From positions 62,001 through 126,000 of the forward strand of contig NZ_FXTJ01000002.1 in assembly GCF_900182545.1 (NCBI RefSeq): DNA of 64,000 nt, read 5' to 3'. Position 1 is the stretch's first letter. The number at the start of each line of letters is the position of its first letter. Source of the DNA: Geodermatophilus aquaeductus (GTDB lineage: Bacteria; Actinomycetota; Actinomycetes; Mycobacteriales; Geodermatophilaceae). The position numbers and the translations under genes are program-made. Below, piece after piece: positions 1 to 64,000 of the stretch. Below the pieces are notes generated by a model, which saw nothing but the letters and a program-made list of their open reading frames with translations, was not told the origin of the DNA and ran no database searches.

Positions 1-1
1 G

Positions 2-109
2 GGTCTCGAGCCCGCGGCGGGGGCGCTGTTCGCGCTGCCGGCCGGCGCCTACGGCGCGCTCGGCCACGAGCACGCGCGCCCCGTCCTCACGGGGTGGGGA
101 CTGGGCTGA
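2..109 (+). CDS. 3' end of an unidentified gene (partial)
   Basis: An open frame enters from the left edge and stops with TGA at 107-109. It codes for about 35 residues rich in Ala, Gly and Leu, with a small His-Glu-His stretch. Its last 23 bases overlap the 3' end of the convergent EAL gene. Too little is visible to name a family, and the frame may be fortuitous in such GC-rich DNA. Confidence 0.3.
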   Translation, partial: GLEPAAGALFALPAGAYGALGHEHARPVLTGWGLG

Positions 110-1274
110 CCTCCACCGGCCCAGCGACGGCGGGCGCCGCGGGCCGGCCGAAGAGCCACCCCTGGGCGAGGTCGGCGCCGAGCGCGGCGGCCTCCTCGGC
201 GACCTGCTCGGTCTCCACCCCCTCCGCGACGACGACCGCCCCGAGCCGGTGCGCGTGCTCGGCCACCGTGCGCACCACCGCGCGGGCGCCCTCGTCGGGC
301 AGCGCGGACACCAGCGCGCGGCCGAGCTTGACGACGTCGGGACGGACGACGTCGAGCAGCGAGCGGCTCGACCACCCGGCGGCCACCTCGTCGAGGGCCA
401 CCCGCCAGCCGTGCGCGCGGTAGGACTCGAGGACGGCGAGCAGGTGCCCGCGGTCGGCGACGGCGGCCCGCTCCCCCACCTCGAGCACCAGCTGCCGCGG
501 CCGCAGGCCGGCGGCCTCCAGCGCCGCGGCGGTGCTGGCGAGGTCGGCGTCGGGGTGCAGCACCGAGGTCGGCTGCGTGTTGACGAACAGGTCGGCCTCC
601 CCCAGCCAGCCGGCCGCCCCGGCGATGGCGCACTCGCGGCCCACCCGGTCCAGCCGCGGCAGCCACCCGGCGGAGTCGGCGACGAAGAACAGGTCGCCGC
701 CGTCGACGGTGCGCCCGTCGGAGTCGCCCCGCAGCAGCGCCTCGTGCGCGACGACGGCGCGGTCGGCCAGCGCGACGACCGGCTGGTAGGCCGACCACAG
801 CTCCGCCTCGGCCAGCACACCGACCTCCGCGGTGACCGCCCGGCGCGCCAGCTCCTGCGCCAGCGTCGGCGCGGTGAGCAGGCCGGTCACGAGCGCGGTG
901 TACTCCCCGGCCGGGTCGGTGGCCACCCGCACCGCCTCGGCCTCGGCGCCGGTCAGCGCGCGGGAGAGCCGGTCGAAGAACAGCTCGACGCCCACGCCCT
1001 CGCGCTCGTCGGACAGGTCGAGCAGGCCCGGCGCCGAGAACACCGACAGCCCGACCGAGCGGGCCACGGCGGCCACGGCGGGCAGCACGTTCTCCTCCGC
1101 GGTCGCCAGCAGCACGCGGGTCGCGGCCTCGGGCAGGGGCCACTGCTCGCGCCGCCGCGCCGCACCGATCGGACTCGCCACGCGCAGCAGGATGACCGAC
1201 CCGCCGAGCGGGGGCGGGCAGGCGCGCGGACCGGCTCCGGCCGGGATCGGTAGCGCGTCGCGGACCTGCCTCAA
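87..1274 (-). CDS. EAL-domain protein (c-di-GMP phosphodiesterase-like, altered DD motif)
   Basis: The 395-aa frame ends in an EAL domain (about residues 155-380). The signature Glu (E178 in HEALLRG), Asn (N232 in LFVNTQ), Glu (E265 and loop Glu E268 in LVLEVGE), K316 (DVVKLG), AEGVE (E351) and QGWLFGRP are kept. The usual Asp-Asp-Phe-Gly is D295-E296-V-A, so the second metal Asp is Glu and loop 6 is changed; activity may be weak or lost and the protein could be a c-di-GMP sensor. Residues 45-150 form an unrecognised N-terminal domain. The first 30-40 residues look non-native and a GTG near codon 32 is an alternative start. It is divergent from the TetR gene, 28 bp apart. Confidence 0.85.
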   Translation of the reverse strand: MRQVRDALPIPAGAGPRACPPPLGGSVILLRVASPIGAARRREQWPLPEAATRVLLATAEENVLPAVAAVARSVGLSVFSAPGLLDLSDEREGVGVELFFDRLSRALTGAEAEAVRVATDPAGEYTALVTGLLTAPTLAQELARRAVTAEVGVLAEAELWSAYQPVVALADRAVVAHEALLRGDSDGRTVDGGDLFFVADSAGWLPRLDRVGRECAIAGAAGWLGEADLFVNTQPTSVLHPDADLASTAAALEAAGLRPRQLVLEVGERAAVADRGHLLAVLESYRAHGWRVALDEVAAGWSSRSLLDVVRPDVVKLGRALVSALPDEGARAVVRTVAEHAHRLGAVVVAEGVETEQVAEEAAALGADLAQGWLFGRPAAPAVAGPVEVSPVPTP

Positions 1275-1302
1275 CGGGCGCCGGAAGCCCTAGTGTCGGT
1301 CC

Positions 1303-1917
1303 ATGACCGCACTCGTCACCGAGCCGCCGACGCGCTCAGGCCGCGGCGGCCGCCCGCGGGACCCGAGCCGCGACGACGTCATACGCGCAGCGATCCTGCA
1401 GCTGCTCGGCGAGGTCGGCTACGGCGCGCTGACGATGGACGCCGTCGCCGCGGAGGCCGGCGTCGGCAAGGCGACGATCTACCGCCGCTGGCGCACCAAG
1501 CAGGACCTCGTCGTCGACACCGTCTCCGACCTCAACCGGGCCTGGACGGTCACCGCCGACACCGGGTCGCTGGAGGGTGACCTCCGCTCGCTGGTGCACC
1601 GGATGGTGGAGATGATGGCCAGCCCGGTCGGGGCGGCCACCCGCTCGCTGCTGGCCGCGATGCAGCACGAGCCGGCGCTGATCGAGGCGTTCCGGGACGG
1701 GCCGCTGGCGGTGTGGCGGCGGGCCTACGACGAGCTGTGGGCCCGGGCGCAGGCCCGCGGCGAGGTCGGCCCGGGGCTGCCCCAGTCGATCCCGGCCGAG
1801 GCCACCACCGCGCTGCTGGTGCAGCGCTGGCTGGTCACCCGCGAGCCGGTGGACGCCGCCTACGCCGACGCGGTGCTCGAGACCATCGTGCTCCCGCTGG
1901 TCCGCCGGGCCGGCTGA
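1303..1917 (+). CDS. TetR/AcrR family transcriptional regulator
   Basis: A 204-aa DNA-binding repressor-type protein. The N-terminal helix-turn-helix is clear at residues 25-70, with core ALTMDAVAAEAGVGKATIYRR. The C-terminal half is helical and matches the large TetR_C ligand-binding class, so the inducer cannot be read from sequence. It starts at ATG 28 bp from the divergent EAL gene, so an autoregulatory site in that short spacer could control both genes; I see no convincing palindrome there. Confidence 0.9.
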   Translation: MTALVTEPPTRSGRGGRPRDPSRDDVIRAAILQLLGEVGYGALTMDAVAAEAGVGKATIYRRWRTKQDLVVDTVSDLNRAWTVTADTGSLEGDLRSLVHRMVEMMASPVGAATRSLLAAMQHEPALIEAFRDGPLAVWRRAYDELWARAQARGEVGPGLPQSIPAEATTALLVQRWLVTREPVDAAYADAVLETIVLPLVRRAG

Positions 1918-1950
1918 GCCCCACCGGCAGGCCGGTCACCAGCACGCCCC

Positions 1951-2448
1951 TCACCAGCCCAGCGTGCCCGGCTCGCCCTTGAACGGTCCGACGACGTCGC
2001 CGGTGATCCAGCCGCCGTAGAAGTCCCCGGCCTGCGCGCGCACCTGCTCACCGTCGACCAGCGCCCGCTCCACCTTGCTCGGGTAGAACGCCACCGCGCC
2101 GCGCAGGTGCTCGTAGCCCGGCGTCGGCTGCTCGTAGGACCAGCCCACCGACGGGTACCGCCGGCCGCCGACGACGGCGTCCCAGTAGGTCGCCTGGCCC
2201 TTCCACTCGCACCACGACGAGCCCCGGCCGCGCTCCAGCACCCCGGGGACGACGTCCTCGCGGGGCACGTAGTAGACCGGCGGGTGGCTGGTCTCGCAGA
2301 CCCGCACCGCCCGGGTGGTGTCGGCGACGACCTCTCCACCGAGCTCCACGACGACGCGGCGGGGCGTGACCTCGGCCGAGGGCGGGCGCGGGTAGTCCCA
2401 CACCGACTCCTGGCCGGGACCGACGGGATCCCGCCCGGGTGCGCGCAC
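1951..2448 (-). CDS. DUF427 domain protein
   Basis: A 165-aa protein of the DUF427 family. The family's beta-rich fold is suggested by the ESVWDYPRPP opening, VYYVPREDV, SSWCEWKGQATYWD and the WSYEQPTPGYEHLRG segment. The molecular function of this family is not established. GTG start. It follows the DUF3618 gene by 8 bases on the same strand, so the two are probably cotranscribed. Confidence 0.85.
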   Translation of the reverse strand: MRAPGRDPVGPGQESVWDYPRPPSAEVTPRRVVVELGGEVVADTTRAVRVCETSHPPVYYVPREDVVPGVLERGRGSSWCEWKGQATYWDAVVGGRRYPSVGWSYEQPTPGYEHLRGAVAFYPSKVERALVDGEQVRAQAGDFYGGWITGDVVGPFKGEPGTLGW

Positions 2449-2456
2449 GGGGTCGC

Positions 2457-2687
2457 TCAGTCCCCGCGGTGGCGGACCTTCTGGACGACGACGAGCGTCA
2501 CCAGGAGGCCGAGGGCGCCGATGGTCGCCTTGCCGGCGGTCGAGGTCAGGAACCGCTGGACGGCGTCCCTGCCCTGGGCCTTGAGCCGCGTCGGGCTGCC
2601 CCGGTAGGCGAGGTGGTCCAGGGTCGCCGCCAGCGACTCACGGGCGGCGTCGATCTCCAGCTGGATCTCTCGAGGGTCGCGAGGCAC
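2457..2687 (-). CDS. DUF3618-type small membrane protein
   Basis: A 76-aa protein with the DUF3618 signature at its N-terminus (DPREIQLEIDAARESLAATL), a linker, and one transmembrane helix near residues 52-70, followed by a basic tail. DUF3618 proteins are small envelope-associated proteins of unknown role. GTG start. It lies directly upstream of the DUF427 gene. A second, longer DUF3618 protein is encoded at 61635-62339 in this window. Confidence 0.8.
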   Translation of the reverse strand: MPRDPREIQLEIDAARESLAATLDHLAYRGSPTRLKAQGRDAVQRFLTSTAGKATIGALGLLVTLVVVQKVRHRGD

Positions 2688-2778
2688 GGGCGACAGCCTG
2701 CCAGACAGCGCGCCGACCGGCCCGTTCCGCGGATCCCGGGCACCCGGCCGGGCGACCGGTCCTACACTCGGCGGCCAC

Positions 2779-2859
2779 GCGGGAGTGGTGTAACGGCAGC
2801 CACGCCAGACTTAGGATCTGGTGCCCTCGGGCGTGCGGGTTCGACTCCCGCCTCCCGCA
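2779..2859 (+). tRNA. tRNA-Leu (anticodon TAG)
   Basis: A complete 81-nt cloverleaf. The acceptor stem GCGGGAG pairs with CTCCCGC (2852-2858) with discriminator A. The anticodon stem CCAGA/TCTGG encloses loop CTTAGGA with TAG at 2812-2814. A long variable arm (CCCTCGGGC region) fits a class II leucine tRNA, and the T-loop is GGTTCGACTCC. CCA is not encoded. It reads CUA codons and, by wobble, other CUN codons. Confidence 0.97.
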
Positions 2860-2871
2860 CTCGACGGGTCC

Positions 2872-3825
2872 TCAGCGCAGGGAGACGGTCAGCTCGACCT
2901 GCGGCGAGGGCAGCTCCGGGTCGTCGGCGTCGACGACGGCGAGCAGGTCCACCCGGTCGCCGTCGATCCCGCGCAGGGCCAGGCCCTCGACCTTGACCAC
3001 GCGGCCCTCCACCTCCGGGACCGGCGCGACGTCGAGCACCCGCCCACCGTCGGCCAGGACGAGGGCGGTGGCCACCACGGGGCCGTCGTCGACGGCGTTG
3101 GGCGTGTCCTCCGCCGCGGCCGACAGCAGCTCCCGCCCGTCGGGCAGCGCGACGGCGTCGGTGACCGCCAGCCCGACGCCGGCCACCTCCCCGAGGTCGA
3201 GCACGTGCACCGCGCCCAGCCGCACCGACCCGGGATCGGCCCGCCCCAGCAGCACCGCGACGAGGTCCGCGAGCGAGACCTCCACACCGGCGCTCGGCAC
3301 CCCGGCCGCGAGGTTGCCGCGCTGGTACCAGCGGAGGACGTCGCCGGCGCGGCTGGCCCCCTCGAGGTTGAGCTGCCCGGCCGGCACACCCAGGCGGCCG
3401 GCGACCGCGGCGTGCAGCGGCCCGAGCTCGGCCGCCCGCACCGAGGGCCGGTCGCCGTCGAGGGTGACCAGCACCCCCCGCGTGCGCCGGGCGGTCGAGC
3501 CCGAGCCGAGCAGCAGGACCGCCTCCCGCCCGTCGGCCTCCACGGGGCAGGCGGTCTCGAGGTCGGGCTTGAGCGACTTGGTGCCGGCCGCCTCGGAGAA
3601 GCGGTCGTGCCCCTCGACCGGCGGGAACAGCCGCACCGGCACCACACCGGCCGGGCGCTGCCAGGCCGCGGAGGTGGCGTCGTCCTGGGCCACCAGCCAG
3701 CCGTCGCCGAGCGGCGCCAGCCCGGAGGCGGCGGTGACGGGCGTCCCGTCGTCGAAGCGCAGGCCGCGCACAGCGGTGAGGTCGACGCGCACGGACCTCC
3801 CGTGCCCAGCGGAGGACCGGGTCAC
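2872..3825 (-). CDS. conserved hypothetical protein, beta-propeller-like
   Basis: A 317-aa protein with repeated beta-strand-rich segments of the type GDGWLVAQDD, GVLVTLDGDR, VEGLALRG and VDLLAVVDADD, suggesting a propeller-like fold. It resembles uncharacterised proteins sometimes grouped as DUF6929; that placement is from memory and weak. No signal peptide or catalytic motif is clear. The gene is convergent with the tRNA-Leu, 12 bp away, and stands alone. Confidence 0.6.
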   Translation of the reverse strand: MTRSSAGHGRSVRVDLTAVRGLRFDDGTPVTAASGLAPLGDGWLVAQDDATSAAWQRPAGVVPVRLFPPVEGHDRFSEAAGTKSLKPDLETACPVEADGREAVLLLGSGSTARRTRGVLVTLDGDRPSVRAAELGPLHAAVAGRLGVPAGQLNLEGASRAGDVLRWYQRGNLAAGVPSAGVEVSLADLVAVLLGRADPGSVRLGAVHVLDLGEVAGVGLAVTDAVALPDGRELLSAAAEDTPNAVDDGPVVATALVLADGGRVLDVAPVPEVEGRVVKVEGLALRGIDGDRVDLLAVVDADDPELPSPQVELTVSLR

Positions 3826-4003
3826 GCCGGTCAGATCACACGACTGTCTTTCCGCAGGTCAGCACGCTGGGACCGGGGGAACGCGGCTGCACGGCCGCCG
3901 GGGCCGACGTAGTCTCGGGAACGGTCGGCCGGCCGCACGACGGGGTGCCCGGGGCCGGCCCTCTTCCCCGCACGCCGTCCCCGGACACGACCCGTCGGAG
4001 CTC

Positions 4004-4894
4004 ATGACCTCCCCCCGCACCGAGACCAGCACGTCCCCCGGCAGCACTCCCGAGCCGGTCCCCGACAAGCCCCGCACCTCGCTGACCGTCACCCAGGTGG
4101 CCGCCGGCGCCCTCGCCGCGGTGTCCGCGGCGGTGCTCGCCTCCTTCTTCGGCGTCGCCGGCACCGTGATCGGCGCGGCCCTCGTCAGCGTCGTCAGCAC
4201 GGTCGGCTCCGCGCTGTACAGCGCGTCGCTCAACCGGACCAGCGAGAAGCTGCGGAAGACCCGCGAGCAGCTGGCCACCCGGCCGGCCCCTGCGCCCACC
4301 CGTGAGCTCCCCGCCTCGGGCGGTGCGCCGACCCGCGAGCTGCCCGCCTCCCTCGACCCGCGCCGGGCCCCGGCGCCGAGGCGGCGGATCCGCTGGCCGC
4401 GGGTGGCCGTGTACGCGGTCGCGGTGTTCGGCCTCGCCATGGGCATCGTCACCGGCATCGAGCTGGTCGGCCGGCAGCCGGTCTCGGCGCTGGTCGGCGG
4501 GACCGACACCTCGTCGTCGTCCACGACGATCGGCGAGCTGTCCAACGCCTCGTCCTCGCGCGACGTGACGCCGTCGGACCCGACCGACCCTGCCGACACC
4601 CCCACCGAGGCACCCGCCTCGGACACGCCGGAGGACGGCGCGGAGGAGTCGGCTCCCCTCAGCGACGGGCCGGAGGAGTCCGCGCCGGCCACCGAGAGCG
4701 GCAGCGAGGACGACGACTCCGAGGAGTCCGCGCCGGCCGAGCCGTCGACGCAGGCGCCGCAGACCGGGTCGGGCAGTGACACGGACACCGGCTCGGACAG
4801 CGACTCGGGCGGGAACCCGGGCAGCGACGCGGGGAACGGCGCGGGCAGCAGCCCCCAGGCCGACTCCGGCAGCGGGGCCTCGCCGACCGCCTGA
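4004..4894 (+). CDS. two-helix membrane protein with long acidic Ser/Asp/Glu-rich tail
   Basis: A 296-aa protein of unknown function. Two hydrophobic spans are visible (about residues 27-70, a long Ala/Val-rich stretch, and about 128-152). A basic, Pro/Arg-rich linker lies between them and contains a duplicated PTRELPAS unit. The final 130 residues are low complexity, acidic, Ser/Thr/Pro-rich and carry EESAP three times. Charge pattern suggests the tail faces outward. ATG start at 4004 is preferred because the frame upstream has shadow-type composition. No homologous family recognised. Confidence 0.65.
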   Translation: MTSPRTETSTSPGSTPEPVPDKPRTSLTVTQVAAGALAAVSAAVLASFFGVAGTVIGAALVSVVSTVGSALYSASLNRTSEKLRKTREQLATRPAPAPTRELPASGGAPTRELPASLDPRRAPAPRRRIRWPRVAVYAVAVFGLAMGIVTGIELVGRQPVSALVGGTDTSSSSTTIGELSNASSSRDVTPSDPTDPADTPTEAPASDTPEDGAEESAPLSDGPEESAPATESGSEDDDSEESAPAEPSTQAPQTGSGSDTDTGSDSDSGGNPGSDAGNGAGSSPQADSGSGASPTA

Positions 4895-4922
4895 GCCCCG
4901 GTCGCGGCCCTACGGTGGCGCG

Positions 4923-5534
4923 GTGGGCCTCTACGCCGAGCGGCTCCGGCCGCGACTGCACGACTCCGCCCTCGGCCCCCGGGTCACCGCGGGCATCCGG
5001 TCGCGGGTCTGCGCCGGCCTGGCCGGCGACGTCCTGGAGATCGGCTACGGCTCCGGGCACAACCAGCCGCACCTGCCCCCGGAGGTCACCGGGGTGTGGG
5101 CGGTCGAGCCGTCGGCGACCGCGCTGCGGCTGTCCGGACCGCGGCGCGCGGCGTCCCCCGTCCCCGTCGTCGTGGCCGGCGACGACGCCCGCTCCCTGCC
5201 CTTCCCCGACGACCGCTTCGACGCCGCCCTCTGCACCTGGGTGCTGTGCGGCATCCCCGACGCCCCGGTCGCCCTGGCCGAGGTGGCCCGCGTCCTGCGC
5301 CCCGGCGGTGTCCTGCACCTCGTCGAGCACGGCCGGGCGCCGGACCCGCGGGTGCTGCGCTGGCAGCGCCTGGGCAACCCGGTCAACCGGCGGGTGTCCG
5401 GCTGCGTCCTCGACGACGACGTCGAGGCGCTGCTCGCCGCCTCGCCGCTGACCGTCACGCGACTGACCCACTGGTACGAGCCGGGCGCGCCGCGGGTGCT
5501 CGGCTCGATGTACGAGGGCCGGGCGACCGCCTGA
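4923..5534 (+). CDS. class I SAM-dependent methyltransferase
   Basis: A 203-aa Methyltransf_11-type enzyme. Motif I is DVLEIGYGSGHN (about residues 37-48), the acidic residue after strand 2 is in WAVEPS, motif II-like DDARSLPFPDDRFD follows, and the post-motif LRPGGVLHLVEHG is clear. The substrate is not evident. GTG at 4923 is chosen because it lies 28 bp after the previous stop and begins directly before the helical start of the domain. The next gene converges on it with a 2-bp gap. Confidence 0.85.
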   Translation: MGLYAERLRPRLHDSALGPRVTAGIRSRVCAGLAGDVLEIGYGSGHNQPHLPPEVTGVWAVEPSATALRLSGPRRAASPVPVVVAGDDARSLPFPDDRFDAALCTWVLCGIPDAPVALAEVARVLRPGGVLHLVEHGRAPDPRVLRWQRLGNPVNRRVSGCVLDDDVEALLAASPLTVTRLTHWYEPGAPRVLGSMYEGRATA

Positions 5535-5536
5535 CC

Positions 5537-6622
5537 CTAGGAGCCGACCAGCGCCCGGTGCAGGACGGCGACCAGCTCGGCGCGCGTGACGATCCCGGCC
5601 AGCCGCCCCTCGCCGTCGACCACCGGGAGGTGGCGCAGGCCGCGGTCGGCCATGAGCCCGACCAGCTCCGAGACCGGGGTGTCGACGCCGACGGTGGTGA
5701 CCGGGCTGCTCATCACCTTCGCCACCGGGTCGAGCGCCACGACCTCGAGGTTGAACAGGTCGTGCACGGTGACGATGCCGACCACCCGGCGGTCGTCGGT
5801 GACCACCGGCAGCGCCTTCACGGCGTGCTGGTTCATGAGCATCCGCGCCCGGTAGAGCGTCTCCTGCGGCTGCACCGTGCGGACGTCCTGCTCCATCAGC
5901 GCGCCCACCTTCAGCTGCCCGAGCCGGCGGTCCAGGGCGTGCGCCTCGGCGTCGCGGACCAGCTCCAGCACGTCGCCGGGCAGCACGTCGAGGCCGCGGT
6001 CCAGCCGCTGCATCGCCGCCCGGACGTCCTCGGCCTGCAGCCCGACCCGCTCGGTGGGCGGCGCGTCCGGCCCGGCGCGCGGCGGCTCGGGCACGTGCGG
6101 ATAGGGCCGGCCGGTCAGGTTGTTCACCAGCGCCGCGACCAGCAGCAGCACGACGGTGTCGACGCCGACCGGCCACAGCGCGAACGCCCAGCCGTGGTCG
6201 GCCACCGCCGCCCCGCCGACCGCGGTGAACAGCGCGCAGGCGCCCCCTGGCGGGTGCACGCAGCGCAGCACCATCATCACCGGGATGGCCACGCCGACGG
6301 CGACCGCGGCGGCCAGCGTGACGTCGTCGACGAGCTTCCCGGCGGCCACGCCGACCAGCGTGGACACGACGTTGCCCACCACCACGGGGTAGGGCTGGGC
6401 CAGCGGGCTGGCCGGGGCGGCGAAGAGCAGCACCGCCGTGGCGCCCATCGGCGCGACGATCCACGGCAGCCCCGCCGGCCCGCCCGGGACCGCCTGCGCG
6501 GTGACCGCGGCCAGCGCGATGCCGGCCAGGGCGCCGAACCCGCCGCGCAGCACCTCCGAGCGGCGGTAGCCCACCGGCCCGGGCCGCATCCCGGCCCTCC
6601 ACGCCCTGACGTCCGCGCGCAC
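5537..6622 (-). CDS. HPP-family membrane protein with C-terminal CBS pair
   Basis: About 361 aa. An N-terminal HPP domain (roughly residues 20-175) has four to five hydrophobic helices and the defining His-Pro-Pro in MVLRCVHPPGGACALF. A linker leads to two CBS domains (about residues 225-355; KVGALMEQDV.. and PVAKVMSSPV..). HPP proteins have been linked to nitrite/anion transport in plastids and cyanobacteria; CBS pairs bind adenosine nucleotides, so nucleotide-gated transport is a reasonable inference. The GTG at 6622 follows a GGAGGGGAG ribosome site; a GTG at 6679 is also open. Confidence 0.8.
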   Translation of the reverse strand: MRADVRAWRAGMRPGPVGYRRSEVLRGGFGALAGIALAAVTAQAVPGGPAGLPWIVAPMGATAVLLFAAPASPLAQPYPVVVGNVVSTLVGVAAGKLVDDVTLAAAVAVGVAIPVMMVLRCVHPPGGACALFTAVGGAAVADHGWAFALWPVGVDTVVLLLVAALVNNLTGRPYPHVPEPPRAGPDAPPTERVGLQAEDVRAAMQRLDRGLDVLPGDVLELVRDAEAHALDRRLGQLKVGALMEQDVRTVQPQETLYRARMLMNQHAVKALPVVTDDRRVVGIVTVHDLFNLEVVALDPVAKVMSSPVTTVGVDTPVSELVGLMADRGLRHLPVVDGEGRLAGIVTRAELVAVLHRALVGS

Positions 6623-6713
6623 CCCGCTCCCCTCCCGCGGACCCCGCTGCCCGCGCGGGCGCAGACAGTACGTCCTCACGGGCCTCCGCGGGGGCTGCCG
6701 CTCGGGCGCCGGC

Positions 6714-7322
6714 TCAGGCTCCCGCGAGGGTCCGGGCGACCACCGGGACCAGCGCGGCGAAGGCCTGGCCGCGGTGACTGCGGGCGTCCTTCTCCGCCGG
6801 CTCGAGCTCGGCCGAGGTGAGCTGCAGGCCGTCGGGCACGAAGACCGGGTCGTAGCCGAAGCCGTTGCCGCCGCGCGGCTCGCGGACCACCCGGCCCCGC
6901 CACTGCCGCTCCACGACGGACTCGGCGCCGTCGGGAGTGACCAGCGCGGCGGCGCAGACGAACGCCGCGCCGCGCCGCTCGTCGGGGACGTCGGCGACCT
7001 GGCCCAGCAGCAGCGCGGTGTTGGCGGCGTCGTCGCCGTGCCGGCCCGACCAGCGCGCCGACAGCACGCCGGGCATGCCGTTGAGCGCGTCGACGGCGAT
7101 GCCCGAGTCGTCGGCCACCGCGGGCAGCCCGGTGTAGCGGACGGCCTCGCGGGCCTTGAGCAGCGCGTTCTCCGCGAACGTCGCGCCGGTCTCCGGGGCC
7201 TCGGGGTACTCGGGGACGTCGCGCAGGCCGACCACCTCGACGCCGGGGACGGCGTCGGCGAGCAGCCGCTGCAACTCGGCGAGCTTGCCGGCGTTGCGGG
7301 TGGCGAGGAGCAGCCGGGTCAT
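6714..7322 (-). CDS. rdgB: RdgB/HAM1 non-canonical purine NTP pyrophosphatase
   Basis: A 202-aa house-cleaning enzyme that hydrolyses dITP/XTP to monophosphates to keep deaminated purines out of DNA and RNA. Motifs: [14 protein letters not shown] at the start, [37 protein letters not shown] and the terminal [10 protein letters not shown]. Length is normal. Its ATG overlaps the stop of rph by four bases (ATGA), so the two are translationally coupled, as in mycobacteria (Rv1340-Rv1341). Confidence 0.96.
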
Positions 7323-8041
7323 CGCTGCAGGGCCTCGTCCTGGACGCGGGTGAGCTCGGCGCACCCGGCGACGGCGAGGTCGAGCAGCCGGTCGAGGGTC
7401 GGCCGGTCGAACACCGCGCCCTCGGCGGTGCCCTGCACCTCGACGAACCCGCCCTCGCCGGTGCAGACGACGTTCATGTCGGTCCCCGCCTTCACGTCCT
7501 CCTCGTAGGCGAGGTCCAGACGCGGCTCGCCGTCGACGACGCCCACGCTGACGGCGGCCACCGACTGCGCGAGGGGGTTCTTCCTCGACAGCTTCTTCCG
7601 GTCTCCCAGCCACGCGACGGCGTCGGCGAGGGCCACGTAGGCGCCGGTGATGGCCGCCGTCCGGGTGCCGCCGTCGGCCTGCAGGACGTCGCAGTCCAGG
7701 GCGATGCTGTTCTCCCCCAGCGCCGACAGGTCGATCGAGGCGCGCAGCGAGCGGCCGATCAGCCGGCTGATCTCGTGGGTGCGGCCGCCGATCCTGCCGC
7801 GCACCGACTCGCGGTCGCCGCGGGTGTGGGTGGCCCGCGGCAGCATCGCGTACTCGGCGGTCACCCAGCCCAGGCCCGAGCCCTTGCGCCAGCGCGGCAC
7901 CCCCTCGGTGACGCTGGCGGCGCACAGCACGCGGGTGCGGCCGAACTCGACGAGCACCGAGCCCTCGGCGTGGTCGAGCCAGTTGCGGGTGATGGTCACC
8001 GGGCGGAGCTGGTCGGCCGCGCGGCCGTCGGGGCGGGTCAC
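7319..8041 (-). CDS. rph: ribonuclease PH
   Basis: A 240-aa phosphorolytic 3'-5' exoribonuclease that trims tRNA 3' ends. The sequence begins [14 protein letters not shown], and contains [18 protein letters not shown], the RNA/phosphate-binding [20 protein letters not shown] and the active-site region [23 protein letters not shown] start at 8041 matches the family N-terminus. Coupled to rdgB downstream by a 4-bp overlap. The divergent yjbQ-like gene starts 61 bp away. Confidence 0.96.
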
Positions 8042-8102
8042 GGACGCCGAGCCTATCGACGCCGGCTCGCCGTCTCCCCCGGGAGCGGCCACGATCGTCC
8101 CC

Positions 8103-8507
8103 GTGCGATCGGAGCTGCGGACGGTGCGGACCGGCGGGGTGCCGGTGGTGGTCGACCTGACCGCGGAGTGCGAGGACTTCGCCGGCAGCGAGGGCGACGG
8201 CCTGCTGCACGTGTTCGTCCCGCACGCGACGGCCGGGCTGGCGGTCATCGAGACCGGCTCGGGCAGCGACGACGACCTGCTCGCCCAGCTCGACGAGCTG
8301 CTGCCCCGCGACGACCGCTGGCGGCACCGGCACGGCAGCCCCGGCCACGGCCGCGACCACGTGCTGCCGGCGTTCCTGCCGCCGTCCCTGAGCGTCCCGG
8401 TGCTCGGGGGCCGGCTGCAGCTGGGCACCTGGCAGCGGATCTGCCTGGTCGACCCGAACCGCGACAACCCGCAGCGGCAGGTGCGGCTGTCGTTCCTCCG
8501 CGGCTGA
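8103..8507 (+). CDS. YjbQ/UPF0047 family protein
   Basis: A 134-aa protein of the YjbQ (UPF0047) family, some members of which have weak thiamine-phosphate synthase activity in vitro. Typical elements are the [10 protein letters not shown] segment, [29 protein letters not shown] and the end [12 protein letters not shown]. The conserved His residues that form a metal-like site are kept. GTG start. It begins the stretch of genes that interrupts the mycobacterial-type rph-MBL neighbourhood. Confidence 0.85.
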
Positions 8508-8554
8508 CGCCCCGCCCGCACCCGCCGTCGTCCCGGCACGGCATCATGCCGGGC

Positions 8555-9043
8555 ATGACCGAGACCGTGCCCGCTCCCGTCCGCCTGGCGCCCGGTGACC
8601 CGGCGCCGGACTTCACGCTGCCCGACGCCGAGGGCCGTCCGGTCTCCCTCGCCGACCACCGCGGCCGGCGCGTGATCGTGTACTGCTACCCCGCGGCGCT
8701 CACCCCCGGCTGCACCACCCAGGCCGTCGACTTCACCGCCGCGGCCGGCGAGCTGGCCGAGGCCGGGCTCGACATCATCGGCATCTCCCCCGACCCGCCG
8801 GAGAAGCTGCAGCGCTTCCGCGAGCAGGAAGGGCTGGGCATCACGCTGCTGTCCGACCCGGACAAGCGCGTGCTGAGCGCCTACGGCGCCTTCGGCACCA
8901 AGAAGCTGTACGGCAAGGAGGTGCAGGGCGTCATCCGCTCCACCTTCGTCGTCGACGCCGAGGGCCGGATCGAGCGGGCCGCCTACAACGTCAAGGCCAC
9001 CGGGCACGTCGCCAAGCTGCGGCGCGACCTCGGCCTGGGCTGA
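8555..9043 (+). CDS. peroxiredoxin, Bcp/PrxQ type
   Basis: A 162-aa thioredoxin-fold peroxidase. The peroxidatic cysteine lies in [16 protein letters not shown] with the preceding Pro/Thr; the PrxQ resolving cysteine five residues on is absent (TTQAV instead), so it may be one-Cys or use another thiol. Other family marks: [28 protein letters not shown] and [11 protein letters not shown]. An in-frame ATG at 8546 adds three residues and cannot be excluded. The stop is one base from the end of the convergent TetR gene. Confidence 0.9.
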
Positions 9044-9044
9044 C

Positions 9045-9635
9045 CTAGTTGGCGCGGATCCCCAGCACGCCGGTCACCAGGGCGTCGACCACCGTCGTCG
9101 CGGCCTTGAGGTCGGGGTCCCGGGCCACCATGACGTCGGAGTAGAGGAACGACTCCCCCAGCCGGACGACGGCGTAGGACAGCACCGGCAGCGGGACCTC
9201 CGAGGCCAGCCCGCGCGCCTCGACGTCGCGCTCGAACAGGTCGGTGTAGGCCTCGACCAGCCGCGGCTGGACCCGTCCGCGCGGGTCGGTGAGCACGCGC
9301 AGCGCGGTGGTCGGCTCGTCGTCGATGAAGCGGCGCAGCGACGTCGCGGTGCCGAGCACGTTGCGGTAGTCCTCCATGATCGCCAGGCTGCGCAGCCGGC
9401 CGGCCGGCTCGGCGCCCTCGGGGCGGGCGTCGTGCGCCTCCACGGCCCGCTGCAGCGTCCGCTCGGCCAGCCACCACATCGCCTCGCCGAGGATGGCGTC
9501 GCGGTTGCCGACGCGGCGGAAGAGCGTCACCCGCGAGATGCCCAGCTGGCCGGCGAGCGTGGTGGTGTCCAGCCGCTCGCCGTCGAGGAGGGTGCGCGCC
9601 GCCCGTCGGACGACCTCTTCCCGGGGCGCGATCAC
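9045..9635 (-). CDS. TetR-family regulator, QsdR-like
   Basis: A 196-aa regulator. The N-terminal HTH (residues 5-50) reads [20 protein letters not shown]. The C-terminal part, with [22 protein letters not shown] and [13 protein letters not shown], resembles the C-terminal domain of QsdR, the regulator of lactone-degradation genes in Rhodococcus; this is a family resemblance, not proof of the same ligand. It lies downstream of the secreted hydrolase gene on the same strand, but a strong hairpin separates them. Confidence 0.82.
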
Positions 9636-9703
9636 GGGCCGAGCCTAGGCGCGGCCGACCTGCCGGTACACGGCCGCGCCGCTGCGCTCACCCGCGCGCA
9701 GGA

Positions 9704-9735
9704 GGGCGGCCACCGTGCGTGCACGGTGGCCGCCC
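9704..9735 (-). terminator. intrinsic terminator of the polyester hydrolase gene
   Basis: A perfect 15-bp inverted repeat: GGGCGGCCACCGTGC, two-base loop GT, then GCACGGTGGCCGCCC. It begins 21 bases past the hydrolase stop codon on the minus strand, so it would end that transcript before the QsdR-like gene. No T-run follows, as is common for actinobacterial hairpin terminators. Confidence 0.75.
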
Positions 9736-9756
9736 CTGCTGCGGGACTACCCGGGA

Positions 9757-10632
9757 TCAGACCGGGCAGGTGTTCCGGTAGTCGGACACGTCGCCGAACA
9801 GCGAGACCGACGGGCCGGGGCAGATGAACTGCGAGTACCGGGTGTCGGTGTCGACGAACCGCTTGAGCCAGGCGATCGTGGTGGCCGCGATCACCGTGTT
9901 CGGGCTGTTGGGCGCGAAGTGGCTCGCGTTGTTCAGCTCGAGGTAGGCCCGCTCGGGTGCGTTGGTCAGCGAGTTGTAGAACGGGATGGAGTGGCTGCTG
10001 ACCGGGGCGACGCTGTCGCTCTCGGCCCCGATGACCAGGGTGGGCGTGCGGACCTCGGGCCAGGTCTTGTCGGTGTTCCAGCCGGTCAGCGGCACCGCGG
10101 CGCGCAGGCTCGGCCGGTCCTTGGCCGCCTCGAGCGTGCCGCCACCGCCCATGGAGTGGCCGACGACGGCCAGCCGGGAGGCGTCGACCCGGGTGCGGAC
10201 GGCGCTGGACCCGGTCAGGTAGTCGAGCGCGGCGAGCAGCTGGTCACCGCGGGAGGCGGGCTGGTCGTAGCGCGAGTTGGTGTCGATGACGATGACGACG
10301 AAGCCCTGCGAGGCCAGCCGCGGCCCGAGCCAGGCGACGGTGTCCCGGCCGGCGGTGTAGCCCGGCGAGATGGCGACGCCACCGAAGGTGCCCTGGGTGG
10401 TCGTCGTCGGGTAGTAGATGGACGCGGCGCCGAAGCCCGGGGTCGAGAAGTCCGACACCGTCGTCGACGCCGTGGCGAACGGGCCGGACGTGGCCGAGAT
10501 GCTCGCCTGCGTCGGGGCCGGCCCGCGCCACCAGGACTCGTCGGCGCCGGCCGGGGAGGCGCCGGCGACCACGGTCGCCAGTGCGGTGACGGTCGCCGCG
10601 AGCGCGCCCGTCAGGAGACGTCTGATTCGCAC
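9757..10632 (-). CDS. secreted PET-hydrolase/cutinase-like polyester hydrolase
   Basis: A 291-aa alpha/beta-hydrolase very like the cutinases of Thermobifida, LCC and Ideonella PETase. A Sec signal peptide (VRIRRLL, hydrophobic core, cut near [11 protein letters not shown]) precedes the enzyme. Visible catalytic triad: S160 in GHSMGGGG, D206 in [11 protein letters not shown]238 in NNASH. Oxyanion/substrate residues: Y92 (SPGYT), M161, W185 ([10 protein letters not shown]). C271 and C289 match the C-terminal disulfide. The residue before S160 is His, as in thermophilic cutinases, not Trp as in PETase. GTG at 10632 is preceded by AAAGGA six bases away, which rejects the longer frame. Likely extracellular on cutin, suberin or short-chain polyesters. 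Confidence 0.93.
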
Positions 10633-10881
10633 GGATGTCCTTTCGACCGGACCGCGGGCACGCAGCACCCACCGCGGGAGGAGAGGGGCCGCTCCGGCGT
10701 CGGGTCCACGGGGTGTGGTCTGCGTCACGCCGTTGCGTGTTCGTAACGTAACTGGTGGCGACTGCCCTGATCAATGCCTGGATGGAACATTTTCCGTTCC
10801 TGTTGCATCCGGGCGTGTCGCCACTTCCCGTGCGTTCACCGGGACACCGTGGACGGCGGTGGTGCACCAGCATCGACGGGC
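10633..10881. other. divergent promoter region between hydrolase and gnd
   Basis: A 249-bp non-coding gap between divergent genes. It contains the direct repeat GTAACGTAAC at 10743-10752 and an unusually AT-rich stretch, GATGGAACATTTTCCGTTCC (10781-10800), with a GGAAC/GTTCC dyad. These are plausible promoter or regulator sites, but I cannot assign -35/-10 boxes with confidence. Confidence 0.4.
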
Positions 10882-12342
10882 ATGACCGCAGCGACGACAC
10901 CTGCCCCCGACGGCGACATCGGCGTCACCGGGCTGGCCACCATGGGCGCCAACCTGGCCCGCAACCTCGCCCGGCACGACTGCCGGGTGGTGGTGCACAA
11001 CCGCACGAGGGCGCGCACCGACGCGCTGGTGGCGGCGTACGGCGACGAGGGGGCGTTCGTGCCCACCGGCTCGGTGGCGGAGTTCGTCGCGGCGCTGGCC
11101 CGGCCGCGGAAGGTCGTGGTCATGGTGCAGGCCGGCGCCCCGACCGACGCCGTCGTCGAGGAGGTCGCCCTGCTGCTGGAGGCCGGTGACGTCCTCGTCG
11201 ACGGCGGCAACGCCCGCTACACCGACACCATCCGGCGGACGCGGGCACTGGCCGAGCGCGGCGTGCACTTCGTGGGCTGCGGGATCAGCGGCGGTGAGGA
11301 GGGGGCGCTGCTCGGGCCGAGCATCATGCCCGGCGGCTCGGACGAGGCCTACGCGATCGTCGGCCCGCTGCTGGAGTCGATCGCGGCCGTGGTCGACGGG
11401 ACGCCGTGCTGCGCCCACGTGGGCACCGACGGCGCCGGCCACTTCGTGAAGATGGTGCACAACGGCATCGAGTACGCCGACATGCAGCTGATCGCCGAGG
11501 CCTACGACCTGCTGCGGGCGCGGCTGGGCCTGTCCCCCGCCGAGATCGGCGAGGTCTTCGCCGGGTGGAACGCCGGCGACCTGGAGTCCTACCTCGTCGA
11601 GATCACCGCCGAGGTCCTGCGCCACGTCGACGCCGCGACCGGGCGGCCCTTCGTCGACGTCGTCCTCGACGAGGCCGAGCAGAAGGGCACCGGGCGGTGG
11701 ACGGTGCATTCGGCGCTCGACCTCGGGGTGCCGGTGAGCGGCATCGCCGAGGCGGTCTTCGCCCGGGCGCTGTCGGGGCACACCGCGCAGCGCGAGGCGG
11801 CGCGGGCGGTGCTGCCCGGCCCGGCCGAGGACCCGGCGCCGGTGGCCGACCGTGACGCGTTCGTCGAGGCGGTGCGCCGGGCGCTGTACGCCTCGAAGGT
11901 GGTCGCCTACGCGCAGGGGTTCGACCAGATCGCCGCCGGCGCGCGGGAGCACGGCTGGGACATCGACCTCGGGGCGCTGGCCACCATCTGGCGCGGCGGG
12001 TGCATCATCCGCGCCCGCTTCCTCGACCGGATCCGGCAGGCCTACGCCGACGAGCCCGACCTCACCACGCTGCTCACGCACGGCTACTTCCGCGACGCCG
12101 TCGCCGACTGCCTCGAGGGCTGGCGGACGGTCGTGGTCGAGGCCGCGCGGGCCGGCATCCCGGCGCCCGGGTTCGCCACCGCACTCGCCTACTACGACGG
12201 CCTGCGCGCCGAGCGGCTGCCCGCCGCCCTGGTGCAGGGGCTGCGCGACCTCTTCGGTGCGCACACCTACCGGCGGGTCGACCGCGAGGGCGTCTTCCAC
12301 ACGGTGTGGTCGGAGGACCGGCGCGAGGTGCAGGCCGGCTGA
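10882..12342 (+). CDS. gnd: 6-phosphogluconate dehydrogenase, decarboxylating
   Basis: A 486-aa oxidative pentose-phosphate enzyme making ribulose 5-phosphate, CO2 and NADPH. The N-terminal Rossmann motif is GVTGLATMGANLARNLA with NRT for NADP. VDGGNARYTDT, CGISGGEEGALLGPSIMPGG and the catalytic-site HFVKMVHNGIEYADMQ are present, as is the C-terminal substrate tail with GAHTYRRVD. The length fits the dimeric class. ATG at 10882 is chosen because the region before it is AT-richer promoter-like DNA. Confidence 0.96.
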   Translation: MTAATTPAPDGDIGVTGLATMGANLARNLARHDCRVVVHNRTRARTDALVAAYGDEGAFVPTGSVAEFVAALARPRKVVVMVQAGAPTDAVVEEVALLLEAGDVLVDGGNARYTDTIRRTRALAERGVHFVGCGISGGEEGALLGPSIMPGGSDEAYAIVGPLLESIAAVVDGTPCCAHVGTDGAGHFVKMVHNGIEYADMQLIAEAYDLLRARLGLSPAEIGEVFAGWNAGDLESYLVEITAEVLRHVDAATGRPFVDVVLDEAEQKGTGRWTVHSALDLGVPVSGIAEAVFARALSGHTAQREAARAVLPGPAEDPAPVADRDAFVEAVRRALYASKVVAYAQGFDQIAAGAREHGWDIDLGALATIWRGGCIIRARFLDRIRQAYADEPDLTTLLTHGYFRDAVADCLEGWRTVVVEAARAGIPAPGFATALAYYDGLRAERLPAALVQGLRDLFGAHTYRRVDREGVFHTVWSEDRREVQAG

Positions 12343-12345
12343 CCA

Positions 12346-12825
12346 TCAGGCCGTCCAGGTGCCCGGGCGCGGCTGCCCGTACCGGCCGCCGTCCCAGCCC
12401 GGGTCCCACGGGAAGCAGCCCACCGGCGAGGCCCAGGTGAGCACGCACGCCGGCACGGAGTACTCCGCCGGGCGCCGGTACCAGCGGTTGGCGCCCAGCA
12501 GCACCTCGCCGGGGTTGGGGCACTCCTCCACGACCAACTCCTCCCGGCCCACCTCGAGCAGCTCCCCGGGCACCACCGACCGGCCGGCGACGACGTCGGC
12601 GGCGACCGCGTCGAGCAGGGTGTGCGTGGCCGCCGACCCGCGGCCGACGACCACCAGCTCGGGGGAGCCCAGGCCGAACAGGCCGATCGTGTAGCCGAAC
12701 GCCGGCTCGTCGGGCCGCTCCCCGGGCCCCACGTACTGCACGGCGTAGCGGGCGCGGCGGATGACCGCGGCGAGGTGGGCGTCCTCCTGGTCCAGCCAGG
12801 CGGTGGTCTGCGGGTCGTGCGTCAT
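12346..12825 (-). CDS. DUF4262 family protein
   Basis: A 159-aa protein with the DUF4262 core: AVQYVGPGERPDEPAFGYTI, GLFGLGSPELVVVG, then a region ending in NRWYRRPAEYSVPACVLTWA and WDPGW. Its function is unknown. The ATG at 12825 starts MTHDPQTTAW, the usual N-terminus; a longer frame to 12870 has no support. It converges on gnd with a 3-bp gap. Confidence 0.82.
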   Translation of the reverse strand: MTHDPQTTAWLDQEDAHLAAVIRRARYAVQYVGPGERPDEPAFGYTIGLFGLGSPELVVVGRGSAATHTLLDAVAADVVAGRSVVPGELLEVGREELVVEECPNPGEVLLGANRWYRRPAEYSVPACVLTWASPVGCFPWDPGWDGGRYGQPRPGTWTA

Positions 12826-12931
12826 GCCCGGGAGCCTGCGGGCCGGCACCGACAGGACGCGCCCGCGCACACCCGGTGGTGGACGGCCGGGCTCCCTGTG
12901 GACGGCGGCGGCCGGACCGTCGGCCCCCCGC

Positions 12932-13885
12932 TCAGCCCTCGGTGGCCCGCTTCGCCCGCGCCCGCCGCTTGCCCTCGTGCATCGCGGCCACCCGCGCGAC
13001 GGGGATGGCGTGGCCCTCGGCGAGCAGGTCGGCGGGCAGCTCCTGCGGCTCGGGCAGCAGCGCCGTCCACGGGTCGCCGTCGCCGAGCCGCTCCGGCGCC
13101 GTCCGCACCGTGACGTCGCCCGGCCGGACCGAGGCCAGGTCCTCCCACGCGACCGGGGCCGACACCGGCAGCCCGGGGCGGATCCGCGGGCTGTAGGCGG
13201 CCACGATCGTCGAGGAGCCCGAGCGGGTCGAGTCCAGGAAGACGCGGCCGTGCCGGTCCTCCTTGATGTAGGCGGTGGTGGCGAGGTCGGGGTCGAGCGC
13301 CGCCGCGCGGGCGGCCAGGGCCCGGGTGGCGGCCGCGGCGTCCTCCGGACCGACCCCGCGGACCGGGACGACGACGTGCACGCCCTTCGACCCGCTGGTC
13401 TTCACCGCGCCGGCCAGCCCGGTGTCGGCGAGCGCCCGCCGCACGAGCTCCGCGGCCTGCACCACGACGGCGAAGTCGGCGCCCTCCGGCGGGTCGAGGT
13501 CGAGCACGATGCCGGTGGGCTCGGTCTCGGCGCCGGCGCGGAAGAACGGGACGTGGAACTCCACCGCCCGCTGGTTGGCCAGCCACAGCAGCGTGCGGCG
13601 GTCGTCGCAGAGGACCTGCTGCACCTCGCGGTGCGCGCCGAAGGACCAGACCGGCACGGTGCGCACCCACTCCGGTGCGCCCTTGGCCACGTTGCGCTGC
13701 ATGAAGGGCTCCTGGCCGGGGCGCACGCGCTTGACCGACAGGGGCCGGCCGGCCAGCTGCGGCGCCAGCCGGTCGGCGAAGGCGTCGAGGTGGTCGACCA
13801 GGTCGCCCTTGGTCACCTCGAGCCCGTCGCCCAGCGGCGCGTCGAGGCTGGTCAGCCGGACGCCGTCCCGTTCGTCGTCGACCAC
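12932..13885 (-). CDS. stand-alone LigD-type polymerase (primase-polymerase domain)
   Basis: A 317-aa protein matching only the polymerase domain of NHEJ ligase LigD. Metal ligands appear in GIVLDLDPPEG and in the later VFLDSTRSG; the nucleotide-binding KTSGSKGVHVVVPV and the N-terminal KGDLVDHLDAFAD / LAGRPLSVKRVRPG / FMQRNV blocks are clear. It would add ribo- or deoxynucleotides at broken DNA ends. The ligase and nuclease domains and a ku gene are not in this window. GTG start. Confidence 0.88.
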   Translation of the reverse strand: MVDDERDGVRLTSLDAPLGDGLEVTKGDLVDHLDAFADRLAPQLAGRPLSVKRVRPGQEPFMQRNVAKGAPEWVRTVPVWSFGAHREVQQVLCDDRRTLLWLANQRAVEFHVPFFRAGAETEPTGIVLDLDPPEGADFAVVVQAAELVRRALADTGLAGAVKTSGSKGVHVVVPVRGVGPEDAAAATRALAARAAALDPDLATTAYIKEDRHGRVFLDSTRSGSSTIVAAYSPRIRPGLPVSAPVAWEDLASVRPGDVTVRTAPERLGDGDPWTALLPEPQELPADLLAEGHAIPVARVAAMHEGKRRARAKRATEG

Positions 13886-13927
13886 CGGCCCACCGTGCCC
13901 GTCACCGGCGGGCGGGGCAACACCTGC

Positions 13928-14665
13928 CTAGACCTCGTAGGTGGCGCCCGGGTGGACCAGCTCGGCGCCGGGGAACGCCGTCCGGGCGCCGGCCAACTGC
14001 GCGGCGGGGTCCACCCAGGGCGGCACGTGGGTGAGCAGCAGCCGGCGCACGCCGGCCGCGGCCGCGGCCTCCCCCGCCTGGCGGCCGGTGAGGTGCAGGT
14101 CCGGCGGCAGCCCGTCGCGCTCGGGGTGGGCGGCCTCGGCCAGGAGCACGTCGGCGCCGTGCGCCAGGTCGACGACGGCCTGCGACGGCCCGGTGTCGCC
14201 GGTGTAGACCAGCGAGCTGCCGTGCGCGGTCAGCCGGATCGCGTGGCACTCGATCGGGTGCGCGGTGCGCGCGGTCTGCACGGTGAACGGGCCGAGGATC
14301 GCCGACACCGGCGTCACCGCGAAGTCGAAGACGTCGGTCAGCGGGGCACCGCCGGCGTCGTACACCAGCGCCAGGCGCCGGTCGGCCCCCGCGGGCGCGA
14401 TCAGCGGCAGCCGGCGTCCGGACGCGCGGCCGGAGTACCGGTGCCACACCACCAGCGGGGCGACGTCGAGGCAGTGGTCGGCGTGCAGGTGCGAGAGGTA
14501 CACCGCGTCGACCGAGTCGGGGTCGGCGAGCGCCTGCAGCGCCCCGAACGCGCCGCTGCCGAGGTCGAGCAGCACCCGGAAGCCGTCGTGCTCAACGAGG
14601 TAGCAGGAGGCCGCCGACGCCGGGCCGGGGCCGCTGCCCGAGCAGCCCACGACCGTGAGCCTCAC
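13928..14665 (-). CDS. MBL-fold hydrolase, Rv1339-like cyclic-nucleotide phosphodiesterase
   Basis: A 245-aa metallo-beta-lactamase-fold protein. Metal-binding motifs are SHLHADHCLD, AHPIE, TGDTG and the late LLLTHVPPW. The start GVRLTVVGCSGSGPG, the LHLTGRQAGEAAAAAGV segment and its position near cysM and rph match mycobacterial Rv1339, reported as an atypical cAMP phosphodiesterase; a role in cyclic-nucleotide breakdown is therefore inferred. GTG at 14665 follows GGAG at 8 bases and fits the family; an ATG at 14695 is also open. Confidence 0.88.
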   Translation of the reverse strand: MRLTVVGCSGSGPGPASAASCYLVEHDGFRVLLDLGSGAFGALQALADPDSVDAVYLSHLHADHCLDVAPLVVWHRYSGRASGRRLPLIAPAGADRRLALVYDAGGAPLTDVFDFAVTPVSAILGPFTVQTARTAHPIECHAIRLTAHGSSLVYTGDTGPSQAVVDLAHGADVLLAEAAHPERDGLPPDLHLTGRQAGEAAAAAGVRRLLLTHVPPWVDPAAQLAGARTAFPGAELVHPGATYEV

Positions 14666-14719
14666 GCCGCGTTCTCCGTCCGGCCGCATCCCCATCCGCT
14701 GTCCATCGCGGGCGCCAGG

Positions 14720-15361
14720 CTAACCGTCGCGCAGGACCGCCCCGGCGGGCACCGTCAGGACGCCGTCGTGCCAGCACAGTCCGGTGAGGTCCCGGACGAC
14801 GACGTCGGCACCGGCTCCCAGCGCCCGCTCCCCCACCCCGACGACGCGCGCACCCGCGCCTCGACCGGCGGCGATGCCCGCGGGGGCATCCTCGAGGACC
14901 ACGGTCTCCTCCGGCCGCAGCCCGAGCAGCCGGGCGCCGAGCAGGTAGCCCTCGGGGTCGGGCTTGCCGGTGCGCACGTCGTGCCCGGTCACCATCCCGC
15001 CGGGCAGCGGCAGGCCGGCGGCGCGCAGCCGCGCGGTGGCCAGCACCGGGGTGCCGGAGGTGACGACCGCCCACACCTCCCGCGGCAGGGACGCCAGCAG
15101 CTCGGCAGCACCGGCGACGGCGGGCGTCGTCTCGGCGTCCTCGAGCTCGTAGCGGTCGATGAGCGCGGCGGCCTCGGCGCGCCGCGGCCCGGTGACGAGG
15201 TCGGCCACCGTGTCGGCGGCCCGGCGCCCGTGCACCACGGCCAGGACACCGGCGGGGTCGAGGTCGTGCTCGACCGCCCAGCGCGACCAGGAGGTGACGA
15301 CGGCGGCGTCGGAGTCGACCAGCACGCCGTCGTTGTCGAACAGCACCCCCCGGGCCGGCAC
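14720..15361 (-). CDS. HAD-superfamily sugar-phosphatase-like hydrolase
   Basis: A 213-aa HAD subfamily IA phosphatase. Motif I LFDNDGVLVDSD supplies the nucleophile Asp, motif II is VVTSG, motif III contains TGKPDPEGYLLGA, and motif IV VLEDAPAGIAAG. The alpha-helical cap lies near residues 18-80. It resembles sugar-phosphatases and beta-phosphoglucomutase relatives; the substrate is unknown. I choose GTG at 15361 because the longer frame to 15442 would translate a dispersed repeat element. Confidence 0.87.
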   Translation of the reverse strand: MPARGVLFDNDGVLVDSDAAVVTSWSRWAVEHDLDPAGVLAVVHGRRAADTVADLVTGPRRAEAAALIDRYELEDAETTPAVAGAAELLASLPREVWAVVTSGTPVLATARLRAAGLPLPGGMVTGHDVRTGKPDPEGYLLGARLLGLRPEETVVLEDAPAGIAAGRGAGARVVGVGERALGAGADVVVRDLTGLCWHDGVLTVPAGAVLRDG

Positions 15362-15377
15362 GGTGAGGTCACTGGAA

Positions 15378-15438
15378 CGGCCCTGCTGCAGGGACCCGCC
15401 ACGAGCCTGCGAGTGGTGGGGGGCAGCAGGGTCCTTCG

Positions 15439-15441
<3 letters not shown>
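15378..15441 (-). repeat. dispersed palindromic element, copy A
   Basis: A 64-bp element between cysM and the HAD gene. Outer arms CCCTGCTGC (15381-15389) and GCAGCAGGG (15423-15431) pair fully; inner arms around a GAGCCTGCGA loop also pair. The conserved end GGTCCTTCGTCA contains the cysM stop codon (TCA, minus-strand TGA). It is related to copies at 16824 and 29728 by the shared loop and end, while the arm sequences differ and stay complementary. It may act as a terminator. Confidence 0.75.
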
Positions 15442-17356
<1,915 letters not shown>

Positions 17357-17452
17357 GGTCCCAGTCTAGGCGGCGCTCGCGGGAGGCCGGGCGACGGCCG
17401 CCCGACCGGGGGCGGACACCCGCCGGTTCCCCACCGGCTACGGTGCGGACCC

Positions 17453-17800
17453 GTGGTGCTCGAGCTGATCGTGGTGGCCGGCGTGGTCGTCGTCGCGCTG
17501 CCGGCGCTGTGGCTCGGCGTGCGGGGACTGACCACCCGCAGCGGGCACTACAGCAGCGACGCCGGCGCCGACCGCCGCTCGCTCGCCCTGCTGGTCACGC
17601 TGCGCGGGCTCCTGCTGCTGCTGGTGCTGGCGCTGTCGGCCGTCAGCCTCGTCTCCGCCGTCGGCGCGATCGTGCGCGACCTGGAGCTGCCCAGCCTGGT
17701 GCCGGTCTTCTTCGTCCTCGACCTGCTGCTCGCGACCCTCGTGGTGCTCACCTTCGGCCGGCGGCGACCGCGTCGACGAGCGACCCCTGCAGCGCGGTGA
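17453..17800 (+). CDS. small three-helix membrane protein, unknown
   Basis: A 115-aa protein with three hydrophobic spans (about residues 3-24, 46-70 and 80-100) and a basic Arg-rich tail. No family recognised. It starts with consecutive GTG codons at 17453 and 17456. Its last 53 bases overlap the 3' end of the convergent DUF2017 gene, so one of the two ends may be shorter than drawn or the overlap is real. Confidence 0.6.
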   Translation: MVLELIVVAGVVVVALPALWLGVRGLTTRSGHYSSDAGADRRSLALLVTLRGLLLLLVLALSAVSLVSAVGAIVRDLELPSLVPVFFVLDLLLATLVVLTFGRRRPRRRATPAAR

Positions 17801-18230
17801 GCCAGTAGTAGACGGCCAGCTGCTGGCCCTCCTCGCCGGCCGGGTCCTCCGGCGGCTCGGTCTCCTCGGTGATGCCGATCCGCTCACCCAGCGCTAGCCG
17901 CAGGTCGTTGGTGGTGCGCAGCCACGCGGCGGCCTGGTCGCGGTCGAGCCGCACGTCGCCGCCGCCGGCCGGCAGGCTCGCCCGGACGGCGGCCAGGTCG
18001 TCGGTCTTCCCGGACCGCAGCGCCGCCTCGGTCAGGTCCCGGTAGTCCGCGGCGATCGCGGGGTCGCTGCGGTGCCCGGCGGGCAGCAGCCGCGCCATCA
18101 CCGGGTCGCCGTCGACGTCGTCGGCCGTGAGCAGCTGCTCGAGCTGGTCGAGCAGCAGCCCGAGGACGCCGGCCTCGGCCGCCTCGAGCCGCGCGACGAC
18201 GGCCCCGCCCTTCCGCCGGAACGGTCTCAT
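17748..18230 (-). CDS. DUF2017 family protein
   Basis: A 160-aa helical protein of the DUF2017 family (Rv1332 of M. tuberculosis is in the same position), function unknown. It opens [19 protein letters not shown], has [11 protein letters not shown] and ends with [18 protein letters not shown]. The ATG at 18230 overlaps the clpS stop by four bases, giving translational coupling. The association with clpS suggests a link to proteolysis, but that is inference. Confidence 0.85.
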
Positions 18231-18523
18231 GCGTCCTTCTGGTAGGTGGCCCACAGACCGTAGGCGTGCAGCCGGCTGGTGTCGTGCTCCATCCGCTCGC
18301 GCGGACCGGAGCTGACGACCGCCTTGCCGTCGTTGTGCACCTGCAGCATGAGCGTGGTCGCCGTCGGCTCGTCGTAGCCGAACAGCTCCCGCAGCACGTG
18401 GGTCACGTAGGTCATGAGGTTCACCGGGTCGTTCCAGACGATGGTGACCCAGGGCCGGTCGAGGTCGGCGGTCTCCTCGACCGTGGATTCGGGCGCCCGT
18501 GTCGGCGCCTGGGGTCCGGCCAC
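18227..18523 (-). CDS. clpS: ATP-dependent Clp protease adaptor ClpS
   Basis: A 98-aa adaptor that hands N-degron substrates to ClpA/ClpC. The core begins [20 protein letters not shown], containing the invariant DPVN-x-M-x-YV substrate pocket, followed by LRELFGYDE and VHNDGKAVV. Heads a coupled unit with DUF2017. Divergent from pncB, 73 bp away. Confidence 0.96.
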
Positions 18524-18596
18524 CCGACCACTCTAGGACGGCCGCCGCCCGGGTTTCCCGGGTGGAGACACGGGGGCCGACCTAGAGTCCCGTGCC

Positions 18597-19880
18597 ATGT
18601 CGACGGGTCCCGCCCTGCTCACCGACCGGTACGAGCTGACGATGGTCGCCGCGGCCCTCGCCGACGGCACCGCCGGCCGCGACTGCGTCTTCGAGGTCTT
18701 CGCCCGCCGCCTGCCGCACGGCCGCCGCTACGGCGTCGTCGCCGGCACCGGCCGCCTGCTCGAGCAGCTGCCGTCCTTCCGCTTCGACGACGACGAGCTG
18801 GCCACCCTGCGCGAGCAGGGGGTCACCGACGCCCGGCTGCTGGACTGGCTGGCCGACTTCCGGTTCACCGGCGACGTCGACGGCTACGCCGAGGGCGAGC
18901 TGTTCTTCCCCGGCTCGCCGGTGCTCACCGTGCGCGCGCCCTTCGCCGAGGGCGTGCTGCTCGAGACGCTGGTGCTCTCGGTGCTCAACCACGACAGCGC
19001 GATCGCCTCGGCCGCCGCCCGGATGGTCGGCGCGGCGTGCGAGCGGCCGTGCATCGAGATGGGCTCGCGCCGCACGCACGAGCAGGCCGCCGTCGCGGCG
19101 GCGCGGGCCGCCCACCTCGTCGGGTTCGTGGCCAGCTCCAACCTGGAGGCCGGCCGGCGGTACGGGGTGCCGACGACGGGCACCAGCGCGCACGCGTTCA
19201 CGCTGCTGCACGACGACGAGTCCGCCGCCTTCCGGGCGCAGGTCGACACGCTCGGGGTCGGCACCACGCTGCTGGTGGACACCTACGACGTCGCCAAGGG
19301 CATCGCCACGGCCGTCGAGGTCGCCGGGCCGCAGCTGGGCGCGATCCGGCTGGACTCCGGTGACCTGCCGACGCTGGCCACCGCCGCCCGCCGCCAGCTC
19401 GACGAGCTCGGCGCCACCGGGACGCGGATCATCGTGACCAGCGACCTCGACGAGTACGCGATCGCCGGGCTGATGGCCGCGCCGGTCGACGGCTACGGCG
19501 TGGGCACCTCGCTGGTCACCGGCTCGGGCGCCCCGACCGCCGGGATGGTCTACAAGCTCGTCGAGCGCGACGGGATCGGAGTGGCCAAGCGCTCGGAGGG
19601 GAAGAACTCCGTGGGCGGCCGCAAGTCCGCCGTCCGCCGGCACGACCCCGACGGCACGGCGACCGCCGAGGTGGTCACCAGCGGGACCGTGGCGCCGCGC
19701 GAGGGCGACCGGCAGCTCGTCGTCCCACTGGTGCGCGGTGGCGAGGCGGTGGCGCCGTCGTCGCCACGCGAGGCGCTGGCCGCCGCGGTCGCCCACCACC
19801 GCCGGGTGCGGGAGGCGCTGCCGCCGGAGGCATGGGCGCTGTCCCGCGGGGAACCGGTCCTGGAGACGGTGACGGCGTGA
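18597..19880 (+). CDS. pncB: nicotinate phosphoribosyltransferase
   Basis: A 427-aa enzyme of NAD salvage converting nicotinate and PRPP to nicotinate mononucleotide. Family marks: LLTDRYELTMV at the start, the phosphorylated-His loop EMGSRRTHEQAAVAA, GTSAHAFTLLH, AIRLDSGDL and GVGTSLVTG. Length is normal for bacterial PncB. The stop overlaps the possible GTG of the next gene. The product feeds on nicotinate made by the adjacent nicotinamidase. Confidence 0.96.
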   Translation: MSTGPALLTDRYELTMVAAALADGTAGRDCVFEVFARRLPHGRRYGVVAGTGRLLEQLPSFRFDDDELATLREQGVTDARLLDWLADFRFTGDVDGYAEGELFFPGSPVLTVRAPFAEGVLLETLVLSVLNHDSAIASAAARMVGAACERPCIEMGSRRTHEQAAVAAARAAHLVGFVASSNLEAGRRYGVPTTGTSAHAFTLLHDDESAAFRAQVDTLGVGTTLLVDTYDVAKGIATAVEVAGPQLGAIRLDSGDLPTLATAARRQLDELGATGTRIIVTSDLDEYAIAGLMAAPVDGYGVGTSLVTGSGAPTAGMVYKLVERDGIGVAKRSEGKNSVGGRKSAVRRHDPDGTATAEVVTSGTVAPREGDRQLVVPLVRGGEAVAPSSPREALAAAVAHHRRVREALPPEAWALSRGEPVLETVTA

Positions 19881-19894
19881 ACGGAGGGTCCGAG

Positions 19895-20467
19895 GTGAGG
19901 CGCGCACTGCTGGTCGTGGACGTGCAGAACGACTTCTGCGAGGGCGGCAGCCTGGCCGTGGCGGGCGGCGCCGCGGTGGCCGGGGCCATCAGCGAGCACG
20001 TGCGCTCGGGCGGGTACGCGCACGTCGTCGCCACCCGGGACCACCACGTCGACCCCGGCGGCCACTTCGCCGAGCAGCCGGACTACCTCGAGACCTGGCC
20101 CCCGCACTGCGTCGCGGGCACCGGCGGGGCCGAGCTGCACCCGTCGCTGGACCGGGAGCCGATCGAGGCGGTGTTCGACAAGGGCGAGTACGCGGCGGCC
20201 TACTCCGGCTTCGAGGGCCGGGCCGGCAGCGTGCAGCTCGCCGACTGGCTGCGCGAGCGCGGGGTCGACGCCGTCGACGTCGTCGGGATCGCCACCGACC
20301 ACTGCGTGCGCGCCACGGCCCTCGACGCCGTCGCCGCGGGGTTCGACACGCGGGTGCTGCTGTCGCTGACCGCCGGGGTGGCCGAGGCCTCGACCGACGC
20401 CGCCCTCGACCAGCTGCGCACCGCCGGCGTCCAGCTCGAGGGAACGGTCCACCGCCCCTCGAGGTGA
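19895..20467 (+). CDS. pncA: nicotinamidase / pyrazinamidase
   Basis: A 190-aa isochorismatase-fold amidase that turns nicotinamide into nicotinate. Catalytic Asp is in LLVVDVQNDFCEGG, Lys in VFDKGEYAAAYSGF and the nucleophile Cys in GIATDHCVRATALDA; the metal-binding TRDHHVDPGGHF region is complete. GTG at 19895 is preferred because GGAGG (19883-19887) lies seven bases before it; an earlier GTG at 19877 overlaps the pncB stop as GTGA. Forms a two-gene NAD salvage operon with pncB. Confidence 0.95.
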   Translation: MRRALLVVDVQNDFCEGGSLAVAGGAAVAGAISEHVRSGGYAHVVATRDHHVDPGGHFAEQPDYLETWPPHCVAGTGGAELHPSLDREPIEAVFDKGEYAAAYSGFEGRAGSVQLADWLRERGVDAVDVVGIATDHCVRATALDAVAAGFDTRVLLSLTAGVAEASTDAALDQLRTAGVQLEGTVHRPSR

Positions 20468-20497
20468 CCCGCCCCGCGGGGCAGTTCTGCTGAGTGA

Positions 20498-20515
20498 GCC
20501 GCCCTGCGAGGCGGC
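20498..20515. terminator. weak hairpin between convergent pncA and serB
   Basis: GCCGCC and GGCGGC form a 6-bp stem around CTGCGA, preceded by the short palindrome GCCCCGCGGGGC at 20471-20482. The 131-bp gap between the two convergent stops would need a terminator; these are the only candidates I see, and no T-run follows. Confidence 0.35.
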
Positions 20516-20598
20516 GTGAGGAGTGGGGGCCGGAGGCTCCCGCGATCGAGCGCCGGGAAGGGCTCAGCGCAGGTCGGGGACGGCACCTGGCCGCGGTG

Positions 20599-21888
20599 TC
20601 ATCCGGAGGATGACGGTGTCGTCGCGTCCATCACCTCGTCCCTCGTGAAGCCGAGGACCTGCAGGACGGCGTCGAGGTAGGGCTGGTTGAGCGCGGTGTG
20701 CGCCTGCTCGCGCACGACCGGCTTGGCGTTGAAGGCGATGCCCAGGCCGGCGGCGTTGAGCATGTCGAGGTCGTTGGCGCCGTCGCCCACCGCGACCGTC
20801 TGCTCCATCGGGATGCCGTGCTCGGCGGCGAAGCGCGCCAGCGCCCGCGCCTTGCCCGGCCGGTCGACGATCTCGCCGACCAGGCCGCCGGTGAGCCGGC
20901 CGTCGGCGACCTCGAGGGTGTTGGCCGCGGCGAAGTCGAGGCCGAGGGAGGCCGCGAGCGGGTCGGTGATCTGGCTGAAGCCGCCGCTGACGATGCCGCA
21001 GCGGAAGCCGAGGCGCTGCAGGGTGCGGATGAGCGTGCGGGCGCCCGGGGTCAGCTCCAGGTGCTCGCGCACCTCGTCGAGGACCTCGACGGGCAGGCCG
21101 GCCAGCGTGGCCACACGTGCCCGCAGCGACTCGGCGAAGTCCAGCTCCCCGTTCATGGCCGCGGCGGTGATCCGGGCGACCTCGGCGGCCCGCCCGGCGC
21201 GGGCGGCGAGCTCGTCGATGACCTCGCCGCGTACGAGTGTGGAGTCGACGTCGAGGACGATCAGCCGCTTGCTGCGCCGGGCCAGCCCGACCTGCTCGAC
21301 GGCGATGTCGGCCCCGGTGGACGCGGCGACGGCGGCCAGGGCGGTGCGCAGCTCGGTGGCGCCGGCCCCGGAGACGGTGAGCTCCAGGCTGGTGACCGGG
21401 TAGTCGGACAACCGCCGGATCGCGTCGATGTTGCCGCCGACGCCGGCGATGGCCGTGGCCGCGCCGGCGACCGCGGACGGTGGCACCGGGCGGCCCAGCA
21501 GGATGACGTGGTGTGGGCGGCCGGCGGCCACGGCCTGCACACCCCGGCCGGAGGCGGCCTCCACCTCGACGCGGACGCCGGTGGCCCGGGCGACGCCGTC
21601 GACGAGGCGGCCGAGCCCGGCGAGGAAGGCGGCTCCGTCCACCGGTCCCTCGGCCGTCGGCAGGGCGCCGACGACGACGCCGAGGACCAGGTGCCCGTGC
21701 ACGACGACCTGCTCGACGTCGACGACCTCGACCGGCGGGACGCCGTCGCCGCCCTGCGCCAGCGCGCCGAACAGGCGGGCGGTCACGCCCGGCCGGTCGG
21801 CGCCGGTGACGGTGAGCAGCGCCCCGGGCCGCGGGTCGGCGGTCTCCGGCGGGACGCGGTGGGCGGGGTCGAGCGGCACGGCCGCCAT
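20599..21888 (-). CDS. serB: phosphoserine phosphatase SerB
   Basis: A 429-aa enzyme for the last step of serine synthesis. Two ACT-like regulatory regions precede the HAD domain (about residues 22-110 and 125-200), as in mycobacterial SerB2. HAD motifs: DVDSTLVRGEVIDE (D213 and D215), GIVSGGFSQI, the Lys in DRPGKARALARF and VAVGDGANDLDM. ATG at 21888. It follows ctaD on the same strand, an adjacency also found in mycobacteria, but a hairpin lies between them. Confidence 0.95.
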   Translation of the reverse strand: MAAVPLDPAHRVPPETADPRPGALLTVTGADRPGVTARLFGALAQGGDGVPPVEVVDVEQVVVHGHLVLGVVVGALPTAEGPVDGAAFLAGLGRLVDGVARATGVRVEVEAASGRGVQAVAAGRPHHVILLGRPVPPSAVAGAATAIAGVGGNIDAIRRLSDYPVTSLELTVSGAGATELRTALAAVAASTGADIAVEQVGLARRSKRLIVLDVDSTLVRGEVIDELAARAGRAAEVARITAAAMNGELDFAESLRARVATLAGLPVEVLDEVREHLELTPGARTLIRTLQRLGFRCGIVSGGFSQITDPLAASLGLDFAAANTLEVADGRLTGGLVGEIVDRPGKARALARFAAEHGIPMEQTVAVGDGANDLDMLNAAGLGIAFNAKPVVREQAHTALNQPYLDAVLQVLGFTRDEVMDATTPSSSG

Positions 21889-21946
21889 CGTGCCGCACCG
21901 CCCCGTCCCCTCCCCCGGCCGGTCGGGGGTGGGGTCCGTGGACGCG

Positions 21947-21982
21947 GCGACGCCCCGCCGGCCGGAGCCGACGGGGCGTCGC
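21947..21982 (-). terminator. intrinsic terminator after ctaD
   Basis: An 11-bp perfect stem, GCGACGCCCCG (21947-21957) with CGGGGCGTCGC (21972-21982), around a 14-nt loop. It lies 40 bases past the ctaD stop and upstream of serB, so it would separate the two transcripts. Confidence 0.6.
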
Positions 21983-22022
21983 TGGTGACGTCGCGGGTGC
22001 CCTCCCGGAGAAGGACCGGACC

Positions 22023-23780
22023 TCAGAAGGGGTCGGGGTCGTTCGGACCCTGACGGGGACCGGTGCCGCCGGCCAGTTCGCTCACGCCGCCGTACGGCTC
22101 GTGCCGCTTGCCGACGTGCGCCTCGCGGTGCAGCCGCTCGATGAGGTGCGGGTAGTGCGCCTCGAACGCCGGGCGCTCCGACCGGATCCGCGGGATCTCG
22201 GTGAAGTTGTGCCGCGGCGGCGGCGAGGAGGTGGCCCACTCCAGCGAGTTGCCGTGGCCCCACGGGTCGTCGCGCAGCGCGAGCCGGCCGTACTTCCACG
22301 ACTTCGCCACGTTGTAGAGGAACGGGATCGTGGAGGCACCGAGGATGAACGAGCCGATCGTCGAGATGACGTGCATCGTCGTGAACCCGTCGGTGGGCAG
22401 GTAGTCGACGTACCGGCGCGGCATGCCCTGGGTGCCCAGCCAGTGCTGGATCAGGAACGTCGCGTGGAAGCCGATGAACGTCAGCCAGAAGTGCAGCTTG
22501 CCCAGCCGCTCGTCCATCATCCGGCCGGCCATCTTCGGGAACCAGAAGTAGATGCCGCCGTAGGCGGCGAACACGACGGTGCCGAAGACCACGTAGTGGA
22601 AGTGGGCGACGACGAAGTAGCTGTCGTTGACGTGCCAGTCCAGCGGCGGGCTGCCCAGCAGCACGCCGGTGAGGCCGCCCAGGAGGAAGGTCACCAGGAA
22701 GCCGACCGCGAACAGCATCGGCGTCTCGAACGTCAGCTGGCCGCGCCACATGGTGCCGATCCAGTTGAAGAACTTGATGCCGGTCGGGACCGCGATCAGG
22801 TACGTGAGGAAGGAGAAGAACGGCAGCAGGATCGCGCCGGTGGCGAACATGTGGTGCGCCCACACCGTGACCGACAGCGCGGCGATCAGCAGGGTCGCGC
22901 CGACCATGCCCTTGTAGCCGAACAGCGGCTTGCGGCTGAACACCGGGATGATCTCGGTGATGATGCCGAAGAACGGCAGCGCGATGATGTAGACCTCGGG
23001 GTGGCCGAAGAACCAGAACAGGTGCTGCCACAGCATCGCCCCGCCGTTCTCGTCGGAGAAGACGAGGGCGCCGAGGTTGCGGTCGGCCAGCATGGCCATG
23101 ATCGCCGCGGTCAGGATGGGGAACGCGAAGAGCACCAGCAGGCTGGTGACCAGCGTGTTCCAGGTGAAGATCGGCATCCGGAACAGGGTCATGCCCGGCG
23201 CCCGCAGGCAGGCGATCGTGGTGATGAAGTTGACCGCGCCGAGGATGGTGCCCAGACCGCTGACGGCCAGGCCCGCGAACCACATGTTGGCGCCGACACC
23301 CGGGCTGTGCACTGCGTCGGAGAGCGGGGCGTAGGCGTACCAGCCGAAGTCGGCCGCGCCGCTGGGGGTGAGGAAGCCGCCGACGGCGATCGCGCTGCCG
23401 AAGAAGAACAGCCAGAAGGAGAAGGCGTTCAGCCGCGGGAAGGCGACGTCGGGAGAACCGATCTGCAGCGGCATGATCAGGTTGGAGAACGCGAAGAACA
23501 GCGGCGTCGCGAACATCAGCAGCATGATCGTGCCGTGCATGGTGACCAGCTGGTTGTACTGCTCCGGGGACAGGAACTGCAGCCCGGGCTGGCCCAGCTC
23601 ACCGCGGATGAGCATGGCCATGAAGCCACCCACGACGAACCAGGCGAACGAGGTGGCCATGTACATCAGGCCGATGGTCTTGTGGTCCGTGGTCCGCAGC
23701 AGGTTGGAGAGCCGCGCACCCCGCTGGACCTCGCGAGCCGGGCTGGGCCGGCTCACGATCGGTGCAGGCGCGATCGTCAC
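22023..23780 (-). CDS. ctaD: cytochrome c oxidase subunit I (aa3 type)
   Basis: A 585-aa, 12-helix haem-copper oxidase subunit. Haem a and a3/CuB ligands are visible: [28 protein letters not shown] (CuB His cross-linked to Tyr), [10 protein letters not shown] (CuB His pair) and the haem pair in HFHYVVFG. It begins with a long cytoplasmic N-terminus ending in [14 protein letters not shown]. Partner subunits (CtaC, CtaE) are not in this window. GTG start. Confidence 0.97.
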
Positions 23781-24005
23781 GGCCGCAGCTTAGACCGTGC
23801 GCAGCGGGCCCGTCGGGCCCGACCGGGCAGGCGCGCCGGTGCCCGGGGGTCCCACCCGGTGACCCCCCGGCGCGTCGCCGGGCACCCGTACGGGCGGGTC
23901 TAGATCAATTCGGGTTTCCGCCCTGCTCAGAGGGGGAACAGGAACGTCCGGCCCTGGAGATCCCAGGGCCCAGGCCACCTCGGCCACCTGCTCAGGAGGT
24001 CCACC
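23781..24005 (+). promoter_or_regulatory. upstream region of the GlsB-like gene with sigma-B-like promoter
   Basis: A 225-bp gap. GTTTCC at 23914-23919 and GGGGAAC ending at 23939 (GGGAAC 23934-23939), spaced by 14 bases, resemble the GTTT-N14-GGGTAT promoters of SigB/SigH-type stress sigma factors. A perfect AGGAGGT ribosome site at 23994-24000 precedes the GTG start. The assignment of the promoter is tentative. Confidence 0.45.
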
Positions 24006-24284
24006 GTGGAGCTTCTCTGGAACATCATCGTGCTGATCGTGGTCGGCGCGATCGCCGGCTTCCTCGCACGGGCCATCGTCCCCGGCAAGCAGTCGATGAG
24101 CGTCGGGATGACCATCGTCCTCGGCATCATCGGGTCCTTCGTCGGGAACCTGCTCGGCAGCCTGATCTTCGACGGCAAGTTCGAGATCGGTCCTGCCGGG
24201 ATCATCGGCTCCATCATCGGCGCCATCGTGGTGCTGCTCGTCTACGTCTTCGCCACCCGGGGACGCAGTCGCGCCGTCCGCTGA
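24006..24284 (+). CDS. GlsB/YeaQ/YmgE family stress membrane protein
   Basis: A 92-aa transglycosylase-associated family protein. Three short hydrophobic helices with the conserved GAIAGFLARAIVPGKQ, GIIGSFVGNLLG and AGIIGSIIGAIVVL glycine-rich patterns. Members are stress-induced inner-membrane proteins in many bacteria; the molecular role is unclear. GTG start with a strong SD. The upstream promoter resembles stress-sigma sites. Confidence 0.9.
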   Translation: MELLWNIIVLIVVGAIAGFLARAIVPGKQSMSVGMTIVLGIIGSFVGNLLGSLIFDGKFEIGPAGIIGSIIGAIVVLLVYVFATRGRSRAVR

Positions 24285-24332
24285 CGCAGCCTGCTCCAGC
24301 GCCTCGGGGGACGGTGGAGCAGTGAGCAGGCC

Positions 24333-24369
24333 CAGGAGGGGCCCGGCCGTCACGGCCGGGCCCCTCCTG
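24333..24369. terminator. bidirectional terminator between glsB-like gene and rlmA
   Basis: A perfect 17-bp inverted repeat, CAGGAGGGGCCCGGCCG (24333-24349) and CGGCCGGGCCCCTCCTG (24353-24369), with a TCA loop that is itself the stop codon of the minus-strand gene. It can end transcription from both convergent genes. Confidence 0.8.
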
Positions 24370-25231
24370 CGTCTCCCGGGACCGTCCAGGTCGTGACGTC
24401 GACCGCCAGGGTGGTGCGCACCCGCTCCGGCAGCCCGGCGACGGCCGCCGCCAGCCGCTCGGCCGTGAGGTGCCGCGCGTGCGGGCCCATCCCCACGACC
24501 GTGCCCACCGTGCGGCGGTCGAGGTCGAGCTCCTCGCGGTGGCGCACCCGCCCGGCGGGGACCAGGTGCGGCTCCAGGGCCGCCGCCAGCCGGGCCTCCT
24601 TGTCCGGGTCCACCCGCAGCAGGCCCAGCGGCCCCACCAGCTCGGCCAGGTGTTCCGGCGCGGGGGTGACCACCACGAGCCGGCCGCCGGGGCGCAGCAC
24701 GCGTGCCGTCTCCGGGCCGTTGCGGGGGGCGAAGACCACCGTCACGCGGTCGACGGCGGCGTCGCGGACGGGCAGCCGCGCCCACGTGTCGGCCACGACC
24801 GCGAGCACGCGCGGCGAGATCCCGGCGGCGCGGCGGGCCGCGTAGCGCGAGGAGTCGAGGACCACCCCGACGGCGTCCGGCAGCCGGTCGAGGACCCCCG
24901 CCAGGTGGTGCCCGGTGCCGCCGCCGAGGTCGAGGACGGCGTCGACCGGCCCCTCCCCCGCGGCGACGGCGTCGGCCAGGACCCGGGTCAGCCCGGCGTA
25001 GGTGCCGGCGGAGAGCACGTCGGCGCGGTCGGCGACCATCGCGGCGCTGTCGCCGGTGGGCGGGGTGTGCCCGGGCGGCAGCAGCGTCACGTGTCCCTGC
25101 CGCGCCCGGTCGAAGGAGTGCCCGGCCGGGCAGCGCAGGCCGGCGTCCCCGGGCAGGGCCGCCAGCCGTGCCCCGCAGGCCGGGCAGGCCAGCAGGGCCA
25201 CCGCCCGCGGCGGCCACGGACGCCGGCTCAC
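24350..25231 (-). CDS. rlmA: 23S rRNA (guanine-N1) methyltransferase, RlmA family
   Basis: A 293-aa methyltransferase. The N-terminal zinc ribbon is ACPACGARL followed by LRCPAGHSFDRARQGHV, and a class I SAM fold follows with AVLDLGGGTGHHLAG and LRPGGRLVVVTPAPEH. RlmA(I/II) enzymes methylate G745 or G748 in hairpin 35; the II type (TlrB) affects tylosin resistance. Which base is methylated cannot be read here. GTG overlaps the MFS stop by four bases. Confidence 0.87.
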   Translation of the reverse strand: MSRRPWPPRAVALLACPACGARLAALPGDAGLRCPAGHSFDRARQGHVTLLPPGHTPPTGDSAAMVADRADVLSAGTYAGLTRVLADAVAAGEGPVDAVLDLGGGTGHHLAGVLDRLPDAVGVVLDSSRYAARRAAGISPRVLAVVADTWARLPVRDAAVDRVTVVFAPRNGPETARVLRPGGRLVVVTPAPEHLAELVGPLGLLRVDPDKEARLAAALEPHLVPAGRVRHREELDLDRRTVGTVVGMGPHARHLTAERLAAAVAGLPERVRTTLAVDVTTWTVPGDAGGARP

Positions 25232-26448
25232 CGGGCGCCCGCGGGAGCCGGTGCCCGCTCGGCCGCCCGGCCGGGGACGACGCCGACGGCGACCGCCGCG
25301 GCGACCGCGCCGAGGGCGAAGGCCGCCGGGTAGCCCGGGCCGCCGTCGACCAGGAGCGCGGCCAGCGGGAGGGTCAGCGCGGCCGCCAGGTTCTGCACGG
25401 TGTTGTGCGCGCCGAGCGCCCGCCCGGCCCACGCGCTCCCGGCCTGCTCGGCCACGGAGGTGAACGCCACCCCGTTCGGGCTGACCGTGGCCACCGCCGC
25501 CAGCGCCACCGCCGCTGCGGCGGCCGCGGGCCCGAGGACGTCCGGCGTCAGGGCGGCGACGACGGCGAGCAGCCCCACGACCCCTGTCACCGCGACCGCG
25601 ACCTGCCGCAGCGGCCCGAGCCGGCTGCCCACCCGGTCCGACCACACCCCCGCGCCCAGCCGGGCGGCGACGCCGCCGACCTGGGTGACCGCCAGCAGCG
25701 TGCCCGCCGCGGCGACGCTCCAGCCCGCCTCGCGCACCAGCCAGTCGAAGGCGAGCCCCGCGACGGCGAACTGCGGCACCACCAGCAGCGTGCTGGCCGC
25801 GTGCACCCGCCACAGCACGGGACCGCGGTAGGGCGAGGCCGGGCGCGGGCCGCCGTCGGTCCGCGGCGGGCGGGCGGGGTCGCGGACGAACAGGCCGACG
25901 AGCGCGGCGGTGAGCCCGCAGCCGGCCGCGAGGAACGCGAACGCGCCGCCGGGGCCGTCGGCCGCGAGCCGCGGGAGCACGAGCGCGGCCAGGCCGACGC
26001 CCAGCGGCTGCCCGGCCTGCCGGATCCCCATGGCCAGGCCGCGCTGCTCCGGCGGGAACCAGCCCAGCACCAGCCGGCCGCTGGCCGCGTGCACCGACGC
26101 GCTGCCCGCCCCGGCCAGCAGCAGCCACAGGCCGGTGGGCAGGGCGGCGTCGGCCAGGGCGGCCCCGGTCAGGGCAGCGGCGGCCACGGCCAGCCCGCAG
26201 GAGAGCACCAGGCGCTCGCCGTAGCGGTCGGCGAGGACGCCCCACGCGAGCAGCGCGCAGACCAGGCCGGCGGCGGGTGCGGCGACCAGCAGGCTCACCT
26301 GCGGCAGGGTCAGCCCCTCCCCGCGCAGCGCCACGGTGAGGAAGGGCAGCCCGTTCTGCGCCGCGCAGGCGGCGACCAGCCCGGTCAGGCCGACGAACAG
26401 GTGGCGCCAGCGGGCGGTCGGCGGGGACGCCGTCGCGACGGCCGTCAC
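25228..26448 (-). CDS. MFS transporter
   Basis: A 406-aa, 12-helix major facilitator protein. The loop 2-3 motif is GVLADRYGERLVL and a second, GVWSDRVGSRLG, follows in the C-half. Other elements: AMGIRQAGQPLGVGLAALVLP. Similar to nitrate/cyanate or drug-proton antiporter-like MFS members; substrate unknown. GTG at 26448 overlaps the phosphodiesterase stop as GTGA, making a three-gene coupled operon with the phosphodiesterase and rlmA. Confidence 0.85.
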   Translation of the reverse strand: MTAVATASPPTARWRHLFVGLTGLVAACAAQNGLPFLTVALRGEGLTLPQVSLLVAAPAAGLVCALLAWGVLADRYGERLVLSCGLAVAAAALTGAALADAALPTGLWLLLAGAGSASVHAASGRLVLGWFPPEQRGLAMGIRQAGQPLGVGLAALVLPRLAADGPGGAFAFLAAGCGLTAALVGLFVRDPARPPRTDGGPRPASPYRGPVLWRVHAASTLLVVPQFAVAGLAFDWLVREAGWSVAAAGTLLAVTQVGGVAARLGAGVWSDRVGSRLGPLRQVAVAVTGVVGLLAVVAALTPDVLGPAAAAAAVALAAVATVSPNGVAFTSVAEQAGSAWAGRALGAHNTVQNLAAALTLPLAALLVDGGPGYPAAFALGAVAAAVAVGVVPGRAAERAPAPAGAR

Positions 26449-26948
26449 CGGGGAACCGGGTGGAGGACCACCTCGGACAGCACCCCGCCGTCGGCCACGG
26501 CGGTGAGGAAGGTGCCGTACGGCTGCCGGCGCCGGTCGGTGGGTGAGCCGGGGTTGAGCAGCCGCAGGCCGGTCGCGGCGGTGGTGTCCCACGGGATGTG
26601 GCTGTGCCCGAAGAACAGGACGTCGGTGTCGGGGAACCGGGCGGCACAGCGGCGCTCCCGGCCCTTGGCGTCGCCGGTCTCGTGGACGACGGCGACGCGC
26701 AGGCCGCCCACCTCGGCCCGGGCCACCTCCGGCAGCCGCTCGCGCAGCGGGCCGTGGTCGTTGTTGCCGTACACGGCGAGCAGGCCGCGGGCGCGCGACT
26801 CGAGGGCGTCGAGCAGGGCGACGTCGACCCAGTCCCCGGCGTGCACGACGAGGTCCGCGGCGTCGATGGCGGCTCGGAGGGGATGAGGTAGGTCACGTGC
26901 CCGCTTGGGTAGGTGCGTGTCGGCGGTCACGACCAGCGAAACGGGCAC
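26445..26948 (-). CDS. YfcE/MJ0936-type metallophosphoesterase
   Basis: A 167-aa calcineurin-like phosphodiesterase. Metal-binding blocks: VVTADTHLPK, VVHAGDWVD, VYGNNDHGPL and FFGHSHIPWD, then LLNPGSPTDRRR. Family members hydrolyse phosphodiesters such as bis-pNPP or 2',3'-cAMP with two metals. GTG at 26948 starts VPVSLVVTADTH. First gene of the phosphodiesterase-MFS-rlmA operon; divergent from the DHA2 MFS gene. Confidence 0.9.
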   Translation of the reverse strand: MPVSLVVTADTHLPKRARDLPHPLRAAIDAADLVVHAGDWVDVALLDALESRARGLLAVYGNNDHGPLRERLPEVARAEVGGLRVAVVHETGDAKGRERRCAARFPDTDVLFFGHSHIPWDTTAATGLRLLNPGSPTDRRRQPYGTFLTAVADGGVLSEVVLHPVPR

Positions 26949-27026
26949 GATCCCATGGTCGCAGGGGGCTAGGTTGCTGCCTCGGCCGACGATCTCGGCC
27001 CCCTCTCTCCACTCCCCGAGGACCTC

Positions 27027-28637
27027 ATGACCCACCCGTCGTCCACCCCTGCCGCCGGGCCGGACACCCCGGCCGCGGAGCCCTACGAGAAGCGCTGGCT
27101 GGCCCTCGGCGTCATCGCGATGACCGTCCTGCTGGTCATCCTCGACGCCACGATCGTCAACATCGCGCTGCCCGCCGTGTCGGCGCCCGAGTCCGAGGGC
27201 GGACTCGACATCAGCGCGGCGACCCAGCAGTGGATCGTCACCGCCTACACGCTGACCTTCGGCGGCTTCCTGCTGCTCGGCGGGCGCATCGCCGACTTCT
27301 GGGGCCGCAAGCGCACCTACCTCGTCGGCGCCGCCGGGTTCGCCGTCGCCTCCGCGTTCGGCGGGCTGGCCCAGAACGAGGCCATGCTCTTCGGCGCCCG
27401 CGCGCTGCAGGGCGTCTTCGGCGCACTGCTCGCCCCGGCGTCGCTGGCGCTGCTGACCGTGCTGTTCACCGACCCGAAGGAGCGCGCCAAGGCCTTCGGC
27501 GTCTACGGCGCCATCGCCGGCGGCGGGTCCGCGGTCGGCCTGCTGCTCGGCGGCGTCCTCACCGAGTACGCCGACTGGCGCTGGTGCTTCTGGGTCAACC
27601 TGCCGGTGGCGCTCCTGGCCATCGCCCTGGCCATCCCGTTCGTGCCGGAGAGCAAGGCGCCCGGCGACACGAAGTACGACATCCCCGGCGCGATCGTGAT
27701 CACCCTCGGGCTGGCCGCGATCGTCTACGGGTTCACCCGGGTGGCCGAGGCGTCGCAGACCAACGCCGCCGAGGCCGCGGCGGCCAACCAGCAGGCGGCC
27801 GCGCAGGGCAACCCGGCCCTGGTCACGCCCGAGAGCGGCTGGACCGACGGCCTGGCCTGGCTGTTCATCGTCGGCGGGCTGGTGCTGGTGGCGCTGTTCG
27901 TCGTGCTGGAGCTGCGCACCCGCAACCCGCTGCTGCCGATGCGCATCGTGCTCGACCGCAACCGCGGCGGCGCGTACCTGACCTCGACGCTGGTCGGTGC
28001 GGGGCTCATCGGGGCCTTCTTCTTCCTCAGCCTGTACTTCCAGCTGGTGCTCGGCTACGAGCCGCTGGTGGCGGGGTTGGCCTCGCTGCCGACCACGCTG
28101 GGCGTCTTCATCTCCGCCGGTGCGGCCAGCGCGCTGGTGCCGCGGGTGGGGCCGAAGCCGCTGATGGTGCTGGGCGGCCTGCTCGCCGCCGGCGGGCTGT
28201 TCACGCTGTCGTTCGTCGGCCTGGACACCGGGTTCTGGGAGCTGCCCTTCCCCGGCCAGCTGCTGCTGGGCCTGGGCCTGGGCTTCACCTTCGTGCCGCT
28301 GTCCAACCTGGCGCTCGTGGGCGCCGGGGAGCACGACGCCGGGGCCGCGAGCGCGATGCTCAACGCCACGCAGCAGGTGGGGGCCTCGATCGGCACCGCG
28401 GTGCTGGTCTCCCTGTCGGTGGGGGCCGCCAGCGCGTACACGGCCGACCTGTTCTCCTCGGGCGCGCCCCCGCAGGACCCCGCGACCGCCGGTCTCGCCG
28501 CGCAGGTCGAGGGCTACACGACGGCGTTCACCTGGGCCGCCGCGCTCTTGGTGGTCGGCGCGATCGTCGCCGGGCTGCTGATCAAGGCGACCAAGGACGA
28601 CGTCCCGACCGGCGACACCGTCGTCCACGTCGGGTAG
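27027..28637 (+). CDS. DHA2-family (EmrB/QacA) MFS multidrug transporter
   Basis: A 536-aa, 14-helix drug-proton antiporter. DHA2 signature motif LDATIVNIALPAV in helix 1 (D1), GRIADFWGRKRTYL in the 2-3 loop, and AIAGGGSAVGLLLGGVLTEY (motif C) in helix 5. It carries an unusual Ala/Asn/Gln-rich external insertion near residues 245-275. No dedicated regulator is adjacent. ATG with GAGGAC upstream. Confidence 0.92.
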   Translation: MTHPSSTPAAGPDTPAAEPYEKRWLALGVIAMTVLLVILDATIVNIALPAVSAPESEGGLDISAATQQWIVTAYTLTFGGFLLLGGRIADFWGRKRTYLVGAAGFAVASAFGGLAQNEAMLFGARALQGVFGALLAPASLALLTVLFTDPKERAKAFGVYGAIAGGGSAVGLLLGGVLTEYADWRWCFWVNLPVALLAIALAIPFVPESKAPGDTKYDIPGAIVITLGLAAIVYGFTRVAEASQTNAAEAAAANQQAAAQGNPALVTPESGWTDGLAWLFIVGGLVLVALFVVLELRTRNPLLPMRIVLDRNRGGAYLTSTLVGAGLIGAFFFLSLYFQLVLGYEPLVAGLASLPTTLGVFISAGAASALVPRVGPKPLMVLGGLLAAGGLFTLSFVGLDTGFWELPFPGQLLLGLGLGFTFVPLSNLALVGAGEHDAGAASAMLNATQQVGASIGTAVLVSLSVGAASAYTADLFSSGAPPQDPATAGLAAQVEGYTTAFTWAAALLVVGAIVAGLLIKATKDDVPTGDTVVHVG

Positions 28638-28650
28638 TCCCGCCCGCCCC

Positions 28651-28684
28651 GGCGCCCGCGTCCCCGCTCGGGGGCGCGGGCGCC
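28651..28684. terminator. terminator between convergent MFS and CtaG-like genes
   Basis: A 15-bp stem with one G-U pair: GGCGCCCGCGTCCCC (28651-28665) and GGGGGCGCGGGCGCC (28670-28684), loop GCTC. It lies 13 bases after the MFS stop. Confidence 0.7.
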
Positions 28685-28704
28685 GTCGCGTCAGCAGGGT
28701 CGCG

Positions 28705-29667
28705 TCAGGAGCCGGAGCGGGCGGCCATCGCCCGGAGCCGGGCGTTGTAGGCCTCGAGCTCGGCGTCGTCGGTGCGCACGGCGGCGCGGTCGAGGCGCCG
28801 GCCGCGGCGGTCCTCCGAGCCCATCCAGCTGAAGAGCACGACGGCCAGCACCAGCACCGTCGGCAGCTCACCGAAGGACCAGGCGATGCTGCCGGCGGTG
28901 TTCTGGTCGGCGAGCGGGTCGACGCCCCAGCCGGCGGGCGGCTCGGCGAAGGTGCGCACCACCAGCGACGACGACATCATGATCGCGACGCCGAAGAAGG
29001 CGTGCAGCGGCATCGGGATCAGCAGCTCGAGCATCCGCCCGGCGTGACCCACCTGCCGCGGCCACGGGTCCTGGGCGAGGATCGGGCCGAAGAACAGCAG
29101 CCCGGTGACGGTGAAGTGGGCCAGCATGAACTGGTGGCCCACCGGGTCGTCCATCAGCGCGTCGAAGACGGGCGTGAAGTAGACGCCGTAGAGGCTGACC
29201 AGGAACAGCGGCAGCGTGAAGAACGGGTTGGACACGAAGCGCGCGAGCCGGCTGTGCAGCGCGTCCAGCAGCAGCGCCCGCGGGACGCCGGCCAGTCCCC
29301 TCCCCCGCGGCAGCGACCGCAGCGCCAGCGTGACCGGCCGGCCGAGCAGCAGGAGCAGCGGCGCGACCATCGACAGCACCATGTGCTGGGCCATGTGCAC
29401 GCTGAACAGCACCATGCTGTAGCCGTTGAGCCAGGTGCCGGTGACGGCGAACAGCGACAGGCACCCGGCGACCCAGGACGCCGTCCGCCACCACGGCCAG
29501 GCCACCCCGGAGCGGCGCAGCCGGACGAGGCCGACGGCGTAGGCCAGCACGCCGAGCAGCGCGAGGACCGGCAGCACCGACCACGCGTCGAGGTGGGGCA
29601 GGAACACCCGTCCCCACGTGGGTGGCTCGCCGGGCACCCACATGCCCGAGTGGTGCCCGTGCTCCAC
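28705..29667 (-). CDS. CtaG/Caa3-type cytochrome oxidase assembly-like membrane protein
   Basis: A 320-aa integral membrane protein with seven or eight helices. It has the caa3_CtaG pattern of conserved His in VHMAQHMVLSMVAPLLL and FMLAHFTVTGLLFFGP. Homologues are linked to copper or assembly of haem-copper oxidases. GTG at 29667 follows GGAGGT five bases away; the long frame upstream would read dispersed element copy C and is rejected. Cytoplasmic tail rich in charged residues. Confidence 0.88.
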   Translation of the reverse strand: MEHGHHSGMWVPGEPPTWGRVFLPHLDAWSVLPVLALLGVLAYAVGLVRLRRSGVAWPWWRTASWVAGCLSLFAVTGTWLNGYSMVLFSVHMAQHMVLSMVAPLLLLLGRPVTLALRSLPRGRGLAGVPRALLLDALHSRLARFVSNPFFTLPLFLVSLYGVYFTPVFDALMDDPVGHQFMLAHFTVTGLLFFGPILAQDPWPRQVGHAGRMLELLIPMPLHAFFGVAIMMSSSLVVRTFAEPPAGWGVDPLADQNTAGSIAWSFGELPTVLVLAVVLFSWMGSEDRRGRRLDRAAVRTDDAELEAYNARLRAMAARSGS

Positions 29668-29727
29668 CGCTACCTCCGGTCCGGTCGGTCGTGCGCTCCC
29701 CACTGTCCCACTCGGGACCCGACTGGG

Positions 29728-29792
29728 CGGCCCCCTCGCAGGGGCCCGGCCCGAGCGGAGCGAGGGATGGGGGGCGAGGGGGTCCTTCGTCA
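29728..29792 (-). repeat. dispersed palindromic element, copy C
   Basis: A 65-bp element between the CDF and CtaG-like genes. Outer arms CCCCCTCGC (29731-29739) and GCGAGGGGG (29774-29782). It ends GGTCCTTCGTCA, with TCA (29790-29792) being the stop codon of the CDF gene. The loop GAGCGGAGCGAGGGATGGGG is related to those of copies A and B. Confidence 0.72.
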
Positions 29793-30755
29793 GTCGTGGA
29801 CGGGAGCCTCGTGGCCGGCGTGCGCCTCGGCCTCGATCTGGAAGGTGCAGTGGGCGACGTCGAAGTGGTCGCCGAGGCAGGTGCCGAGCGCGTCGAGCAC
29901 CCGGCCGCCGTGCCCGGCCGCGAGCGCCTCGTCGGTGACGACGACGTGCGCCGACAGCACGGGCAGCCCCGAGGTGATCGTCCAGGCGTGCAGGTCGTGG
30001 ACGCCGATGACGCCCTCCACGCCGAGGACGTGCGCCCGGACCTCGTCGAGGTCGACGTCGCGCGGCGCGGCCTCGAGCAGCACGTCGAGGGACTCCCGCA
30101 GCAGCGCCCACGCCCGCGGCAGCACCAGGCAGCCGATGAGCAGCGCGGCGATCGTGTCGGCCGGCGTCCACCCGGTCAGCGCGACGACGCCGGCGGCGAC
30201 GAGGACGGCCACCGAGCCGAGCGCGTCGCCGAGCACCTCCAGGTGCGCGCCGCGGACGGCGAGGGAGCCGCGGCGGCCGCGGTGCAGCAGCGCCAGGCCG
30301 GTGAGGTTGGCGGCCAGCCCGACACCGGCGACGGCGAGGACGACCCCGGAGGTGATCTCCGGCGGGTCGGCGATCCGGCGCACCGCCTCGACCAGCACGA
30401 CCACCGCGACGACGGCCAGCAGCAGCCCGTTGGCGACGGTGGCGAGGATCTCCACGCGCTGCCAGCCGAAGGTCCGGCGGCCCCGCGCGGGGCGTTGCGC
30501 CAGGGTCACCGCACCGAGCGCCAGGCCCACGCCGAGCGCGTCGGTGGCCATGTGGCCGGCATCGGCCAGCAGCGCGAGCGACCCGGACACCAGCGCCCCG
30601 ACGACCTCGGCGACCAGCACGGCCAGCGTCAGCCCGAGGACGACGGCCAGCCGCCCGCGGGAGGCCCCCGCGACGGTGGCGTGCCCGTGCGCGTGACCGT
30701 GCGCATGGCCGTGCGCATGGCCGTGCGCATGGCCGTGCGCGTGCCCGGCTCCCAT
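29790..30755 (-). CDS. cation diffusion facilitator (Zn-type) with His-rich N-terminus
   Basis: A 321-aa CDF transporter exporting divalent metal in exchange for protons. Six helices; helix 2 has LADAGHMATDALG and helix 5 HLEVLGDALGS, the HD/HD site typical of zinc (CzcD/ZitB-type) members. The cytoplasmic C-terminal domain contains VIGVHDLHAWTITSG. The N-terminus is a run of Gly-His-Ala-His units from a 12-bp tandem repeat. Strong GGGGAGGTGG site before ATG at 30755. Confidence 0.93.
   Translation of the reverse strand: MGAGHAHGHAHGHAHGHAHGHAHGHATVAGASRGRLAVVLGLTLAVLVAEVVGALVSGSLALLADAGHMATDALGVGLALGAVTLAQRPARGRRTFGWQRVEILATVANGLLLAVVAVVVLVEAVRRIADPPEITSGVVLAVAGVGLAANLTGLALLHRGRRGSLAVRGAHLEVLGDALGSVAVLVAAGVVALTGWTPADTIAALLIGCLVLPRAWALLRESLDVLLEAAPRDVDLDEVRAHVLGVEGVIGVHDLHAWTITSGLPVLSAHVVVTDEALAAGHGGRVLDALGTCLGDHFDVAHCTFQIEAEAHAGHEAPVHD
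30679..30746 (-). repeat. tandem 12-bp repeat encoding (GHAH)n
   Basis: Imperfect tandem copies of CCGTGCGCATGG, about six units, inside the 5' end of the CDF gene, translating to alternating Gly-His-Ala-His. Such repeats can expand or contract by slippage, changing the number of metal-binding histidines. Confidence 0.85.
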
Positions 30756-30791
30756 CGGCCCACCTCCCCCTGCAGTGTCCTCCGGACGGCG

Positions 30792-30824
30792 GCGCCCCCG
30801 CCCGGACCTGCCGGGAGGGGGCGC
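30792..30824 (-). terminator. terminator of the M23 peptidase gene
   Basis: A 14-bp stem with one mismatch: GCGCCCCCGCCCGG (30792-30805) and CCGGGAGGGGGCGC (30811-30824), loop ACCTG. It begins 24 bases past the peptidase stop on the minus strand, upstream of the CDF gene. Confidence 0.65.
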
Positions 30825-30847
30825 GCCGTCGGGTGCGTGCGGGGACG

Positions 30848-32134
30848 CTAGATGGCGACGCCGCGGTCACGCAGCCACGGGATCGGGTCGATCTTCTCGC
30901 CGCCGATGCCGCCGACGTGCACCTCGAAGTGCAGGTGCGGGCCGGTCGACTGACCGCGGTTGCCGAGCAGCGCGATGGTGTCGCCGGCGCGGACCACCTG
31001 GCCGGGCTGCACGAGGATCTCCTCCATGTGCCCGTAGACGGTGACGTCGCCGTTCTCGTGCTGGATGTAGACCACGTTGCCGTAGCCGCTGGCCGGGCCG
31101 GCCTCGAGCACGACCCCGTCGGCCGCGGCGTACTCGGGCGTGAGCATGGGAGCGGCGAGGTCGATGCCGGCGTGCAGCGTGCCCCAGCGCGCACCGAAGG
31201 TGCTGCTCAGCCGGGCGCCGGCCACGGGCAGGACGGTCCGCGGGCGGGCGGCCTCCGCGGCCGCGGCGGCGGCGGCCTCCTGGGCGGCGCGGTCGGCGTC
31301 GGCCTGGGCCTGGGCCGCGGCGGCCTCCTGCGCCTCGCGGGCGTTGCGGCTGGCGGTGACCTCGCCGAGCAGCACGGCGTCGGAGCGCAGGGTCGCGGCC
31401 TCGGCGGCGGCGGGGAGGTCCTCGTCGCCGATGCCGAGCTCCTCGGCCACGCTCACCGAGTGGCTGACCGCCCCGGGGCCGTCGGCCTGGGCGACGCGGT
31501 CGCCGATGGAGAAGGAGCCGATGCCGACGGCGCCCACGAGCGCGGCGGCGAGGTAGAAGGCCGGCCGGCGGCGCGGCAGCCGCAGCAGCCGGGCGATCTC
31601 CCGGTGCCGGCCGTGCCCGGCGACGACGGTGACGGGGACCCGCTCGGCGTCGCCGGCGTCCGCGGTCTCGTCGGCGGCGTCCGCGGGGAGCTCGACGGGG
31701 TCGGCCGCGACGGCGGCCAGGGCCTGGGCGTCGGCGGCGCCGCTCAGGCCGGCGAGGTCGGCGACGGCGGCCACCGGCTCGGCGGAGCGCAGCTCCTCGG
31801 CGACGTCGGTGCCGGCGGGGTGGCCGACCGAGGTGTCGACGACGTTGCCGGTGACCACGACGGTCCGGACCTCGAGGTCGGCTGCGGGTGTCGCCGCTGC
31901 GGCCGCGGTGCGCCGGGAGGGCGTCGGGCGGGGGCTGGGACGGCGGGCGGGACGGGACTCCCCGGTCGGCGACGTCTCCCCCTGACGTCGGTACGGGGTG
32001 GGCCTCGAGGCCTCCGCGGCGCCGGCGGGTCGCCGTTCGGGCGACGCCACCGCTGCCTTCCGGAGGGGAGTACCGGCCGCGGGGTGCGCTGCCGTCCCTC
32101 CGTCGAGGAGGCGGTCGGGGTGGAGCTCGGTCAT
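30848..32134 (-). CDS. M23-family cell-wall endopeptidase (LytM domain)
   Basis: A 428-aa murein hydrolase-type protein. A long disordered Pro/Arg/Ala-rich cytoplasmic N-terminus (to about residue 175) precedes one transmembrane helix (FYLAAALVGAVGIGSF), a coiled-coil Ala/Glu/Gln region, then the LytM domain: ARWGTLHAGIDLAAP (zinc H..D) and STGPHLHFEVHVGG (HxH). Both metal motifs are intact, so it is probably active outside the membrane. ATG at 32134; the longer frame into the 5' region is not supported. Confidence 0.88.
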   Translation of the reverse strand: MTELHPDRLLDGGTAAHPAAGTPLRKAAVASPERRPAGAAEASRPTPYRRQGETSPTGESRPARRPSPRPTPSRRTAAAAATPAADLEVRTVVVTGNVVDTSVGHPAGTDVAEELRSAEPVAAVADLAGLSGAADAQALAAVAADPVELPADAADETADAGDAERVPVTVVAGHGRHREIARLLRLPRRRPAFYLAAALVGAVGIGSFSIGDRVAQADGPGAVSHSVSVAEELGIGDEDLPAAAEAATLRSDAVLLGEVTASRNAREAQEAAAAQAQADADRAAQEAAAAAAAEAARPRTVLPVAGARLSSTFGARWGTLHAGIDLAAPMLTPEYAAADGVVLEAGPASGYGNVVYIQHENGDVTVYGHMEEILVQPGQVVRAGDTIALLGNRGQSTGPHLHFEVHVGGIGGEKIDPIPWLRDRGVAI

Positions 32135-32451
32135 GCACCTGACTTCCGTCGGGGACAGGGACGTCGTGCTGTGCCCGGGGGAGCGGGCGGGGCCATGTGG
32201 AGGCGAGGCCCATGTAAACACGCCGTGACCGTTACGTGATCTGGAGACCTGGGTACGGCGGACCAGATGTGTGACGCGGGCCACGGACCTGCACCGTTGT
32301 CGTTCGACGCCACGTCGAACTGATGTCACTCAGCGTGAGGGACGCGCCGGTTGAGCGTTGAACCAGGAGCGATCAGGCCCACAGCGGGCACGAGGGCCCT
32401 GGACACCCCGTCCGACGCCGTTCCCCGCACTCGATCCGAGGAGAGGTTCTC
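32135..32451. promoter_or_regulatory. 317-bp divergent control region
   Basis: No gene fits. It holds a 19-bp dyad GTTCGAC-GCCAC-GTCGAAC at 32302-32320 and, on the minus strand, GTCACGGCG at 32221-32229 with GTCACACAT nearby (32269-32277), resembling the GTCACAGCG-type MtrA sites of mycobacteria that control cell-wall hydrolase genes. The region serves the M23 gene on one side and the alcohol dehydrogenase on the other. Both site calls are tentative. Confidence 0.4.
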
Positions 32452-33633
32452 GTGCGCGCAGTCACCTGGCACGGACGTGCCGACGTACAGGTGGACACCG
32501 TCCCCGACCCGACGCTGCAGGAGGACACCGACGTCATCGTCGAGATCACCTCGAGCGGCATCTGCGGGTCCGACCTGCACCTGATCGAGGTGATGGCGCC
32601 CTTCATGACGAAGGGCGACGTCATGGGCCACGAGCCGATGGGCGTCGTCCGCGAGGTCGGCTCCGCGGTGACCGCCGTGAAGCCCGGCGACCGGGTCGTC
32701 GTGCCGTTCAACATCTCCTGCGGGACCTGCTGGATGTGCTCGCAGGGCCTGCAGTCGCAGTGCGAGACCACGCAGAACCGCGAGCAGGGCTTCGGCGCCT
32801 CGCTGTTCGGCTACACGAAGCTCTACGGGCAGGTGCCCGGCGGGCAGGCCGAGTACCTGCGGGTCCCCTTCGGCAACACGCTGCCGATCAAGGTCCCCGA
32901 GGGCGCGCCCGACGACCGCTTCGTCTACCTCTCCGACGTCCTGCCCACCTCCTGGCAGGCGGTCCAGTACGCCGCGACGCCGCCCGGCGGCACGCTCCTC
33001 GTGCTGGGGCTCGGGCCGATCGGCGACATGTGCACCCGCATCGCTCACCACCTGGGCATCGAGCACGTGTACGCCGCCGACGTCGTCCCGGAGCGGCTCG
33101 CCCGCGCCTCGGCACGCGGCACGAACGTCATCCGCTCGACGAAGAAGGACGACGTCGTCCAGGCGATCCAGGACGCGACCGCCGGCCGCGGCGCCGACGC
33201 CGTCATCGACGCCGTCGGCATGGAGGCGCACGGCTCGCCGCTGGCGCAGATCGCGCAGAAGGCGACCGCCGTCGTGCCCGACGCGGTCATGGAGAAGGTC
33301 ATGCAGGTGGCCGGCATCGACCGCCTGGCCGCGCTGAACACCGCCATCGACGCGGTGCGCCGCGGCGGGACGATCTCGCTGTCGGGCGTCTACGGCGGGG
33401 CCACCGACCCGTTGCCGCTCATGCGCATGTTCGACAAGCAGGTCCAGCTGCGGATGGGCCAGGCGAACGTGTGGCGCTGGGTGCCCGACATCCTGCCGCT
33501 GCTGGTGGACGACGACCCGCTCGGCGTCGACGACTTCGCCACCCACCGCGTGCCGCTGGAGCAGGCGCCACAGGCCTACGCGAACTTCCGCGAGAAGAAG
33601 GACGGCGCGGTCAAGGTGCTGCTGCAGCCCTGA
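32452..33633 (+). CDS. zinc-dependent alcohol/formaldehyde-type dehydrogenase
   Basis: A 393-aa MDR oxidoreductase. Catalytic zinc ligands lie in SSGICGSDLH and MGHEPMG; the structural zinc lobe is CGTCWMCSQGLQSQC; the Rossmann motif is VLGLGPIGDMC. The long insertion after the cofactor domain (QKATAVVPDAVMEKV) resembles the glutathione-independent formaldehyde dehydrogenase group, but the real substrate is not defined. GTG with AGGAGAGG site before it. Monocistronic, followed by a hairpin. Confidence 0.9.
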   Translation: MRAVTWHGRADVQVDTVPDPTLQEDTDVIVEITSSGICGSDLHLIEVMAPFMTKGDVMGHEPMGVVREVGSAVTAVKPGDRVVVPFNISCGTCWMCSQGLQSQCETTQNREQGFGASLFGYTKLYGQVPGGQAEYLRVPFGNTLPIKVPEGAPDDRFVYLSDVLPTSWQAVQYAATPPGGTLLVLGLGPIGDMCTRIAHHLGIEHVYAADVVPERLARASARGTNVIRSTKKDDVVQAIQDATAGRGADAVIDAVGMEAHGSPLAQIAQKATAVVPDAVMEKVMQVAGIDRLAALNTAIDAVRRGGTISLSGVYGGATDPLPLMRMFDKQVQLRMGQANVWRWVPDILPLLVDDDPLGVDDFATHRVPLEQAPQAYANFREKKDGAVKVLLQP

Positions 33634-33650
33634 CCCGGCTGTGACCACAC

Positions 33651-33688
33651 CCACCGGCGGCGCCGGGCATGTCCCGCGCCGCCGGTGG
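33651..33688 (+). terminator. terminator of the alcohol dehydrogenase gene
   Basis: A 13-bp perfect stem, CCACCGGCGGCGC (33651-33663) with GCGCCGCCGGTGG (33676-33688), around a 12-nt loop whose GGG/CCC can extend the hairpin. It lies 18 bases past the stop. Confidence 0.72.
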
Positions 33689-33766
33689 CTTGCCCCTGGG
33701 TAGGACATCCCCGGACGACGACGTCCGCGCTCCCCCGTCCGTCTCGTCGTCCCCCTGGAGTCCCCC

Positions 33767-34996
33767 GTGCCCCGTGGCCTGCTCGCGCTCGCGATCGGCG
33801 CCTTCGGCATCGGCACCACCGAGTTCGTCGTCATGGGCATGCTGCCCGAGATCGCCGACGGCCTCGGCGTCTCGGTGTCGGCCGTCGGCCTGCTCATCTC
33901 GGCCTACGCCGTCGGTGTCGTCCTCGGCGCCCCGACCCTCACCGCGCTCGGCGTGCGGTTCTCGCCCCGCCAGACCCTGGTGGCGCTCATGGTCGTGTTC
34001 GTCGTCGGCAACGCGCTGTCGGCGGTGGCGCCGACCTACGAGACCCTCGCCGCGGCGCGGGTGCTCACCGCGCTGGCACACGGGTCGTTCTTCGGCGTCG
34101 GCGCGGTCGCCGCCCGCAGGCTGGTGCCGCCGGAGCGGGCCACCCAGGCGATCTCGCTGATGATGGTCGGGCTGACGCTGGCCAACGTCGTCGGCGTCCC
34201 GGTGGGGACGTTCGTGGCGCAGCAGCTGAGCTGGCGGCTGGTGCTCGGCGGGATCGCCGTCATCGGCCTGGTCACCATCGCCGGGCTGCTGGCCTGGCTG
34301 CCGGCGGGCACCGGGGAGCGCGGCGACCTGCGCGCCGAGCTCGCCGCCTTCCGCCGCGGGCAGGTGTGGCTGGTGCTCGGCCTGACGATGGTCGGCTTCG
34401 CCGCGCTGTTCTCCGTCTACAGCTACGTCAGCCCGATCCTCACCGACCTCGCCGGCCTCCCCGAGGGCTGGGTGACGCCGGTGCTGGCGCTGTTCGGCGT
34501 GGGCACGACCGTGGGCACGCTGGCCGGCGGCCGCCTCGGCGACCGGTTCGGCTGGTCCTTCGTCGTCGCCGGGCTGCTCGCCACCGCGGCGCTGCTGGCC
34601 ACCTTCTCCTTCCTCGCCCGCTCCGCCGTCGCCGCGGTGGTCCTGCTCGTGCTGTTCGGCACCGTGGCCTTCGCGATGGGCCCGGTGGTGCAGAACGGCG
34701 TCATCGAGGCCGCGCGGGTGCGCGGCGGCAGCCTGGTGTCGGCGGCCAACCAGGCGGCGTTCAACGTGGCCAACGCCGTGGGTGCGGCCCTCGGCGCGCT
34801 GGTCCTCTCCCTCGGCCTGGGCTACACCGCACCCATGTGGGTCGGGGCCGTCCTCGCGCTGGCGGGCAGCGGGCTGGCGCTGGTGGCGCTGCGGTCCGAC
34901 CGGCGGGAGACCGCGCGGGTCGCGGCGGACGTCGGGGTCTGGCGGTCGGAGGTCGGGACCCGGCTCACCGCGGGTTCGATCGCGCACGACGGGTAG
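33767..34996 (+). CDS. AraJ/YdhP-like MFS efflux transporter
   Basis: A 409-aa, 12-helix MFS protein of the DHA1 type. The family opening ALAIGAFGIGTTEFVVMGML is characteristic of arabinose-efflux-like proteins, with GRLGDRFGWS in the C-half and a repeat-like GAALGALVLSLGLG. Substrate unknown. GTG start. The aldo/keto reductase gene follows 9 bases after the stop, so the two are probably cotranscribed. Confidence 0.9.
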   Translation: MPRGLLALAIGAFGIGTTEFVVMGMLPEIADGLGVSVSAVGLLISAYAVGVVLGAPTLTALGVRFSPRQTLVALMVVFVVGNALSAVAPTYETLAAARVLTALAHGSFFGVGAVAARRLVPPERATQAISLMMVGLTLANVVGVPVGTFVAQQLSWRLVLGGIAVIGLVTIAGLLAWLPAGTGERGDLRAELAAFRRGQVWLVLGLTMVGFAALFSVYSYVSPILTDLAGLPEGWVTPVLALFGVGTTVGTLAGGRLGDRFGWSFVVAGLLATAALLATFSFLARSAVAAVVLLVLFGTVAFAMGPVVQNGVIEAARVRGGSLVSAANQAAFNVANAVGAALGALVLSLGLGYTAPMWVGAVLALAGSGLALVALRSDRRETARVAADVGVWRSEVGTRLTAGSIAHDG

Positions 34997-35005
34997 GAGT
35001 CGGTC

Positions 35006-35899
35006 ATGACGACGACGACCGCCGAGAGGTCAGGACAGTTCGCACTCGGGGACCGCACGGTCCACCGGCTCGGCTACGGCGCGATGCAGCTGGCCGGCCC
35101 GCACGTGATGGGACCGCCCGCCGACCGGGACGCCGCCGTCGCCGTCCTGCGCCGGGCCGTGGAGCTCGGCGTGGACCACATCGACACCAGCGACTACTAC
35201 GGCCCGCACGTGACCAACGAGGTCATCCGCGAGGCGCTGCACCCCTATCCCGAGCAGCTGACCATCGTCACCAAGGTCGGCGCGCGGCGGACGCCCGAGG
35301 GCGAGTGGCCCGAGGCCCTCTCCCCCGACGAGCTGCGCCAGGCCGTGCACGACAACCTCGACCACCTCGGCGTCGACGTCATCGACGTGGTGAACCTGCG
35401 GATGCCCGGCTTCGCCGCGCCCGTGGAGCGCTCGCTGGCCGAGCCGTTCGAGACGCTGGCCGAGCTGCAGCAGCAGGGGCTCATCCGCCACCTCGGCGTC
35501 TCCAACGTGACGACGCAGCAGTTCGCCGAGGCGCGCGCCATCGCGCCGGTGGTGTGCGTGCAGAACCACTACAACCTCGTGCACCGCGACGACGACCCGA
35601 TGGTCGACGCGCTGGCCCGCGAGGGTGTCGCCTACGTGCCGTTCTTCCCGCTCGGGGGCTTCACGCCGCTGCAGTCGGCGGCGCTGGAGACGGTGGCGCG
35701 GCGGCTGGAGACCACGCCGATGCAGGTGGCGCTGGCCTGGCTGCTGGCGCGCTCGCCGAACATCCTGCTCATCCCGGGGACGTCGTCGGTGGCGCACCTG
35801 GAGGAGAACCTGCAGGCCGCCGCGCGCGTGCTCGGGCCGGCCGAGCTGGAGGAGCTCGACCGCATCGGCGGCACCGGGGAGCCCGACGTCGACCTCTGA
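35006..35899 (+). CDS. aldo/keto reductase
   Basis: A 297-aa NADPH-dependent TIM-barrel oxidoreductase. Catalytic Asp/Tyr are in HIDTSDYYGPHV, Lys in TIVTKVGARR, and the usual active-site His position reads VVNLRM, so Asn replaces His as in one subgroup. HLGVSNVT and IPGTSSVAHLEENL are the cofactor-binding loops. TAGGAGT precedes the ATG. It follows the MFS gene closely; a metabolite reduced and exported together is possible but unproven. Confidence 0.92.
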   Translation: MTTTTAERSGQFALGDRTVHRLGYGAMQLAGPHVMGPPADRDAAVAVLRRAVELGVDHIDTSDYYGPHVTNEVIREALHPYPEQLTIVTKVGARRTPEGEWPEALSPDELRQAVHDNLDHLGVDVIDVVNLRMPGFAAPVERSLAEPFETLAELQQQGLIRHLGVSNVTTQQFAEARAIAPVVCVQNHYNLVHRDDDPMVDALAREGVAYVPFFPLGGFTPLQSAALETVARRLETTPMQVALAWLLARSPNILLIPGTSSVAHLEENLQAAARVLGPAELEELDRIGGTGEPDVDL

Positions 35900-36064
35900 C
35901 CGCGGGGCCACGGACCCCCGCCGGCGGTGGCCGGGGGGGACGGCCGGGAACCGTCGGGGTGTGCGATCGAGGCCCGATCGGGGCCTGGAGCTGCTACTTT
36001 GCGCCCCTCCCGGGTGCAGCGTCGCACCTCCGGTCCTGGTCGTCCCTGCACCCGAGAGGCACGC

Positions 36065-37048
36065 ATGCCGACGCCGCACAACGCCACGAGCCCGTCCGCC
36101 GACGTCGTGATCTGCGCCTACACCGAGGACCGGTGGGACATGCTCTGCCGGGCGGTCGCCTCGGTGCAGGCGCAGTCGGTGTCCCCCCGCACCGTCCTCG
36201 TGTGCGTCGACCACAACGACGCCCTGCACCGCCGCTGTCTCGAGCGGTGGGGCGGCGAGCCGCAGGACGGGCAGCCGCCGGTGCGGGTGCTGCGCAACCG
36301 GTTCGCCGGCCGGCTGGGGTCCGCCCGCAACACCGCGGTGGAGCAGGTGACCGCCGACGTCGTCGCCTTCCTCGACGACGACGCGGAGGCGGCCCCCACC
36401 TGGCTGGAGACCCTGCTGCGCGTGTACGAGGACGACCCCGCCGCGATGGCCGTGGGCGGCGCTCCCCTGCCGAACCACACCGTCGACCGGCCGGGCTGGT
36501 TCCCCCACGAGTTCGACTGGGTGTTCGGCTGCCACTACCGGGGGCTGCCCGAGGAACTGGCGCCGGTCCGGCACCTGATCGGCGCGAGCATGTCGGTGCG
36601 CACCGACGCCCTGTGGTCGGTGGGCGGGTTCCACTCCGACAAGCACGACGACATGGACCTCTCCCACCGGATCGCGGCCACCTACGGCGCGGAGTCGGTC
36701 CTCTACGAGCCCAAGGCGCAGATCTTCCACGTCGTCCACCCCGAGCGGCTCACGTGGAGCTACTTCTGGCGACGGTGCTACTGGATCAACCGCGGCAAGG
36801 TGCGGGCCTTCGCAGACATGGGCGCCGCCGGCAACATCACCGCCGAGCTGCAGTTCGCCCGCGCGATGGCCACCAGCGTCGTCCGCGAGCTGCTCCGCGG
36901 GATCCGCGGGGACGCCGACGCGCTGCGCCGTGCGGGGGCGATCGTCGCCGGACTCGGCACGGCCGGCCTCGGCCACCTGCGGGGCAGGATCGAGCTGCGG
37001 ACCGGCCGGCTGCCGGCGTCCCTCACCACCGGCCTCGACCCGAGGTGA
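36065..37048 (+). CDS. family 2 glycosyltransferase
   Basis: A 327-aa GT-A glycosyltransferase. The nucleotide-sugar site begins ADVVICAYTEDRWDML; the metal-binding DXD equivalent is FLDDDAEAAP; GASMSVRTDALWSVGGF and DDMDLSHRI form the acceptor side. No transmembrane segment, so cytosolic or membrane-associated. ATG at 36065. Its TGA overlaps the GTG of the following oxidoreductase by four bases, so the two act as a unit, presumably on a glycan or glycolipid. Confidence 0.88.
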   Translation: MPTPHNATSPSADVVICAYTEDRWDMLCRAVASVQAQSVSPRTVLVCVDHNDALHRRCLERWGGEPQDGQPPVRVLRNRFAGRLGSARNTAVEQVTADVVAFLDDDAEAAPTWLETLLRVYEDDPAAMAVGGAPLPNHTVDRPGWFPHEFDWVFGCHYRGLPEELAPVRHLIGASMSVRTDALWSVGGFHSDKHDDMDLSHRIAATYGAESVLYEPKAQIFHVVHPERLTWSYFWRRCYWINRGKVRAFADMGAAGNITAELQFARAMATSVVRELLRGIRGDADALRRAGAIVAGLGTAGLGHLRGRIELRTGRLPASLTTGLDPR

Positions 37049-38694
37049 GCTCCGGGAACACCCACCTGGTCGTCGGCTCGGGACCCTCCGCGGCAGCGGT
37101 GGCCCTCGCCCTCTCCGAGCGGCCGGACCAGCAGGTGGTCGTCCTCGACCTCGGAGGGCGGCTGGAGGAGGAGCGTCAGGCCGCCCGGGCCCGGCTCGCG
37201 GCGACCGGCCCGGACGGCTGGGACCCGGCCGACCTCGCGGTCGTCACCGCCCGCACCGCCCCGTCCGGGTCCGCCACCGCCGTGCCGCAGAAGCGCACGT
37301 ACGGCTCCGACTACCCCTTCCGGGACCTCGGCCAGACCCGTGGGACCAGCGGGCCCCCGGGGACGAACCTCGACGTCGCCTCCTCCGCCTACGGCGGCTT
37401 CTCCACCGTGTGGGGCGCGCAGGTCATGCCGTTCTCCCGGAGCACGTTCGACCGCTGGCCCGTCTCCTGGGCCGACATGGAGCCCCACTACCGCGCCGTG
37501 CTGGCGGAGGTCCCCCTCGCCGGCGAGCCCGACGACCTGGCGGAGCTCTTCCCGCTCCTGGCCCCGACCAGCGGGCTGCCGCCCCTCGGGCCCCGGACCG
37601 CGGCGGTGCTGCGGCGGTACGAGCGGTCCCGGGACGAGGTGCGCACCCGCGGGGTCACCGTCGGGCGTGCCCGCCTGGCCTTCGCCGCCCGCGACTGCAT
37701 CCGCTGCGGCCTGTGCATGAGCGGCTGCCCGTACGAGCTGATCTACAGCGCCGCGCAGACCATGGACCGCCTGCGACGCCGACCCAACGTCCGGGTCCTC
37801 GACTCGCTCCTGGTCGAGCGCATCGGCCAGGTCGGCGACCAGGCGGTCGCCTCCTGCCGGGACCTGCGGACCGGGCAGCGCTCCGAGTTCACCGCCGACC
37901 GGCTATTCGTCGGCGCCGGCGGGCTGGGGACCACGCGCCTGGTGCTGGGCTCGCTCGCCACGCCGCCACCTCGCCTCGAGATGGCGGAGTCGATCCAGTT
38001 CGTCCTCCCGTTCCTGTCCACCCGACCGGTCGAGGACCCCCGCGGGCCCGGCGCCCGCGACTTCACCCTGAACCAGTTCAACCTCCTGCTCCCCTTCGAC
38101 GACGAGGGGTACACGACCTCACAGGTGCACTGTTACCCCTACAACCCGGCGTTCCTGGACGCGCTGCCCGCCGCGCTGCGGGGGCGCTGGGCCGCTCCGG
38201 TGTCGCGCCAGGTGCTGCGCCGGCTCTCCGTGGGCTTCGGCTACCTGCCGTCGTGGGCCTCACCGCCCGTCCGGGTCGTCCCCCGTCCCGGTGCGGCCGG
38301 AGGGCTGCCCGAGCTGGACCTCGGCCACCCGCCCGGGACCGGGCGCCCCGAGCTCCTCCGCGCGGTCCTGCGCCGGCTGCTGCGCGTGGCACCCCGGCTG
38401 GACCTCTGGCCCCTGCTGACGCACGTCACCCTCTCCGGGGCCGGCAAGAGCTACCACTTCGGCGGGTCCTTCCCCCACCGGCACGGGGACGCGGGGGCCG
38501 GCTCCCCCGGCACCGACCGCTGGGGCCGGCTGCCCGACTGGGACCGCATCCACCTCGTCGACGGATCCGTGCTGCCCTCGGTCCCCTCGACCACCTTCAC
38601 CCTGACCGTGATGGCCAACGCGCACCGCATCGCCAGCGGGGTCCTCACCGGGGAGGCGCCCGTCGACCTCCGTCTGGGGTCCGCGGTCAGCTGA
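37045..38694 (+). CDS. GMC-like FAD oxidoreductase with ferredoxin-type cysteine motif
   Basis: A 549-aa flavoprotein. FAD-binding GxGxxG region is THLVVGSGPSAAAVALAL. A second region has FVGAGGLGTTRLVLGS, and the C-terminal GMC signature is PDWDRIHLVDGSVLPSVPST ending with TLTVMANAHRIASG. In the middle (residues about 215-230) DCIRCGLCMSGCPYE gives C-x2-C-x2-C-x3-CP, the pattern of a 4Fe-4S cluster, which plain GMC enzymes lack. Coupled to the glycosyltransferase by GTGA. Likely oxidises a sugar hydroxyl or a lipid-linked glycan; substrate unknown. Its last 8 bases overlap the next, convergent gene. Confidence 0.82.
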   Translation: MSSGNTHLVVGSGPSAAAVALALSERPDQQVVVLDLGGRLEEERQAARARLAATGPDGWDPADLAVVTARTAPSGSATAVPQKRTYGSDYPFRDLGQTRGTSGPPGTNLDVASSAYGGFSTVWGAQVMPFSRSTFDRWPVSWADMEPHYRAVLAEVPLAGEPDDLAELFPLLAPTSGLPPLGPRTAAVLRRYERSRDEVRTRGVTVGRARLAFAARDCIRCGLCMSGCPYELIYSAAQTMDRLRRRPNVRVLDSLLVERIGQVGDQAVASCRDLRTGQRSEFTADRLFVGAGGLGTTRLVLGSLATPPPRLEMAESIQFVLPFLSTRPVEDPRGPGARDFTLNQFNLLLPFDDEGYTTSQVHCYPYNPAFLDALPAALRGRWAAPVSRQVLRRLSVGFGYLPSWASPPVRVVPRPGAAGGLPELDLGHPPGTGRPELLRAVLRRLLRVAPRLDLWPLLTHVTLSGAGKSYHFGGSFPHRHGDAGAGSPGTDRWGRLPDWDRIHLVDGSVLPSVPSTTFTLTVMANAHRIASGVLTGEAPVDLRLGSAVS

Positions 38695-40030
38695 GCGGTC
38701 CCCCTCCCCAGGTCGCTGCGACGCCCGCCCCGACCGGACCGAGCACCCGGTCGAGGTGGGCGTTGGCGAAGACGCCGACCGGGTCGAGCCGCTCCCGCAG
38801 CGCGGTGAACTCACCGAACCGCGGGTAGCGGCCGGCCAGGGCGGCGGCGTCGAGGCCGTGCAGCTTGCCCCAGTGCGGGCGCCCGCCCGCCGCACCGGCG
38901 ATCGCCTCGAACGCGGCGAACCAGCCGCCCGAGGGATCCCGGGCGGGCACGTGCACGGCGACGTAGGCGGTGTCGCGGCCCGAGGCGGTCGACAGCGGGA
39001 CGTCGTCGGCGGCCGCGACCCGCACCTCCACCGGGAACGGCACCCGCTCCGCCCCGGCGTCGACCACCCGCCGCAGCTCGGCCAGCACCTCCGGGGCCGC
39101 CTCCCGCGGGACCGCGTACTCCATCTCGCGGAACCGGACGCGGCGGCGGGAGACGAACACCCGGTGCGCGACGTCGGTGTAGGTGCGCGCGCCGAGCGCC
39201 CCGGCGGAGAATCGGGCCAGCGGCGGCACCAGCGCGGGCACCCGGCGGCCGGCGGCGACGACGGCGGCGAAGCCCGCGTTGGCCAGCACCTCGTCGTCCC
39301 AGAACGCCCGGCCCCGGCCCAGGGGCGCGACCTCGTCCAGCGGCACGCGGGTGTTGCGCTTGGTCAGGCACCGGTCGGTGTGCGGGAACCAGTAGAACTC
39401 GACGTGGTCGGTGGCGGTCATGACCTCGCCGAAGGCCTCGAGCAGGTCCGGCAGCCGGGCCGGTCCCTCCTCCGCGCGCAGGGCGAACGCCGGCACCGCC
39501 TGCAGCGTCACCGTGCTCAGCACGCCGAGCGCGCCGAGCCCGACGCGGGCGGCGGAGAACACGTCGGGGTGCTCGTCGGGTGAGCAGCGCAGCACGGTCC
39601 CGTCGGCGGTCACCAGGTCCAGCGCGCGCACCTGGGTGGCCAGGCCGCCGAAGCGGGCGCCGGTGCCGTGCGTGCCGGTGGACAGCGCGCCGGCGACGGT
39701 CTGCCGGTCGACGTCGCCGAGGTTGGTCAGCGCCCACCCGCGCGCGGCGAGCTCGGCGTTCAGCCGGTGCAGCGGCATCCCCGCCTGCACGGTCACCAGA
39801 CCGTCGTCGTCGACCCCGACCAGGCCCGCGTGGCGGTGCAGCGCCAGCGCGACGTCGTCGGGGCGGCCGATGCCGCTGAAGGAGTGCCCGCTGCCGAGCG
39901 CGGTGACCCGCCGGCCGACCGCCGCGGCCGCCCGCACCTCGGCGGCGATCCCCTCCGTCCCGGCCGGGGCGAGCACGGTCAGTCCCGTCGCCCGCTGGTT
40001 GCCCGCCCAGTTGCGCCAGGTGCCCGTCAC
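38687..40030 (-). CDS. aldonolactone oxidase (D-arabinono-/L-gulonolactone oxidase family)
   Basis: A 447-aa VAO-fold flavoprotein. The N-terminal FAD domain has VTALGSGHSFSGI, LTNLGDVDRQTVAGALSTGTHGTG and the C-terminal ALO domain ends with RPHWGKLHGLDA, the family's HWGK motif. The flavin-linking His in VGRRVTALGSGHSF aligns with those that bind FAD covalently in some members. Start at 40030. Possibly oxidises sugar lactones or alditols. Confidence 0.9.
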   Translation of the reverse strand: MTGTWRNWAGNQRATGLTVLAPAGTEGIAAEVRAAAAVGRRVTALGSGHSFSGIGRPDDVALALHRHAGLVGVDDDGLVTVQAGMPLHRLNAELAARGWALTNLGDVDRQTVAGALSTGTHGTGARFGGLATQVRALDLVTADGTVLRCSPDEHPDVFSAARVGLGALGVLSTVTLQAVPAFALRAEEGPARLPDLLEAFGEVMTATDHVEFYWFPHTDRCLTKRNTRVPLDEVAPLGRGRAFWDDEVLANAGFAAVVAAGRRVPALVPPLARFSAGALGARTYTDVAHRVFVSRRRVRFREMEYAVPREAAPEVLAELRRVVDAGAERVPFPVEVRVAAADDVPLSTASGRDTAYVAVHVPARDPSGGWFAAFEAIAGAAGGRPHWGKLHGLDAAALAGRYPRFGEFTALRERLDPVGVFANAHLDRVLGPVGAGVAATWGGGPLS

Positions 40031-40134
40031 GGTCGTCCTCCTCCGGTGTCGGCGGCAGTGTGTCGGCTCGCGGGGAGCGCGTCGAGGCCACGGCGCTTGC
40101 CCTCCCGCGCGGCCGGACGGGAGGCTCCGGGACC

Positions 40135-41334
40135 GTGACCCCGGCCCGCACCCGGCTCGACGCCGCGACGGCGGACCTCGACCCGCCGCTCGCCGTCCTC
40201 GACCTCGACGCCCTCGACGCCAACGCCGCCGACCTCACCCGGCGCGCCGGCGGGCGGCCGATCCGGGTGGCGAGCAAGTCGGTGCGCAGCCGCGCCGTGC
40301 TGCGCCGCGTGCTGGCCCGCCCCGGGTTCGCCGGCGTGCTCGCCTACACGCTGGCCGAGGCGCTGTGGCTGGCCGGCGGGGACGACCCGGTGTCCGGCGA
40401 CGTCGTCGTCGGCTACCCGACCGTGGACCGCACGGCGCTGCGCCGGCTGGTGGCCGACCCGGCGCTGGCCGCCCGCGTGACGCTGATGGTGGACTCCCCC
40501 GACCACCTCGACGCCGTCGACGCCGTGGCCCGCCCGGGCCGGCGCCCGCCGGTGCGGGTGTGCCTCGACCTCGACGCCTCGCTGCGCGCCGCCGGCGGCC
40601 GGGTGCACGTGGGGGTGCGCCGCTCCCCCGTGCACGACCCGGCCGGCGCGGCGGCGCTGGCGCGGACGGTGTGCGACCGCCGCGGCTTCACCCTCGCCGG
40701 GCTCATGGCCTACGAGGCGCAGGTCGCCGGCGTGCCCGACGCGCCGCCCGGCCGCCCGCTGCGGGGCCTCGCGGTGCGCGGCGTGCAGGCGCTGTCGCTG
40801 CGCGAGCTGGCCCGCCGGCGCGCGGCGGCCGTGGCCGCGGTGTCGGCCGTGGCGCCGCTGGAGTTCGTCAACGGCGGCGGCACCGGCAGCCTCGAGCGGA
40901 CCGCCGCCGACCCCGCCGTCACCGAGCTCGCCGCGGGCTCGGGCCTCTACCAGCCGACGCTCTTCGACGGGTACCGCGCGTTCCGCGGCCGCCCGGCGCT
41001 GCTGTTCGCGCTGCCGGTGACCCGCCGACCGGCGCCCGGCACGGTGACCGTGGCCGGTGGCGGGTGGATCGCCTCGGGCCCGCCCGGCGCCGACCGGCTG
41101 CCCCGCCCCGTGCACCCGCCGCGGCTGCGGCTGCTCGGCACCGAGGGCGCCGGGGAGGTGCAGACGCCGCTGCGCGGGCCGGACGCCGACGCGCTGCGGG
41201 TGGGCGACCGCGTGTGGTTCCGCCACGCGAAGGCCGGCGAGGTGTGCGAGCACGTCGACGCCCTGCACACCCTCGAAGGCAACGCGCTCACCGGCGCCGT
41301 GCCCACCTACCGCGGCGAGGGCCACGCCTTCTGA
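40135..41334 (+). CDS. PLP-dependent amino-acid deaminase/aldolase (alanine-racemase fold)
   Basis: A 399-aa fold type III PLP protein. The PLP Lys is in RPIRVASKSVRSR, with LMVDSPDHLDAV, CLDLDASLRAAGG and EFVNGGGTGSLERT forming the barrel. The C-terminal domain has DRVWFRHAKAGEVCEHVD, as in D-threonine aldolase and D-serine dehydratase-like proteins with a metal site (His, Cys). GTG at 40135. The reaction is probably aldol cleavage or deamination of a D-amino acid. Confidence 0.82.
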   Translation: MTPARTRLDAATADLDPPLAVLDLDALDANAADLTRRAGGRPIRVASKSVRSRAVLRRVLARPGFAGVLAYTLAEALWLAGGDDPVSGDVVVGYPTVDRTALRRLVADPALAARVTLMVDSPDHLDAVDAVARPGRRPPVRVCLDLDASLRAAGGRVHVGVRRSPVHDPAGAAALARTVCDRRGFTLAGLMAYEAQVAGVPDAPPGRPLRGLAVRGVQALSLRELARRRAAAVAAVSAVAPLEFVNGGGTGSLERTAADPAVTELAAGSGLYQPTLFDGYRAFRGRPALLFALPVTRRPAPGTVTVAGGGWIASGPPGADRLPRPVHPPRLRLLGTEGAGEVQTPLRGPDADALRVGDRVWFRHAKAGEVCEHVDALHTLEGNALTGAVPTYRGEGHAF

Positions 41335-41370
41335 GCGGTGGAAATGGCCATTTCTGCCGCTCTGGGCCGG

Positions 41371-41766
41371 TCAGTCGGCGTCGTTGGCGAGCAGGGCGCG
41401 GGCCTCGGCGGCCTCCTCGTCGTCGAAGCCCATGTGGGCGGCCTCGCCGCGGCGGGCGACCTGGGCGTCGATCCAGCGCCGGTGCGCCTCCCACGCCGAC
41501 TGCCGGGTGGCGCCCGTCGCGCGGCCGATCTGCGCCCACGAGGCCCCCGCCGTCCGAGCGGTGCGGACGGTGAGCTGCCGACCCTGGGCCGCGCGCCGGG
41601 CGATCACCTCGCCGAGCGCCAGCAGCTCCAGGGCCTCGTCGCGGGTGAGCGGGCGCAGGCCCTCCGGGTCGTCGGGGTCGGCCAGGGAGTCCCGCGTGCG
41701 CAGTTCCTCGTACCGGCGGACGGCGCTGCCGAGGGTGTGCTGCCGTTCGAGGTCGTCGACGTCCAT
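41371..41766 (-). CDS. small HTH protein (putative autoregulator)
   Basis: A 131-aa protein of unknown family. A helix-turn-helix near residues 72-100 reads GASWAQIGRATGATRQSAW and is followed by a helical acidic tail (DDEEAAEARALL). N-terminal 60 residues are helical and charged. The twin 18-bp palindromes at 41778-41812 lie just upstream of its ATG, so autoregulation is likely. Confidence 0.72.
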   Translation of the reverse strand: MDVDDLERQHTLGSAVRRYEELRTRDSLADPDDPEGLRPLTRDEALELLALGEVIARRAAQGRQLTVRTARTAGASWAQIGRATGATRQSAWEAHRRWIDAQVARRGEAAHMGFDDEEAAEARALLANDAD

Positions 41767-41777
41767 GCCCCAGCGTC

Positions 41778-41812
41778 CGTCAGGCTGCCCTGACTGTCAA
41801 GGCAGCCTGACA
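41778..41812. promoter_or_regulatory. twin 18-bp operator upstream of the HTH gene
   Basis: Two copies of an 18-bp palindromic sequence in opposite orientation: CGTCAGGCTGCCCTGACT (41778-41795) and TGTCAAGGCAGCCTGACA (41795-41812), the reverse of which is TGTCAGGCTGCCTTGACA. The two match at 15 of 18 positions. The site starts 12 bases upstream of the HTH start codon and 6 bases beyond the ABC-F stop. A terminator role is also possible, since the outer 11-bp arms can pair. Confidence 0.6.
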
Positions 41813-41817
41813 GGTAC

Positions 41818-43437
41818 TCAGCGGGCGCGGGCCACCCGCGTCTCGTCGAACACCGGCTCGGCGGACTCGTACACCCGCCCGTCGGCGCCGAAGACGAGGA
41901 ACCGGTCGAAGGACCGGGCGAACCAGCGGTCGTGCGTGACGGCGAGGACCGTGCCGTCGAAGGCGGCCAGGGCCTCCTCCAGCGACTCGGCCGACAGGAC
42001 GTCGAGGTTGTCGGTGGGCTCGTCGAGCAGCAGCAGCGTGGCGCCGGACAGCTCGAGCATCAGCACCTGCAGCCGCGCCTGCTGCCCGCCGGACATGGTC
42101 CGGAACGGCTGGTCGGCGGAGTCGGTGAGCCCGTAGCGGCGCAGCGCGGCCATCGCCCGGCCGCGGTCGACGCCCGGGCGGCCGGGCTCGCCGTGCCACA
42201 GCAGGTCCACCGGCGTCCGGTCCAGCCACTCGGGATGGGCGTGCGTCTGGGCGAACATCCCCGGGACCACCCGCGCCCCGAGCCGCCAGGACCCGGTGTG
42301 CGCGACGTCGGCACCGGCCAGCAGCCGCAGGAAGTGCGACTTGCCCGCGCCGTTGGCACCGAGGACGCCGACCCGGTCGCCGTACCAGACCTCCAGGTCG
42401 AAGGGCCGCATGAGCCCGGTCAGCTCCAGCTGCTCGGCCATGACCGCCCGCACGCCGGTGCGCCCGCCGCGCAGCCGCATGGTCACCTTCTGCTCCGGCG
42501 GACGGTCCGGCGGTGGCCCGGCCGCCTCGAACTTCGCCAGCCGGGTCTGCGCCGCGGAGTACCGGCTGGCCATGTCCGGGGAGTTGGCCGCCTGCTGCTG
42601 CAGCGTGCGCACCAGGTCCACCAGCCGCTGGTGCTCCTCCTCCCAGCGCCGCCGCACCTCGGCCATCCGTTCGTGCCGGGCGGCCCGCGCGTCGGGGTAG
42701 CCGGCCCACCCGCCGCCGTGCACCCACGCCGTCCGGCCCTCGACGGTGACCACCCGGTCGGCGACGGTCGCGAGCAGCTCGCGGTCGTGGCTGACGAACA
42801 GCACCGTCTTGCGCGTCTCGAGCAGCCGCTGCTCCAGCCACCGCTTGCCGGGGACGTCGAGGTAGTTGTCCGGCTCGTCGAGCAGCAGCACCTGTTCGGG
42901 CCCGCGCAGCAGCGCCTCGAGCGCCAGCCGCTTCTGCTCACCGCCGGACAGCGTGGACAGCTCCCGGTACTTGCACCGGTCGTAGGGGACGCCGAGCGCC
43001 GCCACGGTCACCGTGTCCCAGGTGACCTCGGCCTCGTAGCCGCCGACGTCGCCCCACTGGGCGAGCGCCTCGGCGTAGGCCAGCTGCGCGGGCTCGTCGT
43101 CGGTCTCCATGAGGGTGAGCTCGGCGGCCTCGACGGCGTCCCAGGCGGCGCGCACCGCCGGGGCGGAGAGGTCGACGAGGAAGCGCTGCACCGTGGTGTC
43201 GTCGCGCACCGAGCCGATGAACTGCCGCATCACGCCGAGGCCGCCGCTGCGGGCGACGGTCCCGGCCTCGGGCACGAGGTCGCCGGAGACGATCCGCAGC
43301 AGCGTCGTCTTCCCGGCGCCGTTCTCGCCGACCAGCGCCGCCCGGGCGCCGTCACCCACCCGGAACGAGACGTCGTCCAGCAGCACCCGGCCGTCCGGCA
43401 GCGTGTGCCGGACCCCGCTCACGTCGACGTAGCCCAC
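41818..43437 (-). CDS. ABC-F family ATP-binding protein
   Basis: A 539-aa cytosolic protein with two ATP-binding cassettes and no membrane domain, the ABC-F arrangement that acts on ribosomes. Walker A motifs GENGAGKTTLLRI and GANGAGKSHFLRL; signature motifs TLSGGEQKRLALE and MSGGQQARLQVL; Walker B LLLDEP twice. The interdomain linker (about residues 245-310) is helical and basic as in ribosome-contacting members. May be translation factor-like or protect from an antibiotic. GTG start. Confidence 0.93.
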   Translation of the reverse strand: MGYVDVSGVRHTLPDGRVLLDDVSFRVGDGARAALVGENGAGKTTLLRIVSGDLVPEAGTVARSGGLGVMRQFIGSVRDDTTVQRFLVDLSAPAVRAAWDAVEAAELTLMETDDEPAQLAYAEALAQWGDVGGYEAEVTWDTVTVAALGVPYDRCKYRELSTLSGGEQKRLALEALLRGPEQVLLLDEPDNYLDVPGKRWLEQRLLETRKTVLFVSHDRELLATVADRVVTVEGRTAWVHGGGWAGYPDARAARHERMAEVRRRWEEEHQRLVDLVRTLQQQAANSPDMASRYSAAQTRLAKFEAAGPPPDRPPEQKVTMRLRGGRTGVRAVMAEQLELTGLMRPFDLEVWYGDRVGVLGANGAGKSHFLRLLAGADVAHTGSWRLGARVVPGMFAQTHAHPEWLDRTPVDLLWHGEPGRPGVDRGRAMAALRRYGLTDSADQPFRTMSGGQQARLQVLMLELSGATLLLLDEPTDNLDVLSAESLEEALAAFDGTVLAVTHDRWFARSFDRFLVFGADGRVYESAEPVFDETRVARAR

Positions 43438-43479
43438 CCGCTCATCGTCCGGGGTGGGGCAACCGGATTCGGCGGGGGG

Positions 43480-43683
43480 CTAGACCGCCTGCAGGCGGGT
43501 GCGCGCGAGCCGCTCGACCATCTCCGGCAGCGCGGTCGCCGGCACGCCGCTGAGGTCGCTCCGGGCGGACCGGACCACGCGACCGACGACCTGGGGTCGC
43601 AGCCGCGTGCCGAACTCGTCCACCAGACGGGTGACGGCCTGCTCGACGGCGGGGTCGACGGTGAGCTGCTCGGGAAGCGTCAT
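43480..43683 (-). CDS. small helical protein (three-helix-bundle family)
   Basis: A 67-aa protein, helical, with EQAVTRLVDEFGTRL, VGRVVRSARSDLSG and MVERLARTRLQ. It resembles short actinobacterial proteins annotated as three-helix bundle dimerisation domains; the identification is tentative and function unknown. ATG at 43683; an upstream start would translate sequence lacking homology. The stop lies 42 bases from the ABC-F start. Confidence 0.6.
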   Translation of the reverse strand: MTLPEQLTVDPAVEQAVTRLVDEFGTRLRPQVVGRVVRSARSDLSGVPATALPEMVERLARTRLQAV

Positions 43684-43801
43684 GGGCGCGCGGGACTCCT
43701 CGTGCGGTCCGGTGCGAGGGGGGACGGCGTCCACGGTGGCCTGCCGGGCCGCGGTGATCCAGGGACCTAGGTCCCAGCCGTGGGCGTTCCCGGCGTGTCG
43801 G

Positions 43802-44227
43802 TCAGGAGACGAAGAACGCGTTGCCGCCCGACGTCGTGACCGCCGCGGCGTCGCGCACCAGCGCCGCCAGTTCCCCCGCGTCGACGCGGTCGAGGGAGGA
43901 GAAACGGATGCAGCTCTTGCCGCAGGAGACCCTCCCGAGCCGCTCGGCGCGGGCCTCGGGCAGGTACTCCCCGTCGACGACGGCGCAGACGTAGAGCGAC
44001 AGGTGCCGCTTCTGCGCGGCGAGGGCGACCAGCGGCCAGCGCGTGGTCTCCCGCGCCGACCGCGGCCGGTAGGGCAACAGCCCGTAGCCGAGCATCTGCC
44101 CGGCGCCGGCCGTGACCAGCTCCCGGTCCAGGCCGGGCGCGGCGTCGCGCACCAGGGCGTCGACCCGCCGCAGCTCGGCCTCGCGCGGCCCGGCCGCGGC
44201 GAACCACTCCTCGATCGCGTCGGGCAC
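43802..44227 (-). CDS. DUF1801 domain protein
   Basis: A 141-aa YdhG/YjbR-like protein of the DUF1801 family. Core elements: VDALVRDAAPGLDRELVTAG, LGYGLLPYRP, HLSLYVCAVVDGEYL and the late CIRFSSLDRVDAGELAALV. Function unknown. GTG start. Downstream in the same direction as the small membrane protein and the methyltransferase (44963 to 43802), so the three probably form an operon. Confidence 0.82.
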   Translation of the reverse strand: MPDAIEEWFAAAGPREAELRRVDALVRDAAPGLDRELVTAGAGQMLGYGLLPYRPRSARETTRWPLVALAAQKRHLSLYVCAVVDGEYLPEARAERLGRVSCGKSCIRFSSLDRVDAGELAALVRDAAAVTTSGGNAFFVS

Positions 44228-44237
44228 GGCCGCCTCC

Positions 44238-44360
44238 TCAGTCCAGGACGAGGGAGAGCACCGTCGCGCCCGCCGCGAGCACCATGGCGAGCACGATCAC
44301 CGCGGCCACCAGCCGCCGTCGCCGCTCGGCACCGGGGCCGCCGGCCCCGCCCATCCCCAT
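44238..44360 (-). CDS. small single-pass membrane protein, 40 aa
   Basis: A short open frame between two co-directional genes: ATG at 44358-44360, seven bases after the methyltransferase stop, and TGA at 44238, ten bases before the next start. It codes for a Gly-rich head, ERRRR, then one hydrophobic helix (VAAVIVLAMVLAAGATVLSLV). Positive-inside charge places the N-terminus in the cytosol. A second in-frame ATG at 44354 is possible. No homologue recognised. Confidence 0.55.
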   Translation of the reverse strand: MGMGGAGGPGAERRRRLVAAVIVLAMVLAAGATVLSLVLD

Positions 44361-44366
44361 CACGGC

Positions 44367-44963
44367 TCAGACGCTAGCCCCGGGGGACGACGGTCGGCGT
44401 CCCCACAGCACGGTGTCCAGCGCGGTCCCGGCGGGCGTCTCCCGGGGCACCGTGGCGAGCCGGTCGACCTCGAGCAGGTCGGCGACCGGGGCCAGCCGGC
44501 GCGGGCTGTGCAGGATCGCCGGGTCCTGCGGCCCGCCCACCCCGCGCGCGAGGTTGTCGACGTCGTGGCCGAGCAGCAGGAAGCGCCCGCCCGGCCGCAG
44601 CCAGCCCACCGCGCGGCGCAGCAGGTCGGTCATCGGCGGGTCCGGCAGGTGCAGGTAGGCGACGAGTACGAGGTCCTGCGAGCCCGGCGGCGCCGACCAC
44701 CCGGTCACGTCGGCGGTCACCCAGGTGACGGCGCCGGCGCCCGGCTGGGCACGCCCGCGGGCCAGGCCGGTGGCCGAGAAGTCGACGGCGGTCGCCCGCC
44801 AGCCGAGCCGGGCCAGCCACAGCGCGTGCCGTCCCTCCCCCGCGGCCACGTCGACGGCGTCACCCGGCGGGAGGTCCCACACCAGCGCGGCGACGAGCGG
44901 GTTGGGCTCCCCCGACCACTGCTGCCGCTCCGCGTAGCGCGCGTCCCAGTCCCCGGCCTGCAC
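44367..44963 (-). CDS. class I SAM-dependent methyltransferase (TehB-like)
   Basis: A 198-aa enzyme. It opens WDARYAERQQWSGEPNPLV, the TehB-like start, then motif I AVDVAAGEGRHALWLA, TAVDFSATGLARG and WLRPGGRFLLLGHD. The substrate is unclear (small molecules such as tellurite or thiol in relatives). GTG start. First gene of the small operon toward 43802; divergent from the GNAT gene. Confidence 0.87.
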   Translation of the reverse strand: MQAGDWDARYAERQQWSGEPNPLVAALVWDLPPGDAVDVAAGEGRHALWLARLGWRATAVDFSATGLARGRAQPGAGAVTWVTADVTGWSAPPGSQDLVLVAYLHLPDPPMTDLLRRAVGWLRPGGRFLLLGHDVDNLARGVGGPQDPAILHSPRRLAPVADLLEVDRLATVPRETPAGTALDTVLWGRRPSSPGASV

Positions 44964-45022
44964 GCGCAGCAGTCTCTCAGCGCCGGGGTGCGCGCGGCCG
45001 GGGCCGGGCCCAGGCTGGTCCG

Positions 45023-45553
45023 GTGCCCGCCGTCCGGCTCGTCCCCTTCCAGCCGGAGCACCTGCCCGCGGTGCTGCCCTGGTTCGACGACGCGGAGACG
45101 CAGCGCCGGCTGGGCGGGCGGGACTGGCCGGTGCGGGAGATGGCGCTGCGCACCACGCGGTGGACCGAGGAGTTCCGGGGACGGCGGGTGCTGCGCAGCC
45201 ACTCCTTCGTCGCGCTCGACGACGCCGACCGTCCGGTGGCCCAGATCGGCGGGGACGTCTACGACCGCTGGACGCTGTGGGACCCCGAGGCCGCGCGGGT
45301 GGTGCGGGTGTTCGACCACCGCACGATGGGCTCGGCCTACGTCGTCGCCCCGGCGTGCCGCGGGCACGGGTACGGCAGCGCGGCCCTGCGGGCGCTGGTC
45401 GCCGCTCCCGAGACCGCCGACGTCGAGCAGTTCGTCCTGGGCATCGAGCCGGACAACGCGGCGAGCCTGCGGGTGGCCGCGGCGGCGGGCTTCACCCCGC
45501 TGACCACCGAGCCCGACGCCGAGGACATGGTCTACGTGCACCTGCTGCGCTGA
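45023..45553 (+). CDS. GNAT-family N-acetyltransferase
   Basis: A 176-aa acetyltransferase. The acetyl-CoA loop is CRGHGYGSAALRALV; EQFVLGIEPDNAASLRVAAA forms the C-terminal strand and helix with the EPxNxxS pattern. Similar to RimI/RimL or antibiotic acetyltransferases. Substrate unknown. GTG start. Confidence 0.85.
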   Translation: MPAVRLVPFQPEHLPAVLPWFDDAETQRRLGGRDWPVREMALRTTRWTEEFRGRRVLRSHSFVALDDADRPVAQIGGDVYDRWTLWDPEAARVVRVFDHRTMGSAYVVAPACRGHGYGSAALRALVAAPETADVEQFVLGIEPDNAASLRVAAAAGFTPLTTEPDAEDMVYVHLLR

Positions 45554-45585
45554 CCCCGGAGCGCGCCGTACCGCAGGATGTGCCG

Positions 45586-46224
45586 GTGGCCGCACACGTC
45601 TCCGCGCCCGACGACCTCGTGCTCCACGGTCCCCGCGTCCTCGGGTTCGCCTCACCCGGCCGGATCGCGGACCGCTTCGGCCTCGACCGCGACGAGGTGG
45701 AGGACCGGCTGATCGAGTTCGCCGCCCGCGGCTGGGTGACCCACACCCGCTTCGCCGACACCGGCGGGTGGTCGCTGACCGAGGAGGGCCGGGCCGAGGA
45801 CGAGCGCCGGATGGCCGCGGAGCTGGAGCTCACCGGGGCGCGCGAGACGGTGGCGGAGGCCCACACGCGGTTCCTGCCGCTGAACAAGCGCTTCGGGAAG
45901 GTGTGCACCGACTGGCAGCTGCGGCCCACGCGCACGGAGCCGATGGCGGCCAACGACCACACCGACTGGCGGTGGGACGAGCGGGTCCTGCGCGCGCTGG
46001 CGACCCTCGGCCGCGACCTCGCCGCGGTGACCGACCCGCCGGCCCGCTGCCTGCAGCGCCTGGACGGCTACTCCGCCCGCTACCTCGCCGCGCTCGCCCG
46101 GGTCGACACCGGCGAGCGGCGCTGGGTGGACTCCCCGGAGGTCGACTCCTGCCACACGGTGTGGATCCAGCTGCACGAGGACCTGCTGGCCACGCTGGGG
46201 ATCGCCCGCGGCGCGGACGGCTGA
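45586..46224 (+). CDS. winged-helix-like conserved protein
   Basis: A 212-aa protein. The first 75 residues have a winged-helix pattern: LGFASPGRIADRFGLDRDEVEDRL, then a hairpin and WSLTEEGRAEDERR. The rest is helical with FLPLNKRFGKVCTDWQLRP, DWRWDERVLRALATLGRDL and a DSCHTVWIQLHEDLLATLG end. No known family identified. GTG at 45586 is seven bases after AGGA; an earlier GTG at 45580 adds two residues. Confidence 0.68.
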   Translation: MAAHVSAPDDLVLHGPRVLGFASPGRIADRFGLDRDEVEDRLIEFAARGWVTHTRFADTGGWSLTEEGRAEDERRMAAELELTGARETVAEAHTRFLPLNKRFGKVCTDWQLRPTRTEPMAANDHTDWRWDERVLRALATLGRDLAAVTDPPARCLQRLDGYSARYLAALARVDTGERRWVDSPEVDSCHTVWIQLHEDLLATLGIARGADG

Positions 46225-46253
46225 GCGTCGGTGGCGAGTGGCACGCTCGCGCC

Positions 46254-47321
46254 ATGACGACGGCGACGCCCCGGGAGGTCGCGCTGCTGCGCCTGGTGGC
46301 CCAGCGGGTGGCCGGCCCGCCGTTCCCGGACGCCGCGGCGGCGGTGCGCGGGCTGCTCGCCGTGCAGGGCCAGGACTGGCCGGGCGCGGTCACCTCGGTG
46401 GCGCTGCGCACCGCCGACCGCTCGCGCGCCGGCGTCGAGGCCGCGCTGGACGCCGGGGACGTCGTCCGGTCCTGGCCGATGCGCGGCACGCTGCACCTCA
46501 CCCCCGCCGAGGACCTGCCCTGGATGCTCGACCTGCTCGGCCCCCGGGTGCTGGCCGGTGCGGCCAAGCGACGGGCCGTCGTCGGGCTGACCGAGGACGA
46601 CCTCGAGCGCTCGCGCGCGGTCGCCGTCGCCGCGCTCACCGGCGGCCGGCGGCTCGGCCGGAAGGAGCTGCTGGCGGTCCTCGCCGACGGCGGCTGCGAC
46701 GTCGCGGGGCAGAAGGGCTACCACACGCTCTGGTACCTCTCCCAGACCGGGACGCTCGTGCTCGGCCCCGCCGAGGCCGGTGACCAGGCCTTCGTGCTGC
46801 TCGACGAGTGGGTGCCCGCGCCGCGGCGGCTGGACCGCGAGGAGGCGCTGGCGGAGCTGGCGCTGCGCTACTTCACCGGGCACGGGCCGGCCACGGTCGC
46901 CGACCTGGTGCGCTGGGCCGGCACTCCCGTCCGCGACGCCCGGGCCGGGCTGGCGGCCGTGCGGGACCGGCTCGCCGCGGTGGACGTCGACGGCACCGAG
47001 ATGCTCATGGACCCGGCCACCCCCGAACGGCTGGCCGCGTGCCGCGACGACGCCGAGGGGCTGCACCTGCTGCCCGGGTTCGACGAGGTCGTCCTCGGCT
47101 ACGCCGACCGCACGTGCACGGTGCCGGCGGAGCACGCCGACCGGATCGTGCCCGGCGGCAACGGCGTCTTCCGCCCCACCGTCGTCACCGGCGGGCGGGC
47201 GGTCGGCACCTGGCGGTGGTCGGGCAAGGGAGCGAGGCGGACGGTGACGGCCGAGCCGTTCGACGCCTTCCCCGACGGCGTCGCCGAGCGGGTGCCCGAC
47301 CTGGCCGCCGCCCTGCCCTGA
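46254..47321 (+). CDS. AlkX/AlkZ-type winged-helix DNA glycosylase-like protein
   Basis: A 355-aa HTH_42 protein. Family anchors: LLAVQGQDWPGA (a Gln-x-Gln variant of the QxD/QxQ catalytic motif), VVRSWPMRGTLHLT, and the C-terminal domain GGNGVFRPTVVTGGRAVGTWRW. Members such as YcaQ/AlkZ unhook interstrand crosslinks or remove alkylated bases; AlkX proteins are closely related actinobacterial forms. DNA repair role is inferred from the family. ATG start. Confidence 0.85.
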   Translation: MTTATPREVALLRLVAQRVAGPPFPDAAAAVRGLLAVQGQDWPGAVTSVALRTADRSRAGVEAALDAGDVVRSWPMRGTLHLTPAEDLPWMLDLLGPRVLAGAAKRRAVVGLTEDDLERSRAVAVAALTGGRRLGRKELLAVLADGGCDVAGQKGYHTLWYLSQTGTLVLGPAEAGDQAFVLLDEWVPAPRRLDREEALAELALRYFTGHGPATVADLVRWAGTPVRDARAGLAAVRDRLAAVDVDGTEMLMDPATPERLAACRDDAEGLHLLPGFDEVVLGYADRTCTVPAEHADRIVPGGNGVFRPTVVTGGRAVGTWRWSGKGARRTVTAEPFDAFPDGVAERVPDLAAALP

Positions 47322-47450
47322 GCCCGCCGTCCCCCGCCGCCCCTGGAGCTCTCCTCCGGCTCGTGAGGTGCTGCAGGACCCCACGAGCACGTGGTGGACC
47401 CCAGTGGCGGCGCGGTGGCCGGGCGCGTGGCACGGACGCAGGGTGGGGAC

Positions 47451-48422
47451 ATGGAGTACGTGCGCCTGGGCGCCACCGGCCTGGAGGTCTCGCGGATCTG
47501 CCTGGGGATGATGAGCTTCGGCGAGCCGGGGCGCGGGATGACGCCGTGGAGCCTGCCCGAGGACGAGGCGCTGCCGCTCATCCGCAAGGCGCTCGAGGCC
47601 GGCGTCACCTTCCTCGACACCGCCAACGTCTACTCGGCCGGCGGCAGCGAGGAGATCACCGGGCGGGCCATCCGGGAGTTCACCACCCGCGACGACGTCG
47701 TCCTGGCCACCAAGGTGCACGGCCGGATGCGCCCGGGCCCTAACGGCGGCGGGCTGTCGCGCGTGGCTGTCCTGCGCGAGCTCGAGGCCAGCCTGCGGCG
47801 GCTGCAGGTCGACCACGTCGACCTCTACCAGATCCACCGCTGGGACCCGGCCACGCCGATCGAGGAGACCCTCGAGGCGCTGGACGCGTGCGTGCGCAGC
47901 GGCAAGGTCCGGTACCTCGGCGCGAGCAGCATGTGGGCCTGGCAGTTCGGCAAGGCGCTGCACCTGGCCGGCGAGCACGGCTGGCACCGCTTCGTGTCGA
48001 TGCAGGACCACTACAACCTGCTCAACCGCGAGGAGGAGCGGGAGATGCTGCCGCTGTGCGCCGACCAGGGCATCGGCGTCGTCCCGTGGAGCCCGCTGGC
48101 CCGCGGCCGGCTCACCCGCGACTGGGAGGAGACGACGCACCGGTCGGAGAACGACGCGTTCGGCGGCCGCCTCTACGACGAACGCAGCGACCGCGCGATC
48201 GTGGAGCGGGTCGCCGAGGTGGCCCGCGAGCGCGGCGTCCCGCGGGCGCAGGTGGCGCTGGCCTGGCTGCTGGCCAAGCCGGTGGTGACCGCGCCGATCG
48301 TCGGGGTGACGAAGGCCGCCCACCTCGACGACGCCGTCGCCGCGGTCGGCCTGTCCCTCACCGACGACGAGGTCAGGCGTCTCGAGGAGCCGTACCGCCC
48401 GCACGCCGTCGTCGGCTTCTGA
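47451..48422 (+). CDS. aldo/keto reductase
   Basis: A 323-aa NADPH TIM-barrel oxidoreductase with a complete tetrad: Asp/Tyr in FLDTANVYSAGGSEEITG, Lys in VLATKVHGRMR and His in LYQIHRWDPATPIEETLEAL. Resembles YajO/IolS-like members. ATG at 47451 with GGGGAC; the longer frame is not supported. The last 50 bases overlap the convergent DUF2127 gene. Confidence 0.92.
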   Translation: MEYVRLGATGLEVSRICLGMMSFGEPGRGMTPWSLPEDEALPLIRKALEAGVTFLDTANVYSAGGSEEITGRAIREFTTRDDVVLATKVHGRMRPGPNGGGLSRVAVLRELEASLRRLQVDHVDLYQIHRWDPATPIEETLEALDACVRSGKVRYLGASSMWAWQFGKALHLAGEHGWHRFVSMQDHYNLLNREEEREMLPLCADQGIGVVPWSPLARGRLTRDWEETTHRSENDAFGGRLYDERSDRAIVERVAEVARERGVPRAQVALAWLLAKPVVTAPIVGVTKAAHLDDAVAAVGLSLTDDEVRRLEEPYRPHAVVGF

Positions 48423-48873
48423 GCCGCCGGTACTCGCGCAGCACGAGCACGACCACCACCAGGTCGAGCACGGCGGCGGCCCACATCGACCACGCGTCCC
48501 GGTCCACCGCCCGGTAGACCTCGAAGGCCCAGAACACCGCGAGGACGCCGGCGGCGACCGGGTAGGCGGGCAGCACCTCCCGCAGCAGGGCGACGACCAG
48601 GCCGAGCTTCACCAGGCCGTGCAGGGTCAGGTAGACGACGGCGAAGGTCCGGTCCCCACCGCTGAGCGCGGCCTCGCCGGCGGCGACGCGCTCGGCGAGG
48701 GCGCCGTGCGGGCTGCCCAGGAGGTGGTGCTCGACGACCCGGCGGGTGACCCCGTCCAGTGAGCGGGGACCCACGGCCAGCAGCGCCAGACCCGCGAGCA
48801 ACTCGACCGCGCCGTCGAGTCCCTTGAGGAACAGCGCGGCGCGCAGCAGCCGGTCGGTGGTCGTGCCGGGCAT
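48373..48873 (-). CDS. DUF2127 family membrane protein
   Basis: A 166-aa protein with four hydrophobic helices and the DUF2127 pattern FLKGLDGAVELLAGLALL, VVEHHLLGSPHG, VYLTLHGLVKLGLVVALLRE and the Arg-rich end. Function unknown. ATG at 48873. Overlaps the aldo/keto reductase 3' end by 50 bases. Confidence 0.83.
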   Translation of the reverse strand: MPGTTTDRLLRAALFLKGLDGAVELLAGLALLAVGPRSLDGVTRRVVEHHLLGSPHGALAERVAAGEAALSGGDRTFAVVYLTLHGLVKLGLVVALLREVLPAYPVAAGVLAVFWAFEVYRAVDRDAWSMWAAAVLDLVVVVLVLREYRRLRSRRRRAGGTAPRDA

Positions 48874-48923
48874 CGTCCCGGAGCCGGGCGGGGCGCGTCC
48901 AGGACCGGCAGGAGGATGGCGGC

Positions 48924-50429
48924 GTGCCCGCTGCCCCCTCCCGCACCCGCCGGGTGGGCACGCACCTGGTCGGCCCGCCGGTCCCCGCACTGTCGGCGCT
49001 GTGGCAGGGCGGCGGGCGGCGGGGCGTCACCGCCGCGGCCTGTCTCGCCCTCGCCCTGGCCACCGGCACCGCGCTCGGGCGCCCGGACCTCGGCTCCGCG
49101 GCCGCGCTGGCGTCGTTCACCGCGGTGTACGGGCACGCGCTGCCCTACCGACGGCGCGCGGCCGTGGTGGCCGCCGTCGGCGTCGTGCTCACGGGGAGCA
49201 GCACGCTCGGCGCGCTGGCCGGCCGGCACCCGGTCCCGCTGGTGCTCATCTGTGCCGGGCTCGCCGCCGCGGCGGCCGCGGCGAGCGTCGTCTGGCGGGT
49301 CGGCCCGCCCGGGCCCCTCGGGGTGGTGCTCGTGGCCGGCGGCTCCAGCGCCCTCGGCACCGCGCCGGGCGGGCTGGGCGGCCACGCCCTCGCCGCCGCG
49401 GCCGGGGCCGCGCTGGCCTGGGCCGGCTGCATGCTGCCGTGGCTGTGGGACCCGACCGGTCCCGAGCGGCGGGCGCTGGAGACGGCCGAGGCCCTGGCCG
49501 GCGGCAGCCCGGCCGGCGCGGCCCGGGCGGTGCGGCTGGCCGACGTCGCCGTCCGGGGCGGCAGCACCCGGGACGACGGCGGGCTGCGCACCCGCCTCGA
49601 CGAGCTGGAGCGGCGCTTCCTCGCCGCCCTGCCCGCCGCACCTCCGGAGGCACCGGCGCCCGCGTCCGCTCCTCCCCCACCGCCGGCGCGGTGGTGGCAC
49701 GCCCCCGCGGCGGCGACCGCGCTGCGGCTGGGCGCCGGGGCGGCCGCCGCCGGCCTGGCCGCCGTCGCGCTCGGGCTGGCCAGCCCCTACTGGGCGGCGA
49801 CCACGGCGGTCGCCGTGCTGCTGGGCACCGACGCCCGGGCGACCCGCGCCCGCGGGCTGCAGCGCGCGGTCGGCACCGCCGCGGGCGTGCTGGTCGCGGG
49901 GCTGCTCGTGGCGCTCGACCCGCCGGTGGCCGTGGCGATCGCCCTGGCCGCGGCGCTGCAGCTGGCCGTGGAGCTGCTGGTCGCCGCCCAGTACGTGCTC
50001 GCCGTCTCCTGCATCACGCCGCTGGCGCTGCTGCTGGTGCACCTCGGCAACCCCGGCGCGACCGCCGCGGACCTGGTGACCGAGCGGCTGGCCGAGACCG
50101 GCGTCGGCGTGGTCCTCGCCCTCGCCGTCGGCCTGGGGCTGCTGCCCCGGGCGGCGAGCCGGCGGCTGCCCGCCGCGGTGCGGGAGGTCACCGCCGCGGC
50201 GGCCGCCGGGGACGACCGGCGGCTGGGCGAGGCGCTCCCCCACCTGGCCGAGGTGTCGGCCGCCGCCCGCGCCGAGCTGCTGCCCACCCCGGCGGGAACC
50301 AGCCGGGTGCGCGCGGCCCGCGCGGTGGCCGACCTCGGCTGGGCGCTGCTCGGCGCCCGAGCCCGCGGCGACCACGCCGTGGCCGCGGAGCTGGCCCGGC
50401 GGCTCGCCGCGGATCAGCCGGCCAGCTGA
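48924..50429 (+). CDS. FUSC-family membrane protein (aromatic acid exporter-like)
   Basis: A 501-aa protein with two sets of transmembrane helices (about residues 33-160 and 270-405) enclosing a soluble linker with a heptad-like helical segment. The C-terminal set, SPYWAATTAVAVLLG through LAVSCITPLALLLVHLG, is the FUSC_2 domain found in p-hydroxybenzoate efflux proteins. GTG with AGGAGG at 9 bases. Its last 16 bases overlap the convergent substrate-binding protein gene. Confidence 0.86.
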   Translation: MPAAPSRTRRVGTHLVGPPVPALSALWQGGGRRGVTAAACLALALATGTALGRPDLGSAAALASFTAVYGHALPYRRRAAVVAAVGVVLTGSSTLGALAGRHPVPLVLICAGLAAAAAAASVVWRVGPPGPLGVVLVAGGSSALGTAPGGLGGHALAAAAGAALAWAGCMLPWLWDPTGPERRALETAEALAGGSPAGAARAVRLADVAVRGGSTRDDGGLRTRLDELERRFLAALPAAPPEAPAPASAPPPPPARWWHAPAAATALRLGAGAAAAGLAAVALGLASPYWAATTAVAVLLGTDARATRARGLQRAVGTAAGVLVAGLLVALDPPVAVAIALAAALQLAVELLVAAQYVLAVSCITPLALLLVHLGNPGATAADLVTERLAETGVGVVLALAVGLGLLPRAASRRLPAAVREVTAAAAAGDDRRLGEALPHLAEVSAAARAELLPTPAGTSRVRAARAVADLGWALLGARARGDHAVAAELARRLAADQPAS

Positions 50430-51388
50430 CCGGCCAGCTCCTCGAGGTCGTCGAGCACCAGCCCGGCGCCCAGCGGGCCGAGGCCGAGGAACCAGCGGTC
50501 GTCGTCGACGGCGACCGCCCGGCCCTCCGCGACCGCGGGGATCGACTGCCACAGCGGCCCGGCGGTGACCTGCTCGGCCGCCGTCGTGCCGTCGGCCCCG
50601 TAGGCACCGAAGAAGAGCAGGTCGCCGTCAGCGCGGGGGACCTCCTCGGGCGAGATCTCGACGAACGTCTCCTGCGTCCGCTGCACCTCCGGCCGGGCGA
50701 AGCCGACGTCGGCCAGCACCGAGCCGATGAACGAACCCTCGCCGTAGAGCCGCAGCACCGAGCCGTCGAGGAAGCGGGCGACGCTGACCTCGGTCTGCGC
50801 GGGGTCGCCGTAGAGGTCGCCGACCTCCTCGGCCCGCGCGGTGTAGTCGTCGAGGAGCCGCTGCGCCTCGTCCTCGCGGCCGAGCGCCTCGCCGGCCAGC
50901 AGCAGGTTCTCCTGCCAGCTCTCACCGATGCTCTCGGCGAACACCGTCGGGGCGATCTGGGTGAGCTGCTCGTAGACGTCGGCGTGCCGGACGGAGTTGG
51001 ACAGGATGAGGTCCGGCTCCAGGGCCGCGATGGCCTCCAGGTCGGGTTCGGCGATCGTGCCGGCGTCGCCGATGTCGGCCGGGTCGACGCCGGCGGCCGA
51101 CACGAAGCCGGGCAGCTCGTCGCTGACGTCGGTGCGGACGGCGCCCACCGGGGTGACGCCGAGGGCCAGCGTCGCGTCGAGCTCGCCGGTGTCCAGGACG
51201 ACGACCCGCTCGGGGACGCCGGTCACCTCCGTCTCCCCCATCGCGTGCTCGACCGTGCGGGCCTCCTCGGCGGGCGCGGCCTCCGCGGCCGGCTCGCTCT
51301 CCCCGCAGCCGCCCAGCGCCAGCACGCCGAGCACCGCACCCGTCACGACCGCAGGACCTCGCCGTCCCCAGAGCCGTCCCCAGACCAC
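50414..51388 (-). CDS. iron-siderophore ABC transporter substrate-binding lipoprotein
   Basis: A 324-aa FepB/FhuD-type (cluster 8) binding protein. Signal peptide ends in lipobox LALGGCGES with the lipid-modified Cys. The mature domain begins VERVVVLDTGELDATLALG, and continues with EPDLEAIAALEPDLILSN. It should capture ferric-siderophore at the cell surface; permease and ATPase genes are not adjacent. GTG at 51388 follows GGAGAGGAG. An IdeR-like box lies at 51437-51455. Confidence 0.9.
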   Translation of the reverse strand: MVWGRLWGRRGPAVVTGAVLGVLALGGCGESEPAAEAAPAEEARTVEHAMGETEVTGVPERVVVLDTGELDATLALGVTPVGAVRTDVSDELPGFVSAAGVDPADIGDAGTIAEPDLEAIAALEPDLILSNSVRHADVYEQLTQIAPTVFAESIGESWQENLLLAGEALGREDEAQRLLDDYTARAEEVGDLYGDPAQTEVSVARFLDGSVLRLYGEGSFIGSVLADVGFARPEVQRTQETFVEISPEEVPRADGDLLFFGAYGADGTTAAEQVTAGPLWQSIPAVAEGRAVAVDDDRWFLGLGPLGAGLVLDDLEELAGQLAG

Positions 51389-51436
51389 CGTGGCTCTCCT
51401 CTCCGGTCGCCGGACCACCCGGCGACCGGAGTCAAC

Positions 51437-51455
51437 TTAGGACAGCCTTCCCTGA
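51437..51455 (-). promoter_or_regulatory. IdeR/DtxR-like iron box upstream of the binding protein
   Basis: TTAGGACAGCCTTCCCTGA matches the 19-bp consensus TTAGGTTAGGCTAACCTAA at 13 positions. It lies about 50 bases upstream of the substrate-binding protein start, fitting iron-dependent repression. Confidence 0.6.
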
Positions 51456-51464
51456 CCGCAGACG

Positions 51465-51911
51465 TCAGCCCCGGCGCTCGACGAGGAACACGGGGATGAC
51501 CCGGTCGGTCTTCTGCTGGTACTCGGCGTAGGGCGGATAGGCGGCCACCGCGCGCTCCCACCACTCGGCCTTCTCCTCGCCGGTGATCTCCCGGGCGACG
51601 CCGTCCCACGGCTCGGGGCCGTCCTGCACGCTGACCTGGTCCGGGTACTTCCGCAGGTTGGCCACCCACGCGGGGTCCTTCGGCGCCCCGCCCTGCGAGC
51701 CGACCATCGCGTAGACGCCGTCCTTCTCCACCCGCATCAGCGGCTGCTTGCGGACCTTGCCCGTGGTGGCGCCGCGCGTGGTGAAGATGACGACCGGCAG
51801 GCCGGTGTCGAGCAGCGTGTTGGCCTCCCGGCCGCCGGTGGCCTCGTAGCGCTCGACCTGGTCGCGGACCCACTGCTGCGGACTGGGCTCGTATTCCCCC
51901 TCGACTGGCAT
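51465..51911 (-). CDS. Ddn-like F420-type deazaflavin oxidoreductase
   Basis: A 148-aa split beta-barrel protein of the nitroreductase/Ddn family. Family marks: PVVIFTTRGATTGKVRKQPL, VYAMVGSQGGAPKDPAW and AREITGEEKAEWWERAV. These proteins bind F420 and reduce diverse substrates in actinobacteria. ATG at 51911. Adjacent to an LLM-class F420-type gene. Confidence 0.88.
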   Translation of the reverse strand: MPVEGEYEPSPQQWVRDQVERYEATGGREANTLLDTGLPVVIFTTRGATTGKVRKQPLMRVEKDGVYAMVGSQGGAPKDPAWVANLRKYPDQVSVQDGPEPWDGVAREITGEEKAEWWERAVAAYPPYAEYQQKTDRVIPVFLVERRG

Positions 51912-51974
51912 GTCCCGACCGTAGGTGGGTCCGCGGACCCGCGCAGACCGGTGGGCCCGACGGCGACCCGGCAC

Positions 51975-52892
51975 TCACACCGATGTCCGCACCAGCGGGA
52001 CCACCCGCTCGCGCACCAGGCCGAGCTGGCGCACCGGCTCCCCGAGCGGCCACAGCAGGATCCGCTCGACACCGGCCGCCGCGAACGCGGCGAGGCGTTC
52101 GGCGCAGACCTCGGCCGGTCCGATCGGCAGCTGCCGCAGCGCCTCGACCGGACGGTCCAGCAGGGGCGCCAGGACGTCGGTGAGCACCCGCTCCGCGCCC
52201 GGCGCGTCCTCGCTGACGTGGACCCACGTCGTGGCGAGTGCGGTGGGCAGCGGCGGGTCGCCCGCGGGCCGCAGGCCGCGCAGCGTGCCGGAGCACGCGC
52301 GGAAGCGGTCGGGCGTCGTGTTGTACGCCGAGGCGATCCAGCCGTCCCCGAGACGGGCGACCCGGCGCAGGCCGGCGTCGCTGCCCCAGCTGGCCACCCA
52401 CACGGGGATGCCGCCCGGCCCGGCCGACCGCGGTTCCAGCCGCGGCCCGCCGGCGGGCCCCGCCGATGGCGCGCCCAGCAGGACGCGCAGCGCCCGCAGC
52501 GCCTCGTCGAAGCGGCGCCACCGGTCCTCGAACGGGACCCCGACGAGCGCGTGGTCGGCCCGGGAGCTGCCCGGCCCGACCCCCGCGACCAGGCGGCCAC
52601 CCGAGAGGACGTCGATCGCCGAGAGCGCCTTGGCCAGCACGGCCGGCCCGCGCAGCACCGGCAGGCTCACCGTCGTCGCCAGGGTCATCTCCCCGGACAC
52701 GTCGATGACCGCGGACAGCGCGGTCAGCCCGTCCAGCCACGGGCGGGCGAAGACGAGGTGGTCGTTCGCGCACAGCCAGGAGTACCCCAGCTCGGAGGCG
52801 GCCCGGGCGTAGTCCCTCAGCGCGGTCAGCGACCAGCCCTGGCCCAGGTCGGCGAGCGGCAGGTGGACGCCGTACTCCACGATGGCCACCAC
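51975..52892 (-). CDS. LLM-class flavin/F420-dependent oxidoreductase
   Basis: A 305-aa luciferase-like TIM-barrel enzyme. It starts VEYGVHLPLADLGQG and contains ELGYSWLCANDHLVFARP, DVLSGGRLVAGVGPG and PVWVASWGSDAGLRRVAR. In actinobacteria this class uses FMN or F420; the cofactor is not resolved here. Begins with tandem GTG codons. Precedes the Ddn-like gene. Confidence 0.88.
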   Translation of the reverse strand: MVAIVEYGVHLPLADLGQGWSLTALRDYARAASELGYSWLCANDHLVFARPWLDGLTALSAVIDVSGEMTLATTVSLPVLRGPAVLAKALSAIDVLSGGRLVAGVGPGSSRADHALVGVPFEDRWRRFDEALRALRVLLGAPSAGPAGGPRLEPRSAGPGGIPVWVASWGSDAGLRRVARLGDGWIASAYNTTPDRFRACSGTLRGLRPAGDPPLPTALATTWVHVSEDAPGAERVLTDVLAPLLDRPVEALRQLPIGPAEVCAERLAAFAAAGVERILLWPLGEPVRQLGLVRERVVPLVRTSV

Positions 52893-52965
52893 CCGTCGAC
52901 GACCCGGTCCGGCGGCTCCATGGTGCTCCGCCGCGCGCCCGGCGGGAGGTCCCGGCGCCCGCCGC

Positions 52966-54189
52966 TCAGCGCGCGTCGACGGTGTGGGGGACGAAGAAGG
53001 AGAGGTTGTCGGTGATCAGCCCGTCGCTCTCCCGGATGCCCAGGCCCGCCGGCTCGCCGTCGACCACCCAGGCACCGAGCACCGGGTGGTGCGGCCCGTC
53101 GACGCCGGCGAAGTCCGGCAGCGGCGCGAACTCCTGGACGACGAAGCCCTCGGTGCCGTAGCGGCCGGGCAGGGCGGTGACCACGTGCCCGTCGCGGACG
53201 ATCTGCACGTTGGCGCCCTCGCGGCCCCACAGCGGCTTGCGCACGTAGTCCCGCCACGACGAGGGCATCTCGTCGGCGAAGTACGCCGGCAGCAGGTACT
53301 GCCCGAGCACGGGGTCGCTGCCGAACAGCTGCCACAGCACCGGCAGCAGCGCCTTGGTGCTCCACAGCATCTTGTAGACCGGCTCGATCCACGTCGTCCC
53401 GCCCGGGCGCGCGCCGTCGGCGAGGACGGCGGCGCCGAACTCGTCGTCGACCAGCCACTCCCAGGGGTAGAGCTTGAAGACGACGTCGAGGTGGCGGCCC
53501 GAGGGGTCGTAGAAGCGGCCGTCACCGGAGTCCAGCGCGATGTCCTCCACCAGGACCTCGACCGCCTCGTAGCCGGCCTGCACGACGGTGTCCATGAGGT
53601 AGGCGACCGTCATGCGGTCCTCGCCGGAGGTCTCCGCGCTGGTCCACGCGAGGTGCACCCGCGGCCGGACGCCGGTGCGCCGCTCCCAGCGGGTGAGGTT
53701 GCGCTGCCAGGCGGCCACCAGCTTCTCGTGCAGCGCGTTCCACTGGTCGCGGCCCTGCCCGGTGAACAGGTGCCAGGTCCACTGGGTCACCGCCGCCTCG
53801 ACCAGGCCGGTCGGGGTGTCGGCGTTGAACTCCAGCAGCTTGGGCGGCCCCTCGCCGTCGTAGCGCAGGTCGAAGCGGCCGTAGACGCTGGGCGGCTCGC
53901 CCTCCCACGTGGCGCGGACGCCGGAGCGGGCGATCAGCGGGATGCCCATCCGGTCGAACAGGTCGTTCTCCACGATGTGGTCGCCGGCGGCCACGCACAT
54001 CTCGAACAGCTGGGCGACGGCGCCCTCGAGCCGCTCGACCTCCGCGGAGGTGAAGTCGTAGTACGGGCCCTCGCGCCAGTAGCTCCGGACCTCACCGCCC
54101 GGCGTCGTCGTCCGGTTGTAGACCAGTCCCTGCGCCTCGACCTCGGCCTCCCAGCCGGGCCGGACGACGCCGCCCTCGACCCGCCGCAC
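52966..54189 (-). CDS. glutathionylspermidine-synthase-like ATP-grasp protein (YgiC type)
   Basis: A 407-aa ATP-grasp ligase-like protein. Landmarks: LVYNRTTTPGG, GRFDLRYDGEGPPKLLEFN, NADTPTGLVEA, WIEPVYKMLWSTKALLPVLW and DYVRKPLWGREGANVQIV, the ATP-grasp half. It lacks the amidase domain of bifunctional GspS, so like YgiC/YjfC it would be a peptide-bond-forming enzyme of unknown substrate. It follows the lipoprotein gene with no gap (TGA-GTG). Confidence 0.88.
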   Translation of the reverse strand: MRRVEGGVVRPGWEAEVEAQGLVYNRTTTPGGEVRSYWREGPYYDFTSAEVERLEGAVAQLFEMCVAAGDHIVENDLFDRMGIPLIARSGVRATWEGEPPSVYGRFDLRYDGEGPPKLLEFNADTPTGLVEAAVTQWTWHLFTGQGRDQWNALHEKLVAAWQRNLTRWERRTGVRPRVHLAWTSAETSGEDRMTVAYLMDTVVQAGYEAVEVLVEDIALDSGDGRFYDPSGRHLDVVFKLYPWEWLVDDEFGAAVLADGARPGGTTWIEPVYKMLWSTKALLPVLWQLFGSDPVLGQYLLPAYFADEMPSSWRDYVRKPLWGREGANVQIVRDGHVVTALPGRYGTEGFVVQEFAPLPDFAGVDGPHHPVLGAWVVDGEPAGLGIRESDGLITDNLSFFVPHTVDAR

Positions 54190-54570
54190 TCAGGAACCCG
54201 AGCTGCCGCCGACGCCCGACCCGATGCCGCCGGTCACGCGGGTGCCGGCGACGACCGCGCCGGCGGCCGGCAGGCCGTAGCGCTGCCGGGCGACGGTGTC
54301 GCGCGGGTCGACGCGGGTGCCGCCGCGGGGTAGCACGGTGCCGACGGGCAGACCGGGCCGGAAGGCGCCGAGGTAGAGGAAGAACAGCCCGCCGCCGCCG
54401 CGGTAGTCGTCGTCGCAGTAGTCCTCGTCGACGACCTCGCCGTCCTCGTTCGTGCAGTAGGCCACCTGCTCCTGCTCGTCCTCGGAGCCGCAGCCGGCGA
54501 GGAAGCCGGTGGCGGCGGTCGCCAGGACCGTGGTGGTCAGGGCGCTGCGCACCCGGTTCCCGAACGCCAT
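54190..54570 (-). CDS. lipoprotein paired with the ATP-grasp enzyme (YgiB-like architecture)
   Basis: A 126-aa predicted lipoprotein. The signal peptide ends in TGFLAGCGSE. Then comes an acidic, Cys-containing region (AYCTNEDGEVVDEDYCDDDY), a Gly-rich hydrophobic patch (GGGGLFFLYLGAF), and a Gly/Ser-rich end with VTGGIGSGVGG. E. coli YgiB has the same layout next to ygiC. GGAGGAGCCC before the ATG. Probably acted on by the adjacent ligase, by analogy. Confidence 0.72.
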   Translation of the reverse strand: MAFGNRVRSALTTTVLATAATGFLAGCGSEDEQEQVAYCTNEDGEVVDEDYCDDDYRGGGGLFFLYLGAFRPGLPVGTVLPRGGTRVDPRDTVARQRYGLPAAGAVVAGTRVTGGIGSGVGGSSGS

Positions 54571-54698
54571 GGGCTCCTCCCCGTTCGACCGTCGGCTGCG
54601 ACCCTAGGGCCAGGCCCGCAGCGACCGCGTCCCCGGGCGGCACGGACGGTCCGGTGCCGCTAACGTCCCGGGACGACGCCGCAACCCCGGGAGGCGCG

Positions 54699-55544
54699 AT
54701 GACCGCCAAGGAACCCGCCGAGGTCGCCAGGGTCGCCAGCGCGACCGGTGCCAAGAAGGTGCACCGCACCTGGGACCGCGTCCTGGTCAGCGCCTTCCTC
54801 GCCGGCGCCTACATCTCCTTCGGCGCGCTGGTGGCCATCACGGTGTCCTCCGGCCTGGACACCGACACCTGGGGCACGCTCCCGACGCTGTTCATGGGCG
54901 CGGCCTTCACCCTCGGTCTGGTCCTGGTGCTCATCGCCGGCTCCGACCTCGCCACCGGCAACATGATGCTGGTCCCGCTCAGCGCGATGAACGGCAAGAT
55001 CAACGCCGCCGACGTCGTCCGGAACCTCACGCTGGTGCTGCTCGGCAACCTGCTCGGCGCGCTGTTCGTCGCCTACTTCCTCGCCGTCTCCACCGGGGTG
55101 ATCGGCGACCCGGACAGCACCGGCAGCGCCGGGCTGACCTTCGCCCGGCTGTCGGAGATCGCCGACGGCAAGGTGCACCACACCGCGTGGGAGACGTTCC
55201 TGCGCGGCGTCGGGTGCAACTGGCTGGTCTGCCTGGCCGTGTGGATGTCGATGGCCTCCAGCAGCGTCGCCGGGAAGATCCTCGCCGTCTTCTTCCCCGT
55301 GATGGCCTTCGTCGCCATGGGCTTCGACCACGTCGTCGCCAACATGTTCTTCCTGCCGGCCGCCCTGTTCGCCGGGGTCGAGGACGTCGGGTGGGACGAC
55401 ACCCTGGTCAACTGGCTGGTGGCCGGCGCCGGCAACCTGGTCGGCGCGGTCGTCTTCGTCGGGACGTCGTACTGGTACCTGTTCCTGCGCGACGCCCCCG
55501 ACGCCGCCCCGCGCACCGGAGCGGAGTCGGCCGAGCGCGGCTGA
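54699..55544 (+). CDS. formate/nitrite transporter (FNT) family channel
   Basis: A 281-aa FNT-family channel with six helices. The family signatures are NLTLVLLGNLLGALF, LRGVGCNWLVCLAVWM, and the central His in GFDHVVANMFFLP. Likely conducts formate, nitrite or a related monovalent anion. GGGAGG before the ATG. Next to a HerA-like gene; no clear functional link. Confidence 0.93.
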   Translation: MTAKEPAEVARVASATGAKKVHRTWDRVLVSAFLAGAYISFGALVAITVSSGLDTDTWGTLPTLFMGAAFTLGLVLVLIAGSDLATGNMMLVPLSAMNGKINAADVVRNLTLVLLGNLLGALFVAYFLAVSTGVIGDPDSTGSAGLTFARLSEIADGKVHHTAWETFLRGVGCNWLVCLAVWMSMASSSVAGKILAVFFPVMAFVAMGFDHVVANMFFLPAALFAGVEDVGWDDTLVNWLVAGAGNLVGAVVFVGTSYWYLFLRDAPDAAPRTGAESAERG

Positions 55545-55570
55545 GCGGGAACGCCGCTACCGTCCCGGCC

Positions 55571-57157
55571 GTGAGCCAGCCCAGCGCCACCCCGGACGAC
55601 GCCGCACCCACCGACGACGCCGCCGCGGCCGCCGCCCGCATCGCGGCCGGCTACGCCGTCGAGGGCCCCGCCCTCGATCTCGGCGCGGTGTCGGTCGGCG
55701 GCCGGACGCACCCCGACGCGCAGGTGCGGCTCCCGCTGTCGGTGCTCAACCGGCACGGGCTCATCGCCGGGGCGACCGGCACCGGCAAGACGCGCACCCT
55801 GCAACTCATGGCCGAGCAGCTCTCGGCGGCGGGCGTCCCCGTGGTGCTCGCCGACCTCAAGGGCGACCTGGCCGGGCTGGCCCGCCCGGGCGAGGCGACC
55901 GAGCGGGTGGCCCGCCGGTCCACCGACACCGCCGACCCCTGGGAGTCCACCGGCTTCCCCGTCGAGTACCTGGCGCTCGGCGGCCTGGGCACCGGCGTCC
56001 CGGTGCGGGCCACCGTCAGCGACTTCGGCCCGACCCTGCTGGCCAAGGTGCTCGGCCTCAACGCCACCCAGGAGAGCTCGCTGGGCCTGGTGTTCCACCA
56101 CGCCGACGACGCCGGCCTCCCGCTGCTCGACCTCGCCGACCTGCGCGCGCTGCTCACCTGGCTGACCAGCAGGGAGGGCAAGGAGGAGCTCGCCGGCCTC
56201 GGCGGGCTGTCCACGGCGACGGCGGGGGTGGTCCTGCGCGAGCTCGTGGCGCTCGAGGACCTCGGCGGGGACGTCTTCTTCGGCGAGCCCGCCTTCGACC
56301 CGGCCGACCTGATCCGCACCGCGCCCGACGGCCGCGGCGTCATCAGCGCCGTCGAGCTGCCGGCCGTCGCCGACCGCCCGGCGCTGTTCTCGACCTTCCT
56401 GATGTGGCTGCTCGCCGAGCTGTTCGAGGAGCTGCCCGAGGTCGGCGACCTCGACGCGCCGAAGGTGGTGTTCTTCCTCGACGAGGCGCACCTGCTCTTC
56501 AGCGGCGCGAGCAAGGCGTTCCTCACGGCGGTCACCCAGACCGTGCGGCTCATCCGGTCCAAGGGCGTCGGCGTCTTCTTCGTCACCCAGCAGCCGACCG
56601 ACGTCCCCTCCGACGTGCTCGGCCAGCTCGGCAACCGTGTGCAGCACGCGCTGCGCACCTTCACGCCCGAGGACGCCGACGCGCTGCGGAAGACCGTGCG
56701 GACGTTCCCGCGCAGCGACGTGTACGACGTCGCGGAGCTGCTGACGACGCTGGGCACCGGCGAGGCGGCGGTGACCGTGCTGTCCGAGCGGGGTGCGCCG
56801 ACCCCGCTCGCGTGGACGGTGCTGCGGGCCCCGCGGGCGTCGATGGGCACCGTCGAGCCCGAGGCGATGGCCGCGGCGGTGGCCGGCTCGCCCCTGCAGC
56901 CCCGCTACGGCACCGCCGTCGACCGGGAGTCGGCGCGGGAGCTGCTCGCCGCCCGGCTCGCGCCGCCGTCCGCCCCGGCGCGGGCCGAGGAGCCCGCGCC
57001 CCGGCGGCGCCCCCGGGAGGCCGCACCGGAGGAGGAGCGCGGGGTGCTCGGGGACCTGATGGCCTCCTCCGCGTTCCGCTCCTTCGCCCGGTCGGCGGCC
57101 AGCACGCTCGGCCGGGAGCTCACCCGCGGCCTGTTCGGGACCCGCCGGCGCCGCTGA
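55571..57157 (+). CDS. HerA-like/DUF853 P-loop ATPase
   Basis: A 528-aa FtsK/HerA-superfamily ATPase. Walker A is GLIAGATGTGKTRTLQ (about residues 67-82); Walker B is VVFFLDEAHLLFSG; the sensor region FFVTQQPTDVPSDVLGQLGN and the arginine-finger region GNRVQHALRTFTP follow. The C-terminal 80 residues are Pro/Arg-rich and probably disordered. E. coli homologue YjgR is uncharacterised. GTG start. Confidence 0.9.
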   Translation: MSQPSATPDDAAPTDDAAAAAARIAAGYAVEGPALDLGAVSVGGRTHPDAQVRLPLSVLNRHGLIAGATGTGKTRTLQLMAEQLSAAGVPVVLADLKGDLAGLARPGEATERVARRSTDTADPWESTGFPVEYLALGGLGTGVPVRATVSDFGPTLLAKVLGLNATQESSLGLVFHHADDAGLPLLDLADLRALLTWLTSREGKEELAGLGGLSTATAGVVLRELVALEDLGGDVFFGEPAFDPADLIRTAPDGRGVISAVELPAVADRPALFSTFLMWLLAELFEELPEVGDLDAPKVVFFLDEAHLLFSGASKAFLTAVTQTVRLIRSKGVGVFFVTQQPTDVPSDVLGQLGNRVQHALRTFTPEDADALRKTVRTFPRSDVYDVAELLTTLGTGEAAVTVLSERGAPTPLAWTVLRAPRASMGTVEPEAMAAAVAGSPLQPRYGTAVDRESARELLAARLAPPSAPARAEEPAPRRRPREAAPEEERGVLGDLMASSAFRSFARSAASTLGRELTRGLFGTRRRR

Positions 57158-57235
57158 CGCCCGCCTCCCCGGGTGCGGGCGGGCCGGACCGATGGCACGG
57201 TCGAGCGGCACGCGGAACCGGGAGGACACAGGGCG

Positions 57236-58162
57236 ATGCGCTACAGGGAGGGCGGCGACCTCGACACGTCGTCGATCCAGGACCGGCGCGGCAGGGGCGG
57301 CGGCGGTCTGGGCGGCGGCCGCGGGATCGCCGTCGGCGGTGGCGGGCTCGGCGTGGTCGGGCTGATCGTCCTCGTGCTGTTCCAGGTGCTCGGGGGCGGC
57401 GGGGGCGGCGGCGCCGGTGCCGGCCTCGGCGCGCTGGAGGGGCTGGGCCCGGGCGAGACCGCCGACAACAGCGCCCTCGAGCAGTCCTGCGACGACAGCG
57501 GCGACGCCAACGACTCCGTCGAGTGCGCCGTCGTCGCCGACATCGACTCCATCCAGGACTACTGGTCGCAGGCCCTGGGCGGGCAGTACGTGCCGACCGA
57601 CACCGTGTTCTTCTCCGACCAGGTGTCGACGCAGTGCGGCGGGGCCACGAGCGGGTCGGGGCCGTTCTACTGCCCGGCCGACCAGTTCGTGTACATCGAC
57701 CTGACCTTCTTCGACACCCTGCGCAGCCAGTTCGGCGCCGAGGGCGGCGCGTTCCCCAACGCCTACGTGCTCGCCCACGAGTACGGCCACCACGTGCAGA
57801 ACCTGCTGGGCACCAACCGGCAGGTCACCCCGGGCGAGGCCGGTGCCGACAGTGGCACCGTGCGGCTGGAGCTGCAGGCCGACTGCTACGCCGGCGCGTG
57901 GGCCAACCACGCCGAGACCGTGCCCGACGAGTCCGGCGCGCCGCTGATCGCCGACATCACGCAGGACGACGTCGACCGCGCGCTGGACACCGCCGGCCGC
58001 ATCGGCGACGACTTCATCCAGCAGAACCTCGGCGGCGGCACCGTGGACCAGGACGCGTTCACGCACGGCTCCTCCGAGCAGCGCCAGCGCTGGTTCCTCA
58101 CCGGGTACGAGACCGGCGACCCGGCGCAGTGCGACACCTTCGCCACCGACGACCTCGGCTGA
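57236..58162 (+). CDS. neutral zinc metallopeptidase (YpfJ family)
   Basis: A 308-aa membrane-anchored peptidase. N-terminal Gly-rich cytoplasmic part, then a TM helix (VGLIVLVLFQVLGG), and a periplasmic/extracellular domain with the zinc site VLAHEYGHHVQNLLG (HExxH) followed by LELQADCYAGAWAN (third Glu ligand). Ends with RQRWFLTGYETGDPAQCDTF. Family length is normal. Function in vivo is not known. ATG at 57236. Confidence 0.92.
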   Translation: MRYREGGDLDTSSIQDRRGRGGGGLGGGRGIAVGGGGLGVVGLIVLVLFQVLGGGGGGGAGAGLGALEGLGPGETADNSALEQSCDDSGDANDSVECAVVADIDSIQDYWSQALGGQYVPTDTVFFSDQVSTQCGGATSGSGPFYCPADQFVYIDLTFFDTLRSQFGAEGGAFPNAYVLAHEYGHHVQNLLGTNRQVTPGEAGADSGTVRLELQADCYAGAWANHAETVPDESGAPLIADITQDDVDRALDTAGRIGDDFIQQNLGGGTVDQDAFTHGSSEQRQRWFLTGYETGDPAQCDTFATDDLG

Positions 58163-58166
58163 GCGC

Positions 58167-58946
58167 GTGACCGAGCACCTCCGGGTCAGCCGCGACGGCG
58201 CCGTCGCCGTCCTCACCATCGACCGGGCGGACAAGCGCAACGCCCTGACCGCCGGCATGTGGGCCGCGCTCCCCGGCATCCTGGCCGAGCTGGCCGCCGA
58301 CCCGTCAGTCCGCGTGCTCGTGGTCACCGGCGCCGGGCCGAGCTTCTGCGCCGGCGCCGACATCTCCGACCTGCTCGGCGGGCCCGACGCCGAGGACCCC
58401 ATGGCCCGGTTGCGCAGCGACAACCTCGCCGCCCAGGCCGCGCTGCGGGACTTCCCCCGGCCCACGATCGCGATGATCCGCGGGCACTGCATCGGCGGCG
58501 GGGTGGAGCTGGCCACCTGCTGCGACCTGCGCTTCACCGACCCGACCGGCGTCTTCGGCGTCACCCCGGCCAAGGTCGGCATCGTCTACACGCCGACGTC
58601 GACCCGCCAGCTGATGGACCTCGTGGGCCCGGCGACGACCCGCTACCTGCTGTACTCCGGCGAGCTGCTCGACGCCGACGCCGCGCTGCGCACCGGCCTG
58701 GTCGACCGGCTGCTGCCCGCCGGCGACCTGGCCGGCGAGGTGCGGCGGTTCGCCGAGGTGCTGGCGAGCCGCTCGGCGCTCACCCAGCGCGCGGCCAAGG
58801 AGGTCACGGCGGCGCTGGCCACCGGCGGGGACGCCGAGGAGGTGGCCGGCCGCTGGTACCGGGAGACGATCGCCTCCGGGGAGCTCGCCGAGGGCGTCGC
58901 CGCCTTCACCGAGCGGCGCGCCCCGCGGTTCCCGTACGGCTCCTAG
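58167..58946 (+). CDS. enoyl-CoA hydratase/isomerase family protein
   Basis: A 259-aa crotonase-fold enzyme. Oxyanion-hole and catalytic segments: VTGAGPSFCAGADISDL and MIRGHCIGGGVELATCCDLRF. The Glu of the typical hydratase is present in the GVELA helix, but which acyl-CoA reaction it performs is not clear. GTG follows the peptidase stop by four bases. Confidence 0.9.
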   Translation: MTEHLRVSRDGAVAVLTIDRADKRNALTAGMWAALPGILAELAADPSVRVLVVTGAGPSFCAGADISDLLGGPDAEDPMARLRSDNLAAQAALRDFPRPTIAMIRGHCIGGGVELATCCDLRFTDPTGVFGVTPAKVGIVYTPTSTRQLMDLVGPATTRYLLYSGELLDADAALRTGLVDRLLPAGDLAGEVRRFAEVLASRSALTQRAAKEVTAALATGGDAEEVAGRWYRETIASGELAEGVAAFTERRAPRFPYGS

Positions 58947-58958
58947 GCAGCACGGCTC

Positions 58959-59801
58959 CTAGGCGACATCCAGGCCGGCGTCCTCGGCCTCGACGGCGGC
59001 GTTCCACTCGCGCTTCTCGGCCTGCCAGCGGTCCTCGGTGCTGCCGAGGCGCCAGTAGCCGGAGACCGACAGCCGCTCGCGGGGGGCACCGAGCCCGGTG
59101 CGCGCGAACCGGCGCAGCTCGCGGACGGCGCCGGCCTCGCCGTGCACGAACACGTGCACGTCGCCCTCGGGCAGGTCCGCGGCGAGGACGGCCGCGACCA
59201 GCGCCACGCCGGGCGCCGCGCTCCGGTGCACCCAGGTGACCCGCACGCCGGGGCCGGTGGTGAGCTCCTGCTCCTCCTCCGGGCCGGCGACCTCGACGAA
59301 CACCTCGGCGCGCGCGTCGGCGGGCAGCGCCTCGAGCGCGGCGGCGATCGCCGGCAGCGCCGTCTCGTCACCGGCCATGAGGTGCCAGCCGGCGTCCCCG
59401 GCCGGGCTGTAGGCGCCGCCGGGGCCGAACATCTGCAGCGTGTCGCCGGGACGGGCAGCGAGCGCCCACGGGCCTGCGACGCCCTCGTCGCCGTGCACGA
59501 CGAAGTCGATGGTGAGCTCGCCGGCGTCGGCGTCCCACGAGCGGACGGTGTAGGTGCGCGTGACCGGCCACTGCTCGCGCGGCAGGCGGGCCTGCACGTC
59601 CTCGACGTCGAACGGGGCGGTGTACGGGGCGCCGGCCGGCGGGAAGAGGAGCTTGACGTAGGAGTCGGTGTGCCCGGGCGCGAAGCCGGCCAGCCCCTCC
59701 CCGCCGAGGACGACGCGGACGACGTGCGGCGTCACGTGGCCGGTGCGCACGACGGTGCCGGTGCGGGGCGTCCGCTTCCGGCGCGGGGACTGCTCGGCCA
59801 C
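58959..59801 (-). CDS. siderophore-interacting protein (FAD/NAD(P)H ferric reductase)
   Basis: A 280-aa SIP-family reductase that releases iron from ferric siderophores in the cytosol. FAD-binding TRTYTVRSWDADAGELTIDF, then GDTLQMFGPGGAYSP, AGDETALPAIAAALE and the C-terminal YWRLGSTEDRWQAEKREW. GTG at 59801 follows GAGGAGG. The IdeR-like box at 59816-59834 lies over the 5' end, so iron should repress it. Confidence 0.93.
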   Translation of the reverse strand: MAEQSPRRKRTPRTGTVVRTGHVTPHVVRVVLGGEGLAGFAPGHTDSYVKLLFPPAGAPYTAPFDVEDVQARLPREQWPVTRTYTVRSWDADAGELTIDFVVHGDEGVAGPWALAARPGDTLQMFGPGGAYSPAGDAGWHLMAGDETALPAIAAALEALPADARAEVFVEVAGPEEEQELTTGPGVRVTWVHRSAAPGVALVAAVLAADLPEGDVHVFVHGEAGAVRELRRFARTGLGAPRERLSVSGYWRLGSTEDRWQAEKREWNAAVEAEDAGLDVA

Positions 59802-59815
59802 AGGGCCTCCTCGAT

Positions 59816-59834
59816 GTAGGTGAGGCACACCTTA
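59816..59834 (-). promoter_or_regulatory. IdeR/DtxR-like iron box before the siderophore-interacting protein
   Basis: GTAGGTGAGGCACACCTTA matches TWAGGTWAGSCTWACCTWA at 15 of 19 positions. It lies 14 bases upstream of the SIP start codon, where bound repressor would block transcription. Confidence 0.75.
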
Positions 59835-60104
59835 CCTGCGCGCCCGATGTGATCGACGTCCGTTTCCGGACTGCCGCGTCCGGGTAGCCCCTGGCCTGCG
59901 GGAACGGCGACGTCGCCGGGCACGGACTGCCAGCCCGGCCGGCTCCCGCCCGCACCTTCCCCACGGTCCACCGGGCCGGCGCGCCCCGCGCCGCCGGCCC
60001 CGCTCCACCCGCATCCGTCCCGGCGACGGCCGTCGCCGGGACGTGTGTGAGTGATCCATAACTGGGTAGCGCCAGCCTCGACCGAGATCCACTCAGGAGG
60101 AACG
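59835..60104. other. non-coding region with 28-bp palindrome before the envelope cluster
   Basis: A 270-bp gap. It holds a perfect palindrome of 14-bp arms with no loop, CGTCCCGGCGACGG and CCGTCGCCGGGACG (60016-60043). GGGTAG at 60064-60069 could be the -10 of a stress-sigma promoter, though no good -35 is visible. AGGAGG precedes the ATG at 60105. Confidence 0.5.
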
Positions 60105-60974
60105 ATGACCCACTCCATCGACGCCCCCCTCCCGCCGCCGCCCTCCTCGGGCGCGACCGGCTACGGGGACACGAGTACGACCTCGACCACCACGACCACC
60201 TCCGGCTCGCCGTCGACCACCGACGTCGCGAAGGACGAGGCCCGCAACGTCGGCGAGACCGCCAAGCAGGCCGGCTCGCAGGTCGCCTCGACCGCGGCCG
60301 ACCAGGCCAAGAACGTGGTCGCCGAGACCAAGTACCAGGCGCAGAGCCTGGTCGAGCAGGGCCGCACCCAGGTGCGCCAGCAGGCCGTCTCGCAGCAGCA
60401 GAAGGCCGGCCAGAGCCTGTCGGGCCTGGCCCAGCAGCTGCGCGGCATGGTCGAGGGCAACGCCCCGGCCCCCGGCCCCGCCCGCGACCTCATCCAGCAG
60501 GGCGCCAGCCGGGTCGAGGAGTTCGCGACCATGCTGCAGAACCGCGAGCCGGCCGACCTGCTCGACGAGGTCCGCTCCTTCGCCCGCCGCAAGCCGGGCA
60601 CCTTCCTGCTCGGTGCCGCGCTCGCCGGCGTCCTCGCCGGCCGCCTGACCAGCGGCGTCAAGGCCGCGCACAGCGACGACTCCTCCTCGGGCAGCCGGTC
60701 GCAGTTCGCCTCGACGCCGTCGACCTACTCCTCAGGCGGCAACTACGTCGACCCGGCGCCGGCCTACTCGGGCTACGAGTCGACCAGCGGCTACGAGACG
60801 ACGACCGGCTACGAGACGACGACGGCCGGCGGGTACGGCGAGCACTCGGCCACGCCGGGCACCCCGGTGCCCCCGCCGCCGTACGGCACCGTCCCGCCCG
60901 CCGGCAGCGTCGTGCCGCCGGCCGCCCCCGCCGGCTGGGACGACCCCACCCGCCGCCCGGGCCAGGGGGTCTGA
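60105..60974 (+). CDS. low-complexity envelope protein with central helix, first gene of cluster
   Basis: A 289-aa protein. N-terminus Pro/Ser/Thr-rich (to about residue 40), then a long amphipathic helical region with LEA-like repeats (AKQAGSQVASTAADQAKNVV), a domain with EFATMLQNREPADLLDEV, and a hydrophobic stretch (GTFLLGAALAGVLAGRL) near residue 175. The C-terminus is Tyr/Ser/Gly-rich with GYETTT repeats, then Pro-rich. Membrane-tethered and largely disordered. Unknown function. AGGAGG site and ATG start. Confidence 0.82.
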   Translation: MTHSIDAPLPPPPSSGATGYGDTSTTSTTTTTSGSPSTTDVAKDEARNVGETAKQAGSQVASTAADQAKNVVAETKYQAQSLVEQGRTQVRQQAVSQQQKAGQSLSGLAQQLRGMVEGNAPAPGPARDLIQQGASRVEEFATMLQNREPADLLDEVRSFARRKPGTFLLGAALAGVLAGRLTSGVKAAHSDDSSSGSRSQFASTPSTYSSGGNYVDPAPAYSGYESTSGYETTTGYETTTAGGYGEHSATPGTPVPPPPYGTVPPAGSVVPPAAPAGWDDPTRRPGQGV

Positions 60975-60977
60975 CCC

Positions 60978-61595
60978 ATGAGCACCCCCTACTCCGGCGC
61001 CACGCCGGTGGGTGGCCAGCAGGGCTACCCGCCGGAGCCGCCGCAGGCCAACTACGCCGTGACCCCCGGCTACGAGCAGGGCACGCCCGGCTACGAGCAG
61101 GGCGCCACCGCCTACGGCCAGGGCGCCACCGGCTACGACCAGGGCACCGCCTACGACCCGGCCTACGGCGCGCACGCCGGCGACCGCGGCACCCCGATGA
61201 CCGAGGAGGGCCGCCCCGCGGTCAGCGGCACCTCGGTGGGCGAGCTCATCAGCGAGGTCACCAAGGACCTCTCGGTGCTCATGCGCCAGGAGCTCGAGCT
61301 GGCCAAGGCCGAGGTCAAGGTCGAGGCCAAGAAGGCCGGCCAGGGCGCGGGCATGTTCGGCGCCGCGGGCTTCGCCGGCTACATGGTGCTGCTGTTCCTG
61401 TCCTTCGCCCTGTGGTGGGCGCTGGAGAACGTGATGGACGCCGGCCTCGCCGCGCTCATCGTGGCCGTGCTCTGGGGCGTCATCGGCGCCATCACCTTCG
61501 TCATGGGGCGCAAGAAGTTCCGGCAGGTCAACCCCAAGCCCGAACGGACCGTGGACACCCTCCAGCAGGTCCCCGGCGCCCTCAAGCCCCACTGA
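60978..61595 (+). CDS. phage-holin-family (DUF1469) membrane protein
   Basis: A 205-aa protein. N-terminal region of imperfect GYEQG/TAYGQG repeats rich in Tyr and Gly, then the Phage_holin_3_6 domain: SVGELISEVTKDLSVLMRQE, a helical charged segment and two TM helices (MVLLFLSFALWWAL and ALIVAVLWGVIGAITFVMG). Three bases after the previous stop, so coupled. Found beside DUF3618 genes in many actinobacteria and proteobacteria. Confidence 0.88.
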   Translation: MSTPYSGATPVGGQQGYPPEPPQANYAVTPGYEQGTPGYEQGATAYGQGATGYDQGTAYDPAYGAHAGDRGTPMTEEGRPAVSGTSVGELISEVTKDLSVLMRQELELAKAEVKVEAKKAGQGAGMFGAAGFAGYMVLLFLSFALWWALENVMDAGLAALIVAVLWGVIGAITFVMGRKKFRQVNPKPERTVDTLQQVPGALKPH

Positions 61596-61634
61596 CCCGC
61601 GGGCCTGCGGGCCCCCCACCCCCCTGGAGCAGAC

Positions 61635-62339
61635 ATGACCAGCAGCAGTGACCCGGACGTCATCCGGCGGCAGATCGAGGAGACGCGTCGTGAGCTGAGC
61701 TACGACGTCGACGCCCTCAACGAGAAGGTCAACCCGGCCCGCGTCATCGACCGGCGCATGGCCACGGCCAAGGGCCGCTTCGCCCGCGCCAAGGACAGGG
61801 TCATGGGCTCGTCCCACGACACCTCCTACTCGACGCGCGGCAGCGGGCAGAACGCCCTGAGCTCCGTGCAGGGCACGGCCTCCAACGCGGCCGGCTCGGT
61901 GCAGGACGCGGCGTCCAACGCCGCGGGCACGGTGCAGGACGCGGCCTCCCAGGCGGCGCACGCCGTCCAGCAGGCCCCCGACGCGGTGATCCGCCAGACG
62001 CAGGGCAACCCCCTGGCCGCCGGGCTGATCGCCTTCGGTGTCGGCTGGCTGGTGTCGAGCCTGCTGCCGGCCTCGGAGAAGGAGCGTCAGCTGGCCCAGC
62101 AGGCCGAGACCACGCTGCGCGAGCACAAGGACGAGCTCCTCGCGCCGGCCAAGCAGGCCGCGCAGGAGGTCGGCGAGCAGCTCAAGCCGGCCGCCCAGCA
62201 CGCCGTCGAGGAGGTCCGGGGCACCGCCACGGACGCCGCCCAGACGGTCAAGCAGGAGGGCCAGTCGGCCGCGCAGGACGTGCAGGGCCAGGCCCAGCAG
62301 TCCCGCCAGACGGTGCAGAGTCAGTCCTCCAGCAGCTGA
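61635..62339 (+). CDS. DUF3618 domain protein with LEA-like repeats
   Basis: A 234-aa protein. DUF3618 at the N-terminus (PDVIRRQIEETRRELSYDVD), then QDAASNAAGTVQDAASQAAH-type repeats, a TM helix (LAAGLIAFGVGWLVSSLLPA), and a long alpha-helical Gln/Ala/Glu tail. Last of the three-gene cluster; CTGGAG before the ATG. Confidence 0.88.
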   Translation: MTSSSDPDVIRRQIEETRRELSYDVDALNEKVNPARVIDRRMATAKGRFARAKDRVMGSSHDTSYSTRGSGQNALSSVQGTASNAAGSVQDAASNAAGTVQDAASQAAHAVQQAPDAVIRQTQGNPLAAGLIAFGVGWLVSSLLPASEKERQLAQQAETTLREHKDELLAPAKQAAQEVGEQLKPAAQHAVEEVRGTATDAAQTVKQEGQSAAQDVQGQAQQSRQTVQSQSSSS

Positions 62340-62363
62340 GCACCCGTACCACCCGCTCGACCA

Positions 62364-62402
62364 CACAGCGCCCCGCCGGGTCCGTCCCGGCGGGGCGCTG
62401 TG
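62364..62402 (+). terminator. terminator of the envelope cluster
   Basis: A perfect 17-bp stem, CACAGCGCCCCGCCGGG (62364-62380) and CCCGGCGGGGCGCTGTG (62386-62402), with loop TCCGT. It lies 24 bases past the last stop. Confidence 0.8.
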
Positions 62403-62481
62403 GTGTCCGCCCCTCCCCTGCGGGGGTGAGCCGGTCGGCCGTCGGCTCGACGAGACGGGTGCGCGCGCCGATCCCCCCGGT

Positions 62482-63663
62482 GTGACCGGGACCGGGGCCG
62501 AACTGGCGGCGCTGCGCGCGCAGGTCGCCGAGCTGCGTGCCGAGCGCGCCACGCTGGCCGCGCTGGTCGCCGACCGCGGCGAGGAGCTCGCCGTCGCCGC
62601 GCGGATGCTGCGCGCCCGCGCCGCCACGATGACCAGCGTCGTCGACGCGATCACCGAGCAGTCCGTCGTCGGCACCGACCGCGACGGCGTGGTCCGCGTG
62701 TGGAACCCCGGCGCGGAGCGGCTGCTCGGGCTGCCGCGCGCCGACGTCGTCCGCCGCCGCCGGATCACCGACTTCCACCTGCCCGAGGAGCTCGAGGGCC
62801 GCGGGCTGGACGCGCTGGTGGCGGCCGCGGCCGAGCACGGCAGCGACGTCCGCGACTGGACCTACGTCGCCGCCGACGGCGGCCGCCGGACCGTCTCGGT
62901 CGCCGTCACCCCGCGCGCCGACGACGAGGGCGGCCCCGCGGGCTGGACCTTCGTCGGGACCGACATGACCGAGGTGCGCGCCGCCGAGCGGCTCAAGGAC
63001 CAGTTCGTCGCGCTGGTCAGCCACGAGCTGCGCACCCCCCTGGCGGCGGTGCTCGGCTGGCTGGAGGTCGTGCTGGACGACCCCGCGCTCGACGCCGGCC
63101 ACCGTCGGTCGCTCGACATCGTCACCCGCAACGCCACCCGCCTCGAGCGCCTGGTCGGGGACCTGCTGTTCACCGCGCAGGTCGAGGCCGGCCGCTTCGT
63201 GCTCTCCCCGGGCGAGGTCGACCTCGGCGAGCTGGTGGCCGCCGCGGAGGAGTCCGCGCGGGTCGCCGCCGCGGCCGCCGGCGTCACGTTGACCGCACGC
63301 CTGCCCGGGCCCGGGCCGGTGGTGCCCGGCGACGCCGTCCGGCTGGCCCAGGCGGTGGACAACCTGGTCTCCAACGCGGTGAAGTTCACGCCGCGCGGCG
63401 GGCGGGTGGAGCTCGCCGTCGAGGCCGGGGACGCCGTCGCGTGCGTGCACGTCCGCGACACCGGCGTCGGCATCCCCGCGGCCGATCAGCCGCGGCTGGG
63501 CGGGCGGTTCGTCCGCGCGGCGAGCGCCGTCCGCGCCGGGGTCCCCGGCGTCGGGCTCGGCCTGTCCATCACCCGGGCGATCGCCACCGCCCACGGCGGC
63601 CGGCTGGAGCTGGCCGGCGCGGAGGGGCGCGGGACCACCGCCACCCTGGTGCTGCCCCGCTGA
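62482..63663 (+). CDS. PAS-domain sensor histidine kinase
   Basis: A 393-aa cytosolic kinase. A short coiled coil (residues 5-45: LAALRAQVAELRAERATLAA) leads to a PAS domain (about 48-165; VVGTDRDGVVRVWNPGAERL), then the HisKA box FVALVSHELRTPLAAVLG with the phosphorylated His, N box DNLVSNAVKFTPRG, G1 VRDTGVGIP and G2 GVGLGLSI. No membrane segment. GTG at 62482 is the only reasonable start after the terminator. Confidence 0.9.
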   Translation: MTGTGAELAALRAQVAELRAERATLAALVADRGEELAVAARMLRARAATMTSVVDAITEQSVVGTDRDGVVRVWNPGAERLLGLPRADVVRRRRITDFHLPEELEGRGLDALVAAAAEHGSDVRDWTYVAADGGRRTVSVAVTPRADDEGGPAGWTFVGTDMTEVRAAERLKDQFVALVSHELRTPLAAVLGWLEVVLDDPALDAGHRRSLDIVTRNATRLERLVGDLLFTAQVEAGRFVLSPGEVDLGELVAAAEESARVAAAAAGVTLTARLPGPGPVVPGDAVRLAQAVDNLVSNAVKFTPRGGRVELAVEAGDAVACVHVRDTGVGIPAADQPRLGGRFVRAASAVRAGVPGVGLGLSITRAIATAHGGRLELAGAEGRGTTATLVLPR

Positions 63664-63730
63664 GAGCACACCGTCCTGCGGCAGTCTTGCGGGGGTCGCG
63701 CGGAGCGGCTGCGGCGCCGGTGGCAGGCTC

Positions 63731-64000
63731 GTGATCGTGATCCCGGACGACGGCATCCCCGTCCGGCGGGCCTCGATCGTCACCGACGGCGAGCTGCCCG
63801 CCCGGCTGCTGGCATTCCTCGAGGACCGCACCGCACCGGCCGGCGACGCCCCGCCCGCGGTCCGGGTCGACCCCGACCTCGTGGCGCGGCTGCGCGCCGC
63901 GCACGCCGAGGCCCTGCCGGGGCGGCTGGCCGCCATCACCGGCGCCGCACGGGCCGGGGACGCCCGCGCGCTGGCCGCCGACGCCGGCGCCCTGGCCGGG
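63731..64000 (+). CDS. possible Hpt-like signalling protein (partial, runs off the edge)
   Basis: GTG at 63731 starts an open frame of 90 visible codons with no stop. A short N-terminal part is followed by helical LRAAHAEALPGRLAAI and ARAGDARALAADAGALAG, like the Hpt repeat AHxLKG, but the phosphorylated His position reads Gly. It lies 67 bases after the histidine kinase. Weak identification. Confidence 0.4.
   Translation, partial: MIVIPDDGIPVRRASIVTDGELPARLLAFLEDRTAPAGDAPPAVRVDPDLVARLRAAHAEALPGRLAAITGAARAGDARALAADAGALAG

Follow-up and report, generated by a model that had tools for sequence, protein, structure and literature searches.

A putatively secreted type I PET-hydrolase/cutinase-like enzyme, probably acting on natural polyesters, at a syntenic locus of Geodermatophilaceae

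What is a PET-hydrolase-like enzyme doing in Geodermatophilus aquaeductus, a soil and desert bacterium that has one intact gene of this family? The gene was predicted from the window, which is the whole stretch of 64,000 nucleotides that was analysed. Its predicted coordinates are exact, and the strand, which the prediction lacked, is the minus strand (Table 1). The product is very probably an exported serine esterase of the bacterial cutinase/type I PET-hydrolase family that likely cuts natural polyesters, is transcribed alone, and is encoded by an old and often lost gene. The hydrolase is a new but otherwise ordinary member of a well-known, large and well-studied enzyme family, and adds a desert-soil lineage to the PET-hydrolase-type enzymes in what is otherwise a routine extension. 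It is notable mainly because most close relatives are without the gene and one has only its ruins. New here are the syntenic Geodermatophilaceae locus with a tetR gene beside it in all 11 cases, the CRP-like site, the patchy presence of the gene, and its remnant in a sister species.

Table 1. Features of the hydrolase locus, in window coordinates
Feature	Position	Strand	Remark
Type I PET-hydrolase/cutinase-like polyester hydrolase (P0003), putatively secreted, 291 aa	9757..10632	-	GTG start
Signal peptide, residues 1-30 (RIRR n-region, hydrophobic core, AGA before D31)	10543..10632	-	By eye; cleavage site inferred
Shine-Dalgarno sequence AAAGGA	10638..10643	-	
CRP-like site GTGA-N6-CCAC, one mismatch to GTGA-N6-TCAC	10715..10728	-	Putative
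Element ACGCAnCGnCGTGACGCAG	10720..10738	-	Overlaps the CRP-like site
Promoter-like TTGATC-N18-TACGTT	10745..10774	-	Candidate, by eye from a 7-locus alignment
Terminator hairpin, 14 perfect pairs, loop of 4, no U tract	9704..9735	-	3' of the hydrolase gene
TetR-type regulator, QsdR-like (TetR_C_36)	9045..9635	-	

The coding sequence ends in a TGA at 9757-9759, and has a GC3 of 0.97 and a GC content of 0.72, against 0.757 for the window. Position 10632 is taken as the start because the Shine-Dalgarno sequence, which the original prediction also reported, and the signal peptide both fit it, as does the GAAAGG or GAGAGG that precedes the start in 11/11 family loci. A longer open frame, reaching to 10728, was rejected because the Shine-Dalgarno sequence and signal peptide fit 10632. 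The genome holds no close paralogue; the second match has an E value of 3.5e-4 and 33% identity over 86 residues.

The hydrolase matches the Pfam family PF12740 (PETase, PET hydrolase-like) with 389.4 bits, against a cut-off of 28, at an E value of 1e-116 and over positions 3-263 of the 263-position profile. The general clan members PAF-AH_p_II, DLH and Abhydrolase_1 also pass their cut-offs, with 24-30 bits. The family of cutinases proper, PF01083 (CE5), is absent from the 7 Pfam families matched at E 0.01, and no PF01083 gene was found in the genome by a search whose control was positive in 1 of 14 genomes. The NCBIfam equivalog for BHET hydrolase (NF051441, BdeA) gives 464.9 bits, which is below its cut-off of 520.

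The closest solved chains are the T. curvata entries, PET40, the S. exfoliatus lipase and ancestral PETases. Identity over the mature part is 69% to 7YKQ of T. curvata (175/255; 174/255 to 7YKO), 66% to PET40 (8A2C, an S178A chain; 170/258), 169/255 to the S. exfoliatus lipase 1JFR, and 166/258 to the ancestral reconstruction 8ETY. It falls to 57-61% for PES-H1 (157/258), LCC (149/253) and the T. fusca cutinase 4CG1 (147/259), and to 50% for IsPETase (126/252). A maximum-likelihood tree was built from 56 rows, comprising the query, 9 PDB sequences, 4 further family loci, and 42 loci drawn from the 80 that had been kept out of 363. All 11 Geodermatophilaceae rows fall into a single clade (99/98), nested among actinobacterial relatives. 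Under the midpoint root used, the PET40/1JFR and T. curvata clades lie inside this assemblage, and PES-H1, LCC, 4CG1, 8ETY and IsPETase lie outside. Of the 53 inner branches 10 are open, and assays exist for only a minority of the rows. The hydrolase thus groups with PET-hydrolase-type enzymes, several of them assayed, and not with a non-polyester esterase family.

In the enzyme's own numbering, the catalytic triad consists of S160, D206 and H238, so that the active site is intact, as predicted. Subsite I comprises Y92, M161, W185 and V208, as in LCC. The original prediction had listed Y92, M161 and W185 as oxyanion and aromatic residues; all are present, but M161 is an oxyanion and subsite I residue and is not aromatic. 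Subsite II includes H159 and F239, and H214 and F218 are also present. The sole cysteines, C271 and C289, are the terminal pair that had been expected. The cysteine positions of IsPETase are occupied by A203 and A240, the loop has a three-residue gap, and neither a second disulfide nor an extended loop is present.

Type I features were defined by Joo et al. 2018, who, in the excerpts of PMC5785972 used here, make the case that IsPETase acts more strongly on PET than type I enzymes do. The hydrolase has the type I triad, the type I subsite I, and a His plus a Phe/Tyr at the positions of IsPETase W159 and S238. Its residues also predict the type I arrangement of disulfide and loop, with a C-terminal Cys pair, no extra pair, and no extended loop. 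All of W159, S238, the second disulfide and the extended loop, which mark type IIb (IsPETase-like) enzymes, are missing. An IsPETase-type enzyme was rejected on the subsite II residues, where the hydrolase is cutinase-like and of type I; the original prediction had aligned it by eye with cutinases, LCC and IsPETase.

The AlphaFold2 model, made from a 43-row alignment, has a pLDDT of 85 and a pTM of 0.84, with residues 1-29 below 50. It fits solved relatives closely, and its top Foldseek match is 7ykp (E 1.8e-43, TM by target 0.96, rmsd 0.9). The best 50 matches listed are mostly PET hydrolases or cutinases, at rmsd 0.9-1.6, and include four ancestral-PETase entries at rmsd 4.8; LCC and IsPETase are not among them. 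The full-domain PF12740 match, the fold and the active site agree in supporting the predicted PET-hydrolase/cutinase-like enzyme.

The hydrolase can be compared with three groups of known enzymes. LCC (4EB0), the T. fusca cutinase (4CG1) and PES-H1 (7CUV), which are heat-stable, have H159, H214 and F218 in common with it; F239 is shared with LCC and 4CG1, whereas 7CUV has L there. The T. curvata entries 7YKO, 7YKP and 7YKQ share the fold, the triad, H159, F239, M161 and W185, but have F for Y92, I for V208 and Q for N242, and come from a thermophile host. IsPETase (6ILW) shares the triad and the Y/M/W of subsite I, but has W159 where the hydrolase has H, S238 where it has F, and S/I in place of H214/F218. 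The C203-C239 pair and extended loop of IsPETase are absent from the hydrolase, and its catalytic His is residue 237, one off from H238.

The neighbours of the gene are housekeeping-like, in agreement with the original description of the region. They include bcp-type peroxiredoxin, rdgB and rph-like genes (named by eye), the TetR gene and 6-phosphogluconate dehydrogenase, as well as genes for a LigD primase-polymerase, a metallo-beta-lactamase-fold protein, a cysteine-synthase-family protein and an HPP/CBS membrane protein. A PET-assimilation cluster was rejected on the nature of these neighbours and on the absence from the genome of two families that serve terephthalate use. The dioxygenase family PF00848 has 0 matches in the genome (control positive in 4 of 14 genomes), and PF04166 (TphB, PdxA family) also has 0 (control positive in 5 of 14). 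The prediction that no MHETase or terephthalate genes are nearby is correct for the neighbourhood, but elsewhere the genome encodes a secreted protein of the Tannase family (L138 on contig 15, 327 bits), and no second one was found. Its best solved match is 6fat, named carboxylic ester hydrolase (E 2.7e-50), with MHETase (2.5e-47) and an entry named feruloyl esterase (1.5e-45) close behind, and no NCBIfam model matches it at E 0.001. Because L138 is nearly equally close to MHETase and to fungal esterases, an MHETase-like partner elsewhere in the genome is possible. L138 may cleave MHET, and is a possible partner in ester breakdown.

It is exceedingly improbable, nevertheless, that the hydrolase belongs to a PET-using system and is adapted to plastic as in Ideonella. 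Its membership in the PETase family and the MHETase match of L138, which is nearly as good as that protein's best, would suit such a system, but the type I residues, the want of a second disulfide and extended loop, the absence of PF00848 and PF04166 genes from the genome, and the loss of the hydrolase in a sister species all speak against it. Moreover, the gene is surely older than plastic, because it is syntenic across genera. Complete use of PET by the host is unlikely, and for the hydrolase PET would be at most a promiscuous substrate.

We propose that the signal peptide sends the enzyme out of the cell, where S160, activated by H238 and D206, would attack esters bound in a shallow groove on the protein surface, the lining of which includes Y92, M161 and W185. 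The oxyanion would be held by the backbone NH groups of Y92 and M161, as the identical residues in solved relatives suggest. The likeliest substrates are aliphatic or mixed natural polyesters such as cutin and suberin, their debris, and short lipids, which would be used for carbon. BHET and amorphous PET would be expected as further, promiscuous substrates that are hydrolysed slowly. The idea of a natural substrate is illustrated by Sub1 of S. scabies, which, according to excerpts of PMC7104285, liberates fatty acids when acting on cutin and suberin, and terephthalate when acting on PET.

Actinobacterial members of the hydrolase's own family include PET40 and the Streptomyces LipA/BdeA enzymes, and what is known of the latter bears on a second reading, to which we give a real though less than even chance. 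The hydrolase might be a secreted lipase/esterase that plays no real part in polymer breakdown and acts on lipids of short to medium chain length, or on small aromatic esters of the feruloyl or BHET type. Near relatives are annotated as triacylglycerol lipase or lipase, and the secreted Tannase-family protein in the same genome would fit with the use of small esters. According to excerpts of PMC11169514, Streptomyces LipA degrades BHET, which is a better substrate for it than PET, and its deletion lowers BHET degradation in vivo. One variant attacks amorphous PET film, and the authors of that paper argue for feruloyl-esterase-like or polar-ester activity. However, the groove residues of the hydrolase are those of polyester hydrolases, and both T. 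curvata enzymes that have been assayed, Tcur1278 and Tcur0390, hydrolyse PCL and PET nanoparticles, as excerpts of PMC4231364 report. A PET hydrolase from Streptomyces sp. W2061 is also described, in excerpts of PMC11485624. Titles and abstract openings among the open-access matches listed include no assayed relative of the hydrolase from Geodermatophilaceae, and excerpts of an Antarctic-soil survey (PMC13422221) do not mention Geodermatophil- or Modestobacter.

The n-h-c pattern of a classical signal peptide is apparent by eye and from hydropathy, with a similar character in the 11 loci. A twin Arg is found in 6/11 family loci, and is absent from G028, G032, G038, G040 and G099. Because only six loci have the motif, Sec is likelier than Tat as the export route of the hydrolase, as the original prediction held. 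By comparison, a Tat signal is reported for ScLipA in the excerpts of PMC11169514.

The predicted private terminator corresponds to the hairpin at the 3' end of the gene. A consensus terminator scan does not call this hairpin, because it lacks a U tract. Over 12 loci (11 with the gene and one with a remnant), 99.4% of 165 cells pair, and 5 of the 14 pairs are altered on both sides. Covariation is scored at 0.313, compared with 0.084 for shuffles, whose count is not a probability because the rows are related; slid versions are 41-62% paired. The 14-pair stem is kept in the remnant genome G007, whereas in the five genomes of the genus that have tetR and no hydrolase (G003, G005, G010, G024 and G025) no perfect stem within 150 bases ahead of tetR exceeds 6 pairs. 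The hairpin was rejected as a TetR operator, since it is missing in 5/5 loci that have tetR but not even a remnant of the hydrolase. Because the presence of the stem tracks that of the hydrolase, the hairpin is best read as the putative terminator of this gene, which would thus be transcribed alone, from its own upstream region to its own terminator.

The adjoining TetR has only one solved relative at E 0.01, which is 4ZA6 (E 8.9e-12), the structure of QsdR; in Rhodococcus the qsdR gene adjoins a lactonase gene, as stated in excerpts of PMC4640858. This raises the possibility, which we consider rather unlikely, that TetR and hydrolase form one module, in which TetR would bind a polyester-derived lactone or hydroxy-acid, or a quorum signal, and thereby cease to repress the enzyme. 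The tetR gene lies 3' of the hydrolase, adjacent and on the same strand, in all 10 genomes with a full-length hydrolase and in Blastococcus L016, and this includes a Modestobacter in which the wider gene order is changed. Relatives of tetR also occur near the hydrolase outside the family: one with 37% similarity precedes it in a Frankiaceae contig (L017), and others, with 26-30% similarity, are divergently upstream in four Actinoplanes-type loci (L021, L022, L025 and L033). On the other hand, an orthologous tetR (77-97%) is retained beside bcp in six genomes of the genus that lack an intact hydrolase (the five named above and G007); the other 17 genus genomes have no tetR match above 45%. In addition, the terminator separates the two genes, the longest word common to their upstream regions in the window is 8 bases (7-12 in shuffles), and the conserved site upstream of the hydrolase looks CRP-like instead.

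The CRP consensus is GTGA-N6-TCAC. A site resembling it is located 87-99 bases ahead of the start codon in 11/11 family loci. It is exact in five (G028, G032, G038, G040 and G099), has one mismatch in G000, G002, G006, G110 and L016, and has two in G106. Among 1000 resampled upstream regions, an exact match occurs in 0-8 and a match with at most one mismatch in 45-118. The copy in the window is therefore weak alone, and it is the near-constant place across the family that argues for the site. The hydrolase is perhaps under CRP-like, carbon-status control, if the position of this putative site is a guide. A consensus promoter scan called no promoter upstream of the gene, and the pattern TTGAnC-N16to19-TA[CG]nnT, to which the candidate promoter in Table 1 conforms, occurs in 5/11 family loci. 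The overlapping element ACGCAnCGnCGTGACGCAG had appeared to be family-wide in 7 loci. This was rejected, because the element is exact in 5 of 11 family loci, has one mismatch in 2, and is missing from four. The genome contains a single exact copy of it; copies with 2 mismatches number three, compared with 1 in the reversed control, and no regulon for it was found there.

Near full-length matches, defined by an E value below 1e-100 and the only ones counted, are found in 10 of 112 Geodermatophilaceae genomes (G000, G002, G006, G028, G032, G038, G040, G099, G106 and G110). Within Geodermatophilus, 3 of 26 genomes have such a gene, and the hydrolase is therefore dispensable. The PF12740 cut-off is passed by 71/112 family genomes, and those beyond the 10 have partial alpha/beta-hydrolase matches; the genome of G. 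aquaeductus itself has three further PF12740 matches. The low cut-off of this profile over-calls by admitting partial matches to other alpha/beta hydrolases. A contig search, in which 80 of 363 loci were kept, gave six family loci at 78-92% identity, from Blastococcus TF02A-26, CPCC 205250, B. aurantiacus, G. nigrescens, G. amargosae and a Modestobacter; several of these are the same genomes as the G-numbered ones.

The surroundings of the gene are also shared. A bcp, DUF4262-like or ligD-pol gene is nearby in 8/10 hydrolase genomes, and none of these was present in the stretch fetched around the gene in G099 and G106. In Modestobacter L011, bcp and rdgB are on the other side of the hydrolase. 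As a separate observation, the 6-phosphogluconate dehydrogenase gene (gnd, 10882-12342) adjoins the hydrolase in G000 and G002 and is beside tetR in four hydrolase-less genomes, and it has no match at this spot in G006 or in the Blastococcus loci.

The sister genome G007, which has 93% DNA identity, carries a remnant of the hydrolase in which only a few codons at the beginning and roughly 34 at the end are left. The sequence corresponding to 9850-10605 is missing, and the stop codon and one cysteine are also lost. In G007 (L005 and L089), the remnant is located between tetR and the DUF4262-like gene, and gnd is not at its usual place. Where the gene is intact, 9 comparisons with the query give dN/dS (Nei-Gojobori) values of 0.19-0.40, and L008 against L016 gives 0.09. 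These values, together with the compensatory changes in the terminator hairpin, indicate that the hydrolase is maintained. Comparing sister species that have the gene with those that lack it at this locus should permit a direct test of its natural substrate.

The locus reads as an old Geodermatophilaceae gene that has been inherited vertically in place and often lost. A recent horizontal gain might be invoked for the patchy presence in 10 of 112 genomes and for a GC content a little below that of the window, but is very unlikely: the same locus is found in several genera, the sequences form a single clade, GC3 is 0.97, and a remnant occupies the same place in the sister genome. Exchange within Geodermatophilaceae may have occurred, since Blastococcus sp. 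TF02A-26 and CPCC 205250 are near Geodermatophilus in the tree. Beyond the reading of an old gene lost many times, the hydrolase could represent a type I lineage particular to this family, with CRP-like carbon control, possibly a lactone-sensing QsdR-like TetR, and a preference tuned to plant polyesters in dry soil. We regard this as speculative and of low likelihood; if true, the loss of the gene in a sister species would be a natural test of the family's role apart from plastic.

Recent transfer on a mobile element was rejected by synteny. Matches in the plasmid collection occur in 6 records, with a best identity of 63-64%. Two of the plasmids, from Clavibacter (hits H4 and H5), encode a 40%-identical relative that is annotated only as an alpha/beta family hydrolase.
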